Source: Clostridiales bacterium (GTDB lineage Bacteria > Bacillota > Clostridia > Peptostreptococcales > NVVX01). From it: a stretch of 58,468 nt of DNA. The translations under genes and the position numbers were made by a program. The stretch lies in the NCBI GenBank assembly GCA_021129775.1, contig JAJOKP010000006.1:1-58468 (forward strand), written 5' to 3'. The notes below the pieces were generated by a model. That model made no database searches. It saw nothing but the letters and a program-made list of their open reading frames with translations, and was not told the origin of the DNA. Within the stretch, counting starts at the first letter, position 1, and each line of letters begins with the position of its first letter. This document shows positions 1 through 58,468 of the stretch, in pieces.

Positions 1-8
1 CCAATAAA

Positions 9-56
9 TAATCCTACTGTAAAGCGCAAATATAATTTCGCACTGCAGTAGGATTA
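9..56. repeat. Left-end inverted pair of putative transposase-binding sites
   Basis: taatcctactgtaaagcgcaaa (9-30) and inverted tttcgcactgcagtaggatta (36-56); same motif as the repeats at 3485-3604. Confidence 0.6.
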
Positions 57-129
57 TTAGTTGCAAAATATTTTTTATGGGTATCTAATAAAGAGAAATC
101 AATAGCGAAAAGAGAGGGAGTGATTAATA

Positions 130-726
130 ATGCAAAAAATATTTGAGATAGAAGGAAGCATAGAAGAGTATGTAGAGAAAGGTCGAAAATACCAATTCCC
201 TCCACCACCATTTGAGAGTTGTCACAATTGCAAGAAGATGGTGCGTTTCGGAAAACATGGTTTCTATGATAGATATTCGATTTTAGAAACATTCAGTGGA
301 AATGTTGTTTGTAGACGCTATATCTGTCCACTTTGTAATCGCACAATATCATACCTTCCAAGCTTTTGCCTGCCTGGATTTACTTATGGCGTCAAAGAAA
401 TTTGGAGGTGTTTAAAAGAAATAATTTTATCTTATGGGACACTAAAAGCATGTTTAAATAAGTTGAATGATATTTATGTAAGGCTTAACATATCAAGGCA
501 GCTTGCTTATCACTACAAAAAAAGATTTATGAAAAATTTAATTCTTATTCAAATTGTATTGCGGCAAATGAACTCAAGAATCGAACTCCCAGAAGAGAAT
601 GTTTCACTAAGAGAAAGAGCAAAGAAGCTAGTTGAAATAATTAGGGAATCCCCTAAAGCAATTTGTTCCATCTCACAAGAATTTTATGCACTTTCAAACA
701 AAACATTCTTAACTCTTTCAAATTAA
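130..726 (+). CDS. DUF6431-type zinc-ribbon protein associated with a DDE transposon
   Basis: CHNCKK...CRRYICPLCNRTISYLPSFCLPGF zinc-ribbon pattern directly upstream of a DDE transposase and ExeA-type ATPase. Confidence 0.7.
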   Translation: MQKIFEIEGSIEEYVEKGRKYQFPPPPFESCHNCKKMVRFGKHGFYDRYSILETFSGNVVCRRYICPLCNRTISYLPSFCLPGFTYGVKEIWRCLKEIILSYGTLKACLNKLNDIYVRLNISRQLAYHYKKRFMKNLILIQIVLRQMNSRIELPEENVSLRERAKKLVEIIRESPKAICSISQEFYALSNKTFLTLSN

Positions 727-846
727 TTATAGCATTAATTAATTTGAATTAGAAGACCTCAAAAAAATAAAGGCTCCAACACTACATTTTCATATATTTC
801 AAATAGCGTGAGTGCTAAGATAAATATGTAGATGAAATGACAAGAG

Positions 847-2262
847 TTGCTAAATTTTAGAAGGAGGTCTCAAGAAATGTTAGATGAAAATACAAGAAAT
901 GCAGTAGCTTTAAAAAGATTTTCTCTAATTAGTCCAGTGCTTAATGGACAGGTAACAAACAATAGAGAATATTATGCTGAGGTTACTGAAGGTTCTATTG
1001 ATATGCCGTATTATGGGGTGAAGAAATATGCACCTAAGACCGTAGAGACATGGTACACAGATTATATGAGGGGTGGACTTGATGCACTAAAACCACGTCC
1101 TAGAGGAGATAGAGGCGGAAGCAGAAAAATTAGCGAGGAGATTGGAGAGAAAATAATAGAAAAGAAAAAAATACATCCTAAAGCTCCAAACACCATTATT
1201 TATGAGTTGCTTATAAAGGATGGCATTCTAGATCCTACTAAAATATCAATAAGTAGTTTGTACCGATATCTAAAGTCTCAACCGCTAAACTCTGCACCAA
1301 TCGCTAGTGAAGAAAAAGAAATGAAACGTTTTTCACATGAGTATGTAAATCAATTAACGCAAACCGATCTCTTATATGGCCCATATGTAAGAGACGGAAA
1401 AAAAAGAAAACAAACTTATTTGTTCGCCTATTTAGATGACGCGAGCAGGCTAATTACACATGCGCAGTTTTATTTCTCTCAAAACTTTGAATCTTTAAGA
1501 CTTTCTTTTAAAGAAGCTGTCTTAAAGAGAGGGATCCCAACATTAATTTATACAGATAATGCAAAAATATATAGGTCACAGCAATTTGAATTACTGCTTG
1601 CAAGCTTAGGTTGTAGCTTAATTCATTCCCAGGTTTATGTACCAAATGGTCGCGGCAAAATAGAAAGATTTTTTTTAACTGTTAGAAAAAGGTTCTTGTC
1701 AGTACTGGACACAGACAAAATTAAAGGGATTGATGACTTAAACAACAAATTTTGGCAATGGTTAGATGCAGATTACAACAAGAAGAAACATAGTGCACTT
1801 GAGGGTCTGTCACCTCTTGATTTTTTCATGCTTCAAGTTGATAGAATTAAGTTATGTACTGATACTAAAGCTCTTGATGAAAAGTTTTTACTTAGAGCAA
1901 AAAGAAAAGTAGCTCATGATGGAACAATTAGTATTGATAAAGCACTCTTTGAAACCAAAATGAAGTTTGCTGGTATGCATGTGCAAGTAAGGTACGAGCC
2001 GTCAATGCTATTAACTTCTTCAAGTCCAGTTCTAATATATGTTGATGATAAAAAAGTAGGAGTAGCTAAGAGAGTTAATTTTCATGATAATGCTCACATG
2101 AAGCGCAGGGGTAGACCAACTAGTAGTTCTACTAAAGCAGTGGATAGTAATTCTTCAAGTATTGACGATGCTAAAAATACTACTTACGATAATCTCTTAG
2201 CTGGGCTACCATTAGAGCAGACAATATCTTTTACTCAAATGATGAATGAGGAGGAAAATTAA
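847..2262 (+). CDS. DDE (rve) integrase/transposase, Mu/TniA/TnsB-like
   Basis: Integrase core: QTDLLYGPYV...TYLFAYLDDASRLI...LIYTDNAKIY...VYVPNGRGKIERFFLTVR; C-terminal beta-barrel-like region. Confidence 0.88.
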   Translation: MLNFRRRSQEMLDENTRNAVALKRFSLISPVLNGQVTNNREYYAEVTEGSIDMPYYGVKKYAPKTVETWYTDYMRGGLDALKPRPRGDRGGSRKISEEIGEKIIEKKKIHPKAPNTIIYELLIKDGILDPTKISISSLYRYLKSQPLNSAPIASEEKEMKRFSHEYVNQLTQTDLLYGPYVRDGKKRKQTYLFAYLDDASRLITHAQFYFSQNFESLRLSFKEAVLKRGIPTLIYTDNAKIYRSQQFELLLASLGCSLIHSQVYVPNGRGKIERFFLTVRKRFLSVLDTDKIKGIDDLNNKFWQWLDADYNKKKHSALEGLSPLDFFMLQVDRIKLCTDTKALDEKFLLRAKRKVAHDGTISIDKALFETKMKFAGMHVQVRYEPSMLLTSSSPVLIYVDDKKVGVAKRVNFHDNAHMKRRGRPTSSSTKAVDSNSSSIDDAKNTTYDNLLAGLPLEQTISFTQMMNEEEN

Positions 2263-3063
2263 ATGTTTACACAATTTTTTGGGTTAAAATACAATCCTTT
2301 TTGTAAGGAATTTAACATAGACGAAACTTATGAGAGTGCTGATATTAAAGAGTTTAAGTCAAGATTTAAATACATTCAATCATCTCGTGGAATATTTCTT
2401 TTAATTGGAGAACCTGGTTCTGGTAAAACTACAGCTCTTAGAAATATTACATCTACGCTTAATCCTGGGCTGTTTAAGGTCTGCTACTGTACTTTGTCTA
2501 CTGTTACTGTATTAGATTTTTACAGAGGTATTTTGATGGCTCTAGGCGAAATTCCAAGTAGCAAGAAGGTCACAATGTTTCACCAAATTCAGCAGGCTAT
2601 TTGTTCTCTTTACTACGATCAAAAAATTACTCCTGTAATTATGTTAGACGAAATTCAAATGCTTTCTACTGCTATACTTGAAGATTTAAGGCTACTATTT
2701 AATTTCAAACTTGATTCTGAAAATCCTTTTATTCTAATTTTATCGGGTCAACCGTTAATTAGGAACAAACTTGGTCTATCGGTTAATTCCCCACTTAAAC
2801 AAAGAATAGCTATTAAACACGTTATGCAGGGTCTGAAAAAAGAAGAAACAGAGGATTATCTGGCTAAAAGATTAAGAGCAGCTGGCTCATTAAACACTGT
2901 TTTTACATCATCTGCAGCTGAGGCAATATACTCTCAGAGTAAAGGAATTCCCCGCTTAGTTAACAACCTTGCTACTTCTAGTCTTATGTACGCGTGCTCA
3001 GTGCGCAGGGAACAAGTTGACGAGGAAATTGTTTATCAGGGGCAGAAAGATTTTGATATTTAG
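2263..3063 (+). CDS. ExeA/TniB/MuB-like AAA ATPase of the transposon
   Basis: Walker A GEPGSGKTTA, Walker B VIMLDEIQML; starts immediately after the transposase stop. Confidence 0.88.
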   Translation: MFTQFFGLKYNPFCKEFNIDETYESADIKEFKSRFKYIQSSRGIFLLIGEPGSGKTTALRNITSTLNPGLFKVCYCTLSTVTVLDFYRGILMALGEIPSSKKVTMFHQIQQAICSLYYDQKITPVIMLDEIQMLSTAILEDLRLLFNFKLDSENPFILILSGQPLIRNKLGLSVNSPLKQRIAIKHVMQGLKKEETEDYLAKRLRAAGSLNTVFTSSAAEAIYSQSKGIPRLVNNLATSSLMYACSVRREQVDEEIVYQGQKDFDI

Positions 3064-3074
3064 GAGGAATAAAA

Positions 3075-3359
3075 ATGCTACGAAAGCAAAGCAAAAAGTA
3101 GAAAATCGGTATTCTTAGAAATCCAACTACAGTTAAATCTCTTGCTAAAGAGATAATCACCGCGAGCGACCACTACACCGCTAAAATGATGGATGAACAA
3201 GAATACCGCGAACTCATAATTTACTTTGCCACTCACCATGGCAAGAAATTATTCTCTGTAAATGGTTCTATTAATCCTACTATTAAGAATCGCATCGGGT
3301 CTAAGAGATGCTCTCTGGTAGAATTAATGCTTGCAGGCTTTCAGATTTCAATCATCTAG
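3075..3359 (+). pseudogene. TIGR04540-like small transposon protein interrupted by an in-frame TAG at codon 9
   Basis: RBS aggagga, ATG at 3075, TAG at 3099-3101, then open frame RNPTTVKSLAKEIITASDHYTAKMMDEQEYRELIIYFATHHGKKLFSVNGSINPTIKNRIGSKRCSLVELMLAGFQ to 3359. Confidence 0.6.
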
Positions 3360-3389
3360 CGTTGCCTAAAAAGAACCATTAAACACATC

Positions 3390-3415
3390 AAAGGGCAGAT
3401 AGTTCTGCTCTTTTT
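3390..3415 (+). terminator. Intrinsic terminator after the transposon operon
   Basis: aaagggcag-atagtt-ctgctctttttt hairpin plus T tract. Confidence 0.6.
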
Positions 3416-3484
3416 GTATTTCTAACTTTATGTTATCATGATTGTTATGTATATGCAAATCGAGTTTTCACCATAAGCTAACAG

Positions 3485-3611
3485 TAATCCTACTGTAATT
3501 CGAAAGTTTCGATTTTGGACCCTGCTACAATTCGAAAAATTATTGTATTTGTACGCAAAATGTGCCTAATTTAATTTGCAATTTAGTCCTAGTTTAATTC
3601 GAAAATCGACA
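3485..3611. repeat. Transposon right end with four putative transposase-binding repeats
   Basis: taatcctactgtaattcgaaa (3485), ggaccctgctacaattcgaaa (3517), tgtgcctaatttaatttgcaa (3561), tagtcctagtttaattcgaaa (3584); terminus ...atcgaca (TGTCGAT on the other strand). Confidence 0.6.
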
Positions 3612-3612
3612 C

Positions 3613-3792
3613 TTCATTGCAAACCTTAAAACAGATTATGAGGCTGTTATAAATGCTTCCACTCATAAAATGAATAATGGTATAGTTGAAGGGAATGTAA
3701 ACAAAGTGAAAGTAATTAAAAGGGATATGTATGGGCAAGCTTTAATTGATTTGCTAAAAGCGAAAGTCATATATCAATCTCATTTTTTATGA
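3613..3792 (+). pseudogene. C-terminal remnant of an ISL3-like transposase
   Basis: Open frame ...NLKTDYEAVINASTHKMNNGIVEGNVNKVKVIKRDMYGQALIDLLKAKVIYQSHFL*, matching the NG-EG-N-K-IKR-MYG transposase C-terminus. Confidence 0.65.
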
Positions 3793-3878
3793 TGCATTAA
3801 ACCGATTTTGAGGAAGAACCAGTTCTTATTTGCAACCTCTGATGTTTTTTGCAATAATAGAAGCTACTATGCAAGAAA

Positions 3879-4889
3879 CTAAAATTTGTTTTCTCTTTCT
3901 AAGTGTTCACGTTCTAGCTCAAGCTCTCTTATAAGCTCTTCTTCTGTAGGAAGATATAGTTTATATTTTGATGCAAAAATCTGATCGTTATCTTTTGGTA
4001 ATGTGTATTTGACAACTGATTCACTTTTATCAGCACAAAGAACAATTCCAATCGGCGGATTATCTTCCTCGTTGCTCACTTCACGAGTATAATAGTTCAC
4101 ATACATTTGCATTTGCCCTAAATCTTGATGTGTAAGATCTCCAATTTTAAGATCTACTAATACAAAACATTTTAGTATGTAATTGTAGAAAACTAAGTCA
4201 ATATAGAAATGTCTCCCATCAAAAGTGATTCTCTTTTGCCTTGCAACAAATGAAAACCCACGCCCCAACTCCAGCAAAAAAGTTTGTAGATGCTCTATCA
4301 GTGCCGCTTCTAAGTCTTTTTCATAAAGACTTGGAGATTGCTTTAAACCTAAAAATTCCAATACATAGGGATCTTTTATTACATCTTCTGGCTGCTTGCT
4401 TTTTTCTAGCGAAAAAATTTCTTCTCTCACAAGATTTTTCTCTTTGCTTGATAAAATCCTTTCGTAAAAGAACGAATTGATTTGCCTTTCTAGTTGCCTT
4501 GTGCTCCAGTTTGTCGCTACACATTCGTCTAAATAAAATTGCCTAGCATTATCATTTTCAACTCTCATAATCAATCGATAATGAGTCCAGCTTAATTCGT
4601 CACGCAGTGAGTGACGATTTTGAAAAGTTAAGTAGAATTGTCTCATATATTTAAGATTTGTAGTTGTAAAACCTCTCCCAAACTCTTTAGTTAATTGCTT
4701 TGATAATTCTTTTAATAAGTTTTTGCCATACTCTGCGCGTCCTTCTCCACCTTGTGTTGCAACAATGATTTTACCAATACTCCAATATGCTTCCACCATT
4801 GCAAAGTTAACTGATTTATATGCTTTAGTTCTCGCTAGCTGTAAAACTTCCTTGATTTCACTATACAAGTTCAACTCCGTTAAATCCAA
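3879..4889 (-). CDS. PDDEXK nuclease domain protein (YhcG/DUF1016 family)
   Basis: N-terminal YWSIGKIIVATQGGEGRAEYGKNLLKELSKQL and C-terminal FYIDLVFYNYILKCFVLVDLKIGDLTHQDLGQM. Confidence 0.88.
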   Translation of the reverse strand: MDLTELNLYSEIKEVLQLARTKAYKSVNFAMVEAYWSIGKIIVATQGGEGRAEYGKNLLKELSKQLTKEFGRGFTTTNLKYMRQFYLTFQNRHSLRDELSWTHYRLIMRVENDNARQFYLDECVATNWSTRQLERQINSFFYERILSSKEKNLVREEIFSLEKSKQPEDVIKDPYVLEFLGLKQSPSLYEKDLEAALIEHLQTFLLELGRGFSFVARQKRITFDGRHFYIDLVFYNYILKCFVLVDLKIGDLTHQDLGQMQMYVNYYTREVSNEEDNPPIGIVLCADKSESVVKYTLPKDNDQIFASKYKLYLPTEEELIRELELEREHLERENKF

Positions 4890-5063
4890 AATCTACACCT
4901 CCTGTTCCATATGCGTAGCATCTAGAATTATAGCTATTTTCATATTCAACTGTTTGTTTAACCGCTTTGCAGCAGTTAAACCTTTCCCATTTTTCCGATT
5001 TCAACAGAAAGACAGAAGCAGTTCTCCGTCTATGACAAATAAGTACTTGTCCCCTCTCTGTCC

Positions 5064-5990
5064 CTATATTGATTCCTCATCAAAATAATCTGTATCAATT
5101 CTTTTCAAATAATATGTATTTTCAATAGATACACCTAAGTTGTGCTCAATCATAAGTGCTGCAAGAATTTTACCATCTACAAGCACAATTTTACAAGCAT
5201 GCTGCTTACTTACATATTCTTTTGCTTCTTTTGTAAATCTAGCTGTTGTGATAAATGCACCTTTTGCTGCACCTTGTCCTGTCAATGCCCCGACAAATTT
5301 TTGTAATTCTGGTCTTCCAACAGTTCTATCAATATCCCAACGCTTTGCTTGAATATAAATTTTATCAAATCCAAGCTTGTCTTCCTTTATAACACCATCA
5401 ACTCCTTCATCTCCTGATTTCCCAAGGATCTGACTGTTTTCAACCTTACTACCACCATAACCCATACTGACTAGCAAATCAACGACCAGTTTTTCAAAGA
5501 AATATGGAGAATGATTCATAACTTCCATTAATACATCATCTGCAAGAGTATTCGATATTGTTTTATATGCTCTGTCAAATAAATCTTGTGGCGACTCATC
5601 TAATAAGTCGTTATCAATATTTCCACTTATTAGCGTATCTTCTTCTACATTCCCAATAAATTTTTTGAATCCTTCGTACTTTTTCAAATAGTTTCGATCA
5701 ATTACCAAAGGATTTTCTAATATAACAGATTGTCCTAACTTGGTAATTCTAAAGGATGCCCTTGCAGGTGATTCGACCAACTTTGCTTTCTTTAAATAAG
5801 TCAAAGCCCAACCGATTCTACTTTTATAGAGAAGTTGTTTTCCACTTGGGATTATCTCTTCCATTTCTTCTTGTAATAAATTAAATTGTTCTGATAAAAT
5901 TCTATACATTTCAACACGTTTGTACGCCTGATTATCTTTCAACATCTCCAATATCGGTTTCATAAATTCATGATACTTTGGTATAGACAT
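5064..5990 (-). CDS. Mrr-like restriction endonuclease
   Basis: FEKLVVDLLVSMGYGG...GKSGDEGVDGVIKEDKLGFDKIYIQAKRW...GALTGQGAAKGAFITTARFT; N-terminal winged-helix region. Confidence 0.9.
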   Translation of the reverse strand: MSIPKYHEFMKPILEMLKDNQAYKRVEMYRILSEQFNLLQEEMEEIIPSGKQLLYKSRIGWALTYLKKAKLVESPARASFRITKLGQSVILENPLVIDRNYLKKYEGFKKFIGNVEEDTLISGNIDNDLLDESPQDLFDRAYKTISNTLADDVLMEVMNHSPYFFEKLVVDLLVSMGYGGSKVENSQILGKSGDEGVDGVIKEDKLGFDKIYIQAKRWDIDRTVGRPELQKFVGALTGQGAAKGAFITTARFTKEAKEYVSKQHACKIVLVDGKILAALMIEHNLGVSIENTYYLKRIDTDYFDEESI

Positions 5991-6034
5991 ATCTTCATAT
6001 CTCTTTTACTAATTTCTCGTCTTTTAAAATAATT

Positions 6035-6763
6035 CTACTCATAATCTAATTTATTTTCATACATATAGTCTAAAATATATTCATTCAATATGCTTTTTCT
6101 CATTCTCCAATCAGGCATAAACTTATCCATATATGCTACAAATACTTCGTTATGACTCTCTTCTAATAAATGTGTTAGTTCGTGAAGAACTATATATTCT
6201 AAGCAAGATAACGGCTTTTTCGCCAATTGAAGATTGATCCATATCCTCTTATCCACAGTGTTACAGGTACCCCAACGTGTCTTCATATTTTTAACTCTGC
6301 AACTATCAACTTTTATACCAATTCTTCTTTGCCAAATTTCAACAAACTTAGTAATTTCCTTTTTCAAGAGCTCCCTATACCATTTATTAAGAGCCGCTTC
6401 ACGCTGTTTAACTGTGCTTTTTTCTCTAACATATAAATATAACCTATCTCCCTTTATCTCTACACGATTTTTCTTACTACCATGTTTAATAACCAATCTA
6501 TATCGGTTTCCCCATACATAAACACTTTCTCCATCTATAAATCTCCGCTCTGACTGCCTAGCTTGATTCTTAAATCTTTCCTTTTGCTTTTTAATCCAAC
6601 CAATCTTAGAAACAATAAACAATCTAATAGCATCATCATCAACGGATAATGGGACAGATACTCTAACAATACCATTTGGCGGTAGTACGGAAAGATGCAT
6701 ATTTTTAATGTTTTTTTTAATAACTTGAATACCCATTCCACCAACTATTTCATTTACCATCAA
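6035..6763 (-). CDS. YgjP/DUF45-type (M48-like) metallopeptidase
   Basis: MKTRWGTCN...LEYIVLHELTHLLEESHNEVF HExxH motif; overlaps the HsdR stop. Confidence 0.88.
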   Translation of the reverse strand: MMVNEIVGGMGIQVIKKNIKNMHLSVLPPNGIVRVSVPLSVDDDAIRLFIVSKIGWIKKQKERFKNQARQSERRFIDGESVYVWGNRYRLVIKHGSKKNRVEIKGDRLYLYVREKSTVKQREAALNKWYRELLKKEITKFVEIWQRRIGIKVDSCRVKNMKTRWGTCNTVDKRIWINLQLAKKPLSCLEYIVLHELTHLLEESHNEVFVAYMDKFMPDWRMRKSILNEYILDYMYENKLDYE

Positions 6764-9700
6764 TACTCTCCTTGCCCTGTTATTATTTCAAAAACTTTTT
6801 CTATATCATCTTCACCTACTATCGGCCTTAAACCTCTCATAATTTTACGTTCTTTTGCTGGATCACCACGAAACGAATCTTGTTTGTACTTCTTCACTGT
6901 TTCATCAATTTCTAAAACAAGATCCTCATTTTGGGCATAATTATCATACAAAGCCCTAAGTGCTGGTGATTTCTTAATTGTATTTGGATAAAAAGAACTG
7001 CTCTCAGGGTCATTTACATTTTTAGTCAATTCGACAATCCTGTTTAAATACTTTTCATAATCTATAATATCTTTCTTGCGCTGTTCAATTAATTTGTTTA
7101 ATAAAGCAGACATTTTTTCAAAGTATTTTGGATTTGTAGATTTCTTTTCAACAATTTTTCGCCTAACATTATTTTCAATAACTTCAGCAACAGCACCTTT
7201 ATCCTTTTGAATGTTTTGGGGTAACTCACTTACAAATGCTGTTCCTTTTTCAATTATAAGTTGAATCAATGAGAAGTCATCTAGAGCTAACAAAGACTTA
7301 CTTTCTTTTGCATCGATATATGTATCTATTAAATGACGCATATCAGGTTCATATTTTTTTAGATCAATATAATCTCCACTCGCAAGTTTTATTTCGTCTT
7401 TTATTTTCTTATAGTTTAAAACTTCAATTCGAATTTTTTCTGCCTTTTTATGCGTATAACCTGCACTTATCATCTCACCACTTATTTCTGCGAAAGCACG
7501 AACTAGCGATGATGTTACTTTGTAAAGTACTACTCTCTTTGCTTCATTCATTTTAAGTTCCTCTAAGTCCTCAACATTTTCACCACAGAAATAGCGAATA
7601 TACTGGAGAGATCCTTTTGGAGATTCTACTGGTTCACAAAGTGAAAACAAGCTTTCTAATAGTTCTTCTAACTTATCTTTGCCTTCTTCTATTCTTGATT
7701 TAACAAGCCCAAGTACATCTTCTTTTTCATAACTATCAAAAGCTTCTATTGTGTAATCTTCAACAGCTTTTTCAAGACTTTTAAACAAATCCTTATAATC
7801 AATTATGTAACCATACTCTTTATCTTCACCATCTAGCCGATTGACACGGCAAATAGCTTGAAACAAACCATGGTCACGCATTGATTTATCAATATATAAA
7901 TATGTTGCTGAAGGAGCATCAAATCCTGTTAAAAGTTTATCTACAACTATTAATAACTTCATTTGACCAGGATCTTTAATAAATTTTTCTTTTACTTCTT
8001 TTTCAAACTCTTGAACTGATTTTCCGCCAAGCATTTTCATGTATGTATCATATTGTTCAATCAATTCAGTGTCTTCATCTAATCCAACACTTTCACCTTT
8101 GATATCAGCTATAGTTGGAATGTATGATGTAATTGTTGCACATTTTTTTAGCAGTGAATTTTGAAAGATTTCATAGTATTTGCAAGCCTGATATATACTA
8201 CTAGCAACAAGCATAGCATTACCTCTGCCGCTTTTTAATCTGTCTTTAATCTCCATATCGAAAACAATGTCATTAGCAATTCTTTCAAGGCGAGATTTCG
8301 AGCTAAATACTTTTTGCATAGTCCCCCAACGTTTTTTCAGCTGTGCTTTTGCACTGTCAGTAAGCCCACTTGTTTTCGCCTCAAACCATTCATCTATTTT
8401 TTTTTGAGATGTTATATTTTGCTCTATATCTTTTGCCTCATACCTTAAGTCTAAGACAACCTTATCTTTAACTGCTTCATCATATTTATATGTATGAATG
8501 TAGTTACCAAAAACTTCAAGACTTAAGGCTTTATCCTTTTTCATAAGTGGTGTACCTGTAAACCCAATAAAAAGAGCATCAGGAAGTATCGCTTGCATTG
8601 CAGCATGTAATTTCCCTGATTGTGTTCTGTGACATTCATCAACAAATACATGAATATTGCCTTTCGCTTTAAAATTACTTGGCAGATTATTTTTTATTTC
8701 ATCTATAAAATGATCATAGTCCTTATCTGATACGTCCCCACTTTTATTTCCAAATTTATGAACTAAAGAACAAAGTAAAATAGGTGTCGTCGAATTTAAT
8801 TTCATGATCAAATCATGTCCACTTACAGTTCTGTAGATAGTTTCAGAAACTCCAGTATAAACTTTTTCAATTTGATCATCAAGTTCTTCCCTGTCCGTAA
8901 TAATTAGAACCCTGGCATCATGAACATTCTCTTTTATCCATTTAGTAAGCCATACCATTGTTAAGCTTTTACCGCTACCTTGTGTGTGCCATATAATTCC
9001 ACCTTCGCGCCTTTTTATATACCTTTGTGATTCTACAACAGCAAAATATTGATTCGGTCTGCAAATCTTTTTTACACCGCTATCATAAATAATAAAAGAA
9101 TATAAAATTTCAATAATCCGGTTTTTATCAAACATTCCAATCACATTCTTATCAAGTTTTAACTCCTGTTTATCGCATCGTTTTCTAATATTTAATGAAA
9201 GTCTGTCCTTCACTTTTTCGTCTTCTTTCCATGATAAATAGTACTTTTCAGTAGTTTCTATTACTCCATATTTCAAGCCTTCTGTATTGTTTCCAGCACA
9301 AACCAACCCTATTGTTGAAAAAAACGGCTTAATAAAATTATCCTTTTGATTATCTAGATTTTGACGAATACCTTGCGATACAGATACTGTACTACGTTTC
9401 AATTCAATGATGCCAAGTGCAATCCCGTTAATATAAACAACTATATCTGGTCTTTTATTATTACTTCCTTTAACTGTAACTTCTTCTGCAATATAAAAAT
9501 CATTGTTTAACGGATTGCTCCAATCTATATAGTTAACACTTTGTTTTTTCTCTCCTACATTTAGTCGAATTTTTGCACCATATCTAATCAGAGAATATAC
9601 CTCTTTATTAACATCATATAAGCTCTTTTGCTGATTATCTGAAACCATTCTAATTTCTCTTATTGATCTATCAATTAGCTCTTTACTATATCCTTGTTTC

Positions 9701-9852
9701 TTCAGAAATTTTACTAAATATTCATCTTCAATATTAGAATTAAACCTATCATTCCAGTTTCCTAAGTATATATATTCTAGTTCATTTTCAAATAATTTCA
9801 CTACTCTATTTTGAGTTTCTCTTTCAATTTGGCCTACATTACTCATTTGCAC
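6760..9852 (-). CDS. hsdR: Type I restriction endonuclease subunit R
   Basis: ELKRSTVSVSQGIRQNLDNQ nuclease region, GGIIWHTQGSGKSLTMVWLTKW, FVDECHRTQSGKLH, GFTGTPLMKKD motifs. Confidence 0.95.
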   Translation of the reverse strand: MQMSNVGQIERETQNRVVKLFENELEYIYLGNWNDRFNSNIEDEYLVKFLKKQGYSKELIDRSIREIRMVSDNQQKSLYDVNKEVYSLIRYGAKIRLNVGEKKQSVNYIDWSNPLNNDFYIAEEVTVKGSNNKRPDIVVYINGIALGIIELKRSTVSVSQGIRQNLDNQKDNFIKPFFSTIGLVCAGNNTEGLKYGVIETTEKYYLSWKEDEKVKDRLSLNIRKRCDKQELKLDKNVIGMFDKNRIIEILYSFIIYDSGVKKICRPNQYFAVVESQRYIKRREGGIIWHTQGSGKSLTMVWLTKWIKENVHDARVLIITDREELDDQIEKVYTGVSETIYRTVSGHDLIMKLNSTTPILLCSLVHKFGNKSGDVSDKDYDHFIDEIKNNLPSNFKAKGNIHVFVDECHRTQSGKLHAAMQAILPDALFIGFTGTPLMKKDKALSLEVFGNYIHTYKYDEAVKDKVVLDLRYEAKDIEQNITSQKKIDEWFEAKTSGLTDSAKAQLKKRWGTMQKVFSSKSRLERIANDIVFDMEIKDRLKSGRGNAMLVASSIYQACKYYEIFQNSLLKKCATITSYIPTIADIKGESVGLDEDTELIEQYDTYMKMLGGKSVQEFEKEVKEKFIKDPGQMKLLIVVDKLLTGFDAPSATYLYIDKSMRDHGLFQAICRVNRLDGEDKEYGYIIDYKDLFKSLEKAVEDYTIEAFDSYEKEDVLGLVKSRIEEGKDKLEELLESLFSLCEPVESPKGSLQYIRYFCGENVEDLEELKMNEAKRVVLYKVTSSLVRAFAEISGEMISAGYTHKKAEKIRIEVLNYKKIKDEIKLASGDYIDLKKYEPDMRHLIDTYIDAKESKSLLALDDFSLIQLIIEKGTAFVSELPQNIQKDKGAVAEVIENNVRRKIVEKKSTNPKYFEKMSALLNKLIEQRKKDIIDYEKYLNRIVELTKNVNDPESSSFYPNTIKKSPALRALYDNYAQNEDLVLEIDETVKKYKQDSFRGDPAKERKIMRGLRPIVGEDDIEKVFEIITGQGEY

Positions 9853-9874
9853 CCCTCCTCAACCGGATTTATCA

Positions 9875-11743
9875 TTAATCAAACAATTTATTACTTAAAT
9901 TCATAGCTTTACCAATAGCAACGTCATTAAAAATATCCTTCTCTAATTTTGGTTTCCATTCTTTGTTATTTCTAATGATTTCCTTTATTGATTTGACATT
10001 TACTATTTTCCCCTTTTTCACAAGCTCTACCATTGCCATATCAACAGTTGTCAAAACTTCAAGTTCATCACTTTTCTTGTACTTAAATTGATCTAGCCAC
10101 TCAAGCATTTCTCTGCAATACCAAGTATTGAAATACTTCTTTGCTTCAGATATTTTATCTCCAGATACAAACGCTCTACTCTTAGGTATTTCCTTAATAT
10201 AACCACTATTTTTAGCAATTTTTTCTATACTATATCTGAGTTTATGATCATATGGCCCCATTGCCTTTTTCAAAAAACCTTCTGTCGACTCTTGTATTTG
10301 TCTATGAAAAAGGTAAATAAGCTTTTGTCGTCTAAAACTACCTAACGGATATTGTTTAGTTGCAAATCTATCAGTAATAACTGCCATAATAACAGCTTCA
10401 TTGAAATTTTCATTGCGACCTTTATATATAGGCTGATTCTCTGCAACCTTTAGGATATTCTCCAGATTTGAGTCTTTTAATTTTACTACTTTATTATCTT
10501 TAGTTATCATCGGATCAATTAATCTAATTCTTCCTGTTAAAAGTTCTTGCATCATTCCTTGTTTTATTTTTTTATATTTATTCGACTTTACTTCTAATTG
10601 CTCTATTTCGTTATCCATGTCTGTTAGTATTTGTGATATTGCTTTTTGTTCTTGCTTTGAACTTGGTAGCATAATCTCCATATCTGCTAATGTATCCATT
10701 TTTATATATGGAGTACTTCCTGAATTCACCTCAGTATCAATTCTATTTTTCAAATAAAAATCAAGATATCCTTTTAGGTAAAATATATTTTCTGTTATGT
10801 TTGAAATTACATATGTTCTTTGATAGGCATTAAATTTACCATTATAGTAATGAATATATCCAACATTCGCTCCATTCCCAGAAACCAAAAGTGCTTCTGT
10901 GTCAAAATCATAATTATCAATAAAATAGTATTCTTTGGCACACGTATAAAATCTATACTTCCCATTGCTATTCATTGCATTCGCATCAAGTTTTCCCGTA
11001 GTTATACTACATAATTTACCAAGCTTAACTTTTTCCCAATCGCCACTAAACCCTGGTAATCTATTCTCACCTGTTAAAAGTTCCTGCATTGTCCCCTGCT
11101 TTATATTCTGCTTTTTCTCTATCAATCTTTCTGCAAGCATAATTAGTTCATCAACATCTGAAAGTGCTTGGGCAATTGCCTTTTGTTCGCGAAGAGGTGG
11201 GATAGCAATTAATATTTTTTTTATATTGGTTTTACTAACTCCTGTAACTTTTGTACCAGCAGCATAAAATAAAAATTGACTCTTAATTGCATTACTTTGA
11301 AAACAATATCTTTTATACATATTGTCTAGACTGTTATCTTTGCTTTTAGCAACTATTGTGTGCAACCCTGAAATAAAATCAATATTATTTATATTATCAA
11401 TAACAACATATTTACTTATCCCTTCATCATCTTCTGAAGCATCAAGAAAAACTACATCTCCATCTTTTAACAACATTTTTTTTGATACTTTTCTCACAGG
11501 AATATTCAGCTTAGGTATTACATTAAATTCATTATTGATATCTATATATGTTTTATAGGATTTATGAATATCTCCATAATGAAGATAGCAAACACCTAAA
11601 CTTGATAATTGATCTCTAGATGCAGAGTATCCTCCACTAATTGTGAACAATACATCAAAACACAATGGCTCACTCCAATCAATAGGTATAATCCCGACAT
11701 CCGTTTTTTTATATCCACTAGGTGTCTTTTTAACTATTTCCAT
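9875..11743 (-). CDS. hsdS: Type I R-M specificity subunit S with an additional C-terminal domain
   Basis: Two TRDs with PPLREQKAIAQALSDVDELI and QEQKAISQILTDMDNEIEQLE spacer helices; about 190 extra C-terminal residues after the second conserved region. Confidence 0.9.
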   Translation of the reverse strand: MEIVKKTPSGYKKTDVGIIPIDWSEPLCFDVLFTISGGYSASRDQLSSLGVCYLHYGDIHKSYKTYIDINNEFNVIPKLNIPVRKVSKKMLLKDGDVVFLDASEDDEGISKYVVIDNINNIDFISGLHTIVAKSKDNSLDNMYKRYCFQSNAIKSQFLFYAAGTKVTGVSKTNIKKILIAIPPLREQKAIAQALSDVDELIMLAERLIEKKQNIKQGTMQELLTGENRLPGFSGDWEKVKLGKLCSITTGKLDANAMNSNGKYRFYTCAKEYYFIDNYDFDTEALLVSGNGANVGYIHYYNGKFNAYQRTYVISNITENIFYLKGYLDFYLKNRIDTEVNSGSTPYIKMDTLADMEIMLPSSKQEQKAISQILTDMDNEIEQLEVKSNKYKKIKQGMMQELLTGRIRLIDPMITKDNKVVKLKDSNLENILKVAENQPIYKGRNENFNEAVIMAVITDRFATKQYPLGSFRRQKLIYLFHRQIQESTEGFLKKAMGPYDHKLRYSIEKIAKNSGYIKEIPKSRAFVSGDKISEAKKYFNTWYCREMLEWLDQFKYKKSDELEVLTTVDMAMVELVKKGKIVNVKSIKEIIRNNKEWKPKLEKDIFNDVAIGKAMNLSNKLFD

Positions 11744-14145
11744 GAATAACCCATCCTTTCCAGATGAGCATCAACTTTTCTCGCTAATTCATCAACTTCA
11801 TTTTCAAGACTTGGTAATGTTTTCTCATATCTTTTTGCAAGTTCTGTTATTCTATTTGCCAATTTATGAGATACAGTAGAATAAATTCTATCAATGCCGC
11901 GAAATATATCTCTATACCATTTTTCTTCTATTACCAGTTCTTTAATTTCTTCTATGTTCAGCTCACCATATTTATCAATTACAACGCTATCAAGTATTTC
12001 ATTTGCTTTCTTTATACTTGATTTAAATGTAGTTTCATTTTCCATAAGGGATACGTAATCCTTCAACACTGAATATTCTTCTACATACTCACTATCATTT
12101 TTAATATCTTTTAACCTTATTTTCACGTCATTCTTGCTTATATTACCTTTATCATTAATAACTTCAGCCAAAAGTCCATCTTCACCACCATGTTCTTCTT
12201 TCATCTCCTGAAGTTTCCCAACTACTTCATCAAGCAGTGATTCAAGATTTTCTATTGCTTCCTTTTCGTCTCGAAAATATTTTTCAATAATTATTTTTTT
12301 AGGTATAACTCTACCTTCGAATGATTTCAATTTTCCTTTTTTGTCAAGTTCTCGTTCAATTTCTCTACCTGCAATCCAGCCATCATAACTAATTGCATAA
12401 GTGTCATCTTGCATATATTCTTGCCAGTATTGCATCAAATGTTGATATATATCAAATTTATCTATTAGAGATACTTTGCTAAAATCATTCAATATTTTCT
12501 CAGCTATATCAACAATAAATTCTTTAGGATTATTGCCTTCTTGCATTTCATACATTGATTGACTAACTTTTTCTTTCCAACCAGTATAAGCACTGTCTAC
12601 ATTTTTTGCATGATCAATAAACTCAGAATAATTAAATATTTCTTTTCTAATATTACCTTGATCAACGCTAAGTTTTAAAAATCCTTTTCTTTCAAAAGAC
12701 TCAAATAAATGATTTTTTAAAGACGGGTAAACATCCCAATACGCGCTTAGTTCATCAATATCTTTGCTAGGTATTCCACCTAACAAATGTGCTTCAATAT
12801 TTTGCAAATCTTCCGCTTCACTTGTATCAATATAGCGTGGAATATTTAAATTATATGCATTATCTTCTTTAATTTCATTATATGGTACAAATCTAGAATA
12901 CTTCTCAATTTCTATTTCAGCATTAAAAACATCAACAATTTTTCTAATATCTTGTTCTCTCAATCTATTTTTATTGCCATCTTTCATAAATTCTTTGCTT
13001 GCATCAATCATAAAAATTCCATTTCTTGTTACAGCATCCGATTTATCGAGAACAATAATACAAGCTGGAATACCAGTTCCAAGAAACAGGTTGGAAGGCA
13101 ATCCAATAATCCCTTTTATACATCCTTTATTTATAATTTTAGCTCTAATTCCAGCTTCCGCATTCCCTCTAAATAAAACACCATGTGGCAATACAATTGC
13201 GCCTTTTCCATCCCTTTTCATTGACTTAATGAGATGTAATAACCAAGCGTAATCTCCATTTTTTGCCGGTGGATTGCCATAGCCTATAAATCTTTCATAT
13301 TCGTCAGGGTTGCTTATACCATTACTCCACTTTTTAAGGGAAAATGGTGGATTCGCTACTATATAATCAAACTTTTTTAATTTGGTACGATCTTTAAATT
13401 TGGGGTCAGCCAATGTATTACCTTGTCTAATATCTCCACTAGCCTTATGATGCAACACCAAATTCATTTTCGCCATACCGACAGTCGAAATATCTTTTTC
13501 TTGTCCATAAATTGTAATATCACAATCAGCTTCATCAGCAGCACGTATAAGTAACGACCCTGAGCCACATGCAGGATCATACAAAGTCATTTCAGCACTA
13601 TCTGCTTCATCTATTCTAATAACTTTTGCGATAACTCGTGAAACCTCGGCCGGTGTATAGAATTGCCCTTTACTTTTACCCGATTGAGTAGCAAAATGCC
13701 TCATTAGATATTCATATGCATCACCTAAAATATCATCATCTGTAGCGCGATGTTTCTTGAAATTGAGATTAGGATTTTGAAATATCGCTACTAAACTAGT
13801 AAGCTTCTCAACCATTTCTTTCCCCGAACCAATTTTTTCATCGTCATTAAACGAAGCGCTGTCAATAATTCCAGATAGATTATTTGCCTTTGCTAGTGTG
13901 CTGACGATAATATCTAACTTTTCACCAATATTTTTGTCACCCTTAACTTTTATCATATCATCAAAGCTGCCACCCTCTGGAATTACAATTTCTGCATATT
14001 TATCACCTTCATATCTATCCGAAACATATTTTACAAATAGTAATGTTAAAACATAATTCTTATATAACGAAGCATCCATTCCACCTCTAAGTTCATCACA
14101 ACTTTCCCATATTGAACTATATAATTCACTTTTCTTAATTGCCAT
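11734..14145 (-). CDS. hsdM: Type I R-M N6-adenine methyltransferase subunit M
   Basis: FYTPAEVSRVIAKV, YDPACGSGSLLI, DYIVANPPFSLKKW motifs. Confidence 0.95.
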   Translation of the reverse strand: MAIKKSELYSSIWESCDELRGGMDASLYKNYVLTLLFVKYVSDRYEGDKYAEIVIPEGGSFDDMIKVKGDKNIGEKLDIIVSTLAKANNLSGIIDSASFNDDEKIGSGKEMVEKLTSLVAIFQNPNLNFKKHRATDDDILGDAYEYLMRHFATQSGKSKGQFYTPAEVSRVIAKVIRIDEADSAEMTLYDPACGSGSLLIRAADEADCDITIYGQEKDISTVGMAKMNLVLHHKASGDIRQGNTLADPKFKDRTKLKKFDYIVANPPFSLKKWSNGISNPDEYERFIGYGNPPAKNGDYAWLLHLIKSMKRDGKGAIVLPHGVLFRGNAEAGIRAKIINKGCIKGIIGLPSNLFLGTGIPACIIVLDKSDAVTRNGIFMIDASKEFMKDGNKNRLREQDIRKIVDVFNAEIEIEKYSRFVPYNEIKEDNAYNLNIPRYIDTSEAEDLQNIEAHLLGGIPSKDIDELSAYWDVYPSLKNHLFESFERKGFLKLSVDQGNIRKEIFNYSEFIDHAKNVDSAYTGWKEKVSQSMYEMQEGNNPKEFIVDIAEKILNDFSKVSLIDKFDIYQHLMQYWQEYMQDDTYAISYDGWIAGREIERELDKKGKLKSFEGRVIPKKIIIEKYFRDEKEAIENLESLLDEVVGKLQEMKEEHGGEDGLLAEVINDKGNISKNDVKIRLKDIKNDSEYVEEYSVLKDYVSLMENETTFKSSIKKANEILDSVVIDKYGELNIEEIKELVIEEKWYRDIFRGIDRIYSTVSHKLANRITELAKRYEKTLPSLENEVDELARKVDAHLERMGYSWK

Positions 14146-14474
14146 AGTTTTATCCTACTTTCAGTATATTTCTTGATTATCCTCGTTCAATTCAATTACT
14201 CATTCTTATTCGCTTTTTGTACCCCTTCAACTCTATACAAAAACCTCCTTATCTAGAACATGATTTTAGGCTGATTGCAAAAATTTTTACCTCTTATTAT
14301 TGTGTCGGTTTTTTTTAGCAATATAGTTATGCTGCCACCTAAATATAATATCTTTACCCCATGTGCTTCAAGCATGTTTCATATATCATGGAATGTATTA
14401 TTGCTAAACCGTACATTTTGGTCCTTCCCCCAAAAATTGCATCTTCTCAACACTTGTTTGTTCATCACAAACCC

Positions 14475-15161
14475 TTATACAATTATTTGCGAGCTACCAA
14501 ATTCGTAATTCTCAAAACTATTAAGTGTCTGAAAATCAATATAATCTCTTGGGTCAATACGGAATTGTTTTTCTGGATAAAAGTTTTTTAATACAAATTC
14601 AATGAACTTAATAAAACATAACGGATTTTTCACGTACAACCTACATTCTTCATTCTGCATATGCATATGCGTTGGAGAATGGAGCCTGCTGACTGCACTC
14701 TCCAATGGATCAAAATCCACTCTCACAGGGCTCCTTATTCTTAGTACTTCACACCACTGAGAGTCCGCCAAAAATTCTTCCATCAGATTTAAAGGCGACA
14801 TATCTTCTACAGTAATTCCTTCATAAAAATATGGTGCTGGCCACCAAAGGAGAGTCTGATTTACTAAATAATCATTCTCAAACGAATAACTCACTCTAAC
14901 TAAAGAACCATCGTAAAAAATACAAAGATAGCTATTGTTTTCTAAGATTTTTTTATACTGCTCCACTTTCAAAAAATATTTATTTGTGTTGAATTTTCCT
15001 TTTTTATGATTATTCCATGACAAGAAACATTTATTACTATCTCGCGATTTTTTATAAATTTTATTATATGTATAGAGCAGTTCTTTAGAATTAAGAGCAT
15101 CTAAAGTAACGTTAATCTGTTTTTCTATTCGCTCCACATATAAATTTTGCTGTTTTTTCAC
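14475..15161 (-). CDS. DUF2290-like protein
   Basis: VRVDFDP...SPTHMHMQNEECRLYVKNPLCFIKFIEFVLKNFY pattern; 4 nt after the helicase stop. Confidence 0.65.
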   Translation of the reverse strand: MKKQQNLYVERIEKQINVTLDALNSKELLYTYNKIYKKSRDSNKCFLSWNNHKKGKFNTNKYFLKVEQYKKILENNSYLCIFYDGSLVRVSYSFENDYLVNQTLLWWPAPYFYEGITVEDMSPLNLMEEFLADSQWCEVLRIRSPVRVDFDPLESAVSRLHSPTHMHMQNEECRLYVKNPLCFIKFIEFVLKNFYPEKQFRIDPRDYIDFQTLNSFENYEFGSSQIIV

Positions 15162-15165
15162 AAAA

Positions 15166-17877
15166 TCAGCTCTTTCTTATTAGATTTGAAAGTGTCCGTA
15201 ATTCCGGCACTAAGTTAGCATCAAGTTCCCCTAGTTTAACACTCTCAATTAGATCACTGACTGCTAGTTTTGCTTCTTCTACTTTTTGTTTTTCCTTAGA
15301 AGTACGTTCTCTGTAAAGCTTTCTGGTTTTTTTCATTTGGTCAATGGTTGGAATTTGGAATTGAGGTTCATAATTACTTTCTTTGCATTTATTTATTTCT
15401 TTTGTGATAATTTCCATATTTTGTCCTGCTCCATAAATTCGAACCCAAGCTCTTGATCTTGTTATCGCCGTAAACAATATATTTCTTAATTTTGTTAGCT
15501 CCATGCCATCTGCACAAAAGTCTGAATTAAGTATATATACCATACTTGCTTCATTCCCTTTTGCTCTATAAATTTGGGAACAAGTAATACTCCCGCTTTC
15601 TCGGAAAATATCTCTATTAGTAGTTACTCCCGCCAAAACAGATCTAATACCTCTCTGTTCAAGGTGCTTCTCAAATTTTCTATATTCTTTCTTCGTATTT
15701 ATAATATTTGGAAATATCACTAAAATATCATCAGGATCTAACTCGTCCCTTTGGATATTCTTTAGTATTTCTTCAGCTGCCTTCGCATATTGTTTCTCTT
15801 TCGAATCAAAATTTTGTACTACTATACTCTCAGTCGGTTTTAATAAATCATCAAAAAATTTAGGTGTAGCTGCATTTTTTCTTCCTAATTTTACAATGTT
15901 ATTCGGTTCCAGCTTTCCAGATTTTACAGTGTACCCAATATCTCTCCATGATTCTAGCGACTCAAACATTTGTAAAATCGGGTCGTGATACAACCCAAAT
16001 CCTAATGAATGTGCCATAGTTAGTGTCCAAGGCGGATTTCTGTAACATATAGGCAACGTAATATCTCTTTTTGCCTCACCTTCTGTATTCTCTATATTAA
16101 CATTTAAGCTCCCCGTTACATATTTACCAAACATTTCTTCAAGGGAAGGCATTTCTATTTCAGATAAATTCTGCAGCTCATCATATGCCCATATTATTCT
16201 TTTGGGTTTTTTAGTATCCGCAAATACTAATCTAAAAAAACCGCTCGGCATATCTTGTGCTTCATCAATTAAAACAGCATCGTAAGTTGGTTCATATTCA
16301 TTACTCATAAAGTCCAAGAGTTCTTCACATACATAGCTAAATGTATCTCGTTGCCCAACTTTGTTTATAGCAGATGTTAGATTATGTGCTTGAGTATTAA
16401 GATTGTCCGCAATACTAGAATAAATGCCACTTTCTGAAGCACTACCCCAAGCATGCATGATATGTAAGTTATCCCAATCGACTTCCCCTCTTGCTAGTTC
16501 TCTCACAAAATCAGTTACCAACTTTACATATTGCTGATATAATGACCTTGTATAGTAAGTGATCACAATTTTCATGTCGGGGTACTGAGTATGCAAATAC
16601 GCTGCTTTCAATGCTAACACAATTGTTTTCCCTGTCCCCGCCAATCCTCTAATCCTCTGAGATCCTTCAGGAATTTCATAAGCAGCTTTTTTTTGCCATT
16701 GATCTAAGTTCGCAATTTCTTTTTCTATTTTCTTTATAATACCACCATAAGAATCATCCTCTTTAAATCTCAATTCGCGCAATTCATTGTTATAGTTATC
16801 ATACAACACAATTGCCTCTCTACAAATTTGATTTATTGAAATAATTCTACCGAGTTTATCTACCTCTAAAGAAAGAACTTTAATTTTATTTTCCATTTCT
16901 AATATATCTTTTTCTATCCTTGTTTTTTTTGCATTCAAAAATATTTTTCTTTCCTCAAATACCTTTTGGTGAAAAGACTCTACTTCTTCAATTCTTTTTT
17001 TTACAAACACAGGAATTTCAATCATTGTTTGCTCATAAATAGCCAATATATGCTTGCTAGATACATCTACTTTGTTTGAATTTCTAACAAATTCCGTTAA
17101 CCGTCTACATTCTAATTTGGCTTTCTCTAGCTCTCTTTTAGTTTTTTTAAACACGTAGCTTTTTGACGAATAGTCTTCAATAATACTTTTTTGCATTTCT
17201 ACAATCTCTATATTTTTCACCTTGCTAGCAATTTTCTCGCACTCATCAGTCATGCGCTCAACTTCTTTAGTAACAAAAAATATTTCCTCGTTAATTTGCT
17301 TAGAATTAAAATCACCATAGAATTCTACCAAATCTTCTTTGTTTTTTTTATACTGTTTTACTTCATCTTGTAACTTGTATATTTCCTCTACGTTTTCTAC
17401 AACTCCGATTATTCCCAGAAGTAAAAGGAAACCAGCAAAATCGTCCTTGTTTGCATTCTTACGATAACTGATAATGCTTGATTTTTTATTTACAATAAGT
17501 TGTTTTAGCACCATGCTCCTTTTTATGCCAAAAAAATCTTTGTACTTTGTTATAGAGTATGGTACTCCATCAACTTGTATTTCACTAGAATTTCCCAATA
17601 TCCTAATAACTTCATACAATTTATTATTGTATTTTACACTTGCGTTTAAAGTATAATTATGAATTCTCTCTTTAATAATTTCCACATCTTCATTAGCTCC
17701 AAAAATATAATCAATGCATTTAATCAGCAAGGTTTTTCCTAAGCTATTTATCGTAGCTCCTAAGTCATTTGGTTTTTGGATGTCTCCATAAATAAAAGAG
17801 ACCCCTCTTTCTTCAAACTCTATTTTTCTAATTGCTTCACCTTTAGGATCTTTAATAATCAATTTTAATATTTTCAT
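15166..17877 (-). CDS. Chimeric protein: ABC-3C/DUF2326-like ATPase N-lobe and coiled coil fused to an SF1 (UvrD-like) helicase
   Basis: N-terminus GVSFIYGDIQKPNDLGATINSLGKTLLIKCIDYIFGANED, coiled coil, then QRIRGLAGTGKTIVLALKAAYLH, DAVLIDEAQDM, IWAYDELQNLS, ITCSQIYRAKGNEASMVYIL, LFTAITRSRAWVRI. Confidence 0.8.
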   Translation of the reverse strand: MKILKLIIKDPKGEAIRKIEFEERGVSFIYGDIQKPNDLGATINSLGKTLLIKCIDYIFGANEDVEIIKERIHNYTLNASVKYNNKLYEVIRILGNSSEIQVDGVPYSITKYKDFFGIKRSMVLKQLIVNKKSSIISYRKNANKDDFAGFLLLLGIIGVVENVEEIYKLQDEVKQYKKNKEDLVEFYGDFNSKQINEEIFFVTKEVERMTDECEKIASKVKNIEIVEMQKSIIEDYSSKSYVFKKTKRELEKAKLECRRLTEFVRNSNKVDVSSKHILAIYEQTMIEIPVFVKKRIEEVESFHQKVFEERKIFLNAKKTRIEKDILEMENKIKVLSLEVDKLGRIISINQICREAIVLYDNYNNELRELRFKEDDSYGGIIKKIEKEIANLDQWQKKAAYEIPEGSQRIRGLAGTGKTIVLALKAAYLHTQYPDMKIVITYYTRSLYQQYVKLVTDFVRELARGEVDWDNLHIMHAWGSASESGIYSSIADNLNTQAHNLTSAINKVGQRDTFSYVCEELLDFMSNEYEPTYDAVLIDEAQDMPSGFFRLVFADTKKPKRIIWAYDELQNLSEIEMPSLEEMFGKYVTGSLNVNIENTEGEAKRDITLPICYRNPPWTLTMAHSLGFGLYHDPILQMFESLESWRDIGYTVKSGKLEPNNIVKLGRKNAATPKFFDDLLKPTESIVVQNFDSKEKQYAKAAEEILKNIQRDELDPDDILVIFPNIINTKKEYRKFEKHLEQRGIRSVLAGVTTNRDIFRESGSITCSQIYRAKGNEASMVYILNSDFCADGMELTKLRNILFTAITRSRAWVRIYGAGQNMEIITKEINKCKESNYEPQFQIPTIDQMKKTRKLYRERTSKEKQKVEEAKLAVSDLIESVKLGELDANLVPELRTLSNLIRKS

Positions 17878-18139
17878 TTAAAACTTCTCCCTTGTTATTA
17901 TAAGAAATCATATTACAGAGGTACATAAATTCCAGTGTATAAATGAATTTTTGGTAGGTAGGTGTCACATCGATCTTCTTCTTTGCAATATATTTTTTCT
18001 CGAATGCGCTCCACAACTTATCAACCGTCATTTTTTTGTTTGCTAAAGTGTCTAGTACAAGAGCACTACTGCCAAAATAGCTTTCAGATAATGTTACATA
18101 TTTGTTTGGTAGTATAATCGTTAACACCTCCAAAATCAC
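17852..18139 (-). CDS. ABC-3C middle component-like small protein (MC6-like)
   Basis: 95 aa: ILPNKYVTLSESYFGSSALVLDTL...VTPTYQKFIYTLEFMYLCNMISYNNKGEV; overlaps both neighbours; position between effector and ATPase. Confidence 0.65.
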   Translation of the reverse strand: MILEVLTIILPNKYVTLSESYFGSSALVLDTLANKKMTVDKLWSAFEKKYIAKKKIDVTPTYQKFIYTLEFMYLCNMISYNNKGEVLNENIKIDY

Positions 18140-19131
18140 TCTTTTTCAAAAATATCGCATTTGTCAAAAATGTATACAATTAAAAATTGTGCCGGGCCAT
18201 AATAATATCTTTTTCTTTCAGTATGCATTATAATTTCATCAATCAAAACTTCATACAAATCTTCACCTGAATATTCACGAGATAATTTTTCGTACTTTTT
18301 TATAACTAAATCTATAACCCTCTCAAAGGGTTTTGCACAAAGAATTTCTTGATTTATACTATTTACCGCTCTTTCTACAATATCCAATCTTGAAATAATC
18401 TCCTCTATTTCTTCTCTTTTCTCATTTAATTCATTAATATCAATTTTTTTAACACTCGATACTCTACTATATGTATTTGCTTTAGTCTTTAACATATATT
18501 GTTCGTTAATATTTCCCGATATTTCAAGTATTAGTTTTATAATGAAAGATTCCGTTATAGCATTAAAGTCAATGAGGTTTTTAACCTTAAGTACTGAAGA
18601 CACGCGTTTTAATAATTCAATGTCATCGAGTTCACACAACAAGTCTCTAAAGTATTCACTATTCTTAACTTTATACTCAAATTCAATTGCAAATTTTTTT
18701 TTAAGCTCGCCCACTTTAGTTTCAAAAAATCTTTCACTATCATGTGGCAAATTATTGTCAAAAGTATTTACAATAAAAACAAACTCTTTTATTTCCCCGT
18801 TCCACTTACCTTCTTTGTAGACAAGTCTAATTAAATCTTCTAGATCTGTTGCGAATTTGTTTTGAATTTCCTTTCTAAGTGATTCTTTAAGTCTAGTTGG
18901 CGCAAAAACTTGATAAAACAAGGCATCCTCTACAACCCATCCATCGTTCTTTTGATCGCCACCATAATAGTCGGGCATCTCATATGATTTTTTCTTATAC
19001 TCAAAATATACTTTGAGTATTTCTTTCGATGCCAGCTGGTAGTTAATACCTGTTTTGCTACCAAGCGATAGCATAATGGTCTCAATATAGTCATATCTAT
19101 CCACTTCTAAACCCCCTCTGTATCCTCTCAT
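18136..19131 (-). CDS. ABC-3C effector-like protein with nuclease-like N-terminus
   Basis: YYGGDQKNDGWVVEDALFYQVFAPTRLKESLRKEIQNKFATDLEDLI...KEFVFIVNTFDNNLPHDSE; first gene of the 4-gene operon. Confidence 0.6.
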   Translation of the reverse strand: MRGYRGGLEVDRYDYIETIMLSLGSKTGINYQLASKEILKVYFEYKKKSYEMPDYYGGDQKNDGWVVEDALFYQVFAPTRLKESLRKEIQNKFATDLEDLIRLVYKEGKWNGEIKEFVFIVNTFDNNLPHDSERFFETKVGELKKKFAIEFEYKVKNSEYFRDLLCELDDIELLKRVSSVLKVKNLIDFNAITESFIIKLILEISGNINEQYMLKTKANTYSRVSSVKKIDINELNEKREEIEEIISRLDIVERAVNSINQEILCAKPFERVIDLVIKKYEKLSREYSGEDLYEVLIDEIIMHTERKRYYYGPAQFLIVYIFDKCDIFEKE

Positions 19132-19269
19132 GTAATTTATTATAACACTAGTTCGTAATTTTACCTAACGCAGCACAAATGAAAAATGCATGCAAAAAAT
19201 CAACTGTAATTTTTTTGAAATGTCAAAGTTGTTAAAAGTATACTCTATCATTGATGAAAAAAGGAAGAT

Positions 19270-19560
19270 TGTATTTCAGGCTTTTCCTTTTCAAATACTA
19301 CAGGTGCTGTTGAAAGTTTAATTGTTAAACTAAATACTGCACTACTTCTGTTAATGATGTTGAGGTTAGCATGGAAGTTTCTAGTCACTATTAGTTTACC
19401 AATTTACTCTTTTCTTGTAAAACAAGGCTTCATTATTCATGTTTGAAACCCAATCCAAACTGGTGGCTACTGCAAAGAACTTGAACTTGGAAATCATAAA
19501 ACAGATATCTTTGGTTCTGCCTTAATTGCAGATTTTGCTCGTATGTAAGCTTTCTAGAAA
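19270..19560 (+). pseudogene. Degenerate IS110-family transposase N-terminal fragment
   Basis: Frame-shifting translations: GFSFSNTTGAVESLI, VSMEVSSHY, LPIYSFLVKQGFIIHV*NPIQTGGYCKELELGNHKTDIFGSALIADFAR. Confidence 0.6.
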
Positions 19561-19861
19561 CTTCTTCAGCCGTTGAAAATGCCCTCACCTTCAAAGCTAA
19601 CTCTTTACATATATCTTCAAATTTACCCGATATATATTTAAGAAATACCTGCCCTATTACAACCTGCTATGCTAACTTGTGTACATAATCTCTCTTGATT
19701 TATCCGCTACTATTGTTGTTATTCAAAATCTAGATTGTTACCCTTTACCATAAGTATCCCCTTGCAACCTAGTAAATTAATAGCTATCTTTTAAACTTAT
19801 TCTGTATTTTTGCTCTTTCTCCTTCTATTTTTTTAGCAAATACATATTTATTTCTGTTTGT

Positions 19862-20878
19862 CTACTCAAGCACTTCCTCCTCCTCGACTCCTAAATCCTT
19901 CTCTTTTGCAAAGTACATCTCAAGGGCTTTTTCTATAACATTCTCAATGGTTTTTGTGCTTTCTTTTGCCTTAAAATATTTCGATATTATTTCTCTTTTC
20001 ACTTTAACTTCTGCTGGTTTTCTAGGTTTTTTCGCCCACTCTCCAGAAATGATTGAGACTGCTTTTTCCCATCTTAGCTTTCTGTTTTTAGCTGATACTC
20101 TTAATGCAGACGCTTTTTTCATATCAACTTTAAATGTGTTTTCTGATATTATTGCTTCTACTATTTCTTGATTTTCTTCTGAGAGGTATGATAAATCTAC
20201 TCCTGCTCTCATTGCAATTTTCCCTTCGTCTATAAGTTCTTTTAACGGGGTATTGAGTTTGCTAATTCTTAAGTATCTCGCAACTGATCGTGATGATAAG
20301 TCATATTTTTTACCAACTTCGCTTTTAGAATCTAACTTCGTGCCCACTGGGCACGAAGTTTCAATATCAGCTAAATTGGGAGCTTTAGAGAGCTTTTCTA
20401 TCTCTTTTAAAAGGTCAGTTCTTACACCTTGCTTTTTTATTGCATTATGTCTTGTAGAAATAACTGTTGCTCTTTCTGAGTGAAGTAAGTCTGTGAATGA
20501 GCGTTGCATCATGTTTGTTTCTGTTACAATTAATATCGCTTCTTCTTCTGTTAGTCCTTCTTTAATGATAGCGAGAATATCTTTTAGCCCTGCTTCTTTT
20601 GCGGCATTTACTCTGTTATGTCCGCTTAAAATTTCGTGTCTAAGCCCTTTTTTTCTAACTACTATTGGGACAATAACTCCTAGATTTTTAATACTTTCTA
20701 CCATGTCGTTTAGTCTGTCTCCTACGTATAACTTGAAGGGATGGTCTTTAAATGGCACTAGTTCATCTAGTTTTAGTTTTACACTTCCGTTATCTTTTTC
20801 TATCACTTCATTTGGGTCATAGTCTTCTCCAAATATTGATGCGAATGTTGCTGTTTTCTTTTCTCTATTTACTTTCAC
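19862..20878 (-). CDS. ParB/Spo0J-family partition-like protein (orphan, no adjacent ParA)
   Basis: KLDELVPFKDHPFKLYVGDRLNDMVESIKNLGVIVPIVVRKK..YEILSGHNRVNAAKEAGL-type ParB N domain, TETNMMQRSFTDLLHSERA, HTH region. Confidence 0.9.
   Translation of the reverse strand: MKVNREKKTATFASIFGEDYDPNEVIEKDNGSVKLKLDELVPFKDHPFKLYVGDRLNDMVESIKNLGVIVPIVVRKKGLRHEILSGHNRVNAAKEAGLKDILAIIKEGLTEEEAILIVTETNMMQRSFTDLLHSERATVISTRHNAIKKQGVRTDLLKEIEKLSKAPNLADIETSCPVGTKLDSKSEVGKKYDLSSRSVARYLRISKLNTPLKELIDEGKIAMRAGVDLSYLSEENQEIVEAIISENTFKVDMKKASALRVSAKNRKLRWEKAVSIISGEWAKKPRKPAEVKVKREIISKYFKAKESTKTIENVIEKALEMYFAKEKDLGVEEEEVLE
20334..20360. promoter_or_regulatory. Perfect 27-bp palindrome inside parB (candidate parS/operator)
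   Basis: AACTTCGTGCCCA-C-TGGGCACGAAGTT, 13-bp perfect arms. Confidence 0.4.
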
Positions 20879-20937
20879 TCTAATCAGCTCCTCTTCAAAT
20901 TTTTCTTAACTATTGCCGTTTCATAAAAAAGCTCACA

Positions 20938-20977
20938 AAAAAGCTGAATTCCATTACTGCAAATTCAGCGCTTTGTT
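20938..20977 (-). terminator. Intrinsic terminator downstream of rlmD
   Basis: Minus strand GCTGAATTtgcagtaatggAATTCAGCTTTTTT. Confidence 0.65.
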
Positions 20978-21152
20978 TAGCTATCTATTTATTCAGTTCT
21001 TACGTAAATCTAACTGATAATCACGTGTTCACACGTACCATGTCAAATTGCAATTTCCACTTCTATGCCATTTCTTAGGTGTTTTTCAACGTAATTTTCA
21101 CTGTTTTTAGTGAATGTATAGAAGTCGCAAAACACCTTGAAAGCTAGTAATA

Positions 21153-22540
21153 TCAACGGTTTTTGCGACGTAGTTTTATTAGCGTTTCTACATGTGACGT
21201 ATGAGGAAATAAATCGACTGGCTGCACTTCTATTGCTTTATAGCTCTTCTCGTTTAAATATGCTAAATCTCTTGCGAGTGTTGCAGGGTTACATGATACG
21301 TACACTATTTTTTCAGGATTCATATTAACTATAATGTCTAATAATTTTTGGTCGCAGCCGCGTCTTGGTGGATCAACTATAACTACGTCAGCTGTAATCC
21401 CTTTTCTATAAAGATTTTCTACAGTTTTCCCTGCCTCTCCTACATAAAATTCTGCATTCGCTATTTGATTTAGCGTAGCATTTTCTTTTGCATCGTGAAC
21501 AGCTTTTTCTACTATTTCAACTCCGTAAACTTTTTTGGCTTTTCTAGCTAAAAATAGTGAAATACTACCCGTTCCGCAATACAGATCAAAAACGTTTTCT
21601 AATCCTTTCAAATCTGCAAATTCTAGCACTTTCTCATAAAGCACTTTTGTTTGAATTGTATTAATTTGAAAAAATGATTGCGCAGAGATATTAAATTTCA
21701 AATCGCCAATCTGTTCTTCAATCTTCTCGGAGCCAAAAATCACTTTAGTTTTTTCTCCAAAAATTATATTTGTCACTTTATTGTTTACATTATGTACTAC
21801 ACTTTTTAACCCTAGAACGTTTTTTCTCAAAATTTCAACTAGTTTATTTTCAAAAGGCAATTCTTTGGTTTTCGTTACTAATATAACCATAACATCTCCT
21901 GTATTAAATCCCACTCCTGTTATTATGTTTCTTAGAACACCTTTTTTTGTTGTTTCATTATAAATGTTTACATTATAGCATTCTACATATTCTTTAATGC
22001 TCTTTACAATGCTCTCATTTATTGGATGTTGAATATAGCAATAATCTAAATCCACAATATTATGTGTGCCTTTTCGAAAAAACCCATTTCAATTTTCCCA
22101 TTATTCAGTCCTATCGGAAATTGTGCTTTGTTGCGATATCTATATGGGTTGTCCATCCCTATAGTATCGTTCACTATAATATCAATTTTCCCTATGCGTT
22201 TTAGAGTCTCTTGAACTTTTTTTCTTTTTTGTTTCAATTGCTCTGTGTAATCAATGTGCATTATTTGACATCCTCCGCATTGATTGGCTATGTTGCATGC
22301 TAGTACTACTCTGTGAGGCGATGATTTAACTATCTCAATCATTTTTCCTACTGCATAGTTCTTTTTAATTGCTATAATTCTTACTCTTAACCTATCTTGA
22401 GGAATTCCACCATTAACAAATATCGTTAAGCCTTCAATTCTGCCTATCCCTTCACCACTACTACCAATTTCATTAATTCCAATATTGTATATCTTGCCTT
22501 TTTCAATCACTTTTTTGCCCTCGCTTTTCACTTCACTCAT
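21153..22540 (-). pseudogene. rlmD: 23S rRNA (uracil-5-)-methyltransferase, RlmD/RumA family, split by a homopolymer frameshift
   Basis: TRAM/Fe-S half 22046-22540 (ACNIANQCGGCQIMHI) and SAM half 21153-22055 (NVFDLYCGTGSISLFLA, VDPPRRGCDQ, VYVSCNPATLARDL); adding one T to the T6 run restores GFFRKGTHNIVDLDYCYIQHP. Confidence 0.9.
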
Positions 22541-22709
22541 AATCGTATGTAATATATGGAATTTTGTCGAAATGTGCCATTCTAATCACCGTTTTCTTGC
22601 TTATTTTTTCTTTTGTCCGATTTTGTCTGAAATTTGTTGTTTACCTTTAACCTTCTATACTCTATAATATATGTATATTACAATTAAAGTAAGGATTGGA
22701 GTTGATTGA

Positions 22710-24038
22710 ATGCTAAGAACTATTAAAAATATTATTTTGCTTATTATTATTTGTATTACAGCGACTGGCATGCCTATTTTTGCAAATATTATATTTGCTC
22801 CTGAATGTAAAGAGGCTATGCTTCCTGTAGAAATTGCAATGCATGTTTCTATTGATGAGATTGAGAGTACACAATATCAAATTTCAATAAAAGTATTTGA
22901 CAAAAATTCCATGCTTGAACTACTAGCACTACCAGATAACCCTGTAATTCTAGAAATATATCGCAATGAACAATTTGTTTCTAATATCGATTTAAAAGAC
23001 GTTTTCAAAATGCAAAACAGTACTCAGCTCCAAGAAAAAAGCATTATCACCGAATTCGTCACAATTATTGACCAAGAGAAAACTAATCTTCCCGATGGTA
23101 TGTACCAACTAAAAGTTATCCCTAATATAAAGGACATAGATTCTTCTCTTGATACACAGACTTTTTCTCTATCGTTTGATTCAGATTTTAAATATATCCC
23201 ATCTTTAGAGTCAATCTCAAGAAATAATATGGGACTAATATTATATTTTCCTGATTCTGAATTTATTAATCTAATACCAATTACCCGCGTTATCCCTTTT
23301 ACTCCAACACCATTAAGAGCAACATTGAACAACTTGTTAGCTGGAGTTGACAAATCAGTCGGTCTACCAACAGGTTCTTTTATTCCAGAAAAAATTGGTT
23401 TAGGGCTAGTAAACAGAACAGCACAATTATTTTTACCTGCAGATATTGGTAGATTTGAAACTAATTCTACAGATGCTAGAATCGCTTTATATAGTTTAGT
23501 TAATTCTCTAAACACCATACACGCCGTTAATCGAGTTCAATTCTATTTTAATAATCGAATAGTTGAATCCGGATTTCATGGGCATGCTATGAGTAAGCCC
23601 TATTATCATACTGCCTCAAGTCTTTATGTAGGAACGCGAACTAAGACTAACAGAATCTTACTTACTCCAGTACCAATCTTTGGCGAAATAACTTCAATTG
23701 AAACTGTCTTTAGTCAATTGAAATTTAATTACAATAAAGAGCAATTCAATTTCAACATTATCCCTACGGTACCTGCTGAAGTTGTACTGAAAAATTATAC
23801 TATTGATGATGGAATCTTGAAATTAGACTTGTCCCCTGCTTTTTTAACAGTTTTCGAGGATAATGAAGCGCAGCAAAATCTAATGATTGAATCTATTTTA
23901 TACACTTTTGCTTCTCTTCCAGATATAGCACAAATTCAGTTTGATATAAAAGATACAAAATCTAACACCCTTGGAAGATACCCCATCGGTGAACCTATAA
24001 AACCTTCAAGATATATTAATCCAGAAACACAAAACTAG
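22710..24038 (+). CDS. GerMN-domain exported protein (spore germination type)
   Basis: N-terminal signal; ITRVIPFTPTPLRATLNNLLAGVDKSVGLPTGSFIPEKIGLGLVNRTAQLFLPADIGRF and LATVQNL-type GerMN pattern. Confidence 0.75.
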   Translation: MLRTIKNIILLIIICITATGMPIFANIIFAPECKEAMLPVEIAMHVSIDEIESTQYQISIKVFDKNSMLELLALPDNPVILEIYRNEQFVSNIDLKDVFKMQNSTQLQEKSIITEFVTIIDQEKTNLPDGMYQLKVIPNIKDIDSSLDTQTFSLSFDSDFKYIPSLESISRNNMGLILYFPDSEFINLIPITRVIPFTPTPLRATLNNLLAGVDKSVGLPTGSFIPEKIGLGLVNRTAQLFLPADIGRFETNSTDARIALYSLVNSLNTIHAVNRVQFYFNNRIVESGFHGHAMSKPYYHTASSLYVGTRTKTNRILLTPVPIFGEITSIETVFSQLKFNYNKEQFNFNIIPTVPAEVVLKNYTIDDGILKLDLSPAFLTVFEDNEAQQNLMIESILYTFASLPDIAQIQFDIKDTKSNTLGRYPIGEPIKPSRYINPETQN

Positions 24039-24063
24039 AGCTTTCGCTCTAGTTTTGTGTTTC
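24024..24063. terminator. Bidirectional terminator between germN gene and aldo/keto reductase
   Basis: gaaacacaaaactagagc-tttc-gctctagttttgtgtttc, 18-bp perfect stem. Confidence 0.85.
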
Positions 24064-24070
24064 TATTTTC

Positions 24071-25102
24071 CTATTTACCTTCTAATGCTTCTGCTACGAC
24101 TTCTAACATCTCTATTATTGGCAAGTCGTATGGACAGCGCTGTTCGCATACCCCACATTTTATACATTCTGAGGCTTTATGCGGGAGAGCCGAGTATCTA
24201 TCATTCGCCCAATCTTTTAAATCATATCTAGTGTAATACGCTTCAAAGAGTAAATTAGTTGGTATATCAATTTCTTGAGGACAAGGTAGACAGTATCCGC
24301 ATCTTCTACAAAATTTTTGTCCTAATAATTCTGCTATTTCTTCGAGCTTCTCTCTTTCATCTTGTCTCAGTGGAATAGTATACTTTCCAACGCCAGCATT
24401 TTCATAAACTTGCTCCATTTTATCCATACCAGGTATTATCACTGATATGTGAGGATTCTCTAAGATGAATTTAAGTGCTAAGTCCCCTTCGTTCAACGCC
24501 CCACCTGCCAAAGGTTTCATAACTATAACACCCACATTTTTTTCATATGCTCTCTTAAAAAGTTCTTCTGCCTGCCGCTCAATCACGTTGTATGGAAACT
24601 GCACTGTCGCAAACTTACCTGAATCTATTGCTAATTCTAAAATATCTAGACTATGAGTGGTTAAACCTATTTCCTTTATTTTCCCTTCTTTTTTAGCTTC
24701 TTCTAATGCTCTATATGCCTCATCTTTGGACATTATTTTATCATACTGCTCTTTAGTCTTTACTAGATGTGTTTGATACAAGTCTATTGTGTCAATATTA
24801 AGTGTTTTTAAACTTATTTCAATTTCACGCTTCATAGATTCATATTTTTTAGCCATTGTTTTTGTCGCTATAAATAAATTATATCTATATCCTTGAATTG
24901 CTTTCCCTATTAACTCTTCGCTATTTTCATATGCTCTTGCTGTATCAATAAAATCTATTCCTTCTTCAATTGCAAGACGGATTAAATCTATTGCATCTCT
25001 TTCATTTAGCCTCTGAATTGGAATTCCGCCAAAACCCACTACTCCGACTTGCCAATTAGTCACACCCAATTTTCTTTTGTTCATAAAACACCAACCTCTC
25101 AT
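24071..25102 (-). CDS. Aldo/keto reductase with C-terminal 4Fe-4S domain
   Basis: FIDTARAYENSEELIGKAI; CRRCGYCLPCPQEIDIP and CIKCGVCEQRCPYDLPI. Confidence 0.93.
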   Translation of the reverse strand: MRGWCFMNKRKLGVTNWQVGVVGFGGIPIQRLNERDAIDLIRLAIEEGIDFIDTARAYENSEELIGKAIQGYRYNLFIATKTMAKKYESMKREIEISLKTLNIDTIDLYQTHLVKTKEQYDKIMSKDEAYRALEEAKKEGKIKEIGLTTHSLDILELAIDSGKFATVQFPYNVIERQAEELFKRAYEKNVGVIVMKPLAGGALNEGDLALKFILENPHISVIIPGMDKMEQVYENAGVGKYTIPLRQDEREKLEEIAELLGQKFCRRCGYCLPCPQEIDIPTNLLFEAYYTRYDLKDWANDRYSALPHKASECIKCGVCEQRCPYDLPIIEMLEVVAEALEGK

Positions 25103-25146
25103 TATTTTTCATAATCATCGTTTTATCAATCCTTTGTGTTTCAGAG

Positions 25147-25299
25147 TTAAGACTCCCACTTCAGGTGAACAAAGAAAGTGATTCACACGAAATCATAGAT
25201 CTCGGTTCTCTACTTTTTTAAGTGGGAACTATCAATCAGGTGGGGTAGAATCCCCATCTGATTCCCCGATGTTCAGCGTAGTTGGACGAGTTCACTCAA
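25147..25299 (+). mobile_element. Orphan IS200/IS605-like right-end structure (possible solo end or omegaRNA remnant)
   Basis: Stem tcccactt/aagtggga, stem aatcaggtgggg/ccccatctgatt, terminal ...gacgagttcactcaa; no TnpA/TnpB nearby. Confidence 0.35.
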
Positions 25300-25344
25300 A
25301 TCATTATATTCCTAATAATTAAGTAATCGCATAGCTTTAATAGT

Positions 25345-25776
25345 TTACTTTAAATCTCTGTGATGTACTACAAAACTACCTGTTTTAATCATATGCTTCA
25401 TTTTGCTCTTTACATACAATTTTAGCAGCATTCTAGTATGTGGTATTACAAGCATAAAGCCTACGAAATCTGTAATAAGACCTGGGGTAATTAGAAAAGC
25501 TCCGCCAACTAAGACACATAATCCATCAATTAATTCTTCGGTAGGGATTCTTCCTTGGCTCATCTCCAATTTAATATCAAACAATATCCCTCTTCCTTGA
25601 CTCCTCGCTAAGTAACCGCCGACAATTCCTGTTGCTATTACAATTAATATAGTATAGTTAAAACCAATGTGTTTATTAACCTCTAGCAGCAACATTAACT
25701 CAACTATAGGCATAACAGTAAATAACAAAATTAGTTTTAATAGCATATCAATCACTCCTCTTGTCCATTTTAACAT
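25345..25776 (-). CDS. fxsA: FxsA family membrane protein
   Basis: MPIVELMLLLEVNKHIG...GGYLARSQGRGI...DGLCVLVGGAFLITPGLITDFVGFMLVIP. Confidence 0.9.
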   Translation of the reverse strand: MLKWTRGVIDMLLKLILLFTVMPIVELMLLLEVNKHIGFNYTILIVIATGIVGGYLARSQGRGILFDIKLEMSQGRIPTEELIDGLCVLVGGAFLITPGLITDFVGFMLVIPHTRMLLKLYVKSKMKHMIKTGSFVVHHRDLK

Positions 25777-25847
25777 ATTTCGTTAAAAATTAGTATTAGT
25801 AATCATTAAATTATTCACTCTATGATATAATAGTTTGAGGTGATTTT

Positions 25848-26513
25848 TTGAAAATGTTTATAAACGATTGGAAAGAATTGTTAAGCGAAGAAATGAATAA
25901 AGGTTACTACAAAACTCTAATTGAATTTTTAAAAAACGAGTATAAAAATAATACTGTTTATCCTGATAAAAAAGATATTTTCAACGCTTTTCATCTTACC
26001 CCATATAGTAAAGTCAAAGCTGTAATCCTCGGGCAAGACCCATATCACGGAGTAAATCAGGCGCACGGTTTAAGTTTTTCCGTCAAAGAAGAGGTTAAAG
26101 CTCCTCCATCTCTAATTAATATTTTCAAAGAGTTAAAAGACGACTTAGGGTATGCTCTGCCTAATACAGCTTGTTTAGATAAATGGACCTCAGAAGGTGT
26201 TTTACTCTTAAACACTGTCTTAACTGTACGAGCACATCAAGCAAATTCTCACAAAAATAAAGGTTGGGAGATTTTCACCGACAGAGTCATAACGCTTCTC
26301 AATGAACGCAATAACCCCCTAGTTTTTATTCTATGGGGTAAAAAAGCTCGATCTAAGCAAAAGCTAATAACTAATTCAAAACACTTAATCATTAAATCTG
26401 CACACCCAAGCCCACTGTCTGCATATAAAGGTTTTTATGGAAGCAATCCTTTTTCTAAAACCAATGATTTTTTAAAGTCGGTATCATGCACCCCTATAAA
26501 TTGGAAAATTTAA
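25848..26513 (+). CDS. ung: Uracil-DNA glycosylase (TTG start)
   Basis: [60 protein letters not shown]. Confidence 0.97.
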
Positions 26514-26693
26514 AGCAAGTAAAAAAAACAGAACTCACTTTAAGCAAGTTCAAGAAGAATGTATATGTTATATTTGGGAGGGGGATTTTCTTTATCATAC
26601 TTCCTGTTAATAATACAATATTATTAGTATTGTTGTGTTATTAACATGTTAACTCGAAGTTAAGTGCTTATTAATTATTTTTGAAGCAGAAGC

Positions 26694-27030
26694 ACGAGAA
26701 CATTCAAATTGCGTCGTTACGTTACTTGCTCAATCTTCACGTACAAAATACGTACGCTTCATCAATCGCAATTAGCGCGCCTAACACTTTAAACATTCTC
26801 GTGCTTCTCAGAAATTCAAAACACGTCGTTCTTCCTGTTTGCTCAATCTTCGCGTACAAAATACGTACGCTTCATCAATCGCAATTAGCGCGCCTAACAC
26901 TTTAAACATTCTCGTGCTTCTCAGAAATTCAAAACACGTCGTTCTTCCTGTTTGCTCAATCTTCGCGTACAAAATACGTACGCTTCATCAATCGCAATTA
27001 GCGCGCAAACCTTCTAAACATCCTTGTGCT
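26694..27030. repeat. About 2.9 copies of a 113-bp tandem repeat
   Basis: ttgctcaatctt at 26726, 26839 and 26952 (period 113); copies 2 and 3 almost identical. Confidence 0.9.
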
Positions 27031-27051
27031 TCTGTTGAATCTGCACCGAAC

Positions 27052-27245
27052 GGTACGCAATTGACGGAGAGTGAGTGCAGCGACAACGAGATTGATGCAC
27101 AATCCTCCTCTCAACAAATCAGAGCGATTTAAATGTATTAATCTCTAGGAGCCACGATCACGACCGAATGCGCGTACTACGGTACGCAATTGACAGAGAG
27201 TGAGTGCAGCGACAACGAGATTGATGCATTTAAATCGCTCTGATT
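27052..27245. repeat. Direct repeat (48 bp, 1 mismatch) plus 19-bp perfect inverted repeats abutting rpoN
   Basis: ggtacgcaattgac(g/a)gagagtgagtgcagcgacaacgagattgatgca at 27052 and 27181; aatcagagcgatttaaatg (27117-27135) and catttaaatcgctctgatt (27227-27245). Confidence 0.9.
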
Positions 27246-28650
27246 AGTAGCGGCGCCGCCGGGATGTGCACTTTATCCCCAAACTGCTTCTATACTTCGC
27301 TACTGTCCGCCTAGAAGCCAATATTCCCTTAGCTTCTAGCAGACTCACTAATTTATTGTCACTCAACGGCTTCTTAGGATTTTCTTCAGCTATGATTTCT
27401 TTTATATATTTCTTAGTGCTTTCAGAAGAAACTTTTATTCCATCAATGCCTGCTACCCCGCTCGAAAAAAAGTACTTTAGCTCAAACATTCCTAGTGGTG
27501 TTTCTACGTACTTTCCGCTTGTCGCTCTACTTACAGTCGATTCGTGAACATCTATTGTAGTTGCAACTTCCTTCAAAGTCATTGGCTTTAAGCTCTTTTT
27601 CCCATACTCAAAAAAATCTTTTTGTCTTATCAATATTTCTTCAATCACTTTCCGAATTGTGCGTTTTCTCTGCTCTATGCTTTTGATTATCCAGGATGCT
27701 GAATTATACTTGTCATTAATATAATTTGATAATTCGCTATTCTTATTACTATTAATCAACATTTCTTTGTACGCATTGCTTATTTTTAGGCGCGGCGAAT
27801 AATTATCTGTTATAATTATAATGTATTCTCCATTGACTTCTTTTATTATTGCATCCGGAGTTATATAACGCAATTTAGTGTTTGAAAATTTTCTCCCTGG
27901 CTTTGGCTCTAATGTCTTAATAAAATCACAAATGGACTGTATTTCTTCAACTGTAGTTTTTAGTTGGTTCGCAATAAACGGAAACTTGTGAGTTGCCATC
28001 TCATTTATGAATTCAGCTACAATTATGTAAGCCTTAGAGGGTTTCATGTTTTTATTATTCAATTGAATCATAAGACATTCTCTTAAATTCCTAGCTGCAA
28101 TACCGGATGGTTCAAAAGTCTGTATAATACTTAGAGTGTTTTCTACAATCGCTATACCCACATTGTTGTACCTAGCAATTTCATCTACCGAAAGGGCTAG
28201 ATATCCGTTAGAATCTAAGCTATTTATAATATAATTTGCAATTTGATCGTATCTGTCTATATTAGCTGTTAATCTGTATTGTTCCATTAAAAAATCTTGC
28301 AGATTGATAGTATCTGAAATGATGTTTTCATAATTGTAATCATTTTCAGTGTCTCTGTATTGAATCTTTGAAGAATATGTGGTGCTTTTATAGTAATCTT
28401 TCCAATACTCCGCCCAATCAACTTTGTTTGCATCTTTTTCACTATGCTCGCTAGAATCACTCATTGTATGCTCTTCTATCTCTAGAATTGGATTAGTAAT
28501 GAACTCCTTCATAATAAACTGCCTTAAATCTAATGAGTTAAGTTGTAATATTTTAATAGACTGTTTTAACTGAGGAGTCATAATTAATTTTTGTGTTTGT
28601 ATTAAATTTTGTGTTTGTCCCATTTGCATAATATCACCTTCAACGTTCAT
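27244..28650 (-). CDS. rpoN: RNA polymerase sigma-54 factor
   Basis: QTQKLIMTPQLKQSIKILQLNSLDL; DVHESTVSRATSGKYVETPLGMFELKYFFSSG; RPON box SRRTVAKYRSSLGI. Confidence 0.97.
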   Translation of the reverse strand: MNVEGDIMQMGQTQNLIQTQKLIMTPQLKQSIKILQLNSLDLRQFIMKEFITNPILEIEEHTMSDSSEHSEKDANKVDWAEYWKDYYKSTTYSSKIQYRDTENDYNYENIISDTINLQDFLMEQYRLTANIDRYDQIANYIINSLDSNGYLALSVDEIARYNNVGIAIVENTLSIIQTFEPSGIAARNLRECLMIQLNNKNMKPSKAYIIVAEFINEMATHKFPFIANQLKTTVEEIQSICDFIKTLEPKPGRKFSNTKLRYITPDAIIKEVNGEYIIIITDNYSPRLKISNAYKEMLINSNKNSELSNYINDKYNSASWIIKSIEQRKRTIRKVIEEILIRQKDFFEYGKKSLKPMTLKEVATTIDVHESTVSRATSGKYVETPLGMFELKYFFSSGVAGIDGIKVSSESTKKYIKEIIAEENPKKPLSDNKLVSLLEAKGILASRRTVAKYRSSLGIKCTSRRRRY

Positions 28651-28704
28651 TGATTAATTCTATTATAACACTTTTCACGTTAAAAATAAACACTAAATTC
28701 TATT

Positions 28705-28720
28705 GGCACGCTTCTTGCAA
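28705..28720 (+). promoter_or_regulatory. Sigma-54 (-24/-12) promoter upstream of yjjI
   Basis: TGGCACG-cttc-TTGCA, GG-N10-GC spacing. Confidence 0.75.
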
Positions 28721-29012
28721 ATTTAAGTGACGGTATAAGATGCCCTGCTTAAAGAAAAACACCAAAATCCCAGTGAATAATTCTTGCAAAATCACAAATT
28801 AACTGTTATTATTTTGTTAGTGAAAAATCGCCCAAATACAGGTAAATACTCTTTTGTAGGTCATAAAATCAACAAAATATTATTTTACAAAAATAGAAAT
28901 TTGGTAGAATAGTTTAGGCTTCATGTCTGCCTCTTTACCCTCTCAGAATAAACCTTGAATTTGAAGCGAAGATCCTTTTATATGACATTAAGTTAGAATT
29001 GGAGTTGTTTCT

Positions 29013-30530
29013 ATGATATCTGATAAAAAAGACATAATTGATATAGTGAAAAATAAAGCTCTTACTTATCAGCAGAAGCTATTTAATTTAGCCAATATTT
29101 CTGAAAGGCTATTAGAATCCAGAGAAATATTAAGATATACAAATGAAGAAATTATACACCTTGAAAATCATATGATATGTGATTTAAATGAAGGCTACGC
29201 AATCTATAGACCAAGATATATCGTTGCCGATTACAGCACTTTTGTAAAAAAAGGATGTAAATTCTTAGATATAAGTGCACCAAAGAATATAGATGAATTA
29301 CTTGACGGCTTATTAATTCTATATAATCATGTGCCTTCGATAACTTCATTTCCAGTGTACATCGGAAATATTGATACATTAATTGATCCATTTATTACAG
29401 ATGAGCAAACTGATTATATAAAGATAAAACGATTCTTAAATCATATTGATAAAACCATAGTAGATTCCTTCTGTCATGCGAATATTGGACCAAATAAAAC
29501 AAAGGCAGGCGAACTAATAATTAAAACTATACTAGAACTTAAAAACCCTACTCCGAACATAACATTAAGATATAATAGTAAAGTTACAGATAAAGATTTT
29601 GCACTTACTGCAGTAAAAGCCTGCTTAAAAGCTTCTAAACCCTCTTTTAGTAACGAAAATCTGTATCATAAGGATATGGGAGAACACGCTATAGTAAGTT
29701 GTTACAACGCTTTGCCAATGTCAGGCGGTGCTTATACATTACTTAGACTCAGACTCGGTACAATAGCAAAAGCGTCTAAAACATTCAAAGAGTTTATTGA
29801 GATTACATTGCCAAAAGTTACTAAGCTCATGTTGAATATGATAGACAAAAGAATAAAGTTCTTAGTAGAAGAATCTAGTTTTTTCGAAACATCATTTCTA
29901 GTAAAAGAAAGTTTTATAAGTAGAGACAATTTCACAGCTATGGCAGGAATTGTCGGGTTAGCTGATGCAGTTAATCATTTTTTAGCCTCAGAAGGAAAAG
30001 CCGAGCGCTTTGGATTATCAAGTGAAGGCGATGAAATTGCTCATCACATAATGCAAACAATAGCAAGTAATGTTAATTCGCATAAAGGTGTTTATGTTGA
30101 ACGAACAAAAGAGAAATATCTGCTACACGCGCAAGTAGGGGCTAATTTAAGTGATGAAGATAATTATAACACCCCTGCTCACAGAATCCCTATTGGTGAA
30201 GAACCTGATTTGCATGTTCACATAAAACAAGCAGCGCAGTTTCATAAATATTTTGTTTCTGGCACTGGTGACCTTTTTGCATTCGACCAAACATACTTAG
30301 GAAATTTAGATGCTGTGCTAGATATCATAAATGGAGCTATGGAAATGAATTATAGATATATAACTACCTATTTGCAGAACTCAGATCTTGTTCGTGTTAC
30401 TGGATATTTAGTTAAAAGAAGTGAAGTCAATAAAGTAGAGAGAGGGGAAGTGGTATTAAGAGATACAGCTATATTAGCAAAGGGAACCAATGATAATTCT
30501 AAAGTCTTCCAAAGAAGGATTCGTAAATAA
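29013..30530 (+). CDS. yjjI: YjjI family glycine radical enzyme
   Basis: C-terminal glycyl-radical motif RVTGYLVKRSEV; paired with YjjW-type activase. Confidence 0.85.
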   Translation: MISDKKDIIDIVKNKALTYQQKLFNLANISERLLESREILRYTNEEIIHLENHMICDLNEGYAIYRPRYIVADYSTFVKKGCKFLDISAPKNIDELLDGLLILYNHVPSITSFPVYIGNIDTLIDPFITDEQTDYIKIKRFLNHIDKTIVDSFCHANIGPNKTKAGELIIKTILELKNPTPNITLRYNSKVTDKDFALTAVKACLKASKPSFSNENLYHKDMGEHAIVSCYNALPMSGGAYTLLRLRLGTIAKASKTFKEFIEITLPKVTKLMLNMIDKRIKFLVEESSFFETSFLVKESFISRDNFTAMAGIVGLADAVNHFLASEGKAERFGLSSEGDEIAHHIMQTIASNVNSHKGVYVERTKEKYLLHAQVGANLSDEDNYNTPAHRIPIGEEPDLHVHIKQAAQFHKYFVSGTGDLFAFDQTYLGNLDAVLDIINGAMEMNYRYITTYLQNSDLVRVTGYLVKRSEVNKVERGEVVLRDTAILAKGTNDNSKVFQRRIRK

Positions 30531-31370
30531 TGAGAGATATTATTGTAAATAAGATAATACCCTTCTCTACTGTGGACGGAATTGGAAATAGATGTGCAAT
30601 TTTTGTTCAAGGCTGTAATGTAAATTGTATATATTGCCATAATAGTGAGACAATAAACTTGTGTAATGAATGCAGAGAATGCATTGAAGTTTGCGACCAG
30701 AACGCATTAACATATTTATACAATAAAATTCATTATAATGAAGATAAATGTACATTTTGTGATAATTGCATTAATTTAAGTAAGTACCAATCATCACCTA
30801 AGACTAAAAAGTATACTGTCGAAGAATTATTTCAGGTTGTAAAAAGATATAAGCCTTTTATAAGAGGCATTACAATATCAGGCGGGGAACCAACTTTATA
30901 CAAAGATTTTTTGCTTAAATTATTTAAGAAAGTCAAAGAATTGGGCATAACTTGCTATGTCGACACAAATGGGTTTTATAATGGAGAGAATTTAATTGAT
31001 TTAATAAAAGAAACAGACAATTTCCTATTTGATATTAAATCAATCCACCAAACTAAATCTTTATGTCGCACACAATTAAAGGGCTGTTTAGAAAATCTAG
31101 TTCATCTATTGAATTTAAACAAAGTAGAAGAAGTTAGACCTGTAATCATAGGTGATTATGACGATAGCAAAAACACTGTAATTACAGTCGCAAAAACACT
31201 TAAAAACTATCCTGATGTTACTTATAAACTAATTAAAGTCCATACGTTAGGTTTAAAAAAAAGAGCAAACGAAGCTAATTAAAGATCAAATACCAAGCGA
31301 TGAAGAAGTGCTAGAGCTTGTTAAAATAGCAAAAAACATCGGTCTACTCAAAGTTAAATACATTTTATAA
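30530..31370 (+). pseudogene. yjjW: YjjW family glycine radical enzyme activase (radical SAM), C-terminus frameshifted at an A8 run
   Basis: VQGCNVNCIYCHNSETINLC radical SAM motif, 4Fe-4S insert, ISGGEPTLYKDF; intact ORF 30530-31282; removing one A restores HTLGLKKEQTKLIKDQIPSDEEVLELVKIAKNIGLLKVKYIL* ending at 31370. Confidence 0.85.
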
Positions 31371-31399
31371 TCTAGGTTTAATTCAGATTTTCCACAAAA

Positions 31400-31426
31400 A
31401 AAGACAGAGAACCGTCCCCTGTCTTT
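31400..31426. repeat. REP-like palindrome
   Basis: aaagacagagaaccgtcccctgtcttt; same sequence at 41989-42013. Confidence 0.75.
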
Positions 31427-31453
31427 CCTTTTTTTGTCCAAACTCTTCGTGAA

Positions 31454-32341
31454 TTACTCTTTTTGATATGACATACCAATAGCTTTGGGAGGTCTCGCCC
31501 TACCCACAAAGCTTACCAAAGCAATCATCGTAACAACAAATGGCAGCATTTGTATAAATTGAGTTGGTAGTCCAATTCCTAATCCAGCCAACCTCATTCC
31601 TAAAGCATCAGTAAACCCAAAAAGTAAACATGAGCCTAGTATTCCTAAAGGGGTCCATTTGCCAAAAATTAACGCTGCTAAAGCAATAAATCCTCTCCCA
31701 GCTGTCATCCCTTCAACAAACAAGGACATTGTACCTATAGAAAGTTGTGCTCCAGCAAGACCTGCTAGGCAACCACTAATTATTACACCTAGATATCTTA
31801 TTTTAATTACATTCACGCCCGCAGTTTCAAGCGCCTTAGGATGTTCTCCTGCCGCAATAAGTCTCAGTCCAAAAGGAGTATAAAAGAGTGTAATGTGACT
31901 AAACACAACTAAAACAGCTACAAAGTAAACAATTGGGCTAAAGCCACCCCATACTGGTAATTTAGCAACTGTTGGAGTGGTGCCAGAAACGTGAAAGAAC
32001 GTCTCAAGCAAAAATGCAGTTAAACCAATCGCTAAAATATTTATAGCAACACCGCTAACCACTTGATTAGCGTTAAATTTTATACTAACAACAGCGTGTA
32101 AAAACCCAATCAGACCTCCTATCAATATCGCACCAGCGGCTCCCAGCCAAGGGTTCCCAGTATAATAAGATATTGCCACTGAGCTAAATGCCCCAAATAG
32201 CATTTTCCCTTCTAATGCTATATTTATTACGCCTGAACGCTCAGAAAACATGCCACCTATACCTGCAATAATAAGAGGTGTGGCCATTCGAATAGTTACC
32301 ATAACTATGGTGACATCAAATATTCGTTCAATTAAGTTCAT
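31454..32341 (-). CDS. ABC transporter permease, nucleoside/BMP type
   Basis: GMFSERSGVINIALEGKMLFGAFSSVAISYYTGNPWLG; IAAGEHPKALETAGVNV. Confidence 0.93.
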   Translation of the reverse strand: MNLIERIFDVTIVMVTIRMATPLIIAGIGGMFSERSGVINIALEGKMLFGAFSSVAISYYTGNPWLGAAGAILIGGLIGFLHAVVSIKFNANQVVSGVAINILAIGLTAFLLETFFHVSGTTPTVAKLPVWGGFSPIVYFVAVLVVFSHITLFYTPFGLRLIAAGEHPKALETAGVNVIKIRYLGVIISGCLAGLAGAQLSIGTMSLFVEGMTAGRGFIALAALIFGKWTPLGILGSCLLFGFTDALGMRLAGLGIGLPTQFIQMLPFVVTMIALVSFVGRARPPKAIGMSYQKE

Positions 32342-33411
32342 TCTGCCAACCTCCCTTTTTTACGACGTTTTATAAATAGTTTAGCTAACTGTTCTGCTGC
32401 GACAAAAAAAACAACTACGGCCTGTATAACAGTAGCTAAATCGGTCGGAACCGCAGTTGCCATAGACATACGGAAGCCTCCGTTTGCAAGCGCTCCAAAT
32501 AAAATTGCAGAAAACAATATCCCAAGTGGATGATTTCTTCCTAAAAGCGCTACTGCTATCCCTTCAAAACCATATCCTGGGGAGAATCCCTGTATAAAGC
32601 TTAAATGCAAACCCATAATTCTTTCCGCGCCTGCTAGTCCACCTAGCATGCCACTAATTACCATTGCCATAACAATATTTCTTTTTACATTGATACCAGC
32701 ACATTCTGCTGCTTTATCATTATGTCCCACCGCCCTAATTTCATATCCTACATTGGTTTTCCAGAGTAGATAGTAAATTAAATACAAAGCAATCATAGCC
32801 ATAAATAGACCTATATTAAGACGTGAAAATTCTATAAAGCGATATAATTGTGCACTCGGCAAAATAGTTGACGTTCTTGGAATCACGCCTGGAGCCCTAA
32901 AAACATGTACAACTAAATAAGAAACCAAGGCTATTGCAATATGATTCATCATAATAGTATTAATAACTTCATGCGTTCTAAACCTTGCTTTTAAATACCC
33001 TGGTACGCCCGCCCATATCCCGGCAACAACAGCTGCCGCCAAAAGCGTTAAAGGGATATGCGCTATTGCTGGAAGTCCTGTGAGATAACAGCCAACCACT
33101 GCTGCTGCCATCGCACCAACGTGAAGTTGACCCTCAACCCCGATATTAAATAACCCGCATTTAAAAGCAAACGCAACTGCAAGTCCTGTTAAAAACAAAG
33201 GTGTTGACCTCGACAAAGTTTCAGCTATTGCAACACTACTACCAAAAGCTCCTTCAAAAAGCGCTAAATAAGCATCAACTGGATTATGTCCCGTTACAAG
33301 CATTATAATAACTCCAACAAGTAAAGCTAGGCAAGTTGCTATAACAGGATAAAGTGCAACCTCAAAATACTTCGCACACTTCCCTTTCCGTGTGTTAGTC
33401 ACTTTCTTCAC
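32338..33411 (-). CDS. ABC transporter permease, nucleoside/BMP type
   Basis: CGLFNIGVEGQLHVGAMAAAVVG; IRAVGHNDKAAECAGINV; overlaps neighbouring permease. Confidence 0.93.
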   Translation of the reverse strand: MKKVTNTRKGKCAKYFEVALYPVIATCLALLVGVIIMLVTGHNPVDAYLALFEGAFGSSVAIAETLSRSTPLFLTGLAVAFAFKCGLFNIGVEGQLHVGAMAAAVVGCYLTGLPAIAHIPLTLLAAAVVAGIWAGVPGYLKARFRTHEVINTIMMNHIAIALVSYLVVHVFRAPGVIPRTSTILPSAQLYRFIEFSRLNIGLFMAMIALYLIYYLLWKTNVGYEIRAVGHNDKAAECAGINVKRNIVMAMVISGMLGGLAGAERIMGLHLSFIQGFSPGYGFEGIAVALLGRNHPLGILFSAILFGALANGGFRMSMATAVPTDLATVIQAVVVFFVAAEQLAKLFIKRRKKGRLAE

Positions 33412-34948
33412 CTCTCAGCGCATCAACCTTACTTATTCCTGTCATCATCATGCCTATTTGCTCCTCCTTCGCTTCCTCATCTTGTAAAATGCCCACTATA
33501 TTGCCATCATACATTACTGCAATCCTGTCGCTAAGTGACATTATTTCTGTTAATTCCGCTGAAACTAATAATATCGCTACTCCTTTATCCCTTAATTCAA
33601 GAATTCTTTTATGAATAAACTCAATCGTTCCTATGTCCAGACCTCTCGTAGGTTGTGACACAACGAGCAATGAAATATCTCCACCTAATTCGCGGGCGAC
33701 TACTATTTTTTGCTGATTCCCTCCTGAAAGGGTTTCTGCTTTAGTATCGTAACTTGGGGTACGAATATCAAATTCTGCAATGAGATTTCTAGCATTTTGC
33801 CACACATTTTGTAAGTTTCTCTTGCCTCTATAAGTAAAAGGAGGTTTATAGTGGGGTCCAAGAATAAGATTATCTGCTACATCATAATCTAATATCAACC
33901 CTCTTTTATTCCTATCTTCTGGTATATGAGCAACTCTTAATTCTCTAATGCTACGCGAGTTTTTATTTATAATGCTATCGCCTTTAAGCATGACTTCTCC
34001 ACTAGTAGCTTTTCGTAAACCAGTCAACACTTCTACTAATTCTGTCTGCCCGTTGCCTTGTACCCCTGCTATTCCTAATATTTCTCCCGCTCTTATTTCT
34101 AAGGACACATTCTTTAAAGCGGGCAATTTTCTGCTATCTACAGCCGATACTTTTCTTAATTCTAGAACTGCTTCCCCTAGTTTTTTCCCCTCTTTTTTCA
34201 CCCTCATTAGAACTTCTCGTCCAACCATCATACTTGCAAGTTGAGTAGCATCAGTTTCCGAGGTATTAACTGTTCCGATAGCTTTTCCTCCTCGGAGTAC
34301 AGTAACTCTATCAGAAATATCCATGACCTCATTTAGCTTATGTGTAATAAAAACAACTGATTTACCCATTTCTTTCAGTGAAAACAACACCTTATAGAGC
34401 TCTTTGGTTTCTTGAGGTGTTAAAACCGCTGTTGGCTCATCTAGTATCAAGATTTGAGCCTCTCTATATAAAATTTTCAGAATTTCAACTCTTTGCTGTA
34501 CACCTACTGAAATATCCATTATTCTGGCAGTCGGGTCTACTTCCAGACCATATAACTCTGAAAGTTCCTTTACTTTTTGATTTGCTTTTCTCATATCAGT
34601 AAAGATTTTATTTTTTCTTGTCTCCAAGCCCAGTATTATGTTCTCGGCTACTGTCAACGGCTCTATAAGCATAAAATGCTGTGCCACCAAACCTATGCCT
34701 TTTTCTATAGCAACTATTGGGGAATCAATACTCGTTTTTTCCCCAGCTATGATAATATCGCCTCCGTCTGGTTTATATAAACCATATAGTATGTTCATAA
34801 GGGTAGTTTTGCCAGCACCATTTTCTCCCACTAAAGCATGTATTTCCCTTTTTCTCACTTCAAACGAAACCTTATTATTGGCAACTACACCTGGAAAGGT
34901 TTTTACTATATTTACCATTTCTAGAATTTGCTCCACTCGATGATTCAC
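33395..34948 (-). CDS. Nucleoside ABC transporter ATP-binding protein (two ABC domains)
   Basis: GENGAGKTTLMNILYGLYKPDGG; ILILDEPTAVLTPQE; ETLSGGNQQKIVVARELG. Confidence 0.95.
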   Translation of the reverse strand: MNHRVEQILEMVNIVKTFPGVVANNKVSFEVRKREIHALVGENGAGKTTLMNILYGLYKPDGGDIIIAGEKTSIDSPIVAIEKGIGLVAQHFMLIEPLTVAENIILGLETRKNKIFTDMRKANQKVKELSELYGLEVDPTARIMDISVGVQQRVEILKILYREAQILILDEPTAVLTPQETKELYKVLFSLKEMGKSVVFITHKLNEVMDISDRVTVLRGGKAIGTVNTSETDATQLASMMVGREVLMRVKKEGKKLGEAVLELRKVSAVDSRKLPALKNVSLEIRAGEILGIAGVQGNGQTELVEVLTGLRKATSGEVMLKGDSIINKNSRSIRELRVAHIPEDRNKRGLILDYDVADNLILGPHYKPPFTYRGKRNLQNVWQNARNLIAEFDIRTPSYDTKAETLSGGNQQKIVVARELGGDISLLVVSQPTRGLDIGTIEFIHKRILELRDKGVAILLVSAELTEIMSLSDRIAVMYDGNIVGILQDEEAKEEQIGMMMTGISKVDALRGEESD

Positions 34949-34998
34949 TCCTCTTCAGCAAACGTCATCTCAAATAACTCAAGGTTTTTTCAAACCAA

Positions 34999-35034
34999 TA
35001 TTAAGAGTGCTACTATCTTACAGCACTCTTAATA
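34999..35034 (-). terminator. Hairpin between bmpA and the ATPase gene (attenuating or RNA-stabilising)
   Basis: tattaagagtgct / agcactcttaata 13-bp stem. Confidence 0.55.
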
Positions 35035-35060
35035 CTAAGTTAGGTTTATCAATGTTAATA

Positions 35061-36137
35061 CTATTTTGGTGTGTCAGGAACGACTATATCTCCATCAATT
35101 ATCTTCTGCTTAAGATCAGCTATTGTTGCTATTACTTCATCTGATGCGTGTTCTCCTAAATTACCACATATTCCCACTCCATCTTCAGCAATACCAAATA
35201 CATGCACACGAGCCTCGAATCTATCTTCGACTACTGTTTTAATTGCTTCAAACACAGCTACATCTACTCTTTTAATCATACTTGCCAATACTGTCTCTGG
35301 GGCAATATGGTTTTGATCTGCATCTACACCTATAGCAAAAACACCTTTTTCTACCGCAGCTTCAATCAGACCCAGACCACTTGAACCAGCGGCATGATAC
35401 ACTACATCTGCTCCATCTGCAATTTGTATCAAAGTAAGTTCTTTCCCTCTAGCTGGATCTCTAAAGCCTGAACCGTCAGTAGCAACATGCACAACCTTCA
35501 CTTCCGCATCAGGATTTACATGTGCTACACCTGCTTCATACCCAGCTTGAAACTTATTAATTAAAGGTATGTCCATACCACCCATAAATCCGACTATGTT
35601 ACTCTCAGTCATTAACCCTGCTGCAGCGCCAACAAGAAATGATCCCTCATGTTCCTTAAATACTAATGAAGCAACATTTGGCATATCCACGACAGAATCG
35701 ATTATAGCAAATTTAGTATCGGGGTATCTTTCAGAAACTACTTTTAAAGCGTCCGCTTGCAAGAAACCTACAACAATAACCAAATCATACCCTTCTTGAG
35801 CTAAGAAGTCTTGTGATGTTTCCATTTTCGCAATCTCTACGGGCTCAATTTCTGTAAATTCGATATTAAGTTCTTTAGCCGCCCTCTCAAGTCCTACAAA
35901 TGCTGCATCATTAAATGACAAATCTCCTCTTCCGCCTACAGAATATACAATTCCTATTCTGATTGGTTCTTCAACCTTAGCATCTTCTTCGACCTTAGCA
36001 TCTTCTTCGACCTTAGCGTCTTCTTCAACCTTAGCGTCTTCTTCGACAGGCTCTGGGTCTTCTTTAGGTGCACAACCAAATAACGCAGTTGCCACCATAA
36101 CTACAACTAGAGTCAAAACAAAAATTTTCTTAAACAT
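35061..36137 (-). CDS. BMP family (BmpA/Med) nucleoside-binding lipoprotein
   Basis: Lipobox LFGCAPKE; GIVYSVGGRGDLSFNDAAF; GFMGGMDIPLINKFQAGYEAG. Confidence 0.94.
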   Translation of the reverse strand: MFKKIFVLTLVVVMVATALFGCAPKEDPEPVEEDAKVEEDAKVEEDAKVEEDAKVEEPIRIGIVYSVGGRGDLSFNDAAFVGLERAAKELNIEFTEIEPVEIAKMETSQDFLAQEGYDLVIVVGFLQADALKVVSERYPDTKFAIIDSVVDMPNVASLVFKEHEGSFLVGAAAGLMTESNIVGFMGGMDIPLINKFQAGYEAGVAHVNPDAEVKVVHVATDGSGFRDPARGKELTLIQIADGADVVYHAAGSSGLGLIEAAVEKGVFAIGVDADQNHIAPETVLASMIKRVDVAVFEAIKTVVEDRFEARVHVFGIAEDGVGICGNLGEHASDEVIATIADLKQKIIDGDIVVPDTPK

Positions 36138-36329
36138 TCAAATTCCTCCTCAAATTTTATAATGTATCATTATATACTGTTCTACACTTATCCAAACAAT
36201 CCTGCATTTTTTTCGAAAAATAAAATGTATTTTTTTGCTAGGGTTTAATTGAATGCATTAATGCCGCTCTATGCAGACGTTTTGTTTGTTTTCTACACAG
36301 TTTTTTTAACAAGATGGTGTCAATATTTT

Positions 36330-36358
36330 TTGACAATTGTTTGGTTTGATAATATAAT
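36330..36358 (+). promoter_or_regulatory. Sigma-A promoter for the IclR regulator
   Basis: TTGACA-N17-TATAAT, consensus. Confidence 0.8.
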
Positions 36359-36408
36359 GATTATTGCATGTAGAACTTAACCTTTAAGAGAATATATGGA
36401 GTGATAAA

Positions 36409-37158
36409 ATGTCTGAAAAAGTATCAAATGTACGTTCAATCGAAAGAGCTTTCTCTCTTTTGGAATGCTTTAAGCAGGATAAACCCGAACTGTCCTTTAT
36501 CGAACTATCTCAGCTCACTGGTTTGTCCCCTAGTACAGTCCATAGAATAGTTTCTACTTTAGAAAGAAATTCTTATTTGGAAAGAAGTATTGACAATAAG
36601 AAATACTATTTAGGATATAAAGTTATCCAGCTTGGCAATATAAGTTCATACAATTTGAATAGTAATTTACGCAAAATAGCCTACCCTTCTTTATCTGAGC
36701 TTAAAGATATTCATAATGAAACAGCAAGTATATATGTAGTCAATAACGGCTATCGTATATGCATAGAAAGAGTAGAGACAACGTACGATCTTAGAAGAGT
36801 TATTAATATTGGCGATAGGCTTCCTTTAGACGCAGGAGCTCCTGGGCGTTTACTTTTGGCCCATATGGAGAAGGATGTAGCGCAAAAAATAATAAGTGAC
36901 AATAAGAAACTAACTGACTACCACTTAGCTGAACTTCGTTCAAAAGGGTATGCAGTAAGCGATGGAGAACGTGCAGAAGGCGTAGCTTCTATAGCAGCAC
37001 CTGTATTCGACTATAATAATAAAGCAATAGCTGCTATATCATTATCTGGTCCTTCGACTAGGATTATAAAAAAAGATATAACTGACAAAATTTCGTCAGT
37101 TATAAATGCAGCAAAGAAAATATCAAGAAAATTAGGTTGGGAGGATATTGTATTGTAA
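36409..37158 (+). CDS. IclR family transcriptional regulator
   Basis: SIERAFSLLECFKQ...LSQLTGLSPSTVHRIVSTLERNSYLER; effector domain LDAGAPGRLLLAHM. Confidence 0.94.
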   Translation: MSEKVSNVRSIERAFSLLECFKQDKPELSFIELSQLTGLSPSTVHRIVSTLERNSYLERSIDNKKYYLGYKVIQLGNISSYNLNSNLRKIAYPSLSELKDIHNETASIYVVNNGYRICIERVETTYDLRRVINIGDRLPLDAGAPGRLLLAHMEKDVAQKIISDNKKLTDYHLAELRSKGYAVSDGERAEGVASIAAPVFDYNNKAIAAISLSGPSTRIIKKDITDKISSVINAAKKISRKLGWEDIVL

Positions 37159-37285
37159 AAGTAAAATAAAAGAATCTCCGATTCTAACCAATGGGCATAA
37201 AGCCCGAGGTATTTCAAAGGATTATTCTCTTGAAACCTCGTAAATTGATTTGCAGAAGCGAAAGAAGCGTTAGCTGAATGTCAAT

Positions 37286-38473
37286 TTAAAATATCCCATA
37301 TTCAAATAAACTCTTTATTCTATTCTCATCATACCCTAGTACTTCTTTAAGTACTTCTCTAGTATGCTCGCCTAACAGTGGTGCGCATCTATTAATTTCA
37401 CCTGGTGTCTCGCTAAATTTGATTGGTATGCCAGGCACTTTAACTATACCTGCTATTGGATGCTCAACTTCTACAATCATTTCTCTATCAATAATTTGAG
37501 GGTCTTTTATTACTTTATCAATTGTGTTTATCGGTCCGTTAGGCACTCCAAAATTGTCCAAAACATTTTGCCATTCTTCAGTTGTCTTGTTTTTAATTTT
37601 TTTTAATATAAGCGGTATTAAAATGCCATGATTTTCGTTTCTTAAAACGTTAGTACGAAATCTGTCATCATCTACTAGTTCTGTTATATTAATTGCCTCG
37701 CAGAATCTGCTCCAAATCACATCATTTCCAACAGCAATCATTATTTCTCCATCTTTCGTTTCAAATGTCTCAAAAGGTACTATTGCTGAATGTTTGTTTC
37801 CTATAGGCTTCGGTATTTCGTTACTTACTGTAAATCTAGCAATTGCATTTTCAAGTATTGCAACTTTACAATCAAGCATTGCTATGTCTACCTTTTGTCC
37901 TTTTCCTGTCGTACTCCTATTTGTTAAAGCAGTTAGTATGGCGATTGTAGTAAACAGACCAGCTGTAATATCACCAATGGACGAGCCAACTCTTGTCGGT
38001 TTTCCACCTAGCTCTCCTGTAATACTCATTAATCCGCCCATAGCTTGTACTACTGCATCATATGCTGGTCTTTTACTATATGGTCCAGTATGACCGTAGC
38101 CTGACGTAGCTGCATATACTAGTTTAGGATTTATAGTTTTAAGCATGTCATATCCTAAACCTAATTTTTCCATAGTGCCAGGCCTAAAGTTTTCAACTAC
38201 AACGTCAAATTTCTTAATCATTTTAAGGAATAGTTTCTTCCCCTCTTCTTTTTTCAGATTCAGAGCCATGCTCCTTTTATTTCTGTTGATACTCATAAAA
38301 TACGCACTTTCACCTTTGATATGCGGACCAAAATGCCTTGAATCATCGCCTATTTCTGGCATCTCTATTTTGACAACATCCGCTCCTAAGTCTGCAAGTA
38401 TCATCGTAGCATATGGGCCTGCTAATACTCTAGTTAAATCTAATATCCTAACACCCTCTAATGCAGAACTCAT
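37286..38473 (-). CDS. CaiB/BaiF-type CoA transferase
   Basis: GVRILDLTRVLAGPYATMILADLGADVVKIE; NRNKRSMALNLKKEEG. Confidence 0.95.
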   Translation of the reverse strand: MSSALEGVRILDLTRVLAGPYATMILADLGADVVKIEMPEIGDDSRHFGPHIKGESAYFMSINRNKRSMALNLKKEEGKKLFLKMIKKFDVVVENFRPGTMEKLGLGYDMLKTINPKLVYAATSGYGHTGPYSKRPAYDAVVQAMGGLMSITGELGGKPTRVGSSIGDITAGLFTTIAILTALTNRSTTGKGQKVDIAMLDCKVAILENAIARFTVSNEIPKPIGNKHSAIVPFETFETKDGEIMIAVGNDVIWSRFCEAINITELVDDDRFRTNVLRNENHGILIPLILKKIKNKTTEEWQNVLDNFGVPNGPINTIDKVIKDPQIIDREMIVEVEHPIAGIVKVPGIPIKFSETPGEINRCAPLLGEHTREVLKEVLGYDENRIKSLFEYGIF

Positions 38474-38880
38474 ATAAACATTCCTCTCTAAAGTCAGTTA
38501 GTGTCAAAAGTTTTAACGCACTTTTGCACTCAAAGCATTTATTCTACTGGTTTGCACCAGACAAAATCGTTCATCCTCTTTTTTGCTCTCTAAACAACTT
38601 AGGGTGCTTTTAGACCTTTGATAAGCACCTATATCCTTATTCTTCAAATCAATATTACTTTGATTAATTCACAAGATAACTAAGAACAGGCATTTCGTGC
38701 AAACGTTCTCAAATTCAAAAAAAATATATTCTTACAGAATACTATGTAGTTCACTCTTCTTTTTGCATTTCCGTCTATCGGAATCAGTTTCTGTATTGCA
38801 GGAACCTATATATAGGATATCATTCGATCTTGTTTTTGTCAAGCATTATTGAGAAAAAATCTTGTTTGCATAGGTGAAAT

Positions 38881-39076
38881 GTTACAGTTCAGAGGCGAAA
38901 TATGTGTCGAATAGCCTGGGTGAACGCCCCCCAACATGTCACCCTGAGCTAACCCGCAGAAGACATGTCTTCTGTTTTGACGTCACCCTGAGGAGCGAAG
39001 CGAAGTGAGAATCTGCATTAACTGACGTATAGCGGGTGTCACAGGGGATGCTAAATATTTATCTCTGAACTGTAAC
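38881..39076. mobile_element. MITE-like element with 14-bp TIRs and near-perfect 9-bp flanking duplication
   Basis: GTTACAGTTCAGAG (38881-38894) / CTCTGAACTGTAAC (39063-39076); flanks aggtgaaat (38872-38880) and aggtaaaat (39077-39085). Confidence 0.65.
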
Positions 39077-39110
39077 AGGTAAAATCATAACAATTCTCTA
39101 ATTTACATGA

Positions 39111-39157
39111 AAAAACTCTGGGTTCCAAGGAAATATTCCCTCACAATCCAGAGTTTT
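39111..39157 (-). terminator. Terminator of the grd operon
   Basis: Minus strand aaaactctgg...ccagagtttttt. Confidence 0.65.
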
Positions 39158-39166
39158 GAATCTTGT

Positions 39167-40360
39167 CTAACAATGTGAATAATCTTTTGGTAGGTACTCT
39201 AGTCCTTTCAAGATTTTTATTGATTCTTCAATTTTTGCTTCGCTTACCATTACTATCGGACCAGTACAACCCATTCCACTTTCAGCGTAAATTCCTTTAC
39301 GCCATAGTTCTTTTACTGCTTCCTCTAAATCCATAATGTCAATACCTGCTAATGAGCCTGTAACTATCTCCTTAGGAGGCGAATCAACTTCATTTTCATC
39401 CTTCGGAGGTTTTTTTGTATCCTTATTCAAAGAAGCTAATATACTCTTTAGATCAGCCTTATTAACTGCCTCAAATTCTTCTTTAACTACTTTTTGAATG
39501 TCACCTCTCACTAAGTCTACAGCATACCTAATTGCCCCTGTTACTACTGGAATTCCCGAAGCTCTTGATAAAATAAGTATAGTATCATCATACCCTTCAC
39601 CTATTCCAGGTCCATATCCATAGCCTGATGCTTCATAATCCCCACCAGTGGTGAAAGCTGAAAACATCTTCATTAAAATATTCCCAGTTAGCGTATCTTG
39701 CAGCATTATGTCTGGCGTTCCTGCAAGTAAATCATTACCTCTCATAATTGAACCCCCGTCAGCACGCATGCCTTCAGCAAAGTTAATCTTATAGCCATTA
39801 GTGTCAAGTTCTTTCAGAACTCTCTCTACTTGTCTTGCCCCATCTACGTTCAAAATTCCAACTGTCGGCGAAGAAATTCCTATAGCTTTTGCCGCAATAA
39901 TTCCATGAATTGCGTTTTTAACCATTGCTTCTACTCTAGTAATCGCTGATGTGCCTGTAGTTGTAGCAATAAACATTTCTCTTCCTTTGCCTGGAGTTAC
40001 AACTCTACCTACAGTAGAAACTCCAATTGGAAAATTATAATGCATAGTTACGCATGCATCAATATATTTTTCTTTTAACAACTCTTCCATCTTCGTATGC
40101 ATTTCATCTTCTGTCATGGCTTCTATCACTTCAAGCTGCGTATCTACTTTTGGACCTATTAAAACTACATTATATCCTGTTGAGTTCTTTGAAGCCTGCT
40201 CTGCTCCCTTGACTATATTGCTGGTGCCATGCTCACTACCTAGTGTAGTTATCCCGATTTTAATATTTTTGCCAAACTGACCTGTTTCAATGCCATCAGC
40301 AATATTTGAAAATACTTTACTTATCATTTCTTTGACTTCTTTATTTTCCACATGATTCAC
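39167..40360 (-). CDS. grdD: Glycine reductase complex component C subunit alpha
   Basis: GrdD-like sequence (ITTLGSEHGTSNIVKGAEQA...) following GrdC. Confidence 0.93.
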   Translation of the reverse strand: MNHVENKEVKEMISKVFSNIADGIETGQFGKNIKIGITTLGSEHGTSNIVKGAEQASKNSTGYNVVLIGPKVDTQLEVIEAMTEDEMHTKMEELLKEKYIDACVTMHYNFPIGVSTVGRVVTPGKGREMFIATTTGTSAITRVEAMVKNAIHGIIAAKAIGISSPTVGILNVDGARQVERVLKELDTNGYKINFAEGMRADGGSIMRGNDLLAGTPDIMLQDTLTGNILMKMFSAFTTGGDYEASGYGYGPGIGEGYDDTILILSRASGIPVVTGAIRYAVDLVRGDIQKVVKEEFEAVNKADLKSILASLNKDTKKPPKDENEVDSPPKEIVTGSLAGIDIMDLEEAVKELWRKGIYAESGMGCTGPIVMVSEAKIEESIKILKGLEYLPKDYSHC

Positions 40361-40362
40361 CC

Positions 40363-41907
40363 CTATCCTTCTAATAAGTGTGATGCAAAGTTTCTCATTG
40401 CTTCTGCTATCATCTTTTTCACTTCATCTTCTGAAATACCTGTTGCTTTCTCATCTGCTCCAACTATGTTCTTTTCAATTATTACTGATACACCGTCAAA
40501 TTGATTTGTCATCCGAGCTAAAAACAGGCTTCCTTTTCCAACTACCATCGTTCTTTCAATATCACCGTTTAAAAGTGCTTCTCTAGCATGTCCAATATAG
40601 GGTACTCCTGATGGAATATGCCCTTGTGTCGGTGCCCAACCTGGCATACCATGTTCTTTTGCAAACGTTGCTATATCTTTTCTTTCGAGTTCTTTTCTCT
40701 TAACTCCTAATGCTGCAATCATTTTATAATTAGACTCTGGAACATCTCCAGCTCCTGCTGGCTTAGTTATGTCGGGATTTTGCATTTCTACTGAATATTT
40801 ATCCACATCAGTAATTTTCAAGCCACCTTTATCAAGTGGATCTGCTATTAATGAAGTCATAACCGCTTGCGGTGATGAGCCTGTTCCAACTTTATGACTT
40901 CCTACTAAATCGGTGCGCACAACAGGATTTACTCCATCATTTTCACTTATTAATACCGCAAAACCGCCTAGCACATCTTCTAGTATAGGGATCCCTTTTT
41001 TAACATGATCTTTACCGTTCATCCCAAGTTTTGCTACAGCGCTTCCTGCAACAATTACAACATTTTTAAATGTACCTGATTTTACTAATGCAGACGCTGT
41101 AATTAGTGCATGCACTGGCGCTGCGCAAAAAGCTCTAATATCTGAGCCTGTTGCGTTTACTGCTCCGCCCATTTCTGCTATCGCTTTAGCAAAGTTCCCG
41201 CCACCTCTTTGATTCATATCACCACACGCTTCCTCCGAGCATTCAATAACATAGTCAATTGAATCCACATCAATATCATTTTTACTAATTAGGTTAAGAA
41301 ACGCTAAAACCCCCGAAGCCTTTGAAATCAAATTCTCATGAATTACATGTGCATTAAGGTTAACATCGATTTCGTGAGCACGCTTTACACAACCTACAAG
41401 TTTACTGTCATGATAAAGAGCTTCTGCCTGTTGTTCTTTAATAAATTTTTCTATTACTGCAATGTCTTCGCCATCTTTAAGTCTTGATTTCAAATTCGAA
41501 GTCATCATTGGGTGATTATTAATTTTCTTTTTTGCTACGTTTGTGAAGCTTTTTTCTAGTAACACTAAATCGAATACATCTACCATTTTGATTAGCGCTA
41601 AGAATTCATCTTGTGGCATGATTTCGCCGAACCAGCCATATCTACTAGCAGCTTCAATTTTTTTGTCAAACCAAGGTTTTTCGTACTTATGAAGTTCTTC
41701 TGGTTTATTATTTCCTACATACACTTGATTTGGCGGATAGCTCAGCACTTCATCAAAAGATCTAAGATAATTTGGTATTTGCTTTAAATACTCAGACTGC
41801 GGACTAGCCAATCTCTCCATTGTTTGGGTAGTTCCATTATGTAAAATCATGTCAGGAGTGTGAGCTAAAATATAGCTTGTACCTTTTATTACTGCGTAAT
41901 CTGACAT
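40363..41907 (-). CDS. grdC: Glycine reductase complex component C subunit beta
   Basis: VIKGTSYILAHTPDMILHNGTTQTMER; EECSEEACGDMNQRGGGNFAKAIAE-type region. Confidence 0.94.
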   Translation of the reverse strand: MSDYAVIKGTSYILAHTPDMILHNGTTQTMERLASPQSEYLKQIPNYLRSFDEVLSYPPNQVYVGNNKPEELHKYEKPWFDKKIEAASRYGWFGEIMPQDEFLALIKMVDVFDLVLLEKSFTNVAKKKINNHPMMTSNLKSRLKDGEDIAVIEKFIKEQQAEALYHDSKLVGCVKRAHEIDVNLNAHVIHENLISKASGVLAFLNLISKNDIDVDSIDYVIECSEEACGDMNQRGGGNFAKAIAEMGGAVNATGSDIRAFCAAPVHALITASALVKSGTFKNVVIVAGSAVAKLGMNGKDHVKKGIPILEDVLGGFAVLISENDGVNPVVRTDLVGSHKVGTGSSPQAVMTSLIADPLDKGGLKITDVDKYSVEMQNPDITKPAGAGDVPESNYKMIAALGVKRKELERKDIATFAKEHGMPGWAPTQGHIPSGVPYIGHAREALLNGDIERTMVVGKGSLFLARMTNQFDGVSVIIEKNIVGADEKATGISEDEVKKMIAEAMRNFASHLLEG

Positions 41908-41936
41908 TTGAAAGTCACCTCTCTCTATACTTTTGG

Positions 41937-42013
41937 AAAAGACAAGGAACGGTTCTCCGTCTTCTCTTCTTCAACCTTTTTAAAAAAAAGACAGAGAACC
42001 GTCCCCTGTCTTT
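41937..42013. repeat. REPIN-like inverted REP pair between grdC and grdB
   Basis: aaaagacaaggaacggttctccgtctt (41937-41963) and aaagacagagaaccgtcccctgtcttt (41989-42013). Confidence 0.7.
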
Positions 42014-42021
42014 CCCTGCTG

Positions 42022-43332
42022 CTAATCTTCAAACACTGTTTGCCCATCAACTTCTGTTTGCAATGCTTCCAAAGATTTCTCAACTATTTTTCGTCTTAAG
42101 GCTTTCTCATCTTTTTCATCCAACTCAGGATTTCCTAGTGGATAAGGAATAGCAAACGCAGGAACAATTCTATTAGCTCCAACCGTTAATGATATTGGCA
42201 CTACTGTACAAATGTGAACTACAGGGATTCCTGTTTTTTCAATTTCTTTCACCATTGTTGCACCGCAACGTGTACAAGTGCCTCACGTAGATGTTAGAAT
42301 AACTGCATCTATACCATCATTTTGTAATTTTTTAGCGATGTCTGAAGCGAATTCCTTAGAACTATTTACTGATGTACCATTTCCAACAGTAGTGTAGAAG
42401 TATTTGTGAAGTTCACCAATAACTCCTTCTTTTTCTAAATCTCTAAGTACGTCAACAGGGATAACTCTGTCAGGATCAATATTTGCATACACTGGGTCAT
42501 AGCCACCATGTGCAGTTTCATGGCTTTCTTCTGTTAAGTTTGTGAATCCACTTATATCATACCCGCCATATTTTGATGCACTTGAAGATTCAATTCTGTC
42601 TGGATTGCCTTTTGGCACTATTCCGCCTGAAGTTACTATAGCAATTTTTACTTTAGTTAAGTCTTTTACTGCTGCACTTGGCTCAACTCTATCAAAATTT
42701 GGCATAGGGTATTCAGTTACGAATGGTTCCCCTTTTAATTTCTTCATAAGCATATCAACGGCTCTTTTAGAACCTTTATCTTTTGCAAAGAAGTTTTTCC
42801 TTATTCCTCGAGGGATATACTTGTCTTCATCGGGCGCACCAATCTCTTCACCTTTAAGCATTTTCACTGCTAAATTTGCCATTGCAGGCACTGCTTTTCT
42901 CATGGTTGCTGCAGAATTACCAGTTTCAACAATGTAAATACTCTTCTTGTACATATCTGCCCCTGGATTTTCTATATACATACCTGAGATTACAGGAATA
43001 TTTAATTCCTTTTTAATTGCTTCTGAAACGGCTCCACAAGCAACTCCATATCTTCCAGCATTAAATGCAGGTCCAGCAATAAATAAGTCTGGTTTGTACT
43101 CTTTAACCATTTTAATAATAGTTTCCTTAGCTTCTTCTAAGTTTTCATTGAAATATGAGTCTCCACAAACAACTGTGGCTACAATTTCAGCTTCTTGGTT
43201 AATAGCCTTATTAATTGCCATTCCTGGACCAACAAACCCTTCCCTTATTTCAGGCTTAATATCAGCTTTTTCTTCTCCTCCGATGCCAGCGAAAAACTGA
43301 TTAATATAATGAACAACTCTTTTTTTACTCAT
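42022..43332 (-). CDS. grdB: Glycine reductase component B gamma subunit, selenoprotein (UGA=Sec, codon 350, 42283-42285)
   Basis: Two ORFs joined by in-frame TGA: ...DAVILTST-U-GTCTRCGATMVKEIEKTGIPVVHICTVVPISLTVG... Confidence 0.95.
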
Positions 43333-43396
43333 ACTTTACCCCCTCTCCTGTTTTCAGGAAATGATATGATACTATGGGCTTATGTCATCACAAGCC

Positions 43397-43873
43397 CTAA
43401 TCGTTAAATTTACAAAATTCATTTCTTATTTCTGTCATCTCGCTAACTATTTCATCAACATCAAGTACCATTTCCATCATACCAATTTGATCTTCGTAAG
43501 TGTCTGCATCGACTTCACCTTTAAACTGTTCCTCTACTACATGATAAACTCTTAGTCCTAACTGGACTCCTGCTAATGGACCTGCAAAAGTAGGATCTCC
43601 GTTTGTTACGGTTTCTGCTGCTAAGCCAGAAGCTTCTGCTTCTGCCGCACCTAGAAGAACTATTACATTCTCCTCACCGTGTTTCTCAACTATATCCTTA
43701 ACTCTCTTTTGGTTTTCCAAATCCATAGCACCTGCGGCCGTTCAGACAAAGCACTCTGTTGCCGAGAATACAATTTCTGCTTCAGTTGTCTTTAGACATT
43801 CTTCAATTGCTGGCCCAGGTATTCCGTCTCTATCTCCTATAATGATAACTTTTTTACCATCAAAAAATGACAT
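43397..43873 (-). CDS. grdA: Glycine reductase protein A, selenoprotein (UGA=Sec, codon 44, 43742-43744)
   Basis: [59 protein letters not shown]... Confidence 0.97.
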
Positions 43874-44000
43874 CAAACCATCCTCTCTTTTGGTGTATAT
43901 ATTATTTTTTGTGAACGCTCACCCTTTTTCTCCTCCTTTAGAGGGCTCTGTAGGGCGGATAGATAAATCCTATAATTGTCTATTTCCTTATATCATCAAA

Positions 44001-45296
44001 CTAAAATCCCTTTGTTGACAATGTAACGTAACCAGTTTCGTTCGTAGCGCCTGTAATTGCTTGAATTTCAACTTCGATGCTACCATCTGGTCTTAAACTG
44101 CCATCAAATCCACCTGCAATTACATCAACGTAATCTGTCATACCAATGATTTTTTTCATTGGTGGAAGAATTATTGTTTCATTTGCATTTCCATTTGTAA
44201 CAACAGCATCAGCTTTTTCGTCAGCATCCGCAAGTGATTGGGATGCTCCGTCTCTTCCTGCAAATTCGTCAGTCACTATAACAGTCTTTATGCCTTCTCG
44301 CTCAATTTTTTTACAATTCATTATTAGATCTGTATCAGGATTTCCAAACCCTTCTTGTGATATTACAACACCGTCTAAACCTAAAAATCTGCATAGTTTA
44401 GCTGTCCAATTAGATGATCTTTCTTTATCAGCTAAGAAAACATTCTCATTAGTTATTATTACACCAACAAAATTAATTTCTTTACCATGTTTTGCATAAA
44501 GTTCTTCAATAATTCCATTGTTCAAATGAACATAAGTTGGATTTTTATCGCATGCAGACACGCAGTTTCCACTAATAATTGCTCCATCCATTATTTCTGT
44601 AGGGTATAGTAGCGTTGGAACAATCTTTTTGGCATCTACTCCATATACATAAGTATCATGCAATAGTCCTTGTGTTTGCAACATATATACGTACCCTACC
44701 TTAGGTAAATCAGGATACTTTTTAACTGAATCCAAAATAGGCTCTGTTTCATATGTTTTCACTTCATCTGGGGTAATATCTTTTGCAATTTCACCTAAAT
44801 ATGCTGCCGCCTTAAGTCCAATCATTCTTACTGCTGCTTCATGGTCATACTGCTTTAGTCCATCAACAGGCTCAGCAATTACTACAACATTATGATTTTT
44901 TGAAAACGGTGTGTACTTAGCTCCAATACCTGTCATGTCAATTATTCCTTCTTGAAAACCTACTATCTTTCCTGCAGTAACAATAGCCACATTTTTTAAA
45001 GCATGAGTACGCCCACTACCTACTGTGTCAACTTTACTTAGTATCCCAGGAAATATTCCGCCTGGTCCTTCCACTTTTACTCTCGGTTCAATAACATCTT
45101 TCACAGGAGTAATTCTGATTTCGTCACCAGGGTGTGCCAACTCAATGTCGATGTTTTTTACATGCTCATCCCCACCAATTTCTTTTAAGATTTCTTCTTT
45201 GTTAATGTAAAGAACACCGCTGTCGACTCTTGTTGTGTTGGAAAATTTTACGTCTTTAATAAAAATATTACCTAGTTCTAAACGCATATACTTCAC
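44001..45296 (-). CDS. grdE: Glycine reductase component B alpha/beta proprotein
   Basis: SGNCVSACDKNPTYVHLNN processing-site region; RLELGNIFIKDVKFSNTT. Confidence 0.95.
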   Translation of the reverse strand: MKYMRLELGNIFIKDVKFSNTTRVDSGVLYINKEEILKEIGGDEHVKNIDIELAHPGDEIRITPVKDVIEPRVKVEGPGGIFPGILSKVDTVGSGRTHALKNVAIVTAGKIVGFQEGIIDMTGIGAKYTPFSKNHNVVVIAEPVDGLKQYDHEAAVRMIGLKAAAYLGEIAKDITPDEVKTYETEPILDSVKKYPDLPKVGYVYMLQTQGLLHDTYVYGVDAKKIVPTLLYPTEIMDGAIISGNCVSACDKNPTYVHLNNGIIEELYAKHGKEINFVGVIITNENVFLADKERSSNWTAKLCRFLGLDGVVISQEGFGNPDTDLIMNCKKIEREGIKTVIVTDEFAGRDGASQSLADADEKADAVVTNGNANETIILPPMKKIIGMTDYVDVIAGGFDGSLRPDGSIEVEIQAITGATNETGYVTLSTKGF

Positions 45297-45345
45297 CTCC
45301 CTTTAATTTTGAAAGCAAGAAATACATTATCTTGAAACTAAAAAG

Positions 45346-45672
45346 TTATAAATGTTTCTTTATCATTTCTTCAATCTTATCTTTTTTTGCATCATCTTTT
45401 GTAACCTCTCCAACCTTCACTCCATCACTATAGATGCAAACTGTCGGAAGACCTAAAACTCTTTCTTTAATAGCTAATCTTCGAGCTTTAGTAGTGTTTA
45501 TTTTTGTAAATTTCACTTTTTTTGAATACTGTTTTTCTAAAGCTAATATGTCAGGCATTAAAGCTTTGCAAGGTTCACAACCATCGCTCCAAAAATCAAC
45601 TAATACAAGACCTTCTGTTTTCAAAACTTCAGCTTCAAAATTTTCCTTATTTAATTCCACCATCTTTTTCAC
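45346..45672 (-). CDS. trxA: Thioredoxin of the glycine reductase operon
   Basis: VDFWSDGCEPCKALMPDILALEKQYSKKVKFTKINT. Confidence 0.94.
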   Translation of the reverse strand: MKKMVELNKENFEAEVLKTEGLVLVDFWSDGCEPCKALMPDILALEKQYSKKVKFTKINTTKARRLAIKERVLGLPTVCIYSDGVKVGEVTKDDAKKDKIEEMIKKHL

Positions 45673-45686
45673 CTCCTCAAAATGTT

Positions 45687-46634
45687 CTATTCTTCAAAAG
45701 CGTCTACAATATATTTTTCAGCTTGAATAGCTGCAATTGCGCCATCTGAAACTGCTGTTACTACTTGCCTTAGTGACTTCACACGGCAATCTCCCGCCAC
45801 GAACACACCTGCTATACTTGTTTTCATATTGTCGTCGGTCTTAATATACCCAGTTCTATCTAATTCTAATATGTCTTTCACTAGTGAAGTTTGAGGAATA
45901 TATCCTATAAACACGAATACTCCTACCATTCCATCTTCTTCGTCAGCATGATGTTCCATAATCTCTCCTGTTTTCAAGTTTTCAAAAACAACGCTTTCTA
46001 CGATTCCATCCCCTTTTATCTCTTTTACTGTCGTACACCAAATAAAGTCAATTTTTTCATGCTTAAACGCTTTCTCTTGTATTGATTTTGCCGCTCTTAA
46101 CTCATCACGTCTATGTACAATGGTGACCTTCCTTGCAAATTTTGTTAAATGCAGCGCTTCTTCTACGGCTGAGTCGCCACCGCCTATTACAAATATTTCT
46201 AAGTCGGTGAAAAAATCCGCATCGCAAGTTGCACAATATGACACGCCTTTACCTGTAAATTCTTTCTCTCCTGGCACATTCATAAGCCTTGGGCTGACAC
46301 CTGAAGCCAGAATAACAGTTTTTGTACGGTAGATAGCTTTCTCGCCAACTAATTCCTTGATTTTCCCGTCTAGCTTTACTTCGTTAATAGCATCTTTTTC
46401 AATTACGGCACCAAATTCATTGCACTGTTCAATCATTCTTGCGACAAGGCTTGGACCTGTTGCATTAAGAACTGAGCCTGGGTAATTAGCCACTTCTTCA
46501 GTAGTAACAATTTGACCACCAATTTTCTCTTTTTCTAAAATCAGTGTAGACATTTTTCCTCTTGCAGCATAAAGTCCTGCTGATAAACCTGCTGGTCCTG
46601 CCCCAACAATAATTACATCATAAATTTTTTCCAT
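45687..46634 (-). CDS. trxB: Thioredoxin-disulfide reductase
   Basis: VIIVGAGPAGLSAGLYAAR; SYCATCDADFF; GVFVAGDCRVKSLRQVVTAVSDGAIAA. Confidence 0.96.
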   Translation of the reverse strand: MEKIYDVIIVGAGPAGLSAGLYAARGKMSTLILEKEKIGGQIVTTEEVANYPGSVLNATGPSLVARMIEQCNEFGAVIEKDAINEVKLDGKIKELVGEKAIYRTKTVILASGVSPRLMNVPGEKEFTGKGVSYCATCDADFFTDLEIFVIGGGDSAVEEALHLTKFARKVTIVHRRDELRAAKSIQEKAFKHEKIDFIWCTTVKEIKGDGIVESVVFENLKTGEIMEHHADEEDGMVGVFVFIGYIPQTSLVKDILELDRTGYIKTDDNMKTSIAGVFVAGDCRVKSLRQVVTAVSDGAIAAIQAEKYIVDAFEE

Positions 46635-46675
46635 AATTCCACCTCACTTATTCATTTTTGTATTTCATCTTAGGT

Positions 46676-46751
46676 CGAGACAAGGGGACAGGGACTTGTC
46701 TGGTCGTGCTTAACTTTTCACGCCAGACAAGTCCCTGTCCCCTTGTCTCGG
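46676..46751. repeat. REPIN-like inverted pair, copy 1 (between trxB and grdX)
   Basis: cgagacaaggggacagggacttgtctgg ... ccagacaagtccctgtccccttgtctcg. Confidence 0.85.
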
Positions 46752-46758
46752 CTAAAGC

Positions 46759-47163
46759 TTAAATCATACTTTCTACTGCACTACTAATTAGCGTGAAATC
46801 GATTTCCTGAAAATCTTCTAAAGTCCTGCTATTCCATTTGTATTCTTTCATACCTATAAATTTCAAAGTGGTTTCTATCGCCGATTCTATCAACCTAAGC
46901 GAATCTAAGTCTAATTCTGCTTTATCGTCTGAAATTATTAGACTCTTATATACCGTCTCATTTGGTTTTATGCTCCCTGAAAGTGGATGACTTAAGAGCA
47001 CGTGCCCCCTATGTATTCTATTCCTAGTCTCTGTGAGGATTCCAATTAAATCAGTATCTTTAAAATCAACTGCAATTTTATCGTTCATTTTTTTTAAAAC
47101 CAGTAGATTATTTGTAACAATTGTTGCCATTAGCGTAGTACACCTCACAATATATACTTCCAT
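46759..47163 (-). CDS. grdX: GrdX family protein
   Basis: IVTNNLLVL...VLLSHPLSGSIKPNETVYKSLII; first gene of the grd operon. Confidence 0.85.
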   Translation of the reverse strand: MEVYIVRCTTLMATIVTNNLLVLKKMNDKIAVDFKDTDLIGILTETRNRIHRGHVLLSHPLSGSIKPNETVYKSLIISDDKAELDLDSLRLIESAIETTLKFIGMKEYKWNSRTLEDFQEIDFTLISSAVESMI

Positions 47164-47289
47164 AATATTTCAAAATATATACTTGTCTATGCACAATCTA
47201 CCTGTACATCGCCTGCCTGTGCCTTGCACGCAGACAGGTAGACAAACAGACAAAACAAAAACAGAACTCACCAATGTCAACGCCACGTT

Positions 47290-47510
47290 GCCACAAGTTA
47301 GCTCTGTTGTTTTACCTAAGAGATTCTTAAGTTATTTTTTAGTCCAAATATAAACTAAACAATACCTAATTGTTCCTTCGGTGCTTTACGCTCTTCAGAG
47401 AATTGTCCAAATACGATCCTTTTGCCTGAGATTTTCCCTAAAAAATTGGCATCTTCTAGCTTCACCCTTCGGCGCTTTCAACAGCAAAGTCTCTCCCGCA
47501 TTTTTCATCC
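47290..47510 (-). ncRNA. Tandem glycine riboswitch upstream of grdX
   Basis: Aptamer 1 GGGAGAGACTTTGC...GCGCCGAAGGGTGAAGCT...AATCTCAGGCAAAAGGATCG; aptamer 2 ATTCTCTGAAGAG...GCACCGAAGGAACAA...AATCTCTTAGGTAAAACAACAGAG. Confidence 0.9.
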
Positions 47511-47539
47511 AATAGTATATTCAATTCATAAAATTTTTG

Positions 47540-47910
47540 CCGCGTGAAAACCCTCAACCTTTAGGTTAGGGAAGAAGCGCCGCTGTCCTCTTTTTTTGCA
47601 CGTGCATTGCTTAAATAAAATATATTAAAGCCTCCCACGTGCTAGAGTAATTAGCCATCGACAATGTTATAAATGCTTTTTAAACGTAGAACACAATCCC
47701 TACCCATCAGGATTGTTTAATACTACACGGTAGCGCCGTAGACTTGGCTAAATATCCACGGGTATCATGACATAAATAACGTAGCCAGTTACCTGTCTGC
47801 GTGTAACTCACAGGCAGAAGACTTAGTCTAATCAACAATGGCTTTTTCAAGCCCCATCCTTTTAAGAGCGTAGGTTATTGACCCAATTGCTTATTAAGTT
47901 CTCTATTCAA
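47540..47910 (-). ncRNA. Candidate structured non-coding RNA transcribed towards the glycine riboswitch
   Basis: Own sigma-A promoter; hairpins GGCTT-GAAA-AAGCC, GGCTA...TAGCC, CTACGG-cgcta-CCGTGTAG, ACAATCC...GGATTGT; terminator-like CCCTAACCT-aa-AGGTTGAGGG-TTTT; no ORF. Confidence 0.5.
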
Positions 47911-47914
47911 ATTT

Positions 47915-47943
47915 ATTATAATACAATATCAAATAAGTAGCAA
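47915..47943 (-). promoter_or_regulatory. Sigma-A promoter for the candidate ncRNA
   Basis: TTGCTA-N17-TATAAT on the minus strand. Confidence 0.7.
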
Positions 47944-48052
47944 TACTTTTTTGATAATTTTTTTTTTGCAATTAAAAATTGTAATATTCTCTGGAAGTTC
48001 TCAAATTCTTCTGCAAATTTAATTGTAAATTTACTGTCTCTAGTATATAATT

Positions 48053-48922
48053 ATGTTTAAAAATAGAATTCATTCTACAAAGGAGAAAAATATGAGTAAT
48101 AATAATAATAATATTCTAGGAAGTATTATTGACAGCACTAAATACATTCAAGAACTATTTGATGAGGATGTCGTCATAGTGGTCACAGACACCGAATTCT
48201 TTATTAAATATTTACCTGGTAGAGAACTGGATATTAAAAGAGAAGAGGGTGAAAGACTTGAAAATGCAGTCGTAATGCATAATTGTGTACGAGAAAACAA
48301 AAAAATTATACAAACTATACCCAAAGAAGTATTTAACATACCAATCAAAACAATTGCAATCCCTTTACATGATGAAGACGGTAATGTTGTTGGTTCACTA
48401 GGTATTGGTAAAAGTCTAGAAAAGCAAGTACAGCACATGCAATCAACAGAAAGCATTGCTGCTTCCTTAGAAGAAGTTACAGCAAGTATAGATGAAATTG
48501 CCAATGGAGCCTCCCAAATCGCTACTTCTAATGAACACATTTTAACGCAAAATAATTCTACCACGGAACAAGTTAGTAAAACTGATCAAATAGTCACTTA
48601 CATCAAAAAAATATCTGATCAAACTAACTTGCTCGGTCTAAATGCCTCAATCGAAGCTGCACGCGCAGGTGAACATGGCAAAGGTTTCGCAGTTGTTGCC
48701 GAAGAGATAAGAAAGCTTTCAATTGCAACAAAAAGCTATGTTACTGATATTAATAATATACTCAACACAATAAATGAATCTGTAGAAAAAACATCAGTGT
48801 TGATTCAAGAAACTACGTCTGTGGCAACTTCGCAAGAAGAATCAACTCAGCAAATAGTCAAAGCACTTGAGGAATTAAATTCGAGTACACAAATGTTGTC
48901 TGAAGCGGCAAAATCCTTATAA
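48053..48922 (+). CDS. Soluble methyl-accepting chemotaxis-like signalling protein
   Basis: [40 protein letters not shown] hairpin-tip motif; no TM segment; N-terminal sensor-like domain. Confidence 0.9.
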
Positions 48923-49002
48923 TATGTTTTCTCAGGAAAGGTATAATTCTTTGATTTCATTCAGATTCGTGTAACATATAGTAGTCTGAGAGATGGCACA
49001 TC

Positions 49003-49082
49003 GAGACAAGGGGACAGGGACTTGTCTGGTACGGAAAGTTAAGCACGACCAGACCAGACAAGTCCCTGTCCCCTTGTCTCGA
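49003..49082. repeat. REPIN-like inverted pair, copy 2 (opposite orientation to copy 1)
   Basis: cgagacaaggggacagggacttgtctggtacggaaagttaagcacgacc...agacaagtccctgtccccttgtctcg. Confidence 0.85.
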
Positions 49083-49084
49083 CT

Positions 49085-50299
49085 TCAAGCTAAGTTAAAT
49101 ATTTTATGGATAGCTCGTACAGCATTTTCGGCTTCAGCTTCAGCTATTAGGCAGGATACTTTAATATCCGAAGTAGTGATTTGCTGAATATTTATATTTT
49201 CATTTCCTAAAGCTTCAAACATTTTCGCGGCAACTCCAGATGTCGTGATCATTCCAGCCCCAACGATAGATACCTTCGCAACAGTCGAATCAATTTCTAC
49301 ATCTTTTGCCCCTAGCTCCTCAGCAACTCTATAAATTGTTTGCCTCCCCTGAACTAATTGTTCTTCGTTAATAGTAAACGTTATATCATTAAGATTACCA
49401 TATGCTAAATTTTGAATAATCATATCTACATTAATCTCATCTTTTGCTAGCTTAGAAAAAAGTTCTGCTGCCATCCCTGGTCTATCAGCAATCCCTTTAA
49501 TTGCAACTTTTACTTCCCTCCTATCGCTAGTCACTCCAGTTACACTGCGCCGTTTTTCCATCTGCCTAACCTCCTTAACTATCGTACCTGTATTGTGATT
49601 AAAGCTTGAAGCTGCGTACAACTCAAGCCCATAAATTTTGGCTAGTTCAACCGAACGTGGATGCAGCACTTTCGCTCCTAGATTAGCCAATTCCAGCATC
49701 TCGTCACAAGAGATACAGTCTAACTTTTTCGCCTCGTGAACAATCCTAGGGTCGGCTGTATATATTCCATCAACATCAGAGTATATCTCGCACCTTTTTG
49801 CCCCTAAAGATATTGCTAAGGCTACCGCAGTAGTGTCTGACCCGCCGCGACCGAGAGTCGTAAAATCATCATTAGAATTTACTCCTTGAAAACCTGCAAC
49901 TACCACAATCTTACTATGGTTAAGTTCACTAATAATTCGGTCATTGTTTATTCCTGTTATTACAGCATGATTGTGGCGATTGTTTGTTTTAATTCCCACT
50001 TGACTTCCTGTTAATGATATGGCGGGAAACCCCTCACTTTGAATTGCCATACATAGTAAAGCAATCGATATTTGTTCACCCGTTGTTAAAAGCATATCAA
50101 TTTCTCTTGGATCTGGTTTATGGGTAATTTCTTTCATAAGTTTAATTAGCTGATCAGTAGTATCACCCATCGCCGAAACAGTTACCACAATCTGTGAGCC
50201 CTTTTTATGCTCCTTGATTATACGCTCTGCCACATTCTTAATCCTGTCAGGATTACCTACCGAGGTTCCACCATATTTTTGTACTATCAAATCCATCAC
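49085..50299 (-). CDS. lysC: Aspartate kinase
   Basis: IVQKYGGTSVGNPDRIKNVA; GRGGSDTTAVALA; tandem ACT domains. Confidence 0.96.
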   Translation of the reverse strand: MMDLIVQKYGGTSVGNPDRIKNVAERIIKEHKKGSQIVVTVSAMGDTTDQLIKLMKEITHKPDPREIDMLLTTGEQISIALLCMAIQSEGFPAISLTGSQVGIKTNNRHNHAVITGINNDRIISELNHSKIVVVAGFQGVNSNDDFTTLGRGGSDTTAVALAISLGAKRCEIYSDVDGIYTADPRIVHEAKKLDCISCDEMLELANLGAKVLHPRSVELAKIYGLELYAASSFNHNTGTIVKEVRQMEKRRSVTGVTSDRREVKVAIKGIADRPGMAAELFSKLAKDEINVDMIIQNLAYGNLNDITFTINEEQLVQGRQTIYRVAEELGAKDVEIDSTVAKVSIVGAGMITTSGVAAKMFEALGNENINIQQITTSDIKVSCLIAEAEAENAVRAIHKIFNLA

Positions 50300-50345
50300 T
50301 TTAACCCCCCACTAATCAATTTTTTTTACTTTTATGAACGACCCA

Positions 50346-51398
50346 TTAAAGTCCTATCACCGACAACACGCCATTAGCTGTCGGTTCAACTATGGTCGGT
50401 TTTGGCATTATATCTATAGCAGTATCAGGGTCTTTTAAACCATGCCCCGTCAAAACTGCAACAATTTTACTGCCAGATTTAATCTTACCTTTGTTTAGCA
50501 TCTTTTTTACCCCTGCTACCGATGCAGCTGAGGCTGGTTCGCATAAAACACCTTCCGTTGATGCTATTTCGTAATAGCTGTCTAATATCTCTTGATCGGT
50601 CACATAATTTATCAATCCACCTGACTCTTGCGAAGCATTAACAGCTTTATCCCAACTAGCAGGGTTACCGATTCTAATCGCTGTAGCAATCGTTTCTGGT
50701 TTTTCTATCACAATGTTTTTAGCAATCGCTGCCGATCCTTCAGCCTCGAACCCCATCATCTGAGGGAGACTATCTATCTTACCAACCTTATTATACTCTT
50801 TAAAACCTTGCCAATAAGCTGTTATATTCCCTGCGTTTCCTACTGGTATTGCCAAAATATCTGGGCCTCTCCCTAATTGATCACAAACCTCAAAGGCAGC
50901 GCTTTTCTGACCTTCAATACGAAATGGATTAAGAGAATTAACCAGAACAACAGGATAATTATCAGTTATTTCTTTTACAATAGTCAGGGCCTGGTCAAAA
51001 TTCCCCTTAATAGCTATTACTTGAGCTCCATGCATCAATGCTTGAGCCAGTTTTCCAAGGGCAATGTTCCCTTCTGGGATAACTACTATGGTTTTTAAGC
51101 CTGCTTTAGCGCCATATGCTGCTGCTGCTGCTGATGTATTCCCAGTTGAAGCACATATAATCGCTTTGGCACCATCTTCTACAGCTTTGGTTACTGCCAA
51201 AGTCATCCCTCTATCCTTAAAAGACCCAGTAGGATTAACTCCTTCATATTTTAAGTACAATTCTATCCCCAACTTTTTGCTAATTTTTTTTGCATATATT
51301 AAAGGGGTGTTCCCTTCCTGTAAACTAATAGCAGATACTCCCTCCTTAAGAGGCATAAACTCACGATAAGCATCAATAATTCCCGACCACGGTTTCAT
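50346..51398 (-). CDS. thrC: Threonine synthase
   Basis: [46 protein letters not shown]. Confidence 0.96.
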
Positions 51399-51422
51399 TT
51401 AAATTCCTCCACTTCTTTAATA

Positions 51423-51532
51423 AGATTGGTTAACAGTTGTTAATCAATTGCAAAGCAGTTGTTAAACAGTTGTTCAGCAGTTGTTAAACCATCGTTCAAC
51501 CATCGCTCTACAATTGCTTAACCATTATGCTT
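51423..51532. repeat. Array of about ten consecutive 11-bp units between hom and thrC
   Basis: Units incl. cagttgttaat, cagttgttaaa, cagttgttcag, cagttgttaaa, ccatcgttcaa, ccatcgctcta, caattgcttaa in exact 11-bp register. Confidence 0.8.
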
Positions 51533-52864
51533 CTTTTCCACCCTAATAAGATTGTTTATTTTAACTACACTTTCCAAATTTTCCAGTTCGTACAATGATT
51601 TGCGCATATTTTCCTCTTTAACAGGATGTGTTATTAAAACTAACGGTACAATAGGCGTTAACATGTGTTTTTGTGAGACCGCTGAAAGGCTCACGTGATT
51701 ATCTCCAAGTACTTTTGTTACTTGCGACATAACACCTGGTTTATCCAATACTTGTATTCTAAGGTAAAAACTATTATCAATCTGATTAATTTCCTTTATC
51801 TGCTGATTTCGTGGAGCACCCAATGAATGAGTATCCAATCTATTATAATTAATATCTTTGGCAACTTGGATAATATCTGCTACTACCGCACTCCCTGTGG
51901 GCATTTGTCCAGCCCCTTTACCATAGAGCATGACGTCTCCAACAGCATCCCCATACAGATAAATCGCATTGTAGGCTCCATTAACCATGGCTAACGGATG
52001 ATTTTTGGAAATAAAAGCAGGGTGAACCCTTATATTTAACCCGTCATCATATTTTTTGCCTATTGCTAATAACTTTATCACGTAACCTAATTCATCAGCT
52101 AGCTTGATATCTTCTAGGGTTACACCCTCAATACCTTCTATGTAAATTGAATCAGCATCAACAGATGTTTCAAAAGCAATAGACGATAAAATAGCTATCT
52201 TGTATGCAGCATCAAATCCTTTAGTATCAGAAGAAGGGTCCCTTTCCGCATAACCAAGCCGTTGAGCTTCCTCTAGTGCTTTATCAAATTCTATTCTTTC
52301 CTGTGTCATTTTGGTCAAAATATAATTGGTTGTCCCATTCAAAATACCGTAAATTTCTTCAATTCGATTAGCAACCAGAGATTCTTTTAAAGGACGTATA
52401 ATTGGAATTCCCCCTGCTACGCTGGCTTCAAAACTAACCTGAACTTCATTTTCTCTAGCTAGCTTCAAGATTTCATCACCATATTTGGCAATTACTAGCT
52501 TATTAGCTGTTACCACACTCTTTCCCTTTGAAATAGCTTTAGTAATATATTCATAGGCAGGTTCTTCACCCCCCATTAACTCCACAATTAACTCAATCTC
52601 TGGGTCATCCAGAATATCCTCTACATTGTATGTTAATACCTCTGGAGGTAGTTCTATTTCCCTTTTTTTGCTATTATCTTTAACTAGTATTTTCTCAACC
52701 TTTAATTCAGTACCTACCTTATTCTTTATATTCTCTCCGCGTTTGTTCATAATGGCAACTACCCCACTGCCAACTGTTCCCATTCCTAAAATTGCTATTT
52801 TAATCACCTGATTACTCCTCTCTACTTGCATCATTTTATCCACTGTAACCCCTTGATAAGGCAA
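51518..52864 (-). CDS. hom: Homoserine dehydrogenase (annotated start probably too early)
   Basis: IKIAILGMGTVGSGVVAIM; GILNGTTNYILTKM; C-terminal ACT domain. Confidence 0.96.
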   Translation of the reverse strand: MPYQGVTVDKMMQVERSNQVIKIAILGMGTVGSGVVAIMNKRGENIKNKVGTELKVEKILVKDNSKKREIELPPEVLTYNVEDILDDPEIELIVELMGGEEPAYEYITKAISKGKSVVTANKLVIAKYGDEILKLARENEVQVSFEASVAGGIPIIRPLKESLVANRIEEIYGILNGTTNYILTKMTQERIEFDKALEEAQRLGYAERDPSSDTKGFDAAYKIAILSSIAFETSVDADSIYIEGIEGVTLEDIKLADELGYVIKLLAIGKKYDDGLNIRVHPAFISKNHPLAMVNGAYNAIYLYGDAVGDVMLYGKGAGQMPTGSAVVADIIQVAKDINYNRLDTHSLGAPRNQQIKEINQIDNSFYLRIQVLDKPGVMSQVTKVLGDNHVSLSAVSQKHMLTPIVPLVLITHPVKEENMRKSLYELENLESVVKINNLIRVEKKHNG

Positions 52865-52907
52865 CGGGATGTTTTGTTTGCCACATTATTGCTCTTTCGT
52901 GCTTCCA

Positions 52908-53870
52908 TCATTCTATCCACTGTAACCCTTTATTGTCAGGGCAAGTAACTATGTACTTACTATGAATGTTATGCTTTGCAAAGCCAGATACCATAACCTC
53001 TCCTATTTCCTTACTATTTTTCCTCGAAAAAGCCAGAACAGTAGGACCTGCACCACTTAAAGCAACTCCTATAGCGCCAGCCTGATAGCCCTTTTCAAGC
53101 ACGTACTTAAAACCTGGAATCAAAGCCGACCGATAATCTTGGTGTAGGCGATCTTGCATTGCTACAGATAATAAATCCCAATCCGCATCATATAAACTAG
53201 CTGCTAGTAGAGCAGTCCTACTATGATTAAAGATAGCATCTTGATAGTCAACTTGCTTTGGTATCACCTGACGCAAAGCCTCTGTTTGTAGCTGAAAGCT
53301 AGGGGTCACCAAAATCACTTGTAAATTCTCATCCACTTCTATTTTTTTATAGAAATGTTCTTTCTCACTCGTAACACTTATAACGAAACCACCCATCAAT
53401 GCAGGAACCACGTTATCAGGGTGTTTTTCAATTTCAATTGCAATCTTTAATATCTCACTCTGTTTAAAGGGATTCTCCAATAACCTATTAGCCCCCACCA
53501 GTCCTGCGATAATCGCGGTAGCGCTACTACCAAGACCTCGCGCCATGGGAATAGAAATTTCCTCAACAACCTCAATGCCATCTAAGGGCTTATTACAAAC
53601 ACTGAACAAATGCTTCATAGCTACATATACTAGGTTGTCATGAAGAGGCAGTTCAATTGAATTGCCAGTTTCTACCTCTTTTATCCTGATTTTCACTCCT
53701 TTTTCAATCTTCTTAAATCTAAAGGTATTATAGAGCTTTAGTGCTATACCCAAACTATCAAAACCAGGTCCTAAATTAGCTGAAGTCGCTGGTACTCTCA
53801 CTGAAAACATAGCTTCACCCTTCCAAAAATATGTTAACGATATACTACCATTCTTTTGCATAAAAAACAA
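52908..53870 (-). CDS. thrB: Homoserine kinase (true start probably MFSVRVPATSANLGPGF)
   Basis: VRVPATSANLGPGFDSLGIAL; IPMARGLGSSATAIIAGL; GAIGVALSGAGPTVLAF. Confidence 0.96.
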   Translation of the reverse strand: MFFMQKNGSISLTYFWKGEAMFSVRVPATSANLGPGFDSLGIALKLYNTFRFKKIEKGVKIRIKEVETGNSIELPLHDNLVYVAMKHLFSVCNKPLDGIEVVEEISIPMARGLGSSATAIIAGLVGANRLLENPFKQSEILKIAIEIEKHPDNVVPALMGGFVISVTSEKEHFYKKIEVDENLQVILVTPSFQLQTEALRQVIPKQVDYQDAIFNHSRTALLAASLYDADWDLLSVAMQDRLHQDYRSALIPGFKYVLEKGYQAGAIGVALSGAGPTVLAFSRKNSKEIGEVMVSGFAKHNIHSKYIVTCPDNKGLQWIE

Positions 53871-53980
53871 GAGGGATTTATGTTTATACGACTATTCCAA
53901 CTAATTTATGCTATACCTTTTCAAAAGATTACTTCCTTTGGCGGGTATCCACAAGGGGCATCTCCACTAACGCTTTGGTG

Positions 53981-56900
53981 TTAAATCTTTGCAATGTCAA
54001 TTACCTCTAAGTCTTTTTCCTCTTTATTTAGTTTTAAACTAACAATTACTGCCTTTGCAGTATCTAAAGAAGTTAAACATGGAATAGATTGTTCTACCGA
54101 TTTTCTTCTGATTTTAAACCCATCTGTTCTGGGCTGTCTGCCACGAGTAGGGGTGTTAATAACTAAATCTACTTTCCCAAATTGTATAAGATCTAATGTG
54201 TCAGGCTTACCTTCACTAATCTTTTTTACTACACTAACACCTACGCCACTCTTCTGAAGTACGTGGGCAGTATTGCTAGTCGCAAACAGCTTAAACCCGA
54301 GTTCTCTTAAATCCCATGCAATTGAAACTAGATCTTGTTTGTCTGCATCTTTTACAGTCATTAACACATTCCCAGTTTTTGGAACCATAATTCCTGCAGC
54401 AATCAATCCTTTATATAATGCTTCATCAAAACTTTCAGATATACCTATTACTTCTCCGGTGGATTTCATTTCAGGTCCAAGACTTGTCTCTGCATCCTGT
54501 AGTTTTTCAAATGAGAATACAGGTACTTTGACAGCTACGTATTTCCCCTTTGAATATAATCCTACACCATACCCCATGTCTTTTAGTTTTTTACCAAGCA
54601 TGGCTTTAGTAGCCAAATTTACCATAGGTATGTTCGTAACCTTGCTAATAAAGGGAATGGTTCTGCTTGAGCGAGGATTCACTTCTATAACATATACCTG
54701 TTCATTATATAAAATAAATTGAATATTAATTAATCCTATAATATTTAATGCTTTTGCTAATTTATAGGTATAATCTACAATCATGTCTTTGTACTTTTGC
54801 TCAATAGTTTGAGTTGGGTAGACCGATATACTGTCACCAGAATGGATGCCAGCTTTTTCTAAATGTTCCATAATTCCAGGAATCAATATTTCTTCACCAT
54901 CACAAATGGCATCTACTTCTATCTCTTTGCCCATCATGTATTTATCAATTAAAATAGGATGTTCCTGCTTCGTTTCGTTAATGATTCTCATAAACTCAAT
55001 TATATCTTCTTCATTAAAAGCAATTTCCATTCCTCGTCCACCAAGCACATAAGATGGTCTTAGCAAGACGGGAAATCCCAATTCATTAGCAGCTTTTAGT
55101 GCTTTTTCTAACGTGAATACTGGCTTTCCTCGGGGTCTTGGTACACCACATTCCTCTAAAATTCTATCAAACTTTTCTCTATCCTCTGCAGCATCAATGT
55201 TTTGGGCAGATGTTCCTAATATTTTGACCCCCAAGTCATTTAACGTTTTAGTAAGTTTAATTGCCGTTTGCCCTCCAAATTGCAAAATAACGCCATCAGG
55301 CTTTTCTTTATTAATAATATCTGTAACATCCTCAGAAGTTAACGGTTCAAAATATAGACGGTCCGAAATATCGAAATCGGTACTGACCGTTTCTGGATTG
55401 TTATTTACAATAATTGCTTCATAGCCTTCTTCTTTTAACGCCCCTACCGAGTGAACGGAGCAATAGTCAAATTCAATTCCTTGCCCTATTTTAATGGGAC
55501 CAGAACCTATTACAAGCACTTTTTTATTATTAGATTGTTTGACCTCGCAATGTTCATCATAGGTAGAGTAATAATAAGGCGTTACAGCTTCAAATTCTGC
55601 TGCGCAGGTATCTACCATCTTGTAGGTCGGATAAATATCAAGAGATTCTCTTAATGCTGTCACTTTCTGCTTGTCACTACCAACAAATGTAGCGATAACT
55701 GCGTCTGGATACCCCATTTTTTTCGCTTTAATAAATATATCTTTATCCAATTGCATTATTGTTTTGGTTTTTAAATATGTTTCCATTTTAATAAGTTGAT
55801 CTATTTTATCAAGAAAAAATAAATCAATTTTTGTGATTTCATTGATTTCATAAATTGTAATCGAACGTCTTAATGCTTCTGCAATTACAAATATTCTCTC
55901 ATCGTCTACATTCTTAATTTTTGAGTGAATTTCTTCTACAGATAATTTTTTCAGATGGTCCAATTCAATACTGAAAAGCCCCATTTCGAGAGAACGTATG
56001 GCTTTCATAAGTCCCCCTTCAAAAGAAGAACTGATTGTCATAACCTCTCCTGTAGCTTTCATTTGTGTGCCAAGTGTTCTTTTAGCTTTTACAAATTTAT
56101 CGAAAGGCCATTTCGGTATTTTTACAACTACATAATCCAATGTAGGTTCAAAGCATGCATAAGTTTTGCCAGTTACAGCATTTTTAATTTCATCCAAGCC
56201 ATAACCTATTGCAATTTTAGATGCCACTTTTGCAATAGGATAACCTGTTGCTTTTGAAGCAAGTGCGCTAGAGCGACTTACACGTGGGTTAACTTCAATA
56301 ACTGCATATTCAAAGCTTTCAGGATGAAGCGCAAATTGAACATTGCATCCCCCTTCAATCCCTAATGTTGATATTATATTCAGCGATGCACTTCGTAGCA
56401 TCTGATATTCTTTATCAGCAAGGGTTTGAGAAGGTGCCACAACAATACTATCACCAGTGTGAACCCCTACAGGATCAATGTTTTCCATGTTACAAACTAT
56501 AATACAATTACCCTTTCTATCTCTCATTACCTCATATTCTATTTCCTTCCACCCAGAGATACATCTTTCAATAAGCACCTGATGCACTCTGCTGAGTCGT
56601 AAACCATTGGGAACTATTTCAAGCAGTTCTTGCTCATTATATGCAATACCGCCACCTGCACCTCCCATAGTATAAGCAGGACGCACAATAATAGGAAACC
56701 CTATTTCCTTTGCAATACTCAATGCATCTTCATAAGTATTTGCTATCTCGCTTAAAATTACAGACTCCCCAATTTTTTTCATTGTATCTTTGAATTTCTG
56801 ACGATCTTCCGCCATTTTAATTGCTTCAACAGCTGTTCCTAGCAGTTTTATACCTTGTTTCCGCAAGAAGCCCTCGTCTTCTAGCTCCATTGCCAAATTA

Positions 56901-57187
56901 AGCCCAGTCTGCCCTCCTAATGTCGGCAGAATGCTGTCAGGTCTTTCTTTTAAAATAATCTTCTTAATAACTTCCACAGTTAGTGGTTCTATATATACTC
57001 TATTTGCAATATTTTTATCGGTCATAATTGTTGCAGGATTACTATTCGCCAATACAACTTCAATGCCTTCTTCTCGTAAAGCGCGGCAGGCTTGTGTACC
57101 CGCATAGTCAAACTCTGCTGCTTGACCAATAATAATTGGACCAGAACCAATAACTAATACTTTTCTTATATCTGTTCTAAGTGGCAA
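53981..57187 (-). CDS. carB: Carbamoyl-phosphate synthase large subunit
   Basis: [33 protein letters not shown]; duplicated ATP-grasp halves. Confidence 0.98.
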
Positions 57188-58271
57188 CTCGCTTCCCCTC
57201 CTTATGAATTTTCAATGACTCCAAAAATTCATCAAATAAATAGGCGGTGTCCCTTGGTCCTGGCGAGGCTTCGGGGTGAAATTGCACCGTAAATATCGGT
57301 TTGTTCTTATAGCGGATACCTTCTATAGTTCCATCATTCATGCTAACATGTGTAATCGTTGCTAAATCCTTATCCAAAGAAGATTCTACAATGGTATGCC
57401 CATGGTTTTGAGATGTAATATAAGTAAGATCTTTTTCCAGATCTTTAACAGGATGATTACATCCTCTATGCCCATATTTGAGACGTTTCGTATCTAAATC
57501 GTTTGCCAAAGCTACGAGCTGATGACCTAAACAAACCCCCAAAATTGGCTTTTCAGCATTTATTATACCTTTGATGTTTTGTATTTCCTGAGTACAATCT
57601 TTAGGGTCACCTGGTCCATTGGACAACACAATACCGTCAGTATTTAAACTTAATATTTCTTCCGCACTTGTCTTTGCAGGTAATACTACAACGTCACATC
57701 CTCTGTTTGTAAGTGAGCTTATTATACTTGCTTTAGTCCCCAAATCTACCACTGCAACTTTAAGACCGTCTCCTTTGTAGTGCTGAACATTCTGACATGT
57801 CACTTTGTCTACTGGATTGATGTTTGAAAAACCTCTTATTTCTTTCATTTTATTTTCAACTTTGAAATTCACATCTGTTGAAATGATGCCATTCATTGTC
57901 CCCTTGTTACGCAAAATTTTAGTCAATGCACGAGTATCTATTCCTTCTATTGCAATAATATCATATCTTTTCAAATACTGATCTAAAGTTTCAGCAGAAC
58001 GCCAATTACTGGGTGATTCACACAATTCCCTTACAATAAATCCCTTTAGATGAGGCTTTGTTGATTCAAAATCATCTGTATTGATACCATAGTTACCTAT
58101 AAGCGGATATGTCATTGTTACAATTTGCCCGCAATAAGAAGGATCAGTAAGTATTTCCTGATAACCTGTCATCCCTGTGTTAAACACAATTTCTCCGATA
58201 ACCTCTCCTGCTGCACCCACACTATTTCCTTTAAAAATCGTGCCATCTTCTAAAGCCAAACTCGCTTTCAT
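57177..58271 (-). CDS. carA: Carbamoyl-phosphate synthase small subunit
   Basis: [52 protein letters not shown]. Confidence 0.98.
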
Positions 58272-58329
58272 ATTCTACCTCCTGTTTGCTTTTTTGTAAT
58301 TTAGATGCTCGCAGAAATTGTTAATATAC

Positions 58330-58468
58330 TTAGGGCTTGTGATGAAATAAGCTGTGCAATGTTGCGAAGGATTCTCGTTCATAACCAAGACGTGTAAATA
58401 GGCGCATAGCAGTGTTATGTAACTGTTTCCACAACGCAGGGTATGGACGAAAAAACAAGTAAGATTGT
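58330..58468 (-). other. C-terminal end of an unidentified ORF running off the window edge
   Basis: Minus-strand open frame SYLFFRPYPALWKQLHNTAMRLFTRLGYERESFATLHSLFHHKP*. Confidence 0.35.

Follow-up and report, generated by a model that had tools for sequence, protein, structure and literature searches.

A conserved sigma-54 element back to back with the rpoN promoter in five related families of Bacillota, and its probable role in rpoN autoregulation

Introduction

The closed complex formed by sigma-54 holoenzyme (Esigma54) is stable and stays silent until an activator (EBP) acts on it. In one catabolic system an EBP-dependent promoter reportedly faces the gene of its own regulator, and the effect on the divergent sigma-70 promoter is said to be stimulatory. 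This is the case of Johansson et al. (2008), cited in PMC3844500 as one in which Esigma54 controls a divergent sigma-70 promoter that it does not overlap. As far as that citation describes it, the system resembles the locus reported here in that a sigma-54 site and a housekeeping promoter stand back to back without overlap, but the gene affected here would be rpoN itself, and there is usually no gene on the other side.

Negative autoregulation of rpoN has been reported in Rhizobium leguminosarum, according to its citation in PMC3538637. To judge from that citation, the likeness to this proteobacterium is that the gene's own product limits rpoN output, which is a proposal in our case; there the effect was reported from expression, whereas here it is suggested by a conserved, phased antisense site in Bacillota, read from sequence alone. 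In Clostridium beijerinckii, a point mutant of sigma-54 that was inactive by complementation had sigL mRNA much above the wild-type level, which was described as 'potential feedback regulation' (PMC6510779). That system and the one proposed here are alike in that rpoN/sigL output is limited when sigma-54 is active, there seen as mRNA level; C. beijerinckii belongs to a different lineage from the families that carry our site, and the comparison runs via sigL mRNA and not via promoter sequence.

Sigma-54 governs much of fermentation and amino-acid catabolism in Gram-positive anaerobes (PMC6615313), and how its level is set in these organisms is little known. In the Clostridiales, ordinary sigma-54 promoters that depend on an EBP (PMC6615313) have the same -24/-12 element as the site described here, which differs from them in lacking an adjacent EBP, a recognised enhancer and a conserved target gene.

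Results

The window is the whole stretch of DNA that was analysed (58,468 nt). The features that surround the sigma-54 site within it are:

27244–28650, minus strand: rpoN, sigma-54 (TIGR02395, 428.7 bits)
28662–28670, minus strand: extended -10 element of rpoN (TGTTATAAT), 36 bp away from the sigma-54 site
28685–28690, minus strand: weak putative -35 of rpoN, TTTATT, with a 17-bp spacer
28704–28719, plus strand: full-consensus sigma-54 -24/-12 element, TGGCACGCTTCTTGCA, antisense to rpoN
28784–28812, plus strand: weak sigma-A-like candidate, TTGCAA-N17-TATTAT preceded by TG, a possible alternative yjjI promoter
29013–30530, plus strand: yjjI, glycyl radical enzyme (TIGR04040, 691.3 bits)
30530–31282, plus strand: yjjW, glycyl radical enzyme activase (TIGR04041, 274.2 bits), its C-terminus cut by a frame change

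These profile matches confirm the gene names rpoN, yjjI and yjjW given in the first-pass annotation. YjjI is matched over its full length and above the curated cut-off of 498.3 bits, with the activase gene adjacent, and YjjW exceeds its curated cut-off of 250.2 bits. The yjjW stop codon (31282) lies just past a run of eight A (31255–31262), and the usual C-terminal stretch of about 28 codons runs on in another frame to 31370; the early end may be an assembly error, slippage or a real truncation. For rpoN, the first in-frame ATG (28650) is 54 bp from the sigma-54 site, while the ATG that appears the likelier start (28629, behind GAAGGTGA) is 75 bp from it. The yjjI ATG (29013) is found 294 bp beyond the site, and its leader, counted from a predicted start near 28730, would be about 283 nt long. 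Sigma-A-like matches in the region around 28784–28812 occur at chance level, and Rfam identified no RNA family between rpoN and yjjI, so that an RNA leader there was dropped from consideration.

The element TGGCACGCTTCTTGCA agrees with TGGCACG-N4-TTGCA at all positions, with the GG-N10-GC spacing and the TGGCAC / TTGCA consensus of a sigma-54 element. No other stretch of the window matches TGGCACNNNNNTTGC without a mismatch, and in a scan with a weight matrix that was hand-built from the published consensus the element scores 21.0 bits against 14.4 for the runner-up, a margin of 6.6 bits. The -24/-12 consensus claimed earlier is thus borne out; the 16-mer is indeed present, although its true span is 28704–28719, one base to the left of the 28705–28720 originally assigned. 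As a sequence element, the site is genuinely of the sigma-54 type, non-random and conserved.

The 2.2-Mb genome as a whole contains 11 exact core matches, of which three carry TGGCACG. Core matches with at most one mismatch number 124, compared with 30 for the reversed pattern, and the genome therefore has a real sigma-54 regulon. It encodes 10 sigma-54 activators (EBPs), all of them off the window's contig, and the earlier statement that none is encoded nearby was correct. Ordinary sigma-54 sites adjoin several of the 10 EBP genes, while a few EBPs have no such site or are located at contig ends, and for this reason no single candidate is named. The first-pass annotation had also suggested a search for upstream EBP sites and an orphan EBP. 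With respect to the former, repeats that might mark an enhancer were only weak or coding-derived; an 18-bp repeat at 28583–28618 was ruled out, as it is rpoN coding sequence for QTQNLI/QTQKLI. With respect to the latter, the 10 EBPs were found, none of them nearby. The earlier observation of the site itself stands, given that it is the only perfect match in the window, that a regulon is evident in the genome and that the contig carries no EBP. A further full-consensus site, TGGCACGTTTATTGCA, occurs at 6320–6335 of L082 (G000 contig C6, minus strand), about 430 bp upstream of an ORF of 690 aa that is chemotaxis receptor-like by its N-terminus only, and that is a candidate member of the sigma-54 regulon.

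Genes for YjjI (TIGR04040) were gathered from 98 genomes. No sigma-54 site pointing toward yjjI was detected within 500 bp of any of 27 further yjjI genes of this order (for one locus, L014, about 100 bp were scanned), the best score being 8.5 bits against 21.0 in the window. The pairing of the site with yjjI is therefore peculiar to the window genome among those examined, and the site is not conserved before orthologous targets. A site near yjjI in genome G066 was rejected as a conserved promoter, as it is located inside yjjW and points the other way. In the congener G001 a sigma-54 site, TGGCACAAATTTTGCA, is present at rpoN and yjjI is absent.

Within the same order, 91 rpoN genes were then scored for sites in their upstream regions; an antisense site was counted if it reached at least 12 bits and lay 60–200 bp ahead of the point where the RpoN profile match begins. 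Such a site (GG-N10-GC) occurs at this conserved position by the rpoN promoter in 28 of the 91 regions. Four equal-sized control windows gave 0–2 antisense sites each (2/360 overall), and same-strand sigma-54 sites were found in none of the 91 upstream regions. The distribution follows families: 13/13 in f3, 7/7 in f5, 4/4 in f7, 2/3 in f8 and 2/3 in f1, together 28/30, as against 0/61 in the seven other families. When 395 genomes of the order were scanned for an antisense site followed by an extended -10 within 28–50 bp, 31 of the 36 matches were at rpoN (five matches without a locus being put at rpoN by their coordinates), and the reversed control gave none. Applied to 277 genomes that belong to the class but not to the order, the same scan returned three background matches, none at rpoN. 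Across many phyla, 78 loci showed no enrichment of antisense sites at rpoN, and the Clostridium rpoN loci L236 and L244 are without the antisense site.

Most relatives carry TGGCAT forms of the site, while the window copy is full-consensus and stronger; G062 also has a full-consensus copy, without a divergent gene, and in the congener G002 the site is degenerate and scores just 9.3 bits. In all 27 other site-bearing genomes the nearest ORF upstream of rpoN is co-directional with it, so that the site faces no gene start, and only in the window genome, among the 28, does a divergent gene (yjjI) lie beyond it. The upstream genes vary and differ between families (nucleoside-transporter permease, reductase-like, thioredoxin-reductase-like and others), and in G004 the nearest ORF is merely 90 aa long. 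Conservation of the site is thus independent of the neighbouring gene. As the site stays with rpoN in the relatives, and not with yjjI, it probably serves the control of rpoN, and the comparison argues strongly that the element belongs to that gene.

The position of the site relative to the rpoN promoter is restricted. All 28 site-bearing genomes have TGNTATAAT (one has TGGTACAAT) at the position of the rpoN extended -10, and the -24 element is about 51–65 bp before the predicted rpoN start. Across 20 genera, the gap between the site and the -10 is either 36–40 bp or 47–50 bp and never 41–46 bp; the two classes are about one helical turn apart, and both are found within family f3. For clustering by phase at 10.5 bp the p value is about 1.5e-5, and for the empty middle about 5e-5; both are to be taken as guides only because the 20 genera are related. 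In an alignment on the site that takes a single genome from each genus, the GG and GC cores show no variation; flanking columns hold 0.16–0.25 bits. It appears that selection has kept a protein on one particular side of the helix with respect to the rpoN promoter.

A second arrangement occurs in the sister family f10, where the extended -10 of rpoN is often TGGTATAATNNTTGCA, itself GG-N10-GC on the rpoN strand (L321, L327, L331–L335, L345 and L346). Among 30 loci with TGNTATAATNNTTGCA, the GG forms are at rpoN in 9 of 12 cases and the non-GG forms in 1 of 18. Fusibacter sp. 3D3 (L234) likewise has a sigma-54-like site, TGGCAGCAAATTTGCTATAAT, over the rpoN -10. These overlapping sites are weaker matches, and lend support to autoregulation of rpoN without amounting to proof.

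Discussion

Of several possible explanations for the conserved element, we favour, with reasonable confidence, one where the sigma-A transcription of the rpoN gene is modulated, and most likely repressed, by Esigma54, and where yjjI is not the primary target. We infer that Esigma54 would bind the site, that binding would affect rpoN, and that the sign would be negative. The stable closed complex that Esigma54 would form and the extended -10 promoter of rpoN would be arranged back to back, with the upstream side of the complex turned toward that promoter and its helical face fixed; from there the complex would oppose the RNA polymerase at rpoN and hinder sigma-A transcription. If the element represses rpoN, as is likely, sigma-54 would cap its own synthesis, and the rpoN promoter, with its 16-bp element of restricted geometry, would offer a directly testable autoregulatory circuit. 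Against an rpoN element stands its absence from seven families of the order.

The first-pass annotation had placed YjjI/YjjW under sigma-54 control, beside the gene for their own sigma factor. Of this, the real site and the meaningful adjacency to rpoN hold, while yjjI as the target is unsupported; if the element has any role in driving yjjI, this would be an addition confined to this one genome. How such an addition could have arisen is suggested by gene order. In G036, G079 and G030 the genes run BMP lipoprotein-yjjI-yjjW-nupABC-rpoN, all co-directional. The window has BMP, nupABC and rpoN in the same order on the minus strand, with yjjW-yjjI inverted between nupC and rpoN. We infer a local rearrangement that inverted yjjIW, as well as the direction of this change, and through this inversion a site that faced outward would have come to face yjjI. 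An ancestral autoregulatory site of rpoN may thus have later become a working yjjIW promoter as well, a capture that we regard as a tentative possibility. The full-consensus window copy, which outdoes the TGGCAT forms of most relatives, is in keeping with it, but G062 is equally full-consensus without any divergent gene, and neither an EBP nor an enhancer can be assigned.

In the same three genomes (L097, L098 and L108), yjjI-yjjW is embedded among genes for a BMP-type lipoprotein and a nucleoside-type ABC transporter, which suggests a nucleoside-related substrate for YjjI. The cluster there follows reductase-like (grd-type) genes.

A broader reading would make Esigma54 a dedicated, helically phased transcription factor for its own gene throughout an order of anaerobic Bacillota, in at least two architectures, the antisense upstream site of the five families and the -10-overlapping site of the sister family, with capture of the site in the window's lineage as an EBP-dependent promoter of a glycyl radical enzyme operon. 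Taken as a whole, we consider this speculative and rather unlikely.

Autoregulation might also be positive, with Esigma54 at the site stimulating the rpoN promoter. Helical phasing would suit activation as well as repression, and control of a non-overlapping divergent sigma-70 promoter by Esigma54 has a precedent in the work cited in PMC3844500. The rpoN promoters already possess near-perfect extended -10 elements, however, and the sole clostridial expression data indicate negative feedback (PMC6510779). A stimulatory role is, in our opinion, improbable.

It is quite unlikely that the site exists because it is the sigma-54 promoter of yjjI-yjjW, served by an EBP encoded elsewhere. The perfect consensus, the right orientation, a predicted start near 28730 with yjjI next downstream, and 10 EBPs in the genome all fit such a promoter, but the other yjjI genes are without the site, the relatives keep it at rpoN with no gene start facing it, the 18-bp repeat is rpoN coding sequence and no enhancer was recognised, and a 283-nt leader is long. 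A perfect -24/-12 match beside rpoN, then, need not be the promoter of the gene it faces, a caution that bears on computed sigma-54 regulons. Least probable is an antisense or small RNA driven into the upstream gene, for which the orientation and the intact -24/-12 elements in all cases would be suitable, but the flank downstream of the site lacks conservation (mean 0.16 bits), the gene run into varies between families, and an Rfam search of the window gave no RNA family at this place.

Other features of the window

Between a uracil-DNA glycosylase-like gene and rpoN there is a short tandem array (26768–27008), in which AGGCGCGCTAATTGC is repeated on the minus strand at 26768, 26881 and 26994, with a spacing of 113 bp. 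An RNA methyltransferase-like gene is apparently split into overlapping minus-strand ORFs in different frames (22046–22540 and 21153–22055). A SECIS_4 element was identified at 42245–42282, and a glycine riboswitch (47404–47508) adjoins a HEARO RNA (47647–47882), both on the minus strand.
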